DNA of 42,975 nucleotides. Origin: a virus. The notes below the pieces were generated by a model. That model saw nothing but the letters and a program-made list of their open reading frames with translations, was not told where the DNA came from and did not search any database. Each line of letters starts with the position of its first letter. Position 1 is the first letter of the stretch. Location: positions 1-42,975 of the IMG/VR virus record IMGVR_UViG_3300042568_000704. One strand, given 5' to 3'. Made by a program: the position numbers and the translations under genes. This document shows positions 1 through 42,975 of this stretch, piece after piece.

Positions 1-1108
1 TTACACCAGAATATGGATCAACATAAACCTTTACGCGACCACCGTGCAATGCACCTACGAGTGTGTTGCCAGTAACATCTACATTCATAGATGGGTTGAA
101 TACTGCGGAGAAGTCAAGAAGACCACTCATGGAGAGCGCAGAAGCAACATTTGGAGAAACTACGATGAAGTTACCCTTTCCGCGACGAGTGATTCTTGCA
201 ATTTCATTGCATTCGCGTTCGATTTGGAAAGTTAAACCACGGAACTTCTCTGCACTCCAACGACCATCGGAGTCCTTCTCAAGATCGTATACACCACCAG
301 ATGTAGTACCAAGAACCGCAGTTGTCATTGCAGAAAGATCTGTTTGCTTGCAACCGAGTTGAGCAACATCATAGATTGTTCTTACGAGTTCGCGGTTGAT
401 TTCAAACATGATCTCTGTGGAGAGAATGTTTGCCAACTCTGTTTCAGCATCAAGACCGTGTACTGCCTTAAGGTCTTGTGCAAGTTCGGTTGTGTATTCT
501 GCCTTTAATGCACGGGACTTAGCAACTACGGATGTCTTTTCAATACTGAAAGACATTTCTCCGAAGGTTCCAGCTGCAGCAGTTTCTACATTTGCTGTGG
601 TATTTGGTTTACCAGCATCAAAACGACCAGCAGCGGTTGAATTGACTTCGTTTGCGAACAAGTCATCCATTGTACCGAAGTGGGTTGTTGTAGTTGTACT
701 ACCAGAGAAACCAGAATTTGCTTCATTAAAGAATGCTTCGGTTCCAGATCTATCTGCTGTATACTTGGTCTTCATTGCAAAGATAAGTCCTGTTGGACCT
801 GTCATTGGTTGAACACCAGCGATATCGTATGCCATCAAATTTGGCATTGCACGACGAACGAGAGAAATAAGTACTGGATCGAATGCGTCGATACCACCAG
901 TTGTACCTGCTCCTTGTACAACACCGAGTTGGGTTGCGCCTGGAGCTTGTGTACCTTGATAGGTTTCGGTAAGAGCGCGTTGTTGATTCTCAAGAAGAAC
1001 GGTTGTTACTGTCTTCTTATAAGCATCTTTGATTTCTGGAAGAGCAGCGTGTTCTACGACTGGCTTCCACTTATTCTTTGTTGATTCTGAAAGAAAAATA
1101 CCTGACAT
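1..1108 (-). CDS. gp23: Major capsid protein, T4 gp23-like (3' end cut by window edge)
   Basis: This is the major head subunit that forms the hexamers of the T4-like capsid. The visible 369 residues start at an ATG (1106-1108) preceded by a strong AAAGGAGAT ribosome binding site. The N-terminus has the family pattern NKWKPVVE...LPEI, followed by VRRAMPNLMAYDIAGVQPM, which closely resembles the T4 gp23 segment VRRAIPNLIAFDICGVQPM. In T4 the gp21 protease removes a 65-residue propeptide after an (I/L)-x-E motif; here L46-T47-E48 is a candidate site, giving a shorter propeptide. A late promoter box lies 28 bases upstream of the start, and the scaffold gene gp22 precedes it, the normal T4 order. 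The C-terminal part lies beyond base 1. Identification is confident; the cleavage site is inference. Confidence 0.96.
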   Translation of the reverse strand, partial: MSGIFLSESTKNKWKPVVEHAALPEIKDAYKKTVTTVLLENQQRALTETYQGTQAPGATQLGVVQGAGTTGGIDAFDPVLISLVRRAMPNLMAYDIAGVQPMTGPTGLIFAMKTKYTADRSGTEAFFNEANSGFSGSTTTTTHFGTMDDLFANEVNSTAAGRFDAGKPNTTANVETAAAGTFGEMSFSIEKTSVVAKSRALKAEYTTELAQDLKAVHGLDAETELANILSTEIMFEINRELVRTIYDVAQLGCKQTDLSAMTTAVLGTTSGGVYDLEKDSDGRWSAEKFRGLTFQIERECNEIARITRRGKGNFIVVSPNVASALSMSGLLDFSAVFNPSMNVDVTGNTLVGALHGGRVKVYVDPYSGV

Positions 1109-1135
1109 TTTAATCTCCTTTAAAGGTTTCTATTT

Positions 1136-1143
1136 TATTTATA
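1136..1143 (-). promoter_or_regulatory. T4-type late promoter for gp23
   Basis: The minus strand reads TATAAATA, an exact match to the T4 late promoter box, followed by AAATAGAAACC. It ends 28 bases upstream of the gp23 ATG, in the 41-base gap after gp22. In T4 this box is read by the gp55 sigma factor with gp33 and the gp45 clamp. A dedicated promoter fits the high demand for major capsid protein. Confidence 0.8.
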
Positions 1144-1149
1144 AAATTT

Positions 1150-2304
1150 TTATTTTTGAACTGTACGATTTAGAACATCAGAATAAAGTCTGATAAATGG
1201 ATCATTGATCATTTCTTGATCATTTCCATCCTCAACTTCAATTGTTGTTTCTTCTGTTAAATATTTATTATTAACTTGATTTTTGACTTTATTTTCGCTG
1301 ATTTTATTTGTCTTGGTGACATTTTCAACGAGAGTTTTGATCTTATCTGCAAAATCTTCTTCGGAATTAAACTCAATGTTTTCTGCAAGTTTTGCAACCT
1401 TATCAGATTGTACATCTGTTAGATGCTTGGTTTGTTCCATGAAAATACCGACAGCCTTCATTGCTTTATTTTCATTTACAAGAGTTACATTGCGCTGAAG
1501 TTCAGTGTTTACCTTTTCTTCAAGTTCACTGATTGTTTCTGCCATTTCATCAAACAAGTTTGTCTTGTTTTGAGGAACTTCGATGTAAGATTCAACAAAA
1601 AGATCCTTAAGTTTACCGATAAAGTTCTCTGCAATTTCGGTACGAATACCATTTTCGATTGCGAGTTTATTTTCGGTCATCCATTGATCTACAACATAGT
1701 TAAGATAAGAATCTACTTTTTCGGTGAGTTCTTGTTTTACTTCTTCGACTTCTTGTTCAAATGCTGCTTCATATTGTTCATGTACTTCACGAACAACTTC
1801 TTCTGCTTTAGCAAGAACAGCTGCTTCGTAAAGAGATCCTGCTTTGTTGATGAATTCTTCGGAAAGATCGGAAGAACCAAAGATTGCCATAATGTCTTGA
1901 CGAACTTGTTCTTCGCTCATCTTTGTCATTCCGCCGCCTGTTGCAAATGATGGTTTCATTGCAACAGATGCTTGATTCTGTGGTGCAGTTTCAGAATATT
2001 GCATTGTTCCTAATTGAACACCACCACCATGAGCGTCTTGTTCGCCGCCACCATGAGCATCACGAACTAATCCACCTTTAGCACCACCACCACTAAAGGA
2101 TGCTGGTTTCATTGCGACTGAATTAGATGATGCTGCTCCATTTTGGGATTGAGCTTGTTTTGGTGCTGGAGAATTATTATTCTCTTCACCTTCGTCGTTT
2201 TCTTCTTCGTCGTTTTCTTCTTCATTCTCATATGCTTCGGAGAGTTCAATCTCTTCATCCATAAGGGAATCAATTAATTTTTTTGCTGCTTGAACGGGAT
2301 CCAT
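1150..2304 (-). CDS. gp22: Prohead core scaffolding protein, T4 gp22-like
   Basis: This is the probable main scaffold of the prohead core, around which gp23 assembles and which is then degraded by gp21. It has 384 residues against about 269 in T4. Layout: N-terminal helix (1-25) ending in L21-S22-E23, a possible gp21 cleavage site; a very acidic stretch (24-42, mostly E, D, N); a Gly/Ala/Ser-rich low-complexity part (43-128) with duplicated elements; then a long charged, coiled-coil-like helical region (130-384). The ribosome binding site TAAGGAGAT lies just before the ATG. Assignment rests on position between gp21 and gp23, acidic helical composition and length, since scaffold sequences diverge fast. 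The low-complexity insert accounts for most of the extra length. Confidence 0.88.
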   Translation of the reverse strand: MDPVQAAKKLIDSLMDEEIELSEAYENEEENDEEENDEGEENNNSPAPKQAQSQNGAASSNSVAMKPASFSGGGAKGGLVRDAHGGGEQDAHGGGVQLGTMQYSETAPQNQASVAMKPSFATGGGMTKMSEEQVRQDIMAIFGSSDLSEEFINKAGSLYEAAVLAKAEEVVREVHEQYEAAFEQEVEEVKQELTEKVDSYLNYVVDQWMTENKLAIENGIRTEIAENFIGKLKDLFVESYIEVPQNKTNLFDEMAETISELEEKVNTELQRNVTLVNENKAMKAVGIFMEQTKHLTDVQSDKVAKLAENIEFNSEEDFADKIKTLVENVTKTNKISENKVKNQVNNKYLTEETTIEVEDGNDQEMINDPFIRLYSDVLNRTVQK

Positions 2305-2328
2305 ATTATCTCCTTAAATTGCTATTTC

Positions 2329-2336
2329 TATTTAGT
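2329..2336 (-). promoter_or_regulatory. Weak late promoter candidate for gp22
   Basis: The minus strand reads ACTAAATA, six of eight matches to TATAAATA, 25 bases upstream of the gp22 start. This is the same spacing as the better boxes in the window. It is a candidate only; readthrough from the promoter upstream of the gp67-like gene would also serve gp22. Confidence 0.35.
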
Positions 2337-2340
2337 ATTT

Positions 2341-2985
2341 TTATAATTTCGAAAGGAAAGACTTAAATACTTTTAGGTATTGTTCTTCTAATTTTTTAGA
2401 AGGTGTTTTCTTAATATCTTTACGCCATTTTTCTAATTCTTTTTCTTTTAATATACCGTTTTCCCAGATCCATTGTTTACCTTCCATTATACCATTTACA
2501 AAAGCATTTGGCGCAGATGGATCAGCAACGATATCAACAGCAGCAAGCATAAAATCTTCCTGCACCATGTTGACTCCGTTTATTTGCTTTAAAGAACCCA
2601 TTCCTCTGGAAGAAACACCAAGTTTAACTCCAGAATCAATGAGGTTTTCTACAATCTTTCCATAAGGAGTGCCGAGAATCTTTGCCTTTCCTACAACATC
2701 ATTTCCATTTTCTTTTAAATTAGTAATGATGTGAGAAACGCGCTCAAGATTTACGGTTGGACCTTCTGGGTGTCCTAACTCTCCTAATGCTCTGTTTTCT
2801 CTGATATATGATTGGTTGTAACGAGCAACTTCGTTGATAAGAATATCTCTTGGGTATATTCTTCCATTTTTGTTTTGTTGCTCTGCTTGCATGAATACAC
2901 CTTCGATAAAAAGGTTCTTTTTACCTTCTTTTTCTTCGGATAATACACGCAGCGGGTTATCAATAGTCTCTGTGATTAAATACAT
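2341..2985 (-). CDS. gp21: Prohead maturation protease, T4 gp21-like
   Basis: This serine protease (MEROPS S77 type) cleaves scaffold and capsid proteins during head maturation. It has 214 residues, matching the 212 of T4 gp21. Conserved landmarks are NGRIYPRDIL (40-49), GELGHP (68-73) with the likely catalytic H72, GVSSRGMG (123-130) with the likely nucleophile S125 or S126, and DIVADPSAP (151-159), which contains the acidic residues expected near the active site. A charged Lys-rich tail (about 178-214) follows the fold. The ATG at 2985 lies 9 bases after the stop of the gp67-like peptide and has an AAGGG element. Its position directly before gp22 and gp23 is the T4 arrangement. Which serine is the nucleophile is from memory of the family. 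Confidence 0.95.
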   Translation of the reverse strand: MYLITETIDNPLRVLSEEKEGKKNLFIEGVFMQAEQQNKNGRIYPRDILINEVARYNQSYIRENRALGELGHPEGPTVNLERVSHIITNLKENGNDVVGKAKILGTPYGKIVENLIDSGVKLGVSSRGMGSLKQINGVNMVQEDFMLAAVDIVADPSAPNAFVNGIMEGKQWIWENGILKEKELEKWRKDIKKTPSKKLEEQYLKVFKSFLSKL

Positions 2986-2994
2986 GGAAATCCC

Positions 2995-3168
2995 TTATTG
3001 TGATTGTTGTTCTTCGCATTCTTCACAGGGTTCTTCATCATATAAAGTCATTGCCATTTCTGTCTTTTTATCTTGTAGTTTTTCTTTTATTTTATTAAAT
3101 AATGCAGAATGAATTTCTTTTCTAAATTCATCCGAATCGTCTTTTAATAGTGAATCAATTATTGACAT
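2995..3168 (-). CDS. Small prohead core protein, T4 gp67/gp68-like by position
   Basis: This short gene encodes 57 residues, from ATG at 3168 to TAA at 2995-2997. It begins MSIIDSLLKDD, has a basic helical middle (FNKIKEKLQDKK) and ends in an acidic Glu-rich tail with a CEEC motif. In T4 the small prohead core proteins gp67 and gp68 lie between portal gene 20 and protease gene 21, and gp67 has a similar charged helix plus acidic tail. Here the peptide sits immediately before gp21. It has a good AAGGAG ribosome binding site 9 bases before the ATG and a perfect late promoter upstream, so it is very likely expressed. Assignment to gp67 is by position and composition; the CEEC end is unusual and unexplained. 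Confidence 0.75.
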   Translation of the reverse strand: MSIIDSLLKDDSDEFRKEIHSALFNKIKEKLQDKKTEMAMTLYDEEPCEECEEQQSQ

Positions 3169-3192
3169 AACAAAAACTCCTTGTTTATTTAT

Positions 3193-3200
3193 TATTTATA
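3193..3200 (-). promoter_or_regulatory. T4-type late promoter before gp67-like/gp21/gp22
   Basis: An exact TATAAATA on the minus strand lies 25 bases upstream of the gp67-like ATG and just after the stop of the 875-residue cysteine-rich gene. It would drive the core, protease and scaffold genes. The downstream leader reads AACAAGGAGTTTTTGTT, in which AACAA and TTGTT could pair and leave GGAG in the loop. Confidence 0.78.
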
Positions 3201-3218
3201 AGATTTATTCTTATATTA

Positions 3219-5846
3219 TTATATACAATCCGCAGGATCTGGTCCAGTGATACCATTTGGTAAAGGACATGCAGCATTGACGCATCCAGAACCCTGACAG
3301 CAATCTGCCTGACAGTTGTTTCCGCCGTTACTACTGCAACCGACTATTGGTATACCAGAATCTACATTTCCATTTAAATTACCACCACCAGAAGGATTTA
3401 CAGATTGTCCGCAGCATCCGCATGGATCTACAACCAAATCATTAGATGCTTGAGAACCATCACTATTTTTACAATTATTTTCAATAGTTTTAAATACCAA
3501 TCTATCTTTTAGTTGAGTTTCACTACAATCACCACTGCATGATTCAAATTCTCTTTGTTCTATTGTTGGTACACTGCAACCATAAAGCGCGGTAATACTA
3601 ACACCACCACATCTTTGTTCTACAGTATCGGCAAATGGACCTGCTATATTTGCAAGATAGCAATCTGATGGTGGTAAATCACCACACAAACAATCTCTAA
3701 GAGATGATTTATTATCGGGTCTTTGCAAACATTCAGCACAGTTTGAAACTTCTATGTAATTAACTAAATTATAATAAAAATTATCTTGATTTGTTGGTTC
3801 AAATGGTCCTCCTCCTGTTATGGGAAAACCAGTATAACCAGAATTATTGTAAGTATGAACAGGTGTATTATTAAATGTTAAATTACAATCTTTTAAATAT
3901 GCTGGTAAATAATGACTTCTTGCACACGGATCATCTAATAAATCTTGAATGTCATCAAATCCTGTGCAGTTTTCTAAAGAATTTGTAATTGTTGCGGTTT
4001 CAGTATCAGGATCATAAACTAAAATAGAAGTACATCCAGTAACACATGCAGGATTTGCTATAGCAAAAATATCTTTACAACTATTCATGCATTGATCTGG
4101 TATTTGAAAATCTACTTTATTTCTTCCATCAATTGCACCTAATGATATTCCTTCTGTATTACCAGACCACCATATGGTGGTAATTGAATTATTATTTGTA
4201 AAAAGATTTGGATTATCTACAGGATTATTTGGATCTGTACAATCACAATTTCTGCATGGTGCATATCCATAAGTTTGAGGTCTTCCTAAACCACCAGATG
4301 AAATAGAATTGCAAGAGCATAAACTATTTGGGCATTTTGATGAGCATGAAGCACCACATGAAGAATAACCAGGCGTACTCAATGTAATTACCCCTACTCC
4401 TTCTGGAGCAATATTTGAGCAAGTACAATTACATGGATATGATTCTACAAATATAACAGATTGAACTTGAGTTTGATCATTCGGACACTGGCATTTATTA
4501 AGCAATGATCCAATTGGTGGTATTATTGCTGGAAAATTTTCATACTGTTGGTTTCCAATTGGAATAGAAACTTCTTGATTTCCATAACTCCAATTCCATT
4601 GATTTTCCCAGAAAGATGTGTTGTTTACAACATAACCACCAGAACCATTTGGTGTTACCGTTGGTGGATTTGCAGGACCTATAGCAAAATAACCACTATT
4701 TCCAGCAGCAGAATAACCACCGTGTTCCGAATCAAAATTTCCGTTAGTGGTATTATTTACATATTGACATGGTGCATTTACTACTTCATCGGTACATGTT
4801 ACACAATCTGAATATTGTCCAGTGGCAGTTGCTGGAAATTCTCTAGCACCGCATGTTCCACCTATTGCATCGCCAGGTGCTTTTTCGCCATCAAATGCAC
4901 CACAAAAAGAACCACCAGAAGAGGAAAAAGATAAAGTTCCAGAAAAAGAACTAGGAGTTGATAAATTATTAAATCCTGCAAAACTTATGTAATACGGATT
5001 TGCTCCGTTATCTGTATCCGTATCATATGGTAAGGAAGAGTCCCATTCTATAAAATTATCATATTCGGAACAACCACTATTTTCGCGTGGATATTTTTGC
5101 AAACAGGACTTCGGAAACCCTGTATAAACTGATGAATTTTCGGCACTGCAAAAATATTGAGCAGTAGATGGATTATTTGGAGTTCCAGGCGAAGTGGATC
5201 CAGATGCAATAGATAAAAAACTTCCAGCATCTATGATGGCATCACCTTCATCCGTAGTCAATCCTAGTAGTGGGAACGATGTAGAATTTTGTGGTAATAT
5301 TCCAGCTGCATTGATTGATCCTGCTGGATATATCATAACATTATTTCCGCCTATACTTCCAGATCCATAACCAAAGTTAGTTCCAGTTACAGGAAATGCT
5401 CCAACTATAGAACCAGTATCGCATCCAACTGCAACAACCCATCCACCACCAACTATATTGGAATAATAAGTATTTGCTTGCAGTCCAACCCAATATCCAG
5501 AACCATAACCCGCAGTATTTGCAGGAAGATAACCATCCACACATCCTCTTGGTCCTACTGGGGGTGGACAAACTGCACAAACACAAGGATCACTTGAAAC
5601 ATCAAAGCAATCGGTTGGAGGGGGAGGGGGATCTACTATTCCACATACACTATTTGGTGGATTTGCATTTAGTTTGGAACAACTAAAACAAGTTCCTTGT
5701 AACTTATTATTATAAGTAGCATCTCTATGCAGAACCGTAGTATCAGCGGCTTCTGCTGCATCTGTAAGTAATAAAGTAACTTTGTTTTTACTAGTTACTC
5801 TAGCACTTCGTTTTGATTCTGCTTTGATTGCTATTAAAAAATCCAT
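3219..5846 (-). CDS. Large cysteine-rich protein of unknown function (875 residues)
   Basis: I do not recognise this protein. It has about 57 cysteines (around 6.5%), many in CxC, CxxC and CC pairs (for example near residues 53-56, 88-93 and the NCTC and CGCC clusters), together with Gly, Ser, Asn, Pro and aromatic-rich stretches and a PPPPPT run at 73-78. A DGYLPAN element at 104-110 recurs in the other cysteine-rich protein of the window. The N-terminus (1-45) is basic and lacks cysteine, with no clear signal peptide or membrane helix. The ATG overlaps the stop of the 182-residue gene (TAATG), so translation is coupled. It lies inside the head-assembly cluster between portal and protease, where T4 has nothing. 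I infer a virion surface or decoration protein; metal binding or disulphides are alternatives that the sequence cannot decide. Confidence 0.85.
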   Translation of the reverse strand: MDFLIAIKAESKRSARVTSKNKVTLLLTDAAEAADTTVLHRDATYNNKLQGTCFSCSKLNANPPNSVCGIVDPPPPPTDCFDVSSDPCVCAVCPPPVGPRGCVDGYLPANTAGYGSGYWVGLQANTYYSNIVGGGWVVAVGCDTGSIVGAFPVTGTNFGYGSGSIGGNNVMIYPAGSINAAGILPQNSTSFPLLGLTTDEGDAIIDAGSFLSIASGSTSPGTPNNPSTAQYFCSAENSSVYTGFPKSCLQKYPRENSGCSEYDNFIEWDSSLPYDTDTDNGANPYYISFAGFNNLSTPSSFSGTLSFSSSGGSFCGAFDGEKAPGDAIGGTCGAREFPATATGQYSDCVTCTDEVVNAPCQYVNNTTNGNFDSEHGGYSAAGNSGYFAIGPANPPTVTPNGSGGYVVNNTSFWENQWNWSYGNQEVSIPIGNQQYENFPAIIPPIGSLLNKCQCPNDQTQVQSVIFVESYPCNCTCSNIAPEGVGVITLSTPGYSSCGASCSSKCPNSLCSCNSISSGGLGRPQTYGYAPCRNCDCTDPNNPVDNPNLFTNNNSITTIWWSGNTEGISLGAIDGRNKVDFQIPDQCMNSCKDIFAIANPACVTGCTSILVYDPDTETATITNSLENCTGFDDIQDLLDDPCARSHYLPAYLKDCNLTFNNTPVHTYNNSGYTGFPITGGGPFEPTNQDNFYYNLVNYIEVSNCAECLQRPDNKSSLRDCLCGDLPPSDCYLANIAGPFADTVEQRCGGVSITALYGCSVPTIEQREFESCSGDCSETQLKDRLVFKTIENNCKNSDGSQASNDLVVDPCGCCGQSVNPSGGGNLNGNVDSGIPIVGCSSNGGNNCQADCCQGSGCVNAACPLPNGITGPDPADCI

Positions 5847-6394
5847 TACTTTGTAATATTTGGGGTTATTATAAATCTACCTTGAACAATACGATAGACT
5901 ACTTTTTTTGGATGATCTATTCTGTCTTGTGCATATACAATTTCAACATCATATAGTGGTTTACCATATTCAATACCTTCCATATGTACAGCATCTATTG
6001 TAATAATTACATTTGGATCTGTTTGCGTACTTCCACCATCACCGAGTTTGATATCTATTGGAAAAAAATCTTCACCGTAACCAGAAACACCAAAAAGTGC
6101 TAAATTTTCTGCGGTGTTTGTAGCGTCTATTGGTGGTGCAATTGGTAATACTGTACCATCTACACTATTTCTTACTTGCATACGAACATAAACATTTGCA
6201 ATACTTTCAGGATTTCCATCAGAATTTGTTATAATAAATCTATCTTCAAATCCTTCTGGTAATTCATCTAATGGTACTTTACCATCGGAATTACCAGCAA
6301 GATTCAATGCTTTTCCTTCTTTATTAGCAACTGTTAGGTATAACCTAAAAGTTGCACCCTGCTCTGCTTGAATATCATAATAAGCTGCTGACAT
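5846..6394 (-). CDS. Small predicted beta-sandwich virion protein (182 residues)
   Basis: This protein has no firm name. It begins MSAAYYDIQAEQGATFRLYL and ends with VVYRIVQGRFIITPNIT, alternating hydrophobic strands typical of the small N-terminal beta-sandwich attachment domains of phage structural proteins (BppU-N-like from memory). I chose the ATG at 6394 rather than the GTG at 6415 because GGAGGAG lies 9 bases before it; the start then overlaps the end of the portal gene by 20 bases. Its stop overlaps the start of the 875-residue cysteine-rich gene (TAATG). The pair is thus embedded and translationally coupled downstream of gp20. I infer that it is a partner or adaptor for the cysteine-rich protein. 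Confidence 0.82.
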   Translation of the reverse strand: MSAAYYDIQAEQGATFRLYLTVANKEGKALNLAGNSDGKVPLDELPEGFEDRFIITNSDGNPESIANVYVRMQVRNSVDGTVLPIAPPIDATNTAENLALFGVSGYGEDFFPIDIKLGDGGSTQTDPNVIITIDAVHMEGIEYGKPLYDVEIVYAQDRIDHPKKVVYRIVQGRFIITPNITK

Positions 6395-8018
6395 TATATG
6401 CTGCTCCTCCGCCACCTTGTGCTGGTGGTTGTGGTAATTCTGATCCTACTGCGGGTGGTGCGCCACCATTTGCTACTTGCATTTGCTGTGCATCCAGATT
6501 CATTGCAAGTTGTTGTTGTTCTATACGCTCTTTATTTATTTCATCTTGCATAGAGTCTGCTTCTTGCTCTGTCATTTGTAGAATTGTCTTACGAATCCAT
6601 TTTTCAGAGAAGAATTTACCAGAGAAGTCACCGACATCTCTTAATATAGAAAGTCTTTCTTTTAACATTTCTATATTTTTAGATTCTGTAAAATATGAAT
6701 CGGATACAAAGTCAAAACGAATTTGTTGCGACATTGCATCCCATTCTTCGTGATTTACTATTCCTTTTGCTATTAATTGAACTCTTAATAAATTCAAAAA
6801 TAACTCAGCAAATTTCATACGAAGTCTGGATACAAATTTAGCAAACTTTAATTCATCTCTACTAATTTCAGAAGCACGACCCATATTAAAACCATTGTCT
6901 GCTTCCATACGAGAAGTTGGTATGCTCAATGCGCTGTAAAGTTTCTTTTGGAAATACTTTACATCTTCCATCTCACCGAGATTTTGACCGCCAGGAAGGG
7001 TTTCAATTGATGTACCTTTTCCACCTTCACGACGAGGCAACCAGTAATCTTCCAACATGTGCATCATGCGTCTATCATCGCGCACTTCACCTGTTGCAGC
7101 ATCGTATGTTACCTTATTGCGGTAACGATTCATAATTTCACGAAGATATTGCTCTGCTTTATTCTTTGGAAGAGAACCAACATCAATATAGAATATGCGG
7201 CGTTCTGGTGCGCGAGAGATGCGATAAATTACAACAGCATCTTCAATCATACGCAATTGATTTAATGGTTTAATTGCTTTTTGCAAATAACCATAAACTC
7301 GTTTGCTATTTCTTTCAAGTAAACCAGAATGTACATAACTTACCGAATCCGCAGTTAAGCGTATACCTGTAGTATTTCCGTATGTTATTATTGGTGTGTT
7401 TGGACTTGGATTAATAAACTTATCAAAGTTAGAATAAATGTAATATTCTTTAACAGATTCAATTGTTTGTACTTTTGTTATTTGATCTGTTTTCTTTTTA
7501 ATTTCTGTAATCTTTTTAATTTTTAAAGGATCTATTTGAATAACTTTTTGTATTCCTGCTTTTGTATCCTTTTCATCTAAAACCGCATAATGATACATTC
7601 TTCCATCTATGTACCATTGACGAAATAGTTCATATCCTTTTTTATTAAAATTTAGTAGGTGTAATAGTGTGTTAAACTCTCCTACTATTTTCTTTTTTGT
7701 TCCAGAAGATACATCTTCTACTGCGTCTAAATCTATTTTAACTATTTCACCTTCGACATCTTCTGTAATTGCTTCATTAACTATATCATCAATAGCAATT
7801 TCAACTTCAGCATGACCACTTATTTCACGGTATTTACGAATTAAATCAATATCTGAACGAAGATTTGTATCTAAGTCAATAGCATAACTTTGCGCGGCCC
7901 CACCAGCTTCTATGATGGTGGAACCGTCCGCAAAGTCTGCCTCTGGGGTTACGGGTATGTTCTTGAGAGTTTCATCTTCCTTTTTTGGAAAAAGAAACCC
8001 GAAAAATTTAATTGCCAT
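6375..8018 (-). CDS. gp20: Portal vertex protein, T4 gp20-like
   Basis: This forms the dodecameric portal at the head vertex through which gp17 packages DNA and to which the neck attaches. It has 547 residues, near the 524 of T4 gp20. Recognisable portal blocks include SDIDLIRKYREISGHAEVE, DDIVNEAI, RAPERRIFYIDVGSLPKNKAE, MLEDYWLPRREGGKGT and SALSIPTSRM, all characteristic of the gp20 family. The C-terminus is a Gln/Pro/Gly-rich tail (about 495-547). I prefer the ATG at 8018, with TTGGAG 9 bases upstream, over the in-frame TTG at 8030. The gene precedes an inserted pair of unknown genes and then the prohead core genes. Confidence 0.97.
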   Translation of the reverse strand: MAIKFFGFLFPKKEDETLKNIPVTPEADFADGSTIIEAGGAAQSYAIDLDTNLRSDIDLIRKYREISGHAEVEIAIDDIVNEAITEDVEGEIVKIDLDAVEDVSSGTKKKIVGEFNTLLHLLNFNKKGYELFRQWYIDGRMYHYAVLDEKDTKAGIQKVIQIDPLKIKKITEIKKKTDQITKVQTIESVKEYYIYSNFDKFINPSPNTPIITYGNTTGIRLTADSVSYVHSGLLERNSKRVYGYLQKAIKPLNQLRMIEDAVVIYRISRAPERRIFYIDVGSLPKNKAEQYLREIMNRYRNKVTYDAATGEVRDDRRMMHMLEDYWLPRREGGKGTSIETLPGGQNLGEMEDVKYFQKKLYSALSIPTSRMEADNGFNMGRASEISRDELKFAKFVSRLRMKFAELFLNLLRVQLIAKGIVNHEEWDAMSQQIRFDFVSDSYFTESKNIEMLKERLSILRDVGDFSGKFFSEKWIRKTILQMTEQEADSMQDEINKERIEQQQLAMNLDAQQMQVANGGAPPAVGSELPQPPAQGGGGAAYNVSSLL

Positions 8019-8072
8019 TATAAACTCCAAGTAATATGTTTACTTGAATATGTATGCGTCACGAACGAATGA

Positions 8073-8828
8073 TTATCTCTGAGCGAAACCAACACCAAAT
8101 GCGGAGTTACCATTACCATAACCGAAGGAGAATCCAGAACCGCCAGGTCCAGAACCGAAGGATAGACCAAATCCAGATCCACCCTGTCCAAAACCATTGT
8201 TTCCAAATCCGAAACCATTTCCAGAACCTGCAAGACCAGGAACAACTGCGCCAGGATTGAGGAATCCTTGACCACCGATGCCTGCTGCACTGTTTTGTGG
8301 AGAGTTATCATTTATGAAGTAAGAATAACCAAATGTTACAGTAAACTCAGATACTGTATCATTATTGTCATATGCAAGATCAACAGAAGACACATCTCTT
8401 GGGAACATGTCAAAGAATTGATATGCTCTTGTTGGACGATATGCTTTATCTAATTGAGTAACAACTGCGGAACCAAAGATTGCTCTTGGGTTTGGATATG
8501 CAGTCGCATTTCCTGCAAATGTATTGAATTGTTCGTTCCAGAATTCGAATACTCTACGGAGATTCATATCTTGAGTATTCAAGATTGTAATAGTAAAATC
8601 TTCGAATGTTCTGTCGCCAGGATACTTTGCTTGTCTTCCGAGATATGGAACAGTAATTTCACCCAAAATAGATGAAGGCAACTGTGTACTACGGCAGAAA
8701 AACTGTAACTGACTAAACGCAGGGTTTAATTGTGCTAAGCCTGGGCATGCCATTACGAAGGTGTAGAGGTTTGGTCTTGCACCACCGTCGAAATTTGTCA
8801 TGAATGAGTTAATACTTGAGTCGGCCAT
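8073..8828 (-). CDS. gp19: Tail tube protein, T4 gp19-like, with Gly/Phe-rich extension
   Basis: This is the inner tube subunit of the contractile tail. Residues 1-175 form a gp19-like core, with NLYTFVMACPGLAQLN, FFCRSTQLPSS and DFTITILNTQD as family landmarks. T4 gp19 has 163 residues, whereas this protein has 251; residues 176-251 are a low-complexity tail rich in Gly, Phe, Ser and Asn, including repeats such as GFGFGN, GFGLSFGSG and GFSFGYGNG. The ribosome binding site CAGGAGAC precedes the ATG, and a GATAAATA late promoter lies 20 bases further up. It sits between sheath (gp18) and portal (gp20) as in T4. Whether the extension projects from the tube or lines its lumen cannot be told from sequence. 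Confidence 0.95.
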   Translation of the reverse strand: MADSSINSFMTNFDGGARPNLYTFVMACPGLAQLNPAFSQLQFFCRSTQLPSSILGEITVPYLGRQAKYPGDRTFEDFTITILNTQDMNLRRVFEFWNEQFNTFAGNATAYPNPRAIFGSAVVTQLDKAYRPTRAYQFFDMFPRDVSSVDLAYDNNDTVSEFTVTFGYSYFINDNSPQNSAAGIGGQGFLNPGAVVPGLAGSGNGFGFGNNGFGQGGSGFGLSFGSGPGGSGFSFGYGNGNSAFGVGFAQR

Positions 8829-8847
8829 TGATGTCTCCTGTTTCTTT

Positions 8848-8855
8848 TATTTATC
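8848..8855 (-). promoter_or_regulatory. Late promoter candidate for gp19
   Basis: The minus strand reads GATAAATA, seven of eight matches to the T4 late box, followed by AAAGAAACAGG. It lies 20 bases before the gp19 ATG, in the gp18-gp19 gap. The extension after the box matches that before gp48 (AAAGAAACC), which supports a real promoter. Confidence 0.65.
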
Positions 8856-8878
8856 CTACTTTTCCGTAAAAACTCCTA

Positions 8879-10753
8879 TTATCCGCCGTATTCTGCAAAT
8901 GTAACACCTGTTGGTGTTGCAATGAAGTTAAGAGTGATAAAGTTGATCGAACGGTTTGGTGCTACGAAAATATCTGCGACAAATTGATTAGAATCTACAA
9001 TACTTGCTGGATTGTTACTTTCATCGCAAACTACTGCGTAAGAGGTAACACCTCTTCTTCCTTGAATGTCGCGGAGGAATGGTTCGACCAATTGTTTAAA
9101 TTGAGAACGAGTAAACGAATCATTAAATTCAAAGAGTTGGAATTTAGCAGCAGTAGCAATAGACTTTTCAAGAACATTGAAGAGTCTACGAACATTGATT
9201 CGATCAAATGCACTTGGTTTCTTTTGTAGTGTTTTATCACCAAAAAGAATTACACCAAATCCTTGAGATGTGATTACAGGATTTACATTTTTCTTGTAAA
9301 GAACATCGCGTTCATCTTTATTTGGATTAAATACGAGTTTGACTACATTGAGAATACGACCACGGTCATATCCTGCTGGTGACCACCACGGATCCTTTTG
9401 AGTATCGGTACGAACCGCGCAACCCGCAGAATCTGCACAGAGTGGAACATAACGATAAACATTATTGAATCTATCGTATTGATACTTGTAACCAGAATCC
9501 ATTGCACCGTAAGAGGTAGAAGATACTGCATCTACGAATTCCGTAATTCCATCAAGAATATCTGCTCTTGTTCCACCAATCAAACTTAAATCATAGCAAG
9601 CGGAAACAAACGCAATACAATCTTTTCTTCTTTCTGCGATTGCTACGAAATCGTTGATATCACTTTCTATTGTTGTGTTATAACCAATTAAAATAGAAAC
9701 ATCAGATTCATCAGCATCACCAAAACTAGTTTCATACTGTGTTAGTATTCTTGAAGAAAGTGCAGAATCAGAAGAAGTATAAGATCCATCTATTCCTGAC
9801 ATATTTCCGTGTTCAAGAGTAAATGCAACTACATTTGCTGGAGTTTCACCAGTATTTAATGTCTTGAATGTGCCAGGTGCTACACTATCAAAAATAGTTC
9901 CCCAATCGTGTCCAGCTGCATCAAGTGTTACTTGTGATTCAATATCACCTACCCAAACAAATTGTGATTTGTTATTTACAACACTCATCCAATAGTTTGG
10001 TGTTCCATCGGGACGCTTTGCATCTCCTGCTACAGACAATCCTTCAAAATATTCAATTACTGAATACTTTACACCACTGATATTTCCAGTAATGTCTACA
10101 ACAGCAACATGGACTTCATCATTACTGAATCCTAAATTTGCTGCTTGATCTGTTGTGGTTGGATTAGAATTAAACACTTTAAACGCATCTCTGATCCAAG
10201 ATGGTAAATTAGGATCATCGTTGGTTGTACTAGCGACATTTGTATAACCGCTACCGTAAACTACAACAGCGCAACCATTTGCAATTACGCCTGGGTATTT
10301 ACCAATGAATGCATTGTTAAAATATGTTTCTGGGGAACCTAGAGTTACAGACTCATAGTGTTCTCTGTTCTTAATTTGAATATCACTCTCTGTAACTGCT
10401 GGTCTTGCGGTTGTTGGCGCAGGGAAAAGTGGACTAGAAAGTGCATTTACATCTTGTTCATTAGATGGTACTGCATCTGGGTCTACTTCTTTTACATTTC
10501 TTACGATTTGTAAATTTCCACCATAAGAAAGAAAATTAGATGCCAATAACCAAGATGTTGCATGATATGAATCATTAATTGGTTTACGGAAAATTGTTTC
10601 TAATTGTTTTTCTGTATTAATTAAAACTCTTTGATCAGCAGGACCCCATTGAAATACTCCAACATATGCCGCTGGAGTGGTGGATACTGCTGGTACGATT
10701 GCAGTTAAATCAAATTCTCTTATTTGTACGCCTGGACTGACTTGGAATGCCAT
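8879..10753 (-). CDS. gp18: Tail sheath protein, T4 gp18-like
   Basis: This is the contractile sheath subunit that surrounds the gp19 tube and drives injection. It has 624 residues (T4: 659). The N-terminus MAFQVSPGVQIREFDLTAIV and the following AAYVGVFQWGPADQ are typical of the family. The C-terminal domain contains the conserved assembly part, with RRLFNVLEKSIATA, LFEFNDSFTRSQFK, PFLRDIQGRRGV and a final NFITLNFIATPTGV strand, which in T4 helps link neighbouring subunits. The start is fixed by TAAGGAGAC 6 bases before the ATG. It lies between terminase gp17 and tube gp19, the T4 order. No unusual feature was seen. Confidence 0.97.
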   Translation of the reverse strand: MAFQVSPGVQIREFDLTAIVPAVSTTPAAYVGVFQWGPADQRVLINTEKQLETIFRKPINDSYHATSWLLASNFLSYGGNLQIVRNVKEVDPDAVPSNEQDVNALSSPLFPAPTTARPAVTESDIQIKNREHYESVTLGSPETYFNNAFIGKYPGVIANGCAVVVYGSGYTNVASTTNDDPNLPSWIRDAFKVFNSNPTTTDQAANLGFSNDEVHVAVVDITGNISGVKYSVIEYFEGLSVAGDAKRPDGTPNYWMSVVNNKSQFVWVGDIESQVTLDAAGHDWGTIFDSVAPGTFKTLNTGETPANVVAFTLEHGNMSGIDGSYTSSDSALSSRILTQYETSFGDADESDVSILIGYNTTIESDINDFVAIAERRKDCIAFVSACYDLSLIGGTRADILDGITEFVDAVSSTSYGAMDSGYKYQYDRFNNVYRYVPLCADSAGCAVRTDTQKDPWWSPAGYDRGRILNVVKLVFNPNKDERDVLYKKNVNPVITSQGFGVILFGDKTLQKKPSAFDRINVRRLFNVLEKSIATAAKFQLFEFNDSFTRSQFKQLVEPFLRDIQGRRGVTSYAVVCDESNNPASIVDSNQFVADIFVAPNRSINFITLNFIATPTGVTFAEYGG

Positions 10754-10787
10754 TGCTGTGTCTCCTTAGATCCAAATTTCGGTATAT

Positions 10788-10795
10788 TATTAATA
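10788..10795 (-). promoter_or_regulatory. Weak late promoter candidate for gp18
   Basis: The 76-base gap between gp17 and gp18 contains TATTAATA on the minus strand, seven of eight matches to TATAAATA, 35 bases before the gp18 ATG. It sits in a palindromic ATTATTAATAAT run, so chance is a real possibility. Nothing else was seen in this gap besides the gp18 ribosome binding site. Confidence 0.35.
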
Positions 10796-10829
10796 ATTTC
10801 TTCTATGGGTATGTATAAATTTACATTAT

Positions 10830-12452
10830 TCAGTTCTGCGCCAAAGACCAGCCATTTCCTTCACTATCAATGTCAAAATCAGGATCTATTCCTGTTTCAA
10901 TAAAACCAAACGGAGTCATATCTTCTTCTAATTGTTTTAATTTATCATCAAATACTTGTTTACGAATATCCATATTTGCAAGATCTTTAAAGTAATTTTG
11001 AGTACTCAACCAACAAAAAAGTACCAAGCACATTACAAGGTCATCGTTGTGTCCAACATCTGCTTCATATGAATGATTTTTTAGGGTGAAGGACACAAGT
11101 TCTTGCACAATGTCATAATCTGTAAAAATTAATTTATCATCTTCTACAAAACTTTTGAGCAGCGAGCAACCTAAACGCTTTACTGCTTTTGTTGTTCGGA
11201 TACCAAGTTGACTTTCAGATGCACCAAAACCACCGTCTAATGTTTGTCCCTTTCTACCACGAACAGATGTAACGAGAACATTATCGTATTCTAATTCATT
11301 ATACAATAAATCCGCCACTTGTCCGCCAATGTCATTTATCTCCACCAAAATAAATGCATCATTAAACTTTTTTGCAACGGGATATATTGCATTTGGGTAT
11401 ACCATCGGAGACATTTCGTTGTTTCTAAAAGTTGCAACCGCCTTGTACGGTGTGCGAGTAATGTCTATAACAACAAATGCATGATAGTCTAAATGATTTC
11501 CTCTAGAACTATCCACCGTCATAACATAGGTGTGTCCCTTTAGCGGTTCTTCATAAACCTTCAATCCATTATCATCTCTATAAATTGGAGTTTTAAATGT
11601 TAATGTTTTAAGTTTAGCAGAGGAAATTAAGGTATCAGCACTACCAATGAAGTCGCATTCGAACTCCTGTCGAAACTGCTCTTCTGAGGTATTGCGAATC
11701 TGTTGTTCTTTCCATTTAGTATCGCGGCCTGGAATATCCGACCAGTGTACTTCAATGGGTACAAATTCGTTTCTTTTTTCTTCCGCCTCTACCCAAAGTT
11801 TGTAAAACATGTTCAACCCTTTGGGGGTAGAAACGATGACTACTTTGGTTGTCTGTCCAGAAGAAATGGTAGGATATGCAGAACTAAAAAAGTCTTCTGC
11901 AATGCCTGGTGGAATGAACGCAAACTCGTCAAGGAGAATTAAGTTATAAGAACCACCACGGATAGCAGATGAGGATGTAGCAGATGCGACTACCTTAGAT
12001 CCATTTTCTAAAATAATAGATCCTTTGTTCCATTCACCTACACCCTGTTGTATCCACTTTGGTAAGTATTCATACGCTGTCTTAATTTTTGCTAAAAGAT
12101 CTCTAGCAACCGCTTGCTTGTTTGCAAGAATACCAACATTAACGCTAGGGTTAAATAAAATATAATGTAAAATATAAGAAACGACCGTTGTGGACTTACC
12201 AGACTGACGGGGAAGTTTTGCTATTGTGAATCGGTTGTCGTGGACGGTTTGTACGATCTTTTTCTGAAACTCGTACATTTTAAAGGGAACCAATCCCTTA
12301 TCAACATTTACAATCTTAATATATTTTTCAATAAAATAATTAGGATCCTGCGAACACTTGATGTATTCTTCTATCTGTTCCTGAGTAAATTGTATTGGAA
12401 CATTTGCAGGTTTAAGATTTTGATTACCAAGATATGAACTTTTTTCACTCAT
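10830..12452 (-). CDS. gp17: Large terminase subunit, T4 gp17-like
   Basis: This is the DNA-packaging motor: an N-terminal ATPase pumps DNA through the portal and a C-terminal nuclease cuts the concatemer. It has 540 residues (T4: 610). The ATPase shows Walker A at LPRQSGKST (80-88), Walker B at LILLDEFAF (171-179, D175 and E176) and the coupling motif STPKG (208-212). The RNase H-like nuclease has its acidic residues at MTVDSSRG (D314), VEINDIGG (E371) and GHNDDLVM (D470/D471), matching the T4 D401/E458/D542 triad, so both activities look intact. The start overlaps the gp16 stop by four bases (ATGA), indicating coupled translation. The stop is TGA. Confidence 0.98.
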   Translation of the reverse strand: MSEKSSYLGNQNLKPANVPIQFTQEQIEEYIKCSQDPNYFIEKYIKIVNVDKGLVPFKMYEFQKKIVQTVHDNRFTIAKLPRQSGKSTTVVSYILHYILFNPSVNVGILANKQAVARDLLAKIKTAYEYLPKWIQQGVGEWNKGSIILENGSKVVASATSSSAIRGGSYNLILLDEFAFIPPGIAEDFFSSAYPTISSGQTTKVVIVSTPKGLNMFYKLWVEAEEKRNEFVPIEVHWSDIPGRDTKWKEQQIRNTSEEQFRQEFECDFIGSADTLISSAKLKTLTFKTPIYRDDNGLKVYEEPLKGHTYVMTVDSSRGNHLDYHAFVVIDITRTPYKAVATFRNNEMSPMVYPNAIYPVAKKFNDAFILVEINDIGGQVADLLYNELEYDNVLVTSVRGRKGQTLDGGFGASESQLGIRTTKAVKRLGCSLLKSFVEDDKLIFTDYDIVQELVSFTLKNHSYEADVGHNDDLVMCLVLFCWLSTQNYFKDLANMDIRKQVFDDKLKQLEEDMTPFGFIETGIDPDFDIDSEGNGWSLAQN

Positions 12453-12880
12453 TCAATTTGTCTCAATTGATCCATTCTACCTTTTATAATTGCTTGTAGA
12501 TCGCTTGTGCTACCAACAAAGATAGAATTATTTGTTATTTGACCAGCAGATTGTTTTTGCTGTGGTTGATCGCTCTTCAGATCTTGCATTTGTTTATGCA
12601 TAGTTAAAAGATCTTTATTTACATCCGCTACGCTTTTGATGAGGGTAGCAACAACCTCATATGCTCTGGGTTGTTGGGTTTCGGATGCTACAAGCAAGAT
12701 ACCATCAATCGCTTCTGCTCCGCGTTTAATTATATCTTTAAGATTTGTACGAATTTCTTCGTAATCTTTATCTAAATGTGTATTTGGTTTATCTTCAACT
12801 TTTTGAATTGTAGTTTCTACAATTTCAACTTTTTGTATGTTGAATTCATTTTCAAGATTTTCAAAATTTTTAGGTTCCAT
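12449..12880 (-). CDS. gp16: Small terminase subunit, T4 gp16-like
   Basis: This is the regulatory terminase subunit that recognises DNA and stimulates gp17. It has 143 residues (T4: 164). The central helical pair resembles T4 gp16: PRAYEVVATLIKSVADVNKD and LLTMHKQMQDL correspond to the T4 segment with EVFATLMGQM and LKLHKDMKDI. The C-terminal NNSIFVGSTSDLQ matches the T4 NATVFMGSPTEL. The N-terminus (1-35) is Glu/Lys-rich and divergent. The start is 2 bases after the stop of the 59-residue upstream gene, and the stop overlaps the gp17 ATG, so the three genes are tightly coupled. Confidence 0.93.
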   Translation of the reverse strand: MEPKNFENLENEFNIQKVEIVETTIQKVEDKPNTHLDKDYEEIRTNLKDIIKRGAEAIDGILLVASETQQPRAYEVVATLIKSVADVNKDLLTMHKQMQDLKSDQPQQKQSAGQITNNSIFVGSTSDLQAIIKGRMDQLRQIE

Positions 12881-12882
12881 TG

Positions 12883-13062
12883 TTAATCCGTATATTGTTC
12901 TGTTATCTCCACCACGACTGTGTAATCATCTGAATTTAAAACAGTAGTATATGGTTTTACCAATATTTTTTCATTATTACTATCATAAACAAAATCACCG
13001 TTTGAATTTTTTTCAAATACAGCGGCATATACTTTTATTTTAGCATATTGTGAAGATCCCAT
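12883..13062 (-). CDS. Small unknown protein between gp15 and gp16 (59 residues)
   Basis: This small gene encodes 59 residues, from ATG at 13062 to TAA at 12883-12885. It starts MGSSQYAKIKVYAAVFEKN and ends VVVEITEQYTD. The ATG overlaps the gp15 stop (TAATG) and its stop is 2 bases from the gp16 start, so it fills the gap exactly, which is strong evidence for a real gene. Its alternating hydrophobic pattern suggests a small all-beta fold. T4 has no gene at this position and I do not recognise the family. Context suggests a role in neck assembly or packaging; that is inference. Confidence 0.78.
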   Translation of the reverse strand: MGSSQYAKIKVYAAVFEKNSNGDFVYDSNNEKILVKPYTTVLNSDDYTVVVEITEQYTD

Positions 13063-13736
13063 TATTCCTCCAGTGCCTGTATGTCTTGTATATTATTTTC
13101 ACTTAAAGTAATTAACGGTATTTCTGTTTGAGGAGCAAACAAGTTAATTCTTGCAGTAAAAGAATAATCCCAAAGAATAATTCTTGGATTTATATCTAGT
13201 GCCCCTTCGTAATCAACATTTTGCGATACAGAATTCAATACAATAGGAACATTCATTCTTTCGCCTTCTTCTCCTAGCACATTTTGTTTAATTGCTATAG
13301 TAAAATCAGGTGTAAAATAAGGAAGAATTTGTTCTGCTATTTGTAACCCATCATCAATATAACGGACATAAGCCGTCATAGTAAAATTTACATTATAAGG
13401 AACTTCTGTATATAATAATTTTGTTTCTGAAGTTTGTGATTCTATGAAGCGTTTATTTATTGATGGTTTTTTACGAGAAGCATCGTAAGTAATTTCACCA
13501 ATGTCAAAACCAAGTTTAGGTAAAATGGTTTGTAAAACAATACTGTCATTATTTTCTCTATTTAAAGTATCTTTGTATCGTTGTATAAATTTTTCTTTAC
13601 TGCTATAGAGAATTGGTATTTTTATTTTTATTGGATTATTATCTTGTGTTCTGACAACATATAAGTTATCAAATAAAGAACCAAAACCTATTACTATTTT
13701 TCTAATAGTAGAATAATAAAATGGATCTCCAAACAT
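13062..13736 (-). CDS. gp15: Tail completion and sheath stabiliser, T4 gp15-like
   Basis: This caps the tail tube and sheath at the end that joins the head. It has 224 residues (T4: 272). The N-terminus MFGDPFYYSTIRKIVIGFGS is characteristic of gp15, followed by FDNLYVVR and IKIPILYSSKEKFIQRY, also family-typical. The later part has the expected strands (VNFTMTAYVRYIDDGLQIAEQ and PIVLNSVSQNVDYEG). Start and upstream gp14 stop overlap as TGATG at 13736, indicating coupling. It lies downstream of gp13 and gp14 as in T4. Confidence 0.96.
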   Translation of the reverse strand: MFGDPFYYSTIRKIVIGFGSLFDNLYVVRTQDNNPIKIKIPILYSSKEKFIQRYKDTLNRENNDSIVLQTILPKLGFDIGEITYDASRKKPSINKRFIESQTSETKLLYTEVPYNVNFTMTAYVRYIDDGLQIAEQILPYFTPDFTIAIKQNVLGEEGERMNVPIVLNSVSQNVDYEGALDINPRIILWDYSFTARINLFAPQTEIPLITLSENNIQDIQALEE

Positions 13737-14440
13737 CAGTAATTACCTCCAGAGAATGGATCATTTTCGGTAAAGTCATACACCTCTCCAGATTGTGTCT
13801 GTAGATCATTATTATTTACGCCTGGACGATGATCTCCGTCTGACTTGATGTTGAATTCATCAATAATACCATCATTATTATTATCAATTTTCTCAATCTG
13901 ATTATCAATTGCTTTATTAATGTTTTCATCGTTGAGATTAATTTGCTCATAGGAGTAGCGTACCTTCTCGCAAGTTAATCTAAAAGAATAAATTCTACCC
14001 TGTTGGTAGAAATTTGCGTCTTGATCCGCAAACTTGATTTCATATAAGCCAAAATCTAAAGGAAAATATATTAAATCACCTTCGGTTGGTCTTTCGATTT
14101 GACGATCTGTAAAATATTTTCTAAATACTATCGTTTCGTGTATAAAACGATCTTTAGACACCATCAAGCGAATAATATCTCTGTTTTCCAAACCAAGTTT
14201 GGTAATGGTTTCTCTGTCACCATCGTATCCAGTTGCAGACTCTAAATGCATTTCAATAGGAAACGCATAACGAAATTTTGCACTAGTATCCTCACCAAAA
14301 ATAGCATCCATATTTCTATATTCTCTGGGAATATATAAACAATTAATACCATGAATCTTTATTGACTCTTTAACCAAGTCATTAATTAGATCCTGTGTTG
14401 GTTTATATCCAATGTTGTTGAAATATGGATTTACTGCCAT
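13736..14440 (-). CDS. gp14: Neck protein, T4 gp14-like
   Basis: This is one of two neck proteins that bind the portal and seal the filled head before tail joining. It has 234 residues (T4: 256). Landmarks include MAVNPYFNNIGYKPTQDLIN, SIKIHGINCLYIPREY, GDLIYFPLDFGLYEIKF and FRLTCEKVRYSYEQI, all typical of the gp14 family. The C-terminus (about 180-234) is Asn/Asp-rich. The ATG follows the gp13 stop by one base, with GGTAGGA serving as ribosome binding site inside the gp13 end. The stop TGA overlaps the gp15 ATG. Confidence 0.95.
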   Translation of the reverse strand: MAVNPYFNNIGYKPTQDLINDLVKESIKIHGINCLYIPREYRNMDAIFGEDTSAKFRYAFPIEMHLESATGYDGDRETITKLGLENRDIIRLMVSKDRFIHETIVFRKYFTDRQIERPTEGDLIYFPLDFGLYEIKFADQDANFYQQGRIYSFRLTCEKVRYSYEQINLNDENINKAIDNQIEKIDNNNDGIIDEFNIKSDGDHRPGVNNNDLQTQSGEVYDFTENDPFSGGNY

Positions 14441-14441
14441 T

Positions 14442-15278
14442 TTATCCTACCATAAAATCTGGTGGTAATTCGTAACGAGATGCCATTTCTTTTTCTAAAA
14501 GATCAATTTCTTGTATTGCTTCGGTAAATATTTGAGAACCATTTAGGGTAACTCCTCCTGCCAAAGAAATACCATTATACTTAGAAAGATTTGATCCCCA
14601 TTGTTTTTTAATCAATGCGGTAGTATATGCTTTTAATATTCTATCGTTGTAAATCTCTGGATATCTTTCTGCATCAAGAATCTTGTATGCTTCAAACATC
14701 AACCAATCGCCTGGTTGGTAATCCTTCCAAGCAGCATCCAGATATATTTTATTTGTAACTTTACTAAATCTAACTGCTTTTTCTGGTGTTAGATAGTCTT
14801 GAAGCAATCCTAAGTGTCTACGAGTTATATCATAATGTTGAATAGATCCCATTGTGAATCCACTGCCTGTACTTGAATATAAACCAAACAAGTCGGACAG
14901 TGCTATTTGATATTTGGCATCAAAAATATTAACTCCTGCGGAACCGCCTAAAGTATTAAACATCTGAAATACGCGGACTACTGATAAGATTGAATTGCCG
15001 TCTGGATCCATTGCAGGGGCAGCAACTATGTTTTTGGATGGATCTGCAACTGTTGGTGCTTCCAGATCAATATATTGCTGATCTATATCGGTTTGCGTCA
15101 GTTGTTTTGGTAAAAATACTCGTTCTGTACCGTCATAATGCATTTCTGAAAATAATAATAGAGCATCATCTAAACGATCCTCTATTTGAGCATCATCTAC
15201 ATTTATCTCTATTACTGGATACCCCAGTTTTCTGAGGCAGTAGTCTTTTAATTCCTGACGAGTCTGTATTATTGCCAT
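14442..15278 (-). CDS. gp13: Neck protein, T4 gp13-like
   Basis: This is the second neck protein, acting with gp14 to close the head and attach the tail. It has 278 residues (T4: 309). Family landmarks are TRQELKDYCLRKLGYPVIEIN at the N-terminus (residues 6-26, in two parts TRQELKDYCLRK and LGYPVIEIN), DRLDDALLLFSEMHYDGTE, and the C-terminal TTALIKKQWGSNLSKY. It is the first gene of the neck/terminase group. Its GGGAG ribosome binding site forms part of a 10-bp hairpin whose loop holds a late promoter (see that entry), suggesting that only transcripts begun at that promoter translate it well. Confidence 0.96.
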   Translation of the reverse strand: MAIIQTRQELKDYCLRKLGYPVIEINVDDAQIEDRLDDALLLFSEMHYDGTERVFLPKQLTQTDIDQQYIDLEAPTVADPSKNIVAAPAMDPDGNSILSVVRVFQMFNTLGGSAGVNIFDAKYQIALSDLFGLYSSTGSGFTMGSIQHYDITRRHLGLLQDYLTPEKAVRFSKVTNKIYLDAAWKDYQPGDWLMFEAYKILDAERYPEIYNDRILKAYTTALIKKQWGSNLSKYNGISLAGGVTLNGSQIFTEAIQEIDLLEKEMASRYELPPDFMVG

Positions 15279-15285
15279 TTAAATC

Positions 15286-15319
15286 TCCCGAAAACTCTCT
15301 TATATTTATGTTTTCGGGA
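15286..15319 (-). promoter_or_regulatory. Hairpin masking the gp13 ribosome binding site, with a late promoter in its loop
   Basis: On the minus strand TCCCGAAAAC (15319-15310) and GTTTTCGGGA (15295-15286) pair perfectly over 10 bp around a 14-base loop. The 3' arm contains GGGA of the gp13 ribosome binding site GGGAG, which sits 6 bases before the ATG. The loop and the end of the 5' arm carry CATAAATA (15310-15303), seven of eight matches to the T4 late box. Transcripts starting a few bases downstream would lack the 5' arm and expose the site, while readthrough RNA would hide it. The same arrangement is established for T4 genes such as e, soc and 49. Confidence 0.72.
15303..15310 (-). promoter_or_regulatory. 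Late promoter candidate for gp13
   Basis: The minus strand reads CATAAATA, one mismatch from the T4 late box, 25 bases before the gp13 ATG, the common spacing in this window. It overlaps the loop of the hairpin described separately. Confidence 0.6.
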
Positions 15320-15325
15320 AATTTT

Positions 15326-15682
15326 TTATTCCGAAAATATAAAATCTATAAGCATCATATTAGAAATTGTCATACTCATTCCCGATAAATCTGAAATAGG
15401 AATTTGGTTTATATTAATTTCTATTTCTTCTTCCATCAATTCAGTTAGTTGGTTTTTTATTAATTCTATATTTTCATCAGAAATAACAGTTTTTCCATCT
15501 TCATTAGTTGTTTGATAATTTAATAATAATTTGTTTTTTGTATCTTCAAAAACATCTAGTTCTGCTTGTAGTGAATTTAATACTTTTGATAACCTATATG
15601 CAGTTTTAGCATTTGTTGCTTGAGTTGTAAGTATTTTAAAAGCAGGAACAGCATTTACTAATTTATTTAATTTTATTTTCAT
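15326..15682 (-). CDS. Small phage protein, DUF1617-like (118 residues)
   Basis: This protein begins MKIKLNKLVNAVPAFKIL and continues KTAYRLSKVLNSLQAELDVFED, then a helical acidic half ending ISNMMLIDFIF. The pattern (short basic start, KTAYRLSK helix, long helix with FE, acidic IEIN-I stretch, hydrophobic end) resembles the small helical DUF1617-type proteins of other tailed phages; this is from memory and not verified. I chose the ATG at 15682, with TTTGGAG 9 bases upstream, rather than the TTG at 15697. It lies directly after the 698-residue cysteine-rich gene and before the neck gene gp13. Function unknown. Confidence 0.78.
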   Translation of the reverse strand: MKIKLNKLVNAVPAFKILTTQATNAKTAYRLSKVLNSLQAELDVFEDTKNKLLLNYQTTNEDGKTVISDENIELIKNQLTELMEEEIEININQIPISDLSGMSMTISNMMLIDFIFSE

Positions 15683-15699
15683 AATGTATATCTCCAAAG

Positions 15700-17796
15700 T
15701 TAAATTATTTCACATAAACAATTTGTAGCCTGTGTAATTTGTATTTCAGTTTGATTAAACAAATTCATCATATCGGTATACCTAACAGAATTTGTATTTC
15801 CACTTGTAGTTGTTCCTGTAATCGTTCCATTGGTAAAATTATAATTGTCCGTATAAATTGCTGTGTTATTGGTGCTTCCATCGTCAAAATTTGTTGAAAT
15901 TGCAGTTGCTGCTGCTGCTGTATCAATATACCAACCAACTTTATCATTAATACTGGGAATTCTACCATAACGATATGATTTTAGTTTATTTATTCCAAAA
16001 GGAGCCGCTGGTGCAAAATTGCTATTTAAACCATTTGCAAACCAACTTCTAAATGGTTGATTAACTAATCCAGTTCTGTCTGTAAGTGGATACAATCCTA
16101 TGTATTCAATACTAACACAACAATTCATCTGACCTGGAATTATAGGTACTCCAGTATTTATGCAAGCTTGACAATTATTATCGCCTGGATTTCTAACTTC
16201 AATAACAACTTGATGAGTTTGTGATAACCCTCCAGAAGTCAATGGCATAGGAAATTCAAACAATCCCCAACGAGAAGTCATTGTTTCAGTTGCGGGAGGT
16301 CCTGCCAATATTGTTGTTCCTACATTATTATAATCTGGAGATGAGGGATCTTGTGTGTTAAGTGGTAGACCAAGAACAATTCCACATGCTTTTTTTCTTC
16401 CACTCATTAATAATGTTAATTCTTTTAATAAATTATTATTATCATATTGATTATTTACCCATAAATTTAATCGTTTTTTATAAAATTTTATATACCTTCC
16501 ACGCAAGTCTATATTAGTTCCAGTAGTAGGATCTGTAAAATTAGGTATATTTACATAAAATGGAGTAAATATTTTTGTATACCATGCTGATGGACATCTT
16601 CCAAAATTATCTAAACATGGAGAAGTACCAGTTATCACGCCGCACCCATTGACGGGATCATTGCATTGCTGTGGATCACATCCTGCCATACTTAAAAATG
16701 AAAAATCTGTAAATTTTGGCAATGAATCTGCCATTGCAGAAACATTAACAAATGAACTATTATTTTCCTCTCCTTTTTCATAATTAAAAAGGTATTGTGG
16801 AAGTTTACCTACCAATCGTTTATTGTAAAATGCACTGGGACTATCATCACCCGATGGTGAAGTTCTAGGTAATCCATAACAACTACCTACACTACATGTG
16901 TAACTATTTGGATAAGATTCGCAATCATCCGAAGTACAACCAGTATCAATTAAAGGATAAACATTTGTCTGTTGTATAAAATCAGAAGGTGATAAGCAAT
17001 CAGGACCTGCTTCACCAGTTTGATTTATTTGTACACCAGTTACATAACATGTAGTTGCAGAACATGTACATATTGGTTGAGTTGTGGGATTTGGAGTAAT
17101 TGGTTCACAACCAGTGGCACTATCACATGGACAAATTGTACTAAAAGAATTACATAAACTATTATTTAAGTAATATGTTCCAGATTGAACTCCATGTCTA
17201 GTATCAAATATTGTATTGTTAGTTTGTGGAAATATTGGTATATTGGTTTGAGTGTGCCAAGCAGCAGCAGATTTTGTGTTTTTACTATTAATAAAAAATA
17301 CAAATCTATCTGCAATTGTAAATGTCGTAAGTTCTGCTAGTACATAAGAAGGTGGTGGTGGAATGGGAGGTGGTGATTCCACAAAATCGTAAATTCTAGC
17401 ATAAAACGGAGATTCTACTTCAGGAACTCCACTATATTCTGGATCCGCTAATTCGTGTATTAAATTTAAATTTACAGTTTGACCTGTATTTTGCCATACC
17501 GAACAGTTCCATCTGGGTGATGCAGGAACTGTATTTGCTGGATAGTGTACAAAAGTACCAACATTACATGGTAAATAACCATCACATGGACCGCCTGGTT
17601 GTGTTGGATTTTCGGTTGCAGTTGGAATTTGCCAAACTAGTTCAGCAGAAGTAGAACCCGCTGTTGTTTTTGCATAAAGTGAAGTAATATTTGTAGGCGG
17701 TACTAATGGATTATCTTTTACTTTTAAATTACCTATAACTTCGGGTATTGTTGTAATGTTTAAGCCTGATGTTTTTATTTTTACTTCTTTAGCCAT
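15700..17796 (-). CDS. Cysteine-rich protein of unknown function (698 residues)
   Basis: I do not recognise this protein. It has about 27 cysteines (about 4%), concentrated at 215-310, 370-395 and in a CLC motif near the end. It carries CDGYLPCN at 71-78, which matches the DGYLPAN of the 875-residue protein, and a proline run (PPPIPPPPS, near 140-150). The first 65 residues lack cysteine and look like beta-strands, possibly an attachment domain. Residues about 395-580 are lower in cysteine and resemble a beta-sandwich. An exact late promoter box lies 38 bases upstream inside the end of the fibre-like gene, so it can be expressed separately. Context between fibre and neck genes suggests a virion appendage; no catalytic motif was seen. 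Confidence 0.85.
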   Translation of the reverse strand: MAKEVKIKTSGLNITTIPEVIGNLKVKDNPLVPPTNITSLYAKTTAGSTSAELVWQIPTATENPTQPGGPCDGYLPCNVGTFVHYPANTVPASPRWNCSVWQNTGQTVNLNLIHELADPEYSGVPEVESPFYARIYDFVESPPPIPPPPSYVLAELTTFTIADRFVFFINSKNTKSAAAWHTQTNIPIFPQTNNTIFDTRHGVQSGTYYLNNSLCNSFSTICPCDSATGCEPITPNPTTQPICTCSATTCYVTGVQINQTGEAGPDCLSPSDFIQQTNVYPLIDTGCTSDDCESYPNSYTCSVGSCYGLPRTSPSGDDSPSAFYNKRLVGKLPQYLFNYEKGEENNSSFVNVSAMADSLPKFTDFSFLSMAGCDPQQCNDPVNGCGVITGTSPCLDNFGRCPSAWYTKIFTPFYVNIPNFTDPTTGTNIDLRGRYIKFYKKRLNLWVNNQYDNNNLLKELTLLMSGRKKACGIVLGLPLNTQDPSSPDYNNVGTTILAGPPATETMTSRWGLFEFPMPLTSGGLSQTHQVVIEVRNPGDNNCQACINTGVPIIPGQMNCCVSIEYIGLYPLTDRTGLVNQPFRSWFANGLNSNFAPAAPFGINKLKSYRYGRIPSINDKVGWYIDTAAAATAISTNFDDGSTNNTAIYTDNYNFTNGTITGTTTSGNTNSVRYTDMMNLFNQTEIQITQATNCLCEII

Positions 17797-17813
17797 TATA
17801 AATTTCCATCAAA

Positions 17814-20800
17814 TCAGAATGAATAATATAGAGTATTTATAGGGTCTGTTGCTAATACTCCATTACCAGCGTCATATGCTTTGATTATATAACCTGCACT
17901 TATAGTAGAAATTGTATCACTCCCAGCAGAAGTTACCGAAGAAGAATACAGAACTTGTCCTGGCTGTAAACCAGCGGGAATTGCTTGTGCAACAATTTTT
18001 AATTGTTGTGTGCTATTTTTAATCGTTAATGGACAGTTAATTTCTACGGAAGGAGTACCACCACCAATTAACTTAATAGTAGAAGAACCACTTGCCTCAT
18101 GCGTTATATACGAATAAGAATTAGAAGGATCTGTTACAGTACCTATTTTACCTGTTCCCGTGCTATTTGCATCTAATGTTATTTCAACACTTGCAGTTTG
18201 GTGAGAAGTTATACTCAATGCAGAGTCACTTCCTCTGGAAATAGTAGGAGAGAATAACGCTTCATTTGAATTATTACCAAACATTAAATAATTGCTAATA
18301 GACAAAGTAGAATTAGGAATATTTGCGTAATTTGCAGTAATTTTATCTACAGAAGGAAAATGAATTCTAGCAGTAGACGAATCCTCTTCGTCCGTAAACT
18401 TTAAAGTAACACCATTTTCTCCGCCAGAAGTAGTAAGTTGATCTGTTTGTAAATTTATAGTAGAAGAAGTTGGACTCCAGCTATCATTAAATTGACCAAC
18501 AACTCTCTGTAAATATTCTTTTGTTTTAATTGCTTCATTTGCAGTTAAACTATGGCATTCAATCTTATCAACTAATAATTTATGAAATCTAAATGGATAG
18601 GTATAAGTTTCACCTGTAGTTGGATGTTTATAATTGCTATCTGCATAAATTGTTACTGCTCTATCATTATAATCTGGACCAAGATCATAAGTACTTAATC
18701 GGTTTGGATCATCTAATTGTGCAAAAGTATCAAAAGCATTAATTCTAATTGTAGATTCATCTTTCTCATTGCTTGGATCTATGTTTCTGGGTTCGTCTAA
18801 TAATATTAATGTATCTCTTCCAGTATCATCTCCACCCGATAATATCAATCCACTACCAGAAGTACTATTTTGTGGTATTATTTTATTTACACTTATTGTA
18901 GTATTTAATGAAAAATCAAATCGTTCAGAGGCCGAATTATAACTTACCGCAATATTATTAGATCCTCTAAAATTAATAGTACTTCCGGCCGTGTGAGTTC
19001 CAGATACAAATCCATTAGATAGTTTTAAATAATTATTTGTTGGTTTGGCAGAAATTAACGCTTGATTGCCAGTAGTATGTCTTACCGCAAATTCAATGTA
19101 TTCCGTTGCAGCAGTAGCTCCTCCATTAAAATCATCTTCAAAAACCAGTGTTGTGGTTTCTTGTGCGGTTGCTCGTTCTTTTGCAACCAACAATGATCCA
19201 GTACCAGATATATTAGTTCCTTCACCACTACTGTTAATATAAAGATCTGCTCCATCCCATTCAAATGTTATATTTGCACCAGCACGAATATTTACAGCTT
19301 CACTGGTTTCTGCATTAAATTCATGTTCTGGTGAACCTGTTCCATTTTCAAATGTAATTGTTTTAATAAACGAATTACCAGTAAAACCAAGTATATCCAA
19401 TACTTGAGTTGAGTTTAGTGCTTGAACTGGATTGTCTGTATCATCGGTGTCATCGCGTCTACCTAAAATAGTTCCAGCAGTCAATACAACTGAACCAATT
19501 TCTCCCGTATTTAAAGATTTTGATATTACAGAATAATTAGAAGGAGTAAACCATTCATATGCATTTGAATTATTTCTTCGTAATAGTTGATTTGCTGTAC
19601 TTGATGCTGGTATATCCGAATCTATAACAACATTACCACCACCGTTTATACTGGTAGTAATGTTTATTCCACCCAAAATAGCAATACTATCTTCGCCAGA
19701 TGCAGAAGAAGAACCAGAATCTCCAGTAATAGTAGCAAAAGCATTGTTTATTGTTCCGCCGCCACTAATTACTGTACTAGCACCACCTATTCCTGCAAAA
19801 TCAGGTATTAATACACCAGATGTAGAAGATGTTGCAATAAATAATGGTTTATCTAACTCTCCATTTGTGTTGTCTGGATTAACTGGCGTAACTGCTCCTG
19901 CCGTATCGGGATCAAGATAATAAATAGTTCCAGTTATTAAACCAGTAAGACCTGTTATATTTGAAAATGGTCCAGATGTAATAACAACTGCATCGGTTCC
20001 ATCTACACTTTCAACTATACCAATAGTTTGAGAATTTGTTAAATTATTTGCTTGTGCTTTAACTACGGTGCTTGCGCCCATTCGAACAACATTACCAACA
20101 CCAACACTTCCATCCTTTGGTAATTTTACTCTATTTACAAATTGATTTAAATAACCATCAGATGATGTAATCGGTACAGATGTTGCTTCTGGAGTTTGGG
20201 TAAATGGTGTAGAGTTTAATATATCTGTAATTGTTATTGTATCTTTTACTATTACAGAACTACCATTTGTTGAACTTGAAGTTAATTCTAAAATATCTCC
20301 AACTAAAACATTATTATAGTAATGTGAAAATAAAATAGAATTTGGAGAATCAAATCTTCCTTGTATTGAAAAATATTCAGGAGTTGATCCTATTGATGTT
20401 TGTAATCTTAAATCAACTTGTCCTTGAGATTGTGTTGCTATAAATGGAAATACTGCTTTTGGTGTTGAATCGGTAACAAATCCTTTACCCGATTTTACTC
20501 CAAGATATTCACTGGAATACCATGCTTCTGTTTGTTCATCAAAAGTAAAATATACATTTTCTGTATTTGTATCCGAAGTGGATTCTATTACCAAACCACA
20601 ATTGTCTCGGTTTGTTCCTGTGTTATTTAATGTAATTGTACCATCATCTACAATTAGATCAGCAACTGTAATGATTCCACCAAATGCATGATTTCCGTTA
20701 ATTTCTGGAGGTAGCATATTTGATGCTACTACTTTGTAAATTTGATCTCCAGAACCCTGAAACGAATAAAAAGAAGTATTTGCAATTGTTCCTGTAGTTA

Positions 20801-21062
20801 ACGCAGAATAATCTAATATTACTTCTGAGTTACCATTACTGTTTGTTTGTGTACCTATTCCATAGAAAGAAACATCAGTACCAACTGTTAATTCTATGGT
20901 TCCAGGCGTACCAGTTCTACTTTCCTGTAAACCAGCACCAGCAAATACATCATAAACATTTATTGGATTTACATAATCAATAATTTGATTGGTTCTTAAA
21001 TACCAATCATAAAATGTATCGTTAAGATTTAACTTTACAATATCTATGTCATTTGTACTCAT
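17814..21062 (-). CDS. Fibre-like virion protein (1082 residues)
   Basis: This is probably a tail fibre or similar appendage. The N-terminus MSTNDIDIVKLNLNDTFYDW followed by YLRTNQIIDYVN is a short helical motif seen at the start of many fibre-like proteins of marine phages (DTFxxWxxxTNxII pattern, from memory) and may anchor it to the virion. The rest is long, rich in Ser, Thr, Gly and Asn, with many short beta-strand repeats and no catalytic motif, as expected of a trimeric beta-structured shaft. Near 780-890 a less repetitive region with DKIECHSLTANEAIKTKEYL may be a junction. The start overlaps the coiled-coil gene stop by four bases (ATGA). Its 3' end contains a late promoter for the next gene. 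The receptor-binding role is inference. Confidence 0.83.
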   Translation of the reverse strand: MSTNDIDIVKLNLNDTFYDWYLRTNQIIDYVNPINVYDVFAGAGLQESRTGTPGTIELTVGTDVSFYGIGTQTNSNGNSEVILDYSALTTGTIANTSFYSFQGSGDQIYKVVASNMLPPEINGNHAFGGIITVADLIVDDGTITLNNTGTNRDNCGLVIESTSDTNTENVYFTFDEQTEAWYSSEYLGVKSGKGFVTDSTPKAVFPFIATQSQGQVDLRLQTSIGSTPEYFSIQGRFDSPNSILFSHYYNNVLVGDILELTSSSTNGSSVIVKDTITITDILNSTPFTQTPEATSVPITSSDGYLNQFVNRVKLPKDGSVGVGNVVRMGASTVVKAQANNLTNSQTIGIVESVDGTDAVVITSGPFSNITGLTGLITGTIYYLDPDTAGAVTPVNPDNTNGELDKPLFIATSSTSGVLIPDFAGIGGASTVISGGGTINNAFATITGDSGSSSASGEDSIAILGGINITTSINGGGNVVIDSDIPASSTANQLLRRNNSNAYEWFTPSNYSVISKSLNTGEIGSVVLTAGTILGRRDDTDDTDNPVQALNSTQVLDILGFTGNSFIKTITFENGTGSPEHEFNAETSEAVNIRAGANITFEWDGADLYINSSGEGTNISGTGSLLVAKERATAQETTTLVFEDDFNGGATAATEYIEFAVRHTTGNQALISAKPTNNYLKLSNGFVSGTHTAGSTINFRGSNNIAVSYNSASERFDFSLNTTISVNKIIPQNSTSGSGLILSGGDDTGRDTLILLDEPRNIDPSNEKDESTIRINAFDTFAQLDDPNRLSTYDLGPDYNDRAVTIYADSNYKHPTTGETYTYPFRFHKLLVDKIECHSLTANEAIKTKEYLQRVVGQFNDSWSPTSSTINLQTDQLTTSGGENGVTLKFTDEEDSSTARIHFPSVDKITANYANIPNSTLSISNYLMFGNNSNEALFSPTISRGSDSALSITSHQTASVEITLDANSTGTGKIGTVTDPSNSYSYITHEASGSSTIKLIGGGTPSVEINCPLTIKNSTQQLKIVAQAIPAGLQPGQVLYSSSVTSAGSDTISTISAGYIIKAYDAGNGVLATDPINTLYYSF
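17834..17841 (-). promoter_or_regulatory. T4-type late promoter for the 698-residue cysteine-rich gene
   Basis: An exact TATAAATA on the minus strand lies inside the last codons of the fibre-like gene, 38 bases before the ATG at 17796. A 7-base complement (ATTTATA, 17803-17797) sits between the weak GATGG ribosome binding site and the start, so readthrough RNA could form a weak AT-only stem that promoter-initiated RNA could not. Confidence 0.6.
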
Positions 21063-21289
21063 TGATTACTCTTTCCTTCCACTATTTTTTGTAGAAGATT
21101 TTTAATATCCTTAAGATCGGATTCCATACTAACAATTTTATTTTCTAGAGATTTTACTTTATTTATCTCATTTTTTCTTGCTTTGTATGCTTGAACTGCT
21201 CCTAAATTTGTATTTAAAATAGCACCAGAATACGAATCGCGTATCAAATCTTCTCTATCTTCTACTTTAAGTTTAGACAACACTGACAA
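21059..21289 (-). CDS. Small coiled-coil protein with a non-AUG start (about 74-76 residues)
   Basis: The protein starts SVLSKLKVEDREDLIRDSYS, continues with GAILNTNLGAVQAYKARK and ends in a Leu/Ile heptad helix (about 44-72) typical of a coiled coil. Related short proteins with a DRxDLIRD...GAILNTN pattern occur in T4-like marine phages, from memory; their function is unknown to me. No ATG exists in frame near the start. Possible starts are TTG 21289, GTG 21283 or TTG 21280; GAGAG at the end of the upstream gene favours GTG or the second TTG. It overlaps the giant upstream gene by up to 17 bases and the fibre-like gene by 4, so expression probably relies on coupled translation. It may help assemble or attach the neighbouring giant or fibre protein. 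Confidence 0.82.
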   Translation of the reverse strand: MSVLSKLKVEDREDLIRDSYSGAILNTNLGAVQAYKARKNEINKVKSLENKIVSMESDLKDIKNLLQKIVEGKSNQ

Positions 21290-24200
21290 CTCTCATTTCT
21301 TTGATTTGCGGAACCATTACGGGATTGTCCGAATACATGCAAATTTTTATTGCATATTTGGCAAAAGGTTGTTCTAGATCATTGGGTAAAGTATAGATTA
21401 TATCTTCAAAAGTATTTTCATCTGGAGATATATAATCAAATTTATTTGGTAATAATTGAATATATGGTTCTTCATCAAAGATACTATCTTTACCCACCGA
21501 TTGTTGTTTTAAGAATACTTGAATTTTAGTTCCAGCTGGTAAATTGACACCTAATGTTATTTTTACATTTGTGGATTCAAAACCCTTTTCCAATTCAATT
21601 ATCTTACTAATATAACGACTTCTTGCCATTTCACCAGAAACGATTGGAGTTACTGGATCTAATTCACCATTATACAAAGAACTTGTTTTTGTTAAAGTTG
21701 TATTATTTTCAATAAGATTTTGAACCCCAACCAACACAAGTCTATCTAAATCAAACATAGGACTAATAATATTATTAGTGCTATTTAATCCAATTTCCAA
21801 TTCAATACTTGATCCATTGTATGTTACTTTGGAAGACTGTGGTAATTGCACATTAGTATTTGCATTTACTGAAATTTTATTGGTTTGAAGTACAGATCCA
21901 GATGCAGGAGTTGTACGCAATTGATATGATATTTCTGTGTTATTGAATTTAATTTCATCATTATTGATAGTAATTAATTCATATTTTTGTTCTGTTTTTG
22001 TTGGATCTTGTATATCATTTATTAAAATAGATCCATTTAAACTAGTTTCTGTACCAAATTCGCATCTATTAATACCAAACATAAGATCTATATTTTCATA
22101 TGCTTCCCATTTACCCGCGTTTTGACTCTTAAAGAAAGAACCAACCGCAGATTGTTGAGCAATACGAGATTCGCTGTCTATCAATAATTCTCCTATTTCT
22201 GCAACATAAAGAGTGTAATCTGAACTATTGGTTCTTACGATCAAAGCATGTTCGCCTGGTAATAGGTGAACAGGAGTTGAGAATGTAAATCTAGTTTTAG
22301 TATTATCCGTAGAACTATTTGGAGATCCACTCATAACCACCTGAGATGGATATAAAGTAGAAGTCGCAAATGGATATATTGTTGTTTTTTCTCTGGTAAG
22401 AGGATATCCCGAGTTGGTTGGACGCAACTCTACTGTAACTGGTAAGGTATCATCCACTTGTCCAAAGAATAAATCTACACTACTTATTAATATTCCTTGT
22501 GGATATACTTTTTCATCAATAAAGAAAGTTTGTGCTACTGGATCACTTATATTTTTATTATAAGATGCTGGACGCTTAATTGCTTTACGAGTTGATATAA
22601 ACGAATCGTTTGCAGTTTCTATCGCACCAGCTGCCGTGTATACGGTTTCTGCTATAGTAGTTGATGCATTTGGATTGTTTGATGCAGAATCAGTAATTAC
22701 TAATAATTTGTCTCCTGCTTTAAACTTTCTCTGTCCGATATCAAAACTAAACTGCAAAGAACCTTTGTTATCTGTTTTTAATCCACCATTATATACTAAT
22801 TGACCCACATTATTTACAATTTGACATTCTGTTGTAATATCAACATCATCAAAGAAAACATATACAGTAGTAAATGGTTTCAATCCTTCTGCTACCGCAG
22901 TGATTGTTTTATTACGAATAAATGGAATTACCGACTTATCTACAGTTTTGTTTTCACCAATATTTACTGTATTTGGTGGTCTAAAATCACATGCAGGAGT
23001 TCTGTTTTTAAAAGTTAATCCTTTTATTGCAGAGCGATTTTTGTTTCTTTGTCTTCTGTTTAATTTTTTATGTCTTGCTTTTTTACCAAAACCAAATCCA
23101 TTATATTTACCTAACTTCTTACCACCCCATCTTCTCTTCCAGAAAGAATATTCTAAACCGACACCTGTTATATTATTGTTTGCAGGAGATGGTTTAACAA
23201 CTTCAATCGCATCGTTTATTCCATTTTCATTTTCTCTTACATCGGGGGGTTCGGTTGTATCAAACCACGCATCTGAAGATGGTGATAGTTTTACAGTTCC
23301 TATCCAAGCAATATCATTGAATGGATTAATTTTTTCAACCCCACTAGCACTAAGTTGAGTTATAGCAGGAACCTCTGTGTATGATAACAATACAACATTA
23401 TCAGAAGTTTTTACAGTTCCAGACAATGTAGTATTTGTTTCGTCCATATCAAAAGAATGCATCTTAAATGGAGGACGAATAGTATTTTCTTCTGGATCAA
23501 TGCAAATATTATATTGATCATTCTTAGTATCACCCTTAGAATGGGTGGTAAAGTTATCAACTAAAATAGAAGTTTTAACTCTTGGTTCTTGATTGGAATC
23601 TACGATTGGATCTGTTTCTACTTGTTTTTCTAATGAATTAAGAACAGTATATTGTTCCAATGATTGAATTCTATCATCAAGAGCAATAATATCTTTCATC
23701 GTATAACGACGATTATTTACCATTATAGATGTTACATCATTTTTATCAAAAACAAATGGTTCTGCTGTTATATCATAAATTGTCATTGCATTTTCATCAT
23801 CTGATGGTAACTCAGGATCGAATGCAGGAATACCAGCAATCAATTTAAATCTTAAATCTCTAGTGATTGCTAACTTATAGGAACGAGAAAGATAGTATTC
23901 ATAATCCACATCAAATGAACTTGCAGGAGCAGGAATCCATTTCTTTATTATCTTTGCACTATTTCCTACTAATACTTTTACTGGGCGCATATCAATAACA
24001 GAATCTAGTTTATAAGTTCTGCCTGTAGAAGGACTAGTAAAGTAAGGAATGTCTTCATAATCTATTCCACTATAGGAATTTACGGTAATAGGACCATTAT
24101 TTGCATGATTAAAATAACGGTATGTTACAGTAATTGTAGTATTTTCGGGAACACCTTCTACAAGATATTCACTTTTTAGTGATACTTGTCCAAAATCATA

Positions 24201-27200
24201 AAGATTATCTGTTTGTCCATTAAACAAATTAAATTTGTGTTTAATATCTTCGGTAGAAGATGCTGCTGTAATTTTGTCAATTGCAAAGATATCAGAATTT
24301 AATAGATTAACTTTCCAAATACCATCTTTGGTTTTCTTTAATACTATATCCGAATCTGTGGCTCTGGTCATAATTTTATTACGAATACCACCAGATGGAT
24401 ATGGATTTACATTCATATTACAAATTAAACTAATACTATTAAGATTCCAGTTGCCTGTATTTCTGGTAATTGTAACAGTTGAATCTGAATTTGTTGAACT
24501 ATAGTTATTTGTAACTATACTATAGTTTCCATCGGTTAAATCTACAATTGCACCATCATGTATAAGTGTGTAGTGTTCAATTAAATCATTAGAATCTACT
24601 TTACCTACTGTAGAAGATTCTCCTCCGATAAATCTAATATATTGATCGCCACTCTTAAATACTAAAATTTTGTTAGTAGATTCTGGTTGTTCACCGAATT
24701 GTTGCTGGATTCTATAATCCATTTCTCCTACGGTCTTTATAGACGAACTGCCAGGTAAGGAGAATAAGAGAGTATTTAAATCGGAATCAAAAACTCTACT
24801 ATATGTAAAGAAATTAGTAGAAGATGGAATATCAATTCCTCTGGTTGGATGAACAGTAAAAACATAATCATTTTCTAATGTTCCAGATGACAATTGAATG
24901 TCTTCATCTTCAAAATTATTGATAACCGCATTTGCAAATGATTCTTCATAGTAAAACTCTGAAACTTCATTCAAGTTATACTTTCTGGAAAGATTTGGAA
25001 GATAATCCATCTTAATATCAAAGAAATATGCTTGATATGCATCTTCTTCTTGTCTTCTTAATAAACGAATTCTTCCGCAACCAATAATTTCTTTTGTTTT
25101 TGAAGCACTGGTAACATCAAAATTAACATTTAGATTGGTTTCACTTCTAAGTGTCCAGTTTTCATTTACACCCGATCCAACAACAAATGGAGTTTCTGAT
25201 ATAGGTTGAATTACTATAACAGTATCGCGTTGATCTGCTGGATTGGTTAAGTCTTTGTGCGTAAACGAAAGTACAATACCTCTAGCAATACCCTCTGCTG
25301 TTCCTTTATTTTGGAAAACAATATCATTTGTTGCAAAATCTTCACCCTGATAATTGTTTATTTCGGGAATAGCAACCTGTACAGCATTTTCTCCTTTTCT
25401 TTGATTATTGGAGAATGCACTAGAAGATGTTTCAACAAAGTTTTTGGTAACGGTTCCAGTAGCGTCAATAAACACACCACTTACTTTTTCAATATCATAA
25501 ATGGTTACTACATTACTATCTGGTGCATATTTTGTTTTATTTTTGTCCCAACCTCTACCACCATATTTTACTTGTCCGTTAGTACCTGATGCTAATTGGT
25601 ATACAGTACCATTGTATTTTTCAAATCTACCTTGAGTTTCAAGAACTATTAGTTCTTTACTATTTTCATTCCAAGATATAACTCTTCCCTTTACCAAATC
25701 GCTATTGTTATAAACTGGAGTTCCTGCATTATCTACTTGTAATGCAAGATAATTGTATTGGAATGCTGTGTTATTAACAGTATAACCACCAAAATTTTCA
25801 GAATCTTTAAATCCTATTCTTACCAATTCTCCACAAGTAGGATTGTTCAAACTTGTAGATGATCTTGGTTTGTAGACTCCGCAAGGACCAATAATACAAC
25901 CTAATTCGCTTACATTTTCAGTAGAAATATCAGCATCGTTTACACCATAAAATGCATGTACTCCAGTAGATTGAACATATAGTTCAACTCCATCATTACC
26001 TTGTGTTGGTAACGCAAAATCTCCACCAATCGCAAGTACTTCTCCTACTGCTTGAATTTCTATTCCGTTTTTAACATAGTTTTGAGTAACTATATCACCA
26101 ACGGAAAAGAATCCACCCTGTCCTTCATCAGAACAATCCGCCGTAGAATTGCATCCTAATGAACCAGAAGGTTTTACGATTATTCTTTTAGTATTCGCTT
26201 CTCTTGTAACATAAGCAATACTTGTACCATATGAAATAGGATTGGTAGTTGTTGCTGCGGAAGGATCTGTAAATATCACTCCGTCATCAATATTAAAATG
26301 TGCATTTTCTATATTAGTTGTTGCGTCATATGAAATACTACCAGTAACTTCAACATATAGAGTACTTCCGCTTGTACTGGTTAATCCCGAATTAGAAGCA
26401 GGAATCCAACGAAGAGCATTACCAGTTGTAACTGTTATTGAAGTTGGATTTGCAGTATCTAAACATTTAATTTGTTTTACTGGGAAAATTTCTGTTGTAT
26501 ATGTTGTACTGCTGTTTGATGTTTCCGAATCCAAATCATATGCTGTTTGGAAATTTCCATGCCAAGGATCCGTAAATACAAATCTTGAAATATTACTTTC
26601 AGGAGCAACACTCATGTTCACAATAGAGTAAGATGCTAAAGATGTTTCTCCACCTATGAACTTACTTCTTGATCTTGCTGTGGGGTGTTGTGGTCGAATA
26701 TAACCAGTATCATTTCCACTGTCGGTATCACCATCAGTATCAATTAATGATAAATAATCAGAACTTGCTGGATTAGTATGACCAGTTATGGATTCGGTAG
26801 AAAGTGCCGCTTCTGTTGTCACAAAAAGTACACTTCTGAATAAATCTTGACTTTGATCTGAAGCCAAAGGACTCCAGTACTTTACAATTGCAGAGCGAGT
26901 GTCAATTGGTTGTTGTGGTATTGTGATTCTGATATATCTTCCACCAAATTTCATAAATGGAAGTTCTTCCAGATTGATCGCATCGTACCAATTGTTTGGC
27001 GGCTCTACTATAAAATAATTACCAATATTAGCACCCAAATTATAGTCATCTGCTGCTATTACAGATTCACCTGTTCTTGCTTTATCGACAACAATATTGG
27101 TGTTGTTTATTGTTTCAAATTCATAACCAAAAACATAAGCTTTACCTGGCTTAACAGATAATACAAATTTATTTTTATCGCCTGGTTGAGAATCTTCGGG

Positions 27201-28511
27201 AGAATATACACCTTCTGGATCTCTACTTGCAGTTACTCTTTTTAATTGACCTAAATTGTAATTTGAATTATTAACATATTCATATAATACATTAGTATCA
27301 TCTGAAGTATTAAAAAATTCGTAATAAAGAGTACCCTGATAATTATTAATTCTTTTTACTTTAAAAACATAATTTGGTAATTCTGTTGTATTTGTTCCAT
27401 TTAATTCTGCACTGGTTGGAATATATGGTTCGAAGGAAACAATCTCTCCTACTTTAATTCTATTACCATTTAGTAATGAAATAATTTTATCACCAGTATA
27501 AAATGGACTAGTTACATTTGAATTTACTTTTACAAATAACGAGTAAATATCATCTCTGTAGTGATTTTTAACTTCAAGTTCAAATGGACGAACCGTATAA
27601 TTACCAGATTCATCATATGTTCTTCTTGCTAAAGTATCTACTAGTTCTGCATATGTTGGTACTTTTTTGACATAATCAAGAACGCCGTATACTGTTCTTG
27701 CTAATTCGATAAAATCTGGAGTTACAAATTCACCAGGCTCAACTGAAGCAGGATTAAATTCTTGAGTAATTAAATTTAATTGTATTTGATAACGATCTGC
27801 GCCAGGAGCATTATAATTATAAAAACCTCTTGCTGGATCTACTAATGTATCGTCATTTTCTGCTGATACTGTGGTTCTTACTATTTCAAAACCAACTCTA
27901 TTAGTTACACCTTCGTCGGTTAAAATAGGATCGCGGAATAGACGAACACCATCACGAATAACATGGAGAGTGGTTAATTGTGGATCGTTATTTACAAAAA
28001 AACCATCTACATAAAAAATACCAGAATTTACAGAAAGAGTTTGGCAATTTCCAGATTCATTTGCTAAAGTTGGATAAAAAATATTATATTCAGAATTTAA
28101 AATAGTACTATTAGAAGTAAATTTTGTACCACTTAAATATTGAATTACCAAAATGTAATAATTATCTGTAGAAATCGGAGCAATTGCGTCTATAATTTTA
28201 GCACTTGCTTCTTCTCCCTGAGATATGATTTTTCCTTTTAAATTTGTTACAGAGGGATTTCCGCCAATTTGAACGCGAATAAATTCTGCACCAGATAGAC
28301 TGATACCTCCACCAAATACTTGACTTCCATCTTTAAAGATATGACTGCCAAATTTTGATATTTGGTTCTGAAGAAGAGTTTGGAGCTGCGTCAATTCTCT
28401 AGCCTGAACTGCGTAACCAGGCTTGAATAAAATTCTTAAGAATTTTTTGGTATCATCAAAATCGTCATAATAAGGATTTGATTTTAATATTTCGGGGTGA
28501 TTATAACCCAT
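21273..28511 (-). CDS. Giant tail/baseplate structural protein (2412 residues)
   Basis: This is the largest gene in the window. The N-terminus (PYYDDFDDTKKFLRILFKPG, YAVQARELTQLQTLLQNQIS, FGSHIFKDGSQVFGG) matches the start of a large structural protein family in T4-like marine phages; I associate it with the DUF4815 domain from memory. Later conserved blocks include VIPFIRNKTITAVAEGLKP then VYVFFDDVDIT (about 1850-1890) and DPVAQTFFIDEKVYPQGI (about 2000). Between these two regions lie repeated small beta-modules and, at about 1785-1830, an extremely basic patch. It occupies the place of T4 gp9-gp12, right after gp8, so a peripheral baseplate or fibre-network role is likely. Ribosome binding site TGGAGAG. 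No enzyme motif was recognised. Confidence 0.9.
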   Translation of the reverse strand: MGYNHPEILKSNPYYDDFDDTKKFLRILFKPGYAVQARELTQLQTLLQNQISKFGSHIFKDGSQVFGGGISLSGAEFIRVQIGGNPSVTNLKGKIISQGEEASAKIIDAIAPISTDNYYILVIQYLSGTKFTSNSTILNSEYNIFYPTLANESGNCQTLSVNSGIFYVDGFFVNNDPQLTTLHVIRDGVRLFRDPILTDEGVTNRVGFEIVRTTVSAENDDTLVDPARGFYNYNAPGADRYQIQLNLITQEFNPASVEPGEFVTPDFIELARTVYGVLDYVKKVPTYAELVDTLARRTYDESGNYTVRPFELEVKNHYRDDIYSLFVKVNSNVTSPFYTGDKIISLLNGNRIKVGEIVSFEPYIPTSAELNGTNTTELPNYVFKVKRINNYQGTLYYEFFNTSDDTNVLYEYVNNSNYNLGQLKRVTASRDPEGVYSPEDSQPGDKNKFVLSVKPGKAYVFGYEFETINNTNIVVDKARTGESVIAADDYNLGANIGNYFIVEPPNNWYDAINLEELPFMKFGGRYIRITIPQQPIDTRSAIVKYWSPLASDQSQDLFRSVLFVTTEAALSTESITGHTNPASSDYLSLIDTDGDTDSGNDTGYIRPQHPTARSRSKFIGGETSLASYSIVNMSVAPESNISRFVFTDPWHGNFQTAYDLDSETSNSSTTYTTEIFPVKQIKCLDTANPTSITVTTGNALRWIPASNSGLTSTSGSTLYVEVTGSISYDATTNIENAHFNIDDGVIFTDPSAATTTNPISYGTSIAYVTREANTKRIIVKPSGSLGCNSTADCSDEGQGGFFSVGDIVTQNYVKNGIEIQAVGEVLAIGGDFALPTQGNDGVELYVQSTGVHAFYGVNDADISTENVSELGCIIGPCGVYKPRSSTSLNNPTCGELVRIGFKDSENFGGYTVNNTAFQYNYLALQVDNAGTPVYNNSDLVKGRVISWNENSKELIVLETQGRFEKYNGTVYQLASGTNGQVKYGGRGWDKNKTKYAPDSNVVTIYDIEKVSGVFIDATGTVTKNFVETSSSAFSNNQRKGENAVQVAIPEINNYQGEDFATNDIVFQNKGTAEGIARGIVLSFTHKDLTNPADQRDTVIVIQPISETPFVVGSGVNENWTLRSETNLNVNFDVTSASKTKEIIGCGRIRLLRRQEEDAYQAYFFDIKMDYLPNLSRKYNLNEVSEFYYEESFANAVINNFEDEDIQLSSGTLENDYVFTVHPTRGIDIPSSTNFFTYSRVFDSDLNTLLFSLPGSSSIKTVGEMDYRIQQQFGEQPESTNKILVFKSGDQYIRFIGGESSTVGKVDSNDLIEHYTLIHDGAIVDLTDGNYSIVTNNYSSTNSDSTVTITRNTGNWNLNSISLICNMNVNPYPSGGIRNKIMTRATDSDIVLKKTKDGIWKVNLLNSDIFAIDKITAASSTEDIKHKFNLFNGQTDNLYDFGQVSLKSEYLVEGVPENTTITVTYRYFNHANNGPITVNSYSGIDYEDIPYFTSPSTGRTYKLDSVIDMRPVKVLVGNSAKIIKKWIPAPASSFDVDYEYYLSRSYKLAITRDLRFKLIAGIPAFDPELPSDDENAMTIYDITAEPFVFDKNDVTSIMVNNRRYTMKDIIALDDRIQSLEQYTVLNSLEKQVETDPIVDSNQEPRVKTSILVDNFTTHSKGDTKNDQYNICIDPEENTIRPPFKMHSFDMDETNTTLSGTVKTSDNVVLLSYTEVPAITQLSASGVEKINPFNDIAWIGTVKLSPSSDAWFDTTEPPDVRENENGINDAIEVVKPSPANNNITGVGLEYSFWKRRWGGKKLGKYNGFGFGKKARHKKLNRRQRNKNRSAIKGLTFKNRTPACDFRPPNTVNIGENKTVDKSVIPFIRNKTITAVAEGLKPFTTVYVFFDDVDITTECQIVNNVGQLVYNGGLKTDNKGSLQFSFDIGQRKFKAGDKLLVITDSASNNPNASTTIAETVYTAAGAIETANDSFISTRKAIKRPASYNKNISDPVAQTFFIDEKVYPQGILISSVDLFFGQVDDTLPVTVELRPTNSGYPLTREKTTIYPFATSTLYPSQVVMSGSPNSSTDNTKTRFTFSTPVHLLPGEHALIVRTNSSDYTLYVAEIGELLIDSESRIAQQSAVGSFFKSQNAGKWEAYENIDLMFGINRCEFGTETSLNGSILINDIQDPTKTEQKYELITINNDEIKFNNTEISYQLRTTPASGSVLQTNKISVNANTNVQLPQSSKVTYNGSSIELEIGLNSTNNIISPMFDLDRLVLVGVQNLIENNTTLTKTSSLYNGELDPVTPIVSGEMARSRYISKIIELEKGFESTNVKITLGVNLPAGTKIQVFLKQQSVGKDSIFDEEPYIQLLPNKFDYISPDENTFEDIIYTLPNDLEQPFAKYAIKICMYSDNPVMVPQIKEMRVVSVV

Positions 28512-28526
28512 TTTTACCGCTCTCCA

Positions 28527-30809
28527 TTAAAATTTAATTATTACTTTTATGTGTTCTTCTGAATCGTTTGACGCTTCTACTGGTGTTACATTTTGTATGT
28601 ATATGACATCTCCGTAATAAGGTAAAATTTCAGGGTTAACAATATCTGCAATTCTAGCATTTGTTACGGTTTCTGTGTTTCCATTCACTATAGTAATTGT
28701 GCTATTTACACTTAACTCTCCAGTTAATCCTGTTACTTCAAGTGTAGCGGACAATCCAGTATCATTATTTAGTTGATAATTTAGTACTATCGCTTGAGAT
28801 TCATTATCTATTTGTATAATATCATCTTTTTGGAACAGTGTTTCTGTCAATAAACCAACTGTAGATTCTAATGTTAAAGTAGTAGATACTTTATAGAATT
28901 GTTTTACTTCCGATTCTACTGTATTTAAACTTTTAATTATTCCAACGGTAGAAGGAGATGTTCCTTCTAATTGACCAGTTTCGGTATCAATAGACTGATA
29001 TCCTACTATTCTTTCTCCACGCACTAAAACGATATTTGCATTAACATCTTTTGCATAATAAGAATTTCTAAATTTACCTTTTAAATCGGTAAAATAAAGT
29101 TTACCAGATAACCCATAAGGATTGCACTCCCATGCAGTAATTTTAGCAGTACTTGCGGTGGTTGTTCCTAATATAAAATTATTTACCAAGAAAGTGTTGT
29201 TGTCAAATAAATCGGTAACGGTGACACCATTTATCGTTCCAGATATTACAGTATCTACTGTAGAATCTTTTATCAGAGGATAAGTCGTGGAACTTGATGG
29301 TAAAAATCTACCATTTGTATTTGTTAAAATTATTGTGTAATTATCGGTATTAGATTGAATAACAGAATCAACTGTTCCTCTTGCTTGATAAGCATTTGAT
29401 TCCGAACCCTGTTTGATTACTGTACCAGTAGTTAATAAAGATAAAATATTATCGCTTGAAGATATATTAATTATACTTTTAGAGTTTATATTTTCTATTT
29501 CAATAAAAGTTTTATATACTTCACTACTACTTACAGGAACTAAATCTTCTTGATCGTTGTAGAACACATTTTTAACAATACCAACTTGTCTATAATCATT
29601 GTTTAAAATATTTGCAGCATCTGGATCTAATATTTTTTCTGCGTTTGTTAATGGTATGTAAATCATAACCATATTAGATCCCAATTCTTTTATTGCATCA
29701 TAACCATGACCATTTAATGGAGATAGGATTATTCTTCCTAAAGTTTTATTAGAATAAGTTGCATTTTTCCTATACACATCCAAAGATGCATAATGGTAAT
29801 TTTTACCACCATTTAATATTGTAAATCCTGTAATTATTTTTTCATCATTCATTATTGGAATTACAGATGCACCCGTTCCATCTCCTATAATTTTTACTCT
29901 TGGGTAAATGCGATATACGCTATTTGTTGATATATTAGGAATTATGTCACTAGTAACAACAGTTACGGTGTTTGTATTTGAATCGTAAGTGTAACTTGAT
30001 ATTACTGATTTATATCCCGCTGCATCTCCCTCTGCAATATACAATTCATAATAATCATTGTAAATATCATTTGTTTTATCAAGATCATCAGATGGAAAAA
30101 GAGTGTATTCGTTGACATTCAAAACAGAAGTAATGGTGTGTTTTGTGTCTGTACCATAATCTTTAGTTATTGCTAAAGGATATGAACCACCATATTGGTA
30201 TAATAAAACATTATTAATACTACTAGGTACTGCACCAATTTTAACATTATTTTGAAGAGATCTTTCGTCTGTAAACAAAATGTTTTCTAATTTTTCGATT
30301 GGAATAAATTCATCTGTTAAAAAATTATACAATTCTTCTCTTACCTTAAACATAAACTTCCAAACATATCCATCTTGAGTAATTTGTTCTTCGGATGTTA
30401 CAGAAGTAGGTTTAATTGTAGACGCTACACCATAATTATTACTTATGCATTTATAAACATTATAATCGTCAGTTATACAATAAAATTGACGCTCATTGTT
30501 TTCTTCATATAAATCAATACTATCATCAAACTGATCAAATACTTTATTATATTCCCAGTTATAACGAGCAGCACCCACCAACACATTACTTTTATTAATT
30601 TTTGCAAGAGCTATCATGTTTCTCCATGCCTCTAAATCTGCGGATAAAGTGTCAGATGTTGGAGGTGGATTATTATCATCGTAGGGATCTGTCCATGTTG
30701 TGGGTCTACCTAAAAATAAAAAATAATTATCCTTACTGGTTGCAGTAAAAGATTCTGCAAAGGATAATGCAAGATCGGTTTTTAATGTTTGTTTTAAATA
30801 ATCTGTCAT
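28527..30809 (-). CDS. gp8: Baseplate wedge protein, T4 gp8-like, enlarged
   Basis: This is a wedge subunit of the baseplate. It has 760 residues, more than twice the 334 of T4 gp8. The N-terminal part matches in pattern: NYFLFLGRPTTWTD (28-41), DLEAWRNMIALAKI, VLVGAARYNWEYNKVFDQFD, YKCISNNYG and DGYVWKFMFKV (146-156), the last corresponding to T4 DGYVWEYLFEI. The final residues, YYGDVIYIQNVTPV...IKVIIKF (731-760), correspond to the T4 C-terminus GEMIYMENRPPI...INILFTF. Between these lie about 400 inserted residues, including small beta-modules at about 455-505, 535-585 and 655-725, and a GTGASVIPI...GFTILNGGKNY unit (311-338). It is one base from the gp7-position gene. Confidence 0.86.
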   Translation of the reverse strand: MTDYLKQTLKTDLALSFAESFTATSKDNYFLFLGRPTTWTDPYDDNNPPPTSDTLSADLEAWRNMIALAKINKSNVLVGAARYNWEYNKVFDQFDDSIDLYEENNERQFYCITDDYNVYKCISNNYGVASTIKPTSVTSEEQITQDGYVWKFMFKVREELYNFLTDEFIPIEKLENILFTDERSLQNNVKIGAVPSSINNVLLYQYGGSYPLAITKDYGTDTKHTITSVLNVNEYTLFPSDDLDKTNDIYNDYYELYIAEGDAAGYKSVISSYTYDSNTNTVTVVTSDIIPNISTNSVYRIYPRVKIIGDGTGASVIPIMNDEKIITGFTILNGGKNYHYASLDVYRKNATYSNKTLGRIILSPLNGHGYDAIKELGSNMVMIYIPLTNAEKILDPDAANILNNDYRQVGIVKNVFYNDQEDLVPVSSSEVYKTFIEIENINSKSIINISSSDNILSLLTTGTVIKQGSESNAYQARGTVDSVIQSNTDNYTIILTNTNGRFLPSSSTTYPLIKDSTVDTVISGTINGVTVTDLFDNNTFLVNNFILGTTTASTAKITAWECNPYGLSGKLYFTDLKGKFRNSYYAKDVNANIVLVRGERIVGYQSIDTETGQLEGTSPSTVGIIKSLNTVESEVKQFYKVSTTLTLESTVGLLTETLFQKDDIIQIDNESQAIVLNYQLNNDTGLSATLEVTGLTGELSVNSTITIVNGNTETVTNARIADIVNPEILPYYGDVIYIQNVTPVEASNDSEEHIKVIIKF

Positions 30810-30810
30810 C

Positions 30811-33531
30811 TTATCTCTCTTGCTTTAAGAAATCTATTAATTTTATATCCATAAATGCAGTAGTGTCCGTAGTATTATTTATTTCTGTGTTTGGATGCGG
30901 ATAAACCACCCAGTAATTATTTTTTTCATTTATATCAGAAACATCTGGTAAATTTTTAAATTTTGTAGAAGAAACATATTGACTAATAGGTGTTGTAGTT
31001 TGGTGTTCAAAATCATTTACACCATCTTGTGGGGGTATAATTTCTTCTGGATCAAATCCATTCGGAAATAAATCAGTAACTTGACTATTTGTATTTGATT
31101 GTAATTGCTTGTAGTTCATACTGTAAACTTTAGCAGACATAGTTGAAGTTACTATTTTTTGTCTCAATTCGATACCAGCAAATAAAGGTTGAGGACCTTC
31201 AAAGTATTTCGGATCACTACTAAGATATGGTGGACTATAATGTTCCGAAACTAAACTATTTGGAGTAGTTTGAGAATTTAGGAAAAATAAATCACTAGCA
31301 TTTACTTGTGTAATCATTATATCATTTATATAAAATTCAGCCTTTGTACCAGAATATACAATAACTTTTAAATTTGTATTTTGGTTTATAGGAAATTCTG
31401 TATCTAAATAAAATAATTCCTGATCCCAACGACCTTGGGGACACCCACCTTGTGCAGGCCAAAAAGTCTCAGTATTTCCATTTATAAAATAATCCTGAAT
31501 ATCTTCAATAAAAATTGATATTCTCCATTTACCATTTAAGTTTGGTCTAAATCCAATTAAACTTTCTATAGTAGATTTTTCGCATGTGTCTATGGTTCCA
31601 TCTGATCCTCTGTGGATTCTGTAAAAACCAAATAAACAATTATTTCTATGCCAATTAGTGTTATCAAAACTGGTAATTTCAACATCAGTTTGTAAAACAG
31701 CGGCATCAATATTTGTTAAAAATATTTCAGAAGGAGCAGACGCTGGCGTTGTGTCTTGAGGTCCAACCTCATTTCGTATTCCACCTCTATTGTTTCGTAC
31801 TGCTTGAGTAGTAATACTAATAAAGGATGGATTTGAAGTATCAATTATTGCAGATACATCTCCCACACCAGATTCTGCACCATAAGTTGTTAAAAAATCT
31901 CCAGCATCGGTAGAACCAGAATTCATATCTAGTTCTCTTTCGATTATGTAATCGTATCCTATAGCGTTTCTAACATTTACATCGGTAAATATGCGATATG
32001 CTGCGTAATTACCTATAAGTGGTGTATATACACCAATAAACGCATCTTGTATGATAGTGGGTTCTACTAATGTTTTTTGAATAAGAACATCACCTAAAAC
32101 TTCAATACCAGCAGGATGTGCAAGTTTCTTGAGTGCATCAACATAACGATCAAGCATTCTATCGGTTCTTACCACATATGAAAACTCTTGAAACCGCTTG
32201 TTATCTGCTATTTTTTTAATTCCATCGGGATGAGAATTTTTATTAGTCCAGAACCCATCATAGTTTGCAATAAAACCAGTTCCAACATCTAAGTATGCTT
32301 CGGAACCAATATCAGTATCAATTATAGGATAGTATAAAAAATTATTAGACTCTACAATTACACCATCGGAGTTTATTTCTTTTGGAACATAACTAACACC
32401 AAAATTTACAAACTCAACTTTGGTAATAGCACCAAATTCATTTACCTCAGCAACTCTTGCATATGCAATATCTTCAACAAGTCCTGCTGTAATTGTTAAA
32501 CGCTTTATGGTAATTTTATCATTTACTTTATAATTTAAACCACCATCATTTATTACTATTTCATTTACTATAACCGTAGGTGTAAGATAAATTGTCTCAG
32601 TATCTTCAATATTTACTTTAAATTTTTTCTCAAAATTAAATGTACCATCTACATTCGAATAAAATACTTCCACAATTTTTTTATTATCGAGTCCACGATA
32701 TACTTGTATTTCATTTATCAATGCAGAAGATAATATCGTTTCCCCAGAATCCTGATACATCTTTTTTGCTTTAATTTCATGAATTCTATCGTCAGAATAC
32801 ACAAATTTTATAGATTGTTTTTGATTCCATTTACTATTTGATGCTTTAAAAATATCTCGCTTGGGATAGTAAATTTCAGAATATGTGTCATATAATATTT
32901 TTAATAAAAATTTAATTGATTTTTCTGTACCCTTAGAAGAATAAAAATCAACAATATTTTTAATTAATGTTTTTATATTTAATGGAGTACCAGTTTGTTT
33001 ATCTAGCGTCAAAGATTCTGGAAAATCTGTCAAATATTGTTGTCTAAAATATTTGACAAAAAACTCAGGAGTCTTATCAATATCTTTAAAATCTTCAGAA
33101 ATTAAAGGAGCATAAAATGGATTATTTGACGAATATAACCATTCATAGTATGCTTTTATAAAAATAACAAAATTGGGATAATCTTCTTTTACGAAATCTG
33201 GTATTGTACTCTTAAGAACATATGTAAGTTTATTTTCTACATCTGTTGTATTTGTATAAGTAGTAAATTTTACATCAAAATCCGTATTTGGTATTTTTTT
33301 ATTTAATCGGTTTAAAAGATAACCAGTTATTAAGTGATTTCCTTCAATTAAATTATTTACCTCAAGTGTACCTAAAAGATTTGAATCTGTATATTCTACA
33401 CCATCTACAATAAATCTTACACCCGATACATTTGGATCGGAATATGAAGTTAATTTATAGTGTATAGTTAAATTATCCGCAAATAAAACGGTTCCGTTTG
33501 CTGGATATTGTATTATTGCTTTTGTACTCAT
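30811..33531 (-). CDS. Baseplate wedge protein, gp7-like by position, with Ig-like and lectin-like domains
   Basis: This gene lies between gp6 and gp8, exactly where T4 has gp7 (1032 residues); this protein has 906. Residues 1-90 look like an Ig-like domain (IIQYPANGTVLFADNLTIHY, VRFIVDGVEY, EGNHLITGYLL). Residues about 100-240 are a helical block, with DFVKEDYPNFVIFIKAYYEW and IVDFYSSKGTEKSIKFLLKI, conserved in structural proteins of marine T4-like phages, from memory. A beta-rich part follows, then at about 617-807 a region resembling a lectin or laminin-G sandwich (GKWRISIFIEDIQDYF, LKVIVYSGTKAEFYINDIMI). The start overlaps gp6's stop by four bases. Sequence similarity to T4 gp7 is not obvious to me, so gp7 is a positional call. 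Confidence 0.78.
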   Translation of the reverse strand: MSTKAIIQYPANGTVLFADNLTIHYKLTSYSDPNVSGVRFIVDGVEYTDSNLLGTLEVNNLIEGNHLITGYLLNRLNKKIPNTDFDVKFTTYTNTTDVENKLTYVLKSTIPDFVKEDYPNFVIFIKAYYEWLYSSNNPFYAPLISEDFKDIDKTPEFFVKYFRQQYLTDFPESLTLDKQTGTPLNIKTLIKNIVDFYSSKGTEKSIKFLLKILYDTYSEIYYPKRDIFKASNSKWNQKQSIKFVYSDDRIHEIKAKKMYQDSGETILSSALINEIQVYRGLDNKKIVEVFYSNVDGTFNFEKKFKVNIEDTETIYLTPTVIVNEIVINDGGLNYKVNDKITIKRLTITAGLVEDIAYARVAEVNEFGAITKVEFVNFGVSYVPKEINSDGVIVESNNFLYYPIIDTDIGSEAYLDVGTGFIANYDGFWTNKNSHPDGIKKIADNKRFQEFSYVVRTDRMLDRYVDALKKLAHPAGIEVLGDVLIQKTLVEPTIIQDAFIGVYTPLIGNYAAYRIFTDVNVRNAIGYDYIIERELDMNSGSTDAGDFLTTYGAESGVGDVSAIIDTSNPSFISITTQAVRNNRGGIRNEVGPQDTTPASAPSEIFLTNIDAAVLQTDVEITSFDNTNWHRNNCLFGFYRIHRGSDGTIDTCEKSTIESLIGFRPNLNGKWRISIFIEDIQDYFINGNTETFWPAQGGCPQGRWDQELFYLDTEFPINQNTNLKVIVYSGTKAEFYINDIMITQVNASDLFFLNSQTTPNSLVSEHYSPPYLSSDPKYFEGPQPLFAGIELRQKIVTSTMSAKVYSMNYKQLQSNTNSQVTDLFPNGFDPEEIIPPQDGVNDFEHQTTTPISQYVSSTKFKNLPDVSDINEKNNYWVVYPHPNTEINNTTDTTAFMDIKLIDFLKQER

Positions 33532-35426
33532 TGATTAGTAATTACCGTTCCTGATCCACCAGCAACTCTTTGTGTTTTTACTTCATTCATATTGATAGAT
33601 AAAGAATTGTTATCTAATGAATCAAATTCAAGTATGCTATTTTGTTTTGTAAAAATATTACTGTTATTAGGTATAACTTTAAAATCTACACTAGTTTTAC
33701 CTTGTGCAAAACTAAAAACTTTAAATGCTGGAATTGATAATTTTCCTGTATTATAATCTATAGTTCCATATTTTGCATTTACTGTGCTTATTACACCATT
33801 TATTTTTTTCTTGAGAATTAATTTTCCATTTCCATCATCTTCTATGAAATGACTTCCAGAATTTGCAGAAATATAAAAAGTACTACTGGTTAATATACTT
33901 GGATAACCATTGTATGGATGGTATAATTTATTTTGAAAATCTATTGTTGTTTTTTCGGAAACATTTAATGTTGGAATAACTTTCTTCATTAAAGTTATTT
34001 TTGCATCTGCTGCTTTAATGGCATTACTTGACTGTTTAATTGTAGTTTCTATGTCTTGTGCAAAAATAGAATCTCCAAATTCTATCAAATTATTTCTAAA
34101 ATAAACAACTAAAGAATCTTTGATTTTTTTCCTAATACTTGTGGATGAATCATTTGTAAGATCTTTTTCATAATACACATCGGCATCTAGTATAATGTAA
34201 AGAACTTCTGGATCAACTACAGTTATGTCTATACCAACTATATTTTTTTCTTTTAAAATATTTTTAACTAAATTTTCTTTTTCTTCTGAAGATATAATGG
34301 TCGAACCAATAGGTCTCACAGATGCAAATACTTTTCCATAGTATGGTGGATCATTTTCTTCTCCACCCCAACAACGAACAGCAGCATTATTATTAAATGC
34401 TGCTAGTATTGCACCCTCGTAGTCCTTTACGGTTACTGCTCTTTCTCTGCTCGTATAATTACGAACAGCATTTCTTTTAATAGAACTTGAAGATTCTCTA
34501 TCGTAACCACTGTTCGAAGGTTCAATAGTTAAAACAGTATAGTTTTCTTCGCCATCATAATTAAAAGATCTTTTAGTTGTTGTATCAGATTTACCTATAC
34601 CATTTGCATCTGAACCAGCAGTAGAAATATATTCTATAATTACAACATTTCCTACTGATAATTTTTTACCAATAACACCATCTCCAAATTTTAATACAAG
34701 TTGTCCAAAGTTGTTTTCTTCAATAAAGAATACTTTTGAATTTTCATTTAATGAAACTAAATCATTTGATAGTTGCCAAGGAATATTAATTCCAGTAATA
34801 TCAGTTACCGAGTTTAAAACAACCACGCGGATGCTATCTTTATCCGCATTTATATCTGTTATCAAAAAAGATTGATCATAGGACTCAACATTGTAACTAA
34901 TTGTATTTAAGATACCTTGTTTTAACTCTAATGGACCACAAGCGTATGATAAAATTTCTCCACTTTCACTAGAATCTGGATCGGTAGTTGTATTGAAGGT
35001 ATATGGATAAAATGAATATGCTTCTGTATTAGTAAACGAATATGTATTATTATTTACCGAACCAGAAAAAGATGATCCTCTGGGTAACACTTTTGAAGCG
35101 GGAACATCTTCAGCACTGACGGTAACTAAAACTTTTGCTTTTGCAGAACGCTTTGTATTTGGAGTATAACCTAATAATTTTGCTAATGATACAACAGAAG
35201 ATCTTTTACTTGCGCGGTCGATAAACATTTCGTTTGCGACCATTGTATTATAGAATCCTTGTTGAGCAGTATTATAAGATAAAATATCCAATAAAACTGT
35301 TAAATTAGATCCCTCAAGGTTATAATCAGAAAATTCTGATTGTGACTTTAAGTAATTGATAAAATTATATTTAATATCAATAAAACTTAGTCCAGCGTCA
35401 TTTAAGAAATTATTAGATTCAGCCAT
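33528..35426 (-). CDS. gp6: Baseplate wedge protein, T4 gp6-like
   Basis: gp6 forms the dimer that joins the wedges into the inner ring of the baseplate. It has 632 residues (T4: 660). Landmarks are LLDILSYNTAQQGFYNTMVA, NEMFIDRASKRSSVVSLAKL and LGYTPNTKRSAKAKVLV in the N-terminal part, then RAVTVKDYEGAILAAF and RCWGGEENDPPYYGKVFASV in the baseplate J-like part, where the GGE...PPYYGKVF element is strongly conserved. The start overlaps the end of gp25 by eight bases. Order gp25-gp6 is usual in T4-like marine phages and other contractile systems. No anomaly seen. Confidence 0.97.
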   Translation of the reverse strand: MAESNNFLNDAGLSFIDIKYNFINYLKSQSEFSDYNLEGSNLTVLLDILSYNTAQQGFYNTMVANEMFIDRASKRSSVVSLAKLLGYTPNTKRSAKAKVLVTVSAEDVPASKVLPRGSSFSGSVNNNTYSFTNTEAYSFYPYTFNTTTDPDSSESGEILSYACGPLELKQGILNTISYNVESYDQSFLITDINADKDSIRVVVLNSVTDITGINIPWQLSNDLVSLNENSKVFFIEENNFGQLVLKFGDGVIGKKLSVGNVVIIEYISTAGSDANGIGKSDTTTKRSFNYDGEENYTVLTIEPSNSGYDRESSSSIKRNAVRNYTSRERAVTVKDYEGAILAAFNNNAAVRCWGGEENDPPYYGKVFASVRPIGSTIISSEEKENLVKNILKEKNIVGIDITVVDPEVLYIILDADVYYEKDLTNDSSTSIRKKIKDSLVVYFRNNLIEFGDSIFAQDIETTIKQSSNAIKAADAKITLMKKVIPTLNVSEKTTIDFQNKLYHPYNGYPSILTSSTFYISANSGSHFIEDDGNGKLILKKKINGVISTVNAKYGTIDYNTGKLSIPAFKVFSFAQGKTSVDFKVIPNNSNIFTKQNSILEFDSLDNNSLSINMNEVKTQRVAGGSGTVITNQ

Positions 35427-35811
35427 TGTACTTACCTAAAAAGAGTTCTAGTGTGTCTTTTGTTTGAGTTTCTATTGGGGTGTAATAAATTGATATTTCT
35501 ACAGAATTAGAATCTATACCACCTTTGACTACAACATCATTTAGATAGACTCTTGGTTCGTATGCTTCTATTAAAATTTTAACTCTATTCTTAAGATAAT
35601 TTTCAAAACCTTTACCTTTGTTTTCAAAAAGTAAATTTCTTAAACCTACATCAAATTCAGTAGAGTATGGTTTTTCAAATGCATTATATAAAACAAGATT
35701 TTTTAAAGATTGTTTAATAGCATCTACTCCCACTTTTTTGGAAACATCTCCTGTTAGTGGATTGATATCAAAATTTAAATCTAAATCTTTGTAAATTTGT
35801 TCTTTTGCCAT
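35419..35811 (-). CDS. gp25: Baseplate wedge protein, T4 gp25-like
   Basis: This is the small sheath-initiating wedge protein also found in type VI secretion (TssE) and other contractile devices. It has 130 residues, like the 132 of T4 gp25. The pattern YKDLDLNFDINPLTGDVSKK, then DAIKQSLKNLV, then FDVGLRNLLFE and YEPRVYLNDVVV is typical; the diagnostic EPR core lies at residues 85-87. It is preceded by the PAAR gene with a 16-base gap and overlaps gp6 by eight bases. Confidence 0.97.
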   Translation of the reverse strand: MAKEQIYKDLDLNFDINPLTGDVSKKVGVDAIKQSLKNLVLYNAFEKPYSTEFDVGLRNLLFENKGKGFENYLKNRVKILIEAYEPRVYLNDVVVKGGIDSNSVEISIYYTPIETQTKDTLELFLGKYNG

Positions 35812-35827
35812 ACTTTTATGTATATCA

Positions 35828-36109
35828 TTAATTTATAAAAACATTAGGAGAACCATTAAATGCGGTATCTCCACATGTAATAGGATCTCCTGATCTGTGT
35901 ATCGGACGATTGTTTACAAACACATTTGATGTACTTGTTGCATTACCAGAGTGACACGATGAACCGCAGCAGTGTGTTGGATAAAAATCACCAACTCTGG
36001 TTGCTGGTATTTTATTAATAAAAACATTATTGCTGCCAGTTACACAAGGTCTAGGTGTATAACAATGACCTGTAGATTTATCTACGCCTTTTCTTATTGC
36101 TCTTCTCAT
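35828..36109 (-). CDS. PAAR-repeat spike tip protein
   Basis: PAAR proteins cap the sharp end of the spike in contractile tails and type VI secretion (T4 gp5.4). It has 93 residues with repeating motifs SNNVFINKIPATRVGDFYPTH, SNVFVNNRPIHRSGD and GSPNVFIN, the hallmark of the PAAR pyramid. Candidate zinc ligands are H15, H46, H71 and C79, which fits the usual three-His/one-Cys site; extra cysteines (C16, C22, C47, C48, C52) are unusual. The start overlaps the stop of the spike C-terminal gene by four bases (ATGA), and gp25 follows. Genetic linkage to the split spike supports a direct assembly partner. Confidence 0.95.
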   Translation of the reverse strand: MRRAIRKGVDKSTGHCYTPRPCVTGSNNVFINKIPATRVGDFYPTHCCGSSCHSGNATSTSNVFVNNRPIHRSGDPITCGDTAFNGSPNVFIN

Positions 36110-38127
36110 GGTGTGACTCCCTGTAACGCAGTATTACCCAAATCTGGCGGTTGTCCAGACAATATACCATCACCGCAACCAATGTCTTTGAAACCATCAA
36201 ATAGATTTGAAAGCAAACCGTTTATAGCAGATGCAATACCACCAATAAATTTACCAGCTGCATCTATTATTTTTCCAATAATATCATTAATAGCACCTAA
36301 AATTCCGCCAATAAATTCACCAATTTTACCAATAACATCACCGATTATTTTTGTTATTTGACCCATCAGTTCTGCTATTTTTCCAAATACACCATTAATA
36401 GTTTCTAAAATTGGTTTAACAACTGCATTTAATAATTTGTTTATCAAATCTCCAATAGCACAACCAACTTCAACAATAGCATCAATAACATCACCTAATA
36501 CGGAACCAATACCTGTAAACACAGATCCCAATCCACCAAGAGAACTAGCACCAGATGATATGGTTGAAGTAGATGCTGCTAATGCACCTCCAGCAACACC
36601 ACCGATGCCAGCAGCCGATCCTGCTGCTCCTGATGCTAATCCACTGGTTGCAGCAGTAGCAGAACCCACTGCACCTGTTGCAGTTGCTGCTGCCGAGGAA
36701 GCAATACTTGCTGCTCCATTAGCAACATTAGTCACACCTTGAGCTGCATTTTGAGCAATTGTTAGAGAACCGCTTACATTTTGTTGAACTGCATTACCTA
36801 AATTGTCGATTGGCCCACTTAAAGTTTGATTTAAACTATTTACATTAGACGATAACTGATCAATTTGCTGTGCAACTCCAAAATTTAATTGAGAAATTTG
36901 ATTTAATGCTTGAAGTTGACCATTTAAATCTACTGTAGCATTTTGTAATTGCGCGAGTGGACTTCTTGGATGAGTTGCTTGTGTTGTTCTCCAAGAACCA
37001 CTTGGACCTGGAACATATATTGGCCTTTTACTAGACGGAGAAGCCGCATTTGCAGATGAAGCAGGAGATGCTGGCGGACCATTCAGGTGTATAATTCCAG
37101 CAGATCCTAATATTGTAGAACCGCCGTTTAAATGCATACTAGAAGAAGAAATAGACGCTTTTGCTCCTGCTAAAATATCTAAACTTCCACCTGTTGTTTC
37201 TTTAGTTGCTCCTCCAGTTAAAATACTAACAGAACCACCAGTAGTAACAGATCTAGAACCACCAATAGTTTGATTTTGAGCAGCACCAACATTTAATGTG
37301 TCTGTTGTTCCTATAACTTCGTCGTTACTTCCAACTATTTCAATAATTCTATTTAAAAGAATTTTAGTTTCGTGTGTTTTGTGAAATAAGTCATAGACTC
37401 CACCCATAACCTCAAGTCTATGATCTCCTTTTACTTGTGTTTCTTTGTATCCAGTTGTTACTTGTAAATTATCAAATGCACCGTCTATTCGTACATCTCT
37501 AGATCCACCTATTTCATTTACGCTGTCTTGTCCTACCACGACATGCATATGACCAGTGCATTCTAGATTATAATCACCGTTAATAAAATGATTAAAATTA
37601 CCTTTGTCTTGACGAAAATTTACATCACCTTTCATCATTTCAACATTGATATCACCATCATTCATTCGAACATTACAATTACCTTTTTCCATAAAAAGGT
37701 TTACATTTGCATTTTGACCAACATGAACATCAAAATTTACAGAAGAAGTTTCACTGTTTTGTAAATTATCTCGGTTAACAAAGATTTTTAAACCTTTATC
37801 TACGGTTAAATTTGAAAACCCATCAACATGGACATTACTATCGCGTAGTATTGAAACATAGTGATCGCGTACAATCTTATCTACTTTATCTCCGTTTGGG
37901 TGTATTTCTTCAAAAGTTCCACTACGGTGAAATATGTTTATTCTTTCTGAACCAGGCGTGTCATCAAATTCAACAATATGTCCAGATTCGGTTTCTGTTA
38001 CTTTGTTGAAAGGATAAACTGTGCTTTTTGATTCATTATTTCTGGGTGGAATAGCTTCACCCTTTACGGTAGCATAAGGTGTTTCTGGTTCAAACCACTG
38101 ACCTGTATTTGCTTGTGATCCTGCCAT
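36106..38127 (-). CDS. gp5C: Baseplate spike protein, T4 gp5 C-terminal beta-helix with a long extension
   Basis: This 673-residue protein corresponds to the C-terminal needle of T4 gp5. Residues 38-90 (YPFNKVTETESGHIVEFDDT then RSGTFEEIHPNGDKVDK) closely match T4 gp5 (YPYVHTMETESGHIQEFDDT then TGTYEEVSPSG). Residues about 95-350 carry the repeating beta-helix pattern (NVxVxGxxxxxV). After a Pro/Ser linker (350-390) come Gln/Asn-rich helix (390-450), an Ala/Gly/Ser-rich part (455-530) and amphipathic repeats of GKIxxxIGxI type (540-645), which T4 gp5 lacks. No lysozyme motif is present. The start overlaps the OB-fold gene stop (TAATG) and the stop overlaps the PAAR start. The extension resembles the effector tails of 'evolved' VgrG proteins; membrane activity is inference. 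Confidence 0.9.
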   Translation of the reverse strand: MAGSQANTGQWFEPETPYATVKGEAIPPRNNESKSTVYPFNKVTETESGHIVEFDDTPGSERINIFHRSGTFEEIHPNGDKVDKIVRDHYVSILRDSNVHVDGFSNLTVDKGLKIFVNRDNLQNSETSSVNFDVHVGQNANVNLFMEKGNCNVRMNDGDINVEMMKGDVNFRQDKGNFNHFINGDYNLECTGHMHVVVGQDSVNEIGGSRDVRIDGAFDNLQVTTGYKETQVKGDHRLEVMGGVYDLFHKTHETKILLNRIIEIVGSNDEVIGTTDTLNVGAAQNQTIGGSRSVTTGGSVSILTGGATKETTGGSLDILAGAKASISSSSMHLNGGSTILGSAGIIHLNGPPASPASSANAASPSSKRPIYVPGPSGSWRTTQATHPRSPLAQLQNATVDLNGQLQALNQISQLNFGVAQQIDQLSSNVNSLNQTLSGPIDNLGNAVQQNVSGSLTIAQNAAQGVTNVANGAASIASSAAATATGAVGSATAATSGLASGAAGSAAGIGGVAGGALAASTSTISSGASSLGGLGSVFTGIGSVLGDVIDAIVEVGCAIGDLINKLLNAVVKPILETINGVFGKIAELMGQITKIIGDVIGKIGEFIGGILGAINDIIGKIIDAAGKFIGGIASAINGLLSNLFDGFKDIGCGDGILSGQPPDLGNTALQGVTP

Positions 38128-38972
38128 TATATCTCCATAACTTTAGATGAATCTATACGAATCGCATTATTATTTGTTGGTTTATCTACAAATTGTTTAC
38201 TGCGATATTTTCTAGATGGGAAGGAAGAAGAATCTTGTGTATTATCACCCACACCTAAAGATTTTATTGTTCCTTTGTTTACTCCGCTTTGGTTTGTTAC
38301 ACCACATTTGAAATTTGGAGTATTGCAGTCTGCTACATCTATTCCAATATCTCTTAATCCTTGAGATCCTAAATTTTTTCTTTTATATGAAACAATAGTT
38401 TTATCTAATCTTTCAGGATCACCGATTGCAAGTATATTTAGATCTGGTGTTCCTCGTTTTCGCTTTGATGATTCTGGTGCATAATTTTGTCTTGGATATT
38501 TTTTAGAAGTATCTTTATTTTGTAATTGAGCGCCGTGCGAATCTCCATCTGTAGTTTTTCCATCTGGATATTCTTGTTTATCATAATCATCTACTGGAAA
38601 AATTTTAAGTTCATCGTCTTCTCTTACATCACGGAAACCATCTCCATAATTTTCTTCTTTTTCTATGGTTTCATTCATACCATAAATGCTTCCGATTATT
38701 ACTGGAATCTGTGCATGAGAGCCATCTATAAAAAATCCAACAACCCAAGAACCTTCAACTAATCCTACGGGACTTACTCCTTTTCCACTCATAGAAGCAG
38801 AATTTGTAGGTTGAATTGTGGTTGCCCACGGTAATTTTTCTGTTGGAAAATCTTTACGATTATCTGGATGGAATCCTAAAACACGAACTCGACATCTACC
38901 GAGCTCTAATGGATCCATGCGATCTTCTATAACTCCAAACCAAAATATAAATGGATCTTTTCCTGTATACAT
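38127..38972 (-). CDS. gp5N: Baseplate hub protein, T4 gp5 N-terminal OB-fold only
   Basis: Residues 1-110 match the OB-fold domain of T4 gp5: WFGVIEDRMDPLELGRCRVR and VLGFHP, then PTEKLPWATTIQPTNSASMS and GPVEG-like GLVEGSWVVGFFIDG. In T4 this domain is followed by a lysozyme and then the beta-helix in one chain that is later cleaved. Here residues 110-281 are a charged, Lys/Asp/Ser-rich linker-like tail with no lysozyme catalytic pattern, and the beta-helix is in the next gene. The ATG overlaps the hub gene stop (TAATG). It should bind the gp27-like hub trimer. Separately translated halves presumably reassemble into one spike. Confidence 0.92.
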   Translation of the reverse strand: MYTGKDPFIFWFGVIEDRMDPLELGRCRVRVLGFHPDNRKDFPTEKLPWATTIQPTNSASMSGKGVSPVGLVEGSWVVGFFIDGSHAQIPVIIGSIYGMNETIEKEENYGDGFRDVREDDELKIFPVDDYDKQEYPDGKTTDGDSHGAQLQNKDTSKKYPRQNYAPESSKRKRGTPDLNILAIGDPERLDKTIVSYKRKNLGSQGLRDIGIDVADCNTPNFKCGVTNQSGVNKGTIKSLGVGDNTQDSSSFPSRKYRSKQFVDKPTNNNAIRIDSSKVMEI

Positions 38973-40339
38973 TAATTTTCCTCTGATCCGATACTTACGG
39001 TTCCCACATCCGAATCTTTTCTTAAAGAAAATACTGTTTTTAAGTTGAATCCGTGCGTATTATTGGATCTACTATTTTCCATTATAGATGTTTTTCTTGT
39101 AATTAAAAACTTACCAGTTACATATGGATTTCTAAACCAAGTTTCTGCTTCTTTACCCGAATAGTCAATTTGAGGTCTACCAAAATAAACAGTTTGACCT
39201 ATTTTTAATATTGGGTTGCCTGGTAATTCTATTTCTAATCCCATTTGATTAATTTGTTGCATCTGAGATCTTCTTTTTAGCATATATTCGCGGGCAGAAT
39301 TATTTGCATTATTTGAAAAAACAGAAACTTCATTTTCATCTTGCAACCATTGAGAGCTGGTATAATAGAGTGGAACCATATCTGGATTTATGTAAGATAA
39401 ACTAATAAAGTCAGCAGACTTTGATAATATTGGTCTATCAACTAAATGTCTACCTTTTTTAAATTCTTCGGAATAATTATATGTGTGTTTTTTATATTTT
39501 CTTTTAGTAATATCAAATTCTAATAAAGAAGATGAAAACATACCCTGTACAAGATTTTTAATTGGAGAGTATGGTTTTATGTCATAACGAAGTGCGTGGT
39601 GTTTTGTTGGACCTTTATCAATCGTACCATTACTGCTGTAGTTAACACCAAATGGAGTTTCTACTACAATTCCATCCAAATCAAATGTACCTATAACTGG
39701 TTTAGATTTCATTAGTTTACCTAAACTAACATAATGATATTTGTGATCTAAGTCTCCGTAAAAAACATAATTAGCATCATTTTCGTTTTCTTTAGAGATA
39801 CTTTTACCCGCACACATATTAATACACTCAATTGGAGTCAACCGAGGAAAAAATATACCTTGTTTCTTATTTGTTTCTTCTAAAGTTTCTAATTTTGCTT
39901 GTAAGTTTTTTTCTACTAATTGTTTTACTATTTCTGATAATTTTCCTTCATAATAACGACTAATACGAATTAATTCATTTGTAAAAAATACTTGAGAGGA
40001 AAAATATAACTTATAGTTCATTTTTTGTTTTAACACCAAATGATCATCTGGTGCAAGTGGTTCTACTTTATAAATGTAAAATCCCGCAAGTTCTTGAAAG
40101 TATTGACCAATTTTAGCAGTAAATGCTAATCTTATTTCTTCTCCTTTTCCTATAATTCCATCTTGACCTAATTTAGCAATTATGCTATTTGATGGCATAT
40201 CTTGTAATAAAATATATCCCATAGGATATGGAGAAAATAAATCTTCGGTTATTTCAACACGAATAACTGCCTCGGAAATATCCATTGCGACAGTATCATT
40301 TGAAATGTATATTGAACCAATCCAATCAAGTGTATTCAT
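38972..40339 (-). CDS. Baseplate hub protein, T4 gp27-like
   Basis: This 455-residue protein (T4 gp27: 391) begins MNTLDWIGSIYISNDTVAMD, followed by beta-rich EAVIRVEITEDLFSPYPMGY and ILLQDMPS, the pattern of the hub tube domains shared by gp27, VgrG N-termini and phage D proteins. Middle elements include a helix before SIYVF-like NYVFYGDLDHKYHYVSLGKL, and the C-terminal part contains GNPILKIGQTVYFGRP and a TGKFLITRKTSIM strand typical of the second barrel. Immediately downstream is the OB-fold gp5 half, its expected partner. Assigned by fold pattern and position; direct similarity to T4 gp27 is low. Confidence 0.8.
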   Translation of the reverse strand: MNTLDWIGSIYISNDTVAMDISEAVIRVEITEDLFSPYPMGYILLQDMPSNSIIAKLGQDGIIGKGEEIRLAFTAKIGQYFQELAGFYIYKVEPLAPDDHLVLKQKMNYKLYFSSQVFFTNELIRISRYYEGKLSEIVKQLVEKNLQAKLETLEETNKKQGIFFPRLTPIECINMCAGKSISKENENDANYVFYGDLDHKYHYVSLGKLMKSKPVIGTFDLDGIVVETPFGVNYSSNGTIDKGPTKHHALRYDIKPYSPIKNLVQGMFSSSLLEFDITKRKYKKHTYNYSEEFKKGRHLVDRPILSKSADFISLSYINPDMVPLYYTSSQWLQDENEVSVFSNNANNSAREYMLKRRSQMQQINQMGLEIELPGNPILKIGQTVYFGRPQIDYSGKEAETWFRNPYVTGKFLITRKTSIMENSRSNNTHGFNLKTVFSLRKDSDVGTVSIGSEEN

Positions 40340-41100
40340 TTTAGAATATTCTCAGCATCATGTTGTGCATTTTTATTAAGATTACGAAGAAGCAAAGCTT
40401 CAGTACCTCTTAGATATTGAGGTTTTAGAACATATATTGAACGCTTGGAATCATTTATTTTTTCTTCGTATTGCTTATTTGTTATTGCGTAAATATCATT
40501 TATTCCACTGATATATGCTTGTAGATATCCTGCATATGGATCCAGTTGAACACCAGAACTAGTTTCAAAATGATGAACCGCATCTTCTGCTAAATCTACA
40601 ATTCTTCCTATTTCTCCAGAAGAACTTATACTTGTTATCGTATCGTTTTCTTCGAATACTCCAGATGTATTTTTAATTGTTAATTTGCAATAGGTTCTGT
40701 CCCATGAATCTATGGTAGCAGTAGCACCATTTCCATTGCTTATAGTTTCACCTATTTTAAAATTATTAGTAAAAGAATCCATTGTTAAAAATAAACATTT
40801 TTTATCAAGATATTTTGTTTCTATCATTTCGTAAAATTGATTTTCCGATAATGGCCACTCAAAATACGGATTTACTATGTTATTTAAACAATATATTATC
40901 CATTCATATCTTTCAGAGGAATACAAATAATATGCTATAGATCTTGGCGTATCTCCGCTGTTAACCGTATAACGCATAACATAATCATTGTTATTTGATA
41001 AAAATGCAGAAAATATATTTTGAAAAGCAAATATATCTCTAACTGGATATGCTTTTCCGTCAATTAAAGTAACTGTGAATGGGATATATGAATTTAACAT
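40336..41100 (-). CDS. gp53: Baseplate wedge protein, T4 gp53-like
   Basis: gp53 clamps the wedge core in the inner baseplate and has a LysM-like fold. This protein has 254 residues (T4: 196). Residues 38-100 match the family: NDYVMRYTVNSGDTPRSIAY, YLYSSERYEWIIYCLNNIVN, PYFEWPLSE, comparable to T4 RTYYIKGSPRPEELANAIYG and YDPYYGWI. Residues 110-168 are an inserted small beta-module (FKIGETISNGNGATATI...FEENDTITS) also seen in gp8 and the giant protein. The start is 2 bases after the gp48 stop, and the stop overlaps the hub gene by four bases. Confidence 0.9.
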   Translation of the reverse strand: MLNSYIPFTVTLIDGKAYPVRDIFAFQNIFSAFLSNNNDYVMRYTVNSGDTPRSIAYYLYSSERYEWIIYCLNNIVNPYFEWPLSENQFYEMIETKYLDKKCLFLTMDSFTNNFKIGETISNGNGATATIDSWDRTYCKLTIKNTSGVFEENDTITSISSSGEIGRIVDLAEDAVHHFETSSGVQLDPYAGYLQAYISGINDIYAITNKQYEEKINDSKRSIYVLKPQYLRGTEALLLRNLNKNAQHDAENILK

Positions 41101-41102
41101 TA

Positions 41103-42746
41103 TTATCGACCTTGTTGTTGATCAGGAGTAGTTGGTGGTTGGAAAGGTTGAACAACATCACCTAAACCTAATGTATTACTGATTCCATTAATTGCATCTT
41201 GAGGTCTTTCACCAAAATTCTGGAACGATTCACCCATAAATGTATCTCTAAATTTAATACTATTTCTAAAGTCTTTATCTGCAAACGATTTACCAGCATT
41301 TTCTTCTGCATCATCAACAAGAATGTTACGATCAAGAAGTTTGTTCTCTACTAATTGTATAGAAACAATATAAACAATAGAACTACCATCTTCAAAATGC
41401 TGATATTGATCTTGATTGCTGTATTGAACTTGTATATTTGTAATAATACATGGTCTTAAACTTCTAAACAAATTGTTTCTATATCTACCACAGAATTCAA
41501 AATATACTTCGCCTGGATTTAAATATAATTGACTTTGACCACCTATACCCAAAACTGATAATGGATATGAGTGCTGTTTAATTCTGTTTATAAAATCTTT
41601 TACAATCGTAGACTCTTCTCTAGATTTTATATACAACTCAAAAGTAAATTGAAATGATCTTTGTTTTGGTGCTGCATATATGGTTTCAACATTTGGATTT
41701 AATCCAACTCCAATTCTTGCACGGAGACTATCGAAAGTATATGCTCCCGCTTCTGCTGCTACTGAACCCAATCCCAGTGTTGCTGCATTGAATAATTCTC
41801 CCAATGCTCCTTCCGATTGTCCTGTTGTTCTTTTTGCTCTTGTATCTTTAAATTTACTTGCAATTGAATTGGAAAAATTATTAAATCCTATACCCAATCC
41901 TGCGGCAGCTCTGGGTAAAAAACCCATCATGATATTATCTAACTCATGCTGATGACTGTCGGTTAATTCTTTTGGCATAGGCAAAACAATAGAATAAAAT
42001 GAATTTCCTTGTGCATTATCATATGATTTTTGAACATATTTGTTAAATTTATCATCAAATGCTTGTTTTGTTAAATTCATTTTTTCAGCGATTGCTTTAC
42101 CAACTTGTGCTACTTTTTCTCCACCTTCTCTTATATTTTTTGAAGCGTCTTGTGCCAATTGCGCTCCTTCTGTGCCAGCCCCAAGAGCGGCAACTGTTCC
42201 GACAACTTCACTTCCAGCAACATTTGCTGCAACTCCTGCTGCTCCAGCAATTGCATTTGTTGCAGTTGTTGCGGCGGTTCCTATCATGTTTGCTGCTAAC
42301 TGTACAGCACCAGAAGGATTTGGTGGACAAACCAAATAGAGTCTAAATCCATCTGGTTCTTCATCTTCAATAAATCCTTTTCTACCAGAAGCAGGTCTAA
42401 CCAAATTTATATCATAAAATCCATTTGCCCCACCAGTTAAACCTAGAGTTTTTTTGTTTCTTTCTATGATTTGATTTACTTCACCATTAATATCATTATT
42501 ATTTGTTAGTTGTTGTTCACTTAATGCCGAGTTTCTTGAATTATTTACATCTTGATCTAAAACATAATTATTCAAAGCTTCTGCGTTTGGTATCTGAGCG
42601 GGTGGTTGTTCTGCATCAAAACGAGGATTCCATTGATTTGGTGGAACCTGTTGTACTCCACCAGGTCCTACACTATTTTGAGAACCAGATGGAATTAAAA
42701 TAGGCGCTAAACTATTTACTATGGATGATATTGGTATTCCTGGCAT
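41103..42746 (-). CDS. gp48: Baseplate tail-tube cap, T4 gp48-like
   Basis: gp48 sits on the baseplate and starts tube polymerisation. This protein has 547 residues (T4: 364). The C-terminal half fits: NVETIYAAPKQRSFQFTFEL, then YIKSREESTIVKDFINRIKQ, and LRPCIITNIQVQYSNQDQYQ then SIVYIVSIQLVE, which parallel the T4 gp48 strands around FTWDLTPRST and FGPCQIQSIRFDKT. The N-terminal part has a Gln/Asn/Pro-rich lead (20-90) and an Ala-rich helix-prone stretch (147-220) absent from T4. The related gp54 is an alternative, but length and the pattern near the C-terminus favour gp48. An exact late promoter box precedes it, making it the first gene of the minus-strand operon; its own ribosome binding site (AAGAG) is weak. 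Confidence 0.82.
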   Translation of the reverse strand: MPGIPISSIVNSLAPILIPSGSQNSVGPGGVQQVPPNQWNPRFDAEQPPAQIPNAEALNNYVLDQDVNNSRNSALSEQQLTNNNDINGEVNQIIERNKKTLGLTGGANGFYDINLVRPASGRKGFIEDEEPDGFRLYLVCPPNPSGAVQLAANMIGTAATTATNAIAGAAGVAANVAGSEVVGTVAALGAGTEGAQLAQDASKNIREGGEKVAQVGKAIAEKMNLTKQAFDDKFNKYVQKSYDNAQGNSFYSIVLPMPKELTDSHQHELDNIMMGFLPRAAAGLGIGFNNFSNSIASKFKDTRAKRTTGQSEGALGELFNAATLGLGSVAAEAGAYTFDSLRARIGVGLNPNVETIYAAPKQRSFQFTFELYIKSREESTIVKDFINRIKQHSYPLSVLGIGGQSQLYLNPGEVYFEFCGRYRNNLFRSLRPCIITNIQVQYSNQDQYQHFEDGSSIVYIVSIQLVENKLLDRNILVDDAEENAGKSFADKDFRNSIKFRDTFMGESFQNFGERPQDAINGISNTLGLGDVVQPFQPPTTPDQQQGR

Positions 42747-42749
42747 GTT

Positions 42750-42757
42750 GATAAATA
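42750..42757 (+). promoter_or_regulatory. Late promoter candidate for the gp4-like gene
   Basis: The plus strand reads GATAAATA, seven of eight matches to the T4 late box and identical to the box before gp19, 24 bases upstream of the gp4-like ATG. It faces the minus-strand gp48 promoter 16 bases away, so the two predicted transcripts overlap slightly at their 5' ends. Confidence 0.55.
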
Positions 42758-42773
42758 CTCTTGAGGTTTCTTT

Positions 42774-42781
42774 TATTTATA
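42774..42781 (-). promoter_or_regulatory. T4-type late promoter for the baseplate operon
   Basis: The minus strand reads TATAAATA, an exact match, followed by AAAGAAACC, 28 bases before the gp48 ATG. It overlaps the first base of the ATG of the divergent gp4-like gene. It would drive the long gp48-to-fibre operon. Confidence 0.75.
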
Positions 42782-42975
42782 TGGGTACTTCATATAAAGG
42801 TAAATATACACCAAAAAATCCAAACAAGTACGCTGGAGATCCTTCTAAGATTATTTATAGATCTCTCTGGGAGCGTAAATTTATGGTTTTCTGTGATGAA
42901 ACTGCAAGTGTGTTAAAATGGAGCAGTGAAGAAATTTCTATACCTTATTTCTCTCCTATAGATCACGAATATCAT
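42781..42975 (+). CDS. gp4: Head completion protein, T4 gp4-like (3' end cut by window edge)
   Basis: The 65 visible residues start MGTSYKGKYTPKNPNKYAGD and continue PSKIIYRSLWERKFMVFCDE, then WSSEEISIPYFSPIDHEYH, which closely matches T4 gp4 (also called gp50/65), needed to finish heads so that tails can join. The YRSLWERKFM and IPYxSPxD elements are diagnostic; the family has been linked with nuclease-like folds, from memory. It is the only plus-strand gene in the window. In T4, gene 4 lies beside gene 53 in the same direction; here it is close to gp48/gp53 but inverted. A GAGG element lies 14 bases before the ATG, a rather long spacing, and a late promoter candidate is just upstream. Confidence 0.9.
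   Translation, partial: MGTSYKGKYTPKNPNKYAGDPSKIIYRSLWERKFMVFCDETASVLKWSSEEISIPYFSPIDHEYH

Follow-up and report, generated by a model that had tools for sequence, protein, structure and literature searches.

Large, cysteine-dense proteins encoded beside the portal gene of an uncultured T4-like virus lineage: an orphan family of putative surface proteins

The window analyzed in this work is a stretch of 42,975 nucleotides, positions 1 to 42,975 of the IMG/VR virus record IMGVR_UViG_3300042568_000704. It has the T4-like order gp17-gp18-gp19-gp20-gp21-gp22, and the genes are transcribed in the order gp16-like, gp17, gp18, gp19, gp20, P3, the gene for a cysteine-rich protein, a 57-aa ORF, gp21 and gp22. 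Terminase, tube, portal, protease and scaffold were assigned by profile match, and the sheath by its position together with a tblastn match to the part of S-CAM3 that carries the tail sheath annotation. The features of the region are listed in Table 1. The start of P3 was set at the conserved ATG at position 6394; the ORF list gives 5846-6415, starting from a GTG. The initial annotation had located the cysteine-rich gene between portal and prohead core genes, and it does lie between gp20 and gp21, although P3 and the 57-aa ORF intervene. In the cyanophages S-CAM3 and S-ShM2 a single small ORF separates gp20 and gp21. Homologues of the 57-aa ORF were present in all five loci examined, and its position is what points to a prohead core protein of the gp67/68 type.

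Table 1. Features of the portal-gp22 region and the second cysteine-rich gene (window coordinates)
Feature	Position	Strand	Remarks
gp22 scaffold	1150..2304	minus	PF25623, 2.3e-61
gp21 prohead protease	2341..2985	minus	PF03420, 9.4e-38
57-aa ORF (MSIIDSLLKDDSDEFRKEIHSALFNKIKEKL...)	2995..3168	minus	position of a small prohead core protein of gp67/68 type
T4 late-promoter-like octamer TATAAATA	3193..3200	minus	directly past the stop of the cysteine-rich gene
Cysteine-rich protein gene	3219..5846	minus	875 aa, 57 Cys; founding member of a new family
TAATG stop/start overlap, P3/cysteine-rich gene	5844..5848	minus	P3 stop is TAA
P3	5849..6394	minus	182 aa, no Cys; PHROG 1084 family; likely adaptor
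Portal gp20	6375..8030	minus	Pfam Portal_T4, 6.5e-171; 3′ end overlaps P3 start
Second cysteine-rich protein	15700..17796	minus	698 aa, 27 Cys; adjoins a fibre-like 1082-aa gene

Cysteine makes up 6.51% of the 875-aa protein (57/875), in agreement with the initial annotation, which had also described the CxC, CxxC and CC clusters (8, 5 and 2 instances, respectively, plus 6 Cx3C). The plus strand across the gene is packed with stop codons. The 24 other proteins of the window, a background count that excludes the second cysteine-rich protein, contain 62 cysteines in 11,980 residues (0.52%), and the excess over them corresponds to a binomial P of ~1e-42. Shuffling the bases of the coding sequence (n = 2000) produced a mean of 27 cysteines and a maximum of 44. 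The cysteine enrichment is real and specific. The remaining composition is dominated by 94 Gly, 89 Ser, 83 Asn, 67 Pro and 63 Thr, with only 33 Lys plus Arg and 4 His. The N-terminus begins MDFLIAIKAESKRSARV, and no signal peptide was seen on inspection. A chance ORF or a frameshift artefact was ruled out because the gene is conserved as a protein across independent contigs.

The coupling to the preceding gene noted in the initial annotation was also found: the P3 stop codon and the ATG of the cysteine-rich gene overlap in a TAATG, and an overlap of this type is present in six of seven homologous loci. No obvious Shine-Dalgarno sequence was seen in the 27 bases upstream of the start. Since portal and P3 overlap as well, the portal, P3 and the cysteine-rich protein are probably translated from one message. 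Of five homologous loci, four also carry the octamer TATAAATA past the stop of the cysteine-rich gene, which may mean that transcription begins afresh for the prohead core genes. Within the window the frequency of the octamer is not above chance by plain count; it is the conserved position that suggests a function. This arrangement has to be considered together with the proposal that the cysteine-rich protein is a fast-evolving, non-structural or assembly-only accessory located beside the portal by chance, acting for example in host takeover or in metal or thiol scavenging. An octamer that divides the gene from the prohead core genes fits this proposal, as does the absence of homologues from proteomically studied phages. 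However, the reading frames overlap with portal and P3 inside a structural block, the conserved partner belongs to a family of fibre-adaptor type (see below), and 875 aa is, from general knowledge, large for a takeover protein. We therefore regard a non-structural role as quite unlikely.

The initial annotation had proposed a search of viral metagenomes, which recovered relatives in the same slot. Five further full-length homologues (L004, L006, L007/L090, L008 and L009) and five partial ones (L001, L005, L087, L088 and L089) were found on viral metagenome contigs, that of L007/L090 on a contig of 57 kb. The slot is identical in the homologous loci (portal, P3, cysteine-rich protein, 57-aa ORF, gp21), and P3 directly precedes the cysteine-rich gene wherever a locus spans this part. 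Two more pattern scans gave the same contigs; thus, in the collection searched, the family seems to be restricted to this lineage. A tblastn search of ~50,700 phage records with two family members as queries identified no homologue, and the protein had no match in Pfam, PHROGs or PDB sequences. Four lax PHROG matches of single members (best E 0.074) were taken as chance. Bacterial and archaeal genomes had no match to the family alignment and none to the portal, so they gave no clue to the host. The nearest isolate relatives of the portal are from cyanophages (~48% identity), those of gp21 share ~60% identity, and the lineage has no isolate in the phage collection searched. These proteins are a real, conserved orphan family in an uncultured lineage of T4-like bacterial viruses.

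Of the 57 cysteines, 46 do not vary among the six full-length members, compared to 139 of the 818 other residues (17%; Fisher P 1.7e-23). The other full-length members share 42-50% identity with the protein of the window, while in the same pairs the flanking portal and gp21 share 84-99% and 85-97%, respectively. In the comparison with L008, nucleotide identity is ~91-97% in the portal gene, drops through P3, is ~50-67% in the cysteine-rich gene and recovers at gp21 (94-96%). The corresponding dN and dS values are 0.007 and 0.30 for the portal, 0.17 and 0.75 for P3, 0.49 and 1.36 for the cysteine-rich gene, and 0.015 and 0.29 for gp21. As dS is also raised (1.36 vs 0.30), this pattern suggests allele exchange as well as rapid evolution of the resident gene. 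In the closest pair, with L001, dN at an equal dS of ~0.16 is 0.056 in the C-terminus of the cysteine-rich protein and 0.002 in gp21. The N-terminus of the protein is strongly conserved. Fixed cysteines in a diversifying sequence are the pattern that a disulphide-locked, exposed protein would leave, with the cysteines keeping the scaffold. The role as a surface or decoration protein, put forward in the initial annotation, gains indirect support from the fast divergence between conserved flanks, the coupled fibre-adaptor-like gene and the extracellular-type composition. Fast evolution is also seen in non-structural proteins, which counts against this reading.

The invariance of the cysteines supports the view that they are structural, as the initial annotation implied in proposing either disulphides or metal sites. 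However, binding of zinc or another metal would fix cysteines too. In a multi-metal-binding protein, the CxC, CxxC and Cx3C clusters would coordinate zinc or another metal under the reducing conditions of the cytoplasm, and the particle protein would be folded with no disulphide. The many closely spaced and mostly conserved cysteines fit such a protein, as do its synthesis in the cytoplasm with no signal peptide and the PAAR-type metal sites known from phage tips; all-cysteine sites would be compatible with the low His content, the composition and the missing Pfam match. Nonetheless, family members have only 3-6 His, the neutral-polar, Lys/Arg-poor composition is of an extracellular type, and no metal-binding Pfam family was matched. 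Because the protein has 4 His, low charge, abundant Ser, Thr, Asn, Gly and Pro and no match to a metal-binding family, disulphides are favored over metal, and we consider the metal-binding alternative unlikely. Cysteine is entirely absent from P3, the portal, gp21 and gp22. Therefore, the cysteines cannot cross-link to these neighbors and most likely pair within the chain or between copies of the same protein. Co-variation of cysteines at three column pairs of alignment A2 (105/232, 612/670 and 967/978) was no more than suggestive (P = 0.07). An AlphaFold model of the protein, built from eight sequences, reached a pLDDT of 32 and contained no usable fold.

The P3 protein matches PHROG 1084 (E 1e-12 in the window), as do all eight P3 members; the window version had no match in Pfam. 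In S-CAM3, the gene for the PHROG 1084 member lies among those for baseplate and tail fibres; the protein matches PHROG 3304, ‘L-shaped tail fiber protein assembly’ (4e-23), and gave values of 0.0036 for LtfC and 0.13 for BppU_N in Pfam, both under the cut-offs. The AlphaFold model of P3 is a beta-sandwich with a moderate pLDDT of 63. The best viral Foldseek matches of this model (5.7e-6 to ~1e-3) are ~110-aa phage proteins, tail proteins and one BppU_N-domain protein, from Sinorhizobium phage phiM12, and its fold matches in the PDB are mostly Ig domains. With moderate confidence, P3 is predicted to have an Ig-like beta-sandwich fold. These matches link it, indirectly, to the LtfC/BppU-type beta-sandwich adaptors that anchor fibres. 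In DT57C, the LtfC ring holds the N-terminus of the fibre by strand addition/donation (PMC10713586). P3 resembles the LtfC (T5/DT57C) and BppU_N adaptors in that it is small and beta-sandwich-like, with a gene immediately ahead of that for a large putative surface protein. Unlike them, its gene lies by the portal and not in a tail-tip cluster, and its partner is not recognizably related to LtfA. One P3 homologue (L108:3633-4100) has a Pro- and Cys-bearing loop, CFPANIILGPPPPVAGETDSPNIDC, inserted in the variable region. A second PHROG 1084 protein is encoded near a 1640-aa fibre-like gene in L097 (G001:22423-22818, minus strand); the lineage therefore encodes at least two putative adaptors of the P3 type.

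The cysteine density had been described as very unusual. This holds for the portal-gp21 slot, but disulphide-linked virions, as in Milano, and other cysteine-dense phage proteins are already known. The structural proteins of the Agrobacterium phage Milano average 2.1-2.4% cysteine particle-wide, with interchain bonds (PMC10491603, PMC10811340). Both cases involve cysteine-enriched proteins of contractile-tailed phages, here a putative virion protein, but the 6.5% found here is in one protein and its gene neighbors have none. By analogy, the cysteine-rich protein could be a cement or collar whose interchain disulphides tie head, neck and tail together, given that most cysteines of the Milano structural proteins are bonded, many of them across subunits (PMC10491603, PMC10811340). 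Heterotypic links of this kind would be impossible or few in the window, where the proteins named above as cysteine-free are joined by tube, sheath and terminase with <1% cysteine, and where cysteine is concentrated in the two cysteine-rich proteins. We consider a cement very unlikely, and a disulphide network of the Milano type reaching P3, portal, gp21 and gp22 was ruled out since these lack cysteine.

The tandem Gly/Cys-rich proteins of S-CAM3 (L106:25942-27843), with 36/329 and 35/302 cysteines (~11%), belong to PHROG 4205, are annotated as hypothetical and have relatives in S-CAM1. They are likewise very cysteine-dense and found in T4-like phages, but they are of the Gly_rich_2 type and encoded in the fibre cluster instead of at the portal side. 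Kinship with them was rejected (hhalign probability 0.3%, no PHROG or Pfam match). High cysteine density thus has precedents among T4-like phages, which lessens, without removing, the surprise of the family described here. Decoration proteins of the Hoc type (T4 Hoc, T5 pb10, N4 gp17) would be comparable as accessory capsid ornaments that bind the host or other surfaces. The cysteine content and size of the cysteine-rich protein differ from theirs, and no Ig-like domains or relatives of this type were found for it in Pfam, PHROG or PDB sequences.

Taken together, the most likely interpretation is an adaptor plus a disulphide-stabilized, fast-evolving surface protein. We assign a probability of about one half to the proposal that P3 and the cysteine-rich protein form a virion-surface module, of adaptor and adhesin or decoration, with the disulphides inside the cysteine-rich chain; we infer the adaptor role, the virion location, the disulphides and the adhesion. 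In this module P3 would dock on the particle, where its gene position suggests the side of the head or neck, and would hold the conserved N-terminus of the cysteine-rich protein as LtfC holds the fibre. The remainder could be a series of small domains, stabilized by at least ~20 disulphides within the chain (or between copies of the protein), whose rapidly changing surface is turned towards the environment or the host. The protein would be made reduced in the cytoplasm, with no signal peptide, and oxidized on or after release. The evidence suggests that the particle exterior bears a rugged protein that evolves rapidly and serves in attachment or decoration. A bolder version, which we consider improbable, is that the adhesin, rugged, hypervariable and mounted on head or neck, has at least 20 disulphides that form only by oxidation outside the cell, so that it is lysis that activates it. 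To our knowledge, such a redox-timed attachment device has not been described for T4-like phages.

With these findings, the T4-like structural gene block gains an orphan family whose members are large and extremely rich in cysteine, in a lineage without isolates. While cysteine density itself has precedents, the family, its size, its place at the portal side and its partnership with P3 are new. If the protein is disulphide-locked and on the surface, it bears directly on how a phage can acquire numerous disulphides with no secretion step, and it identifies a slot on the portal side for the insertion of fast-changing surface modules. The gene is a ready marker of diversification for this uncultured T4-like lineage.

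Other contigs vary in the same region. The related T4-like contigs L052, L070, L076, L078 and L109-L111 encode, in the portal-gp21 slot, one to three small proteins that seem to be rich in beta structure, and they give the impression that this slot serves generally for the insertion of surface proteins. In another T4-like contig (L020:1370-5384), portal and gp21 are separated by unrelated genes (419 and 686 aa) spanning ~4 kb. The second cysteine-rich gene of the window sits elsewhere, between the fibre-like gene and neck-type genes. Its product belongs to no known family, was not found in the 57-kb contig G001, and was rejected by comparison as a homologue of the 875-aa protein. One relative was found (L099/L002), which is 88% identical and keeps 27 of 27 cysteines. 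The window also encodes, at 35828-36109 on the minus strand, a PAAR-motif spike-tip protein of 93 aa with 6 cysteines.
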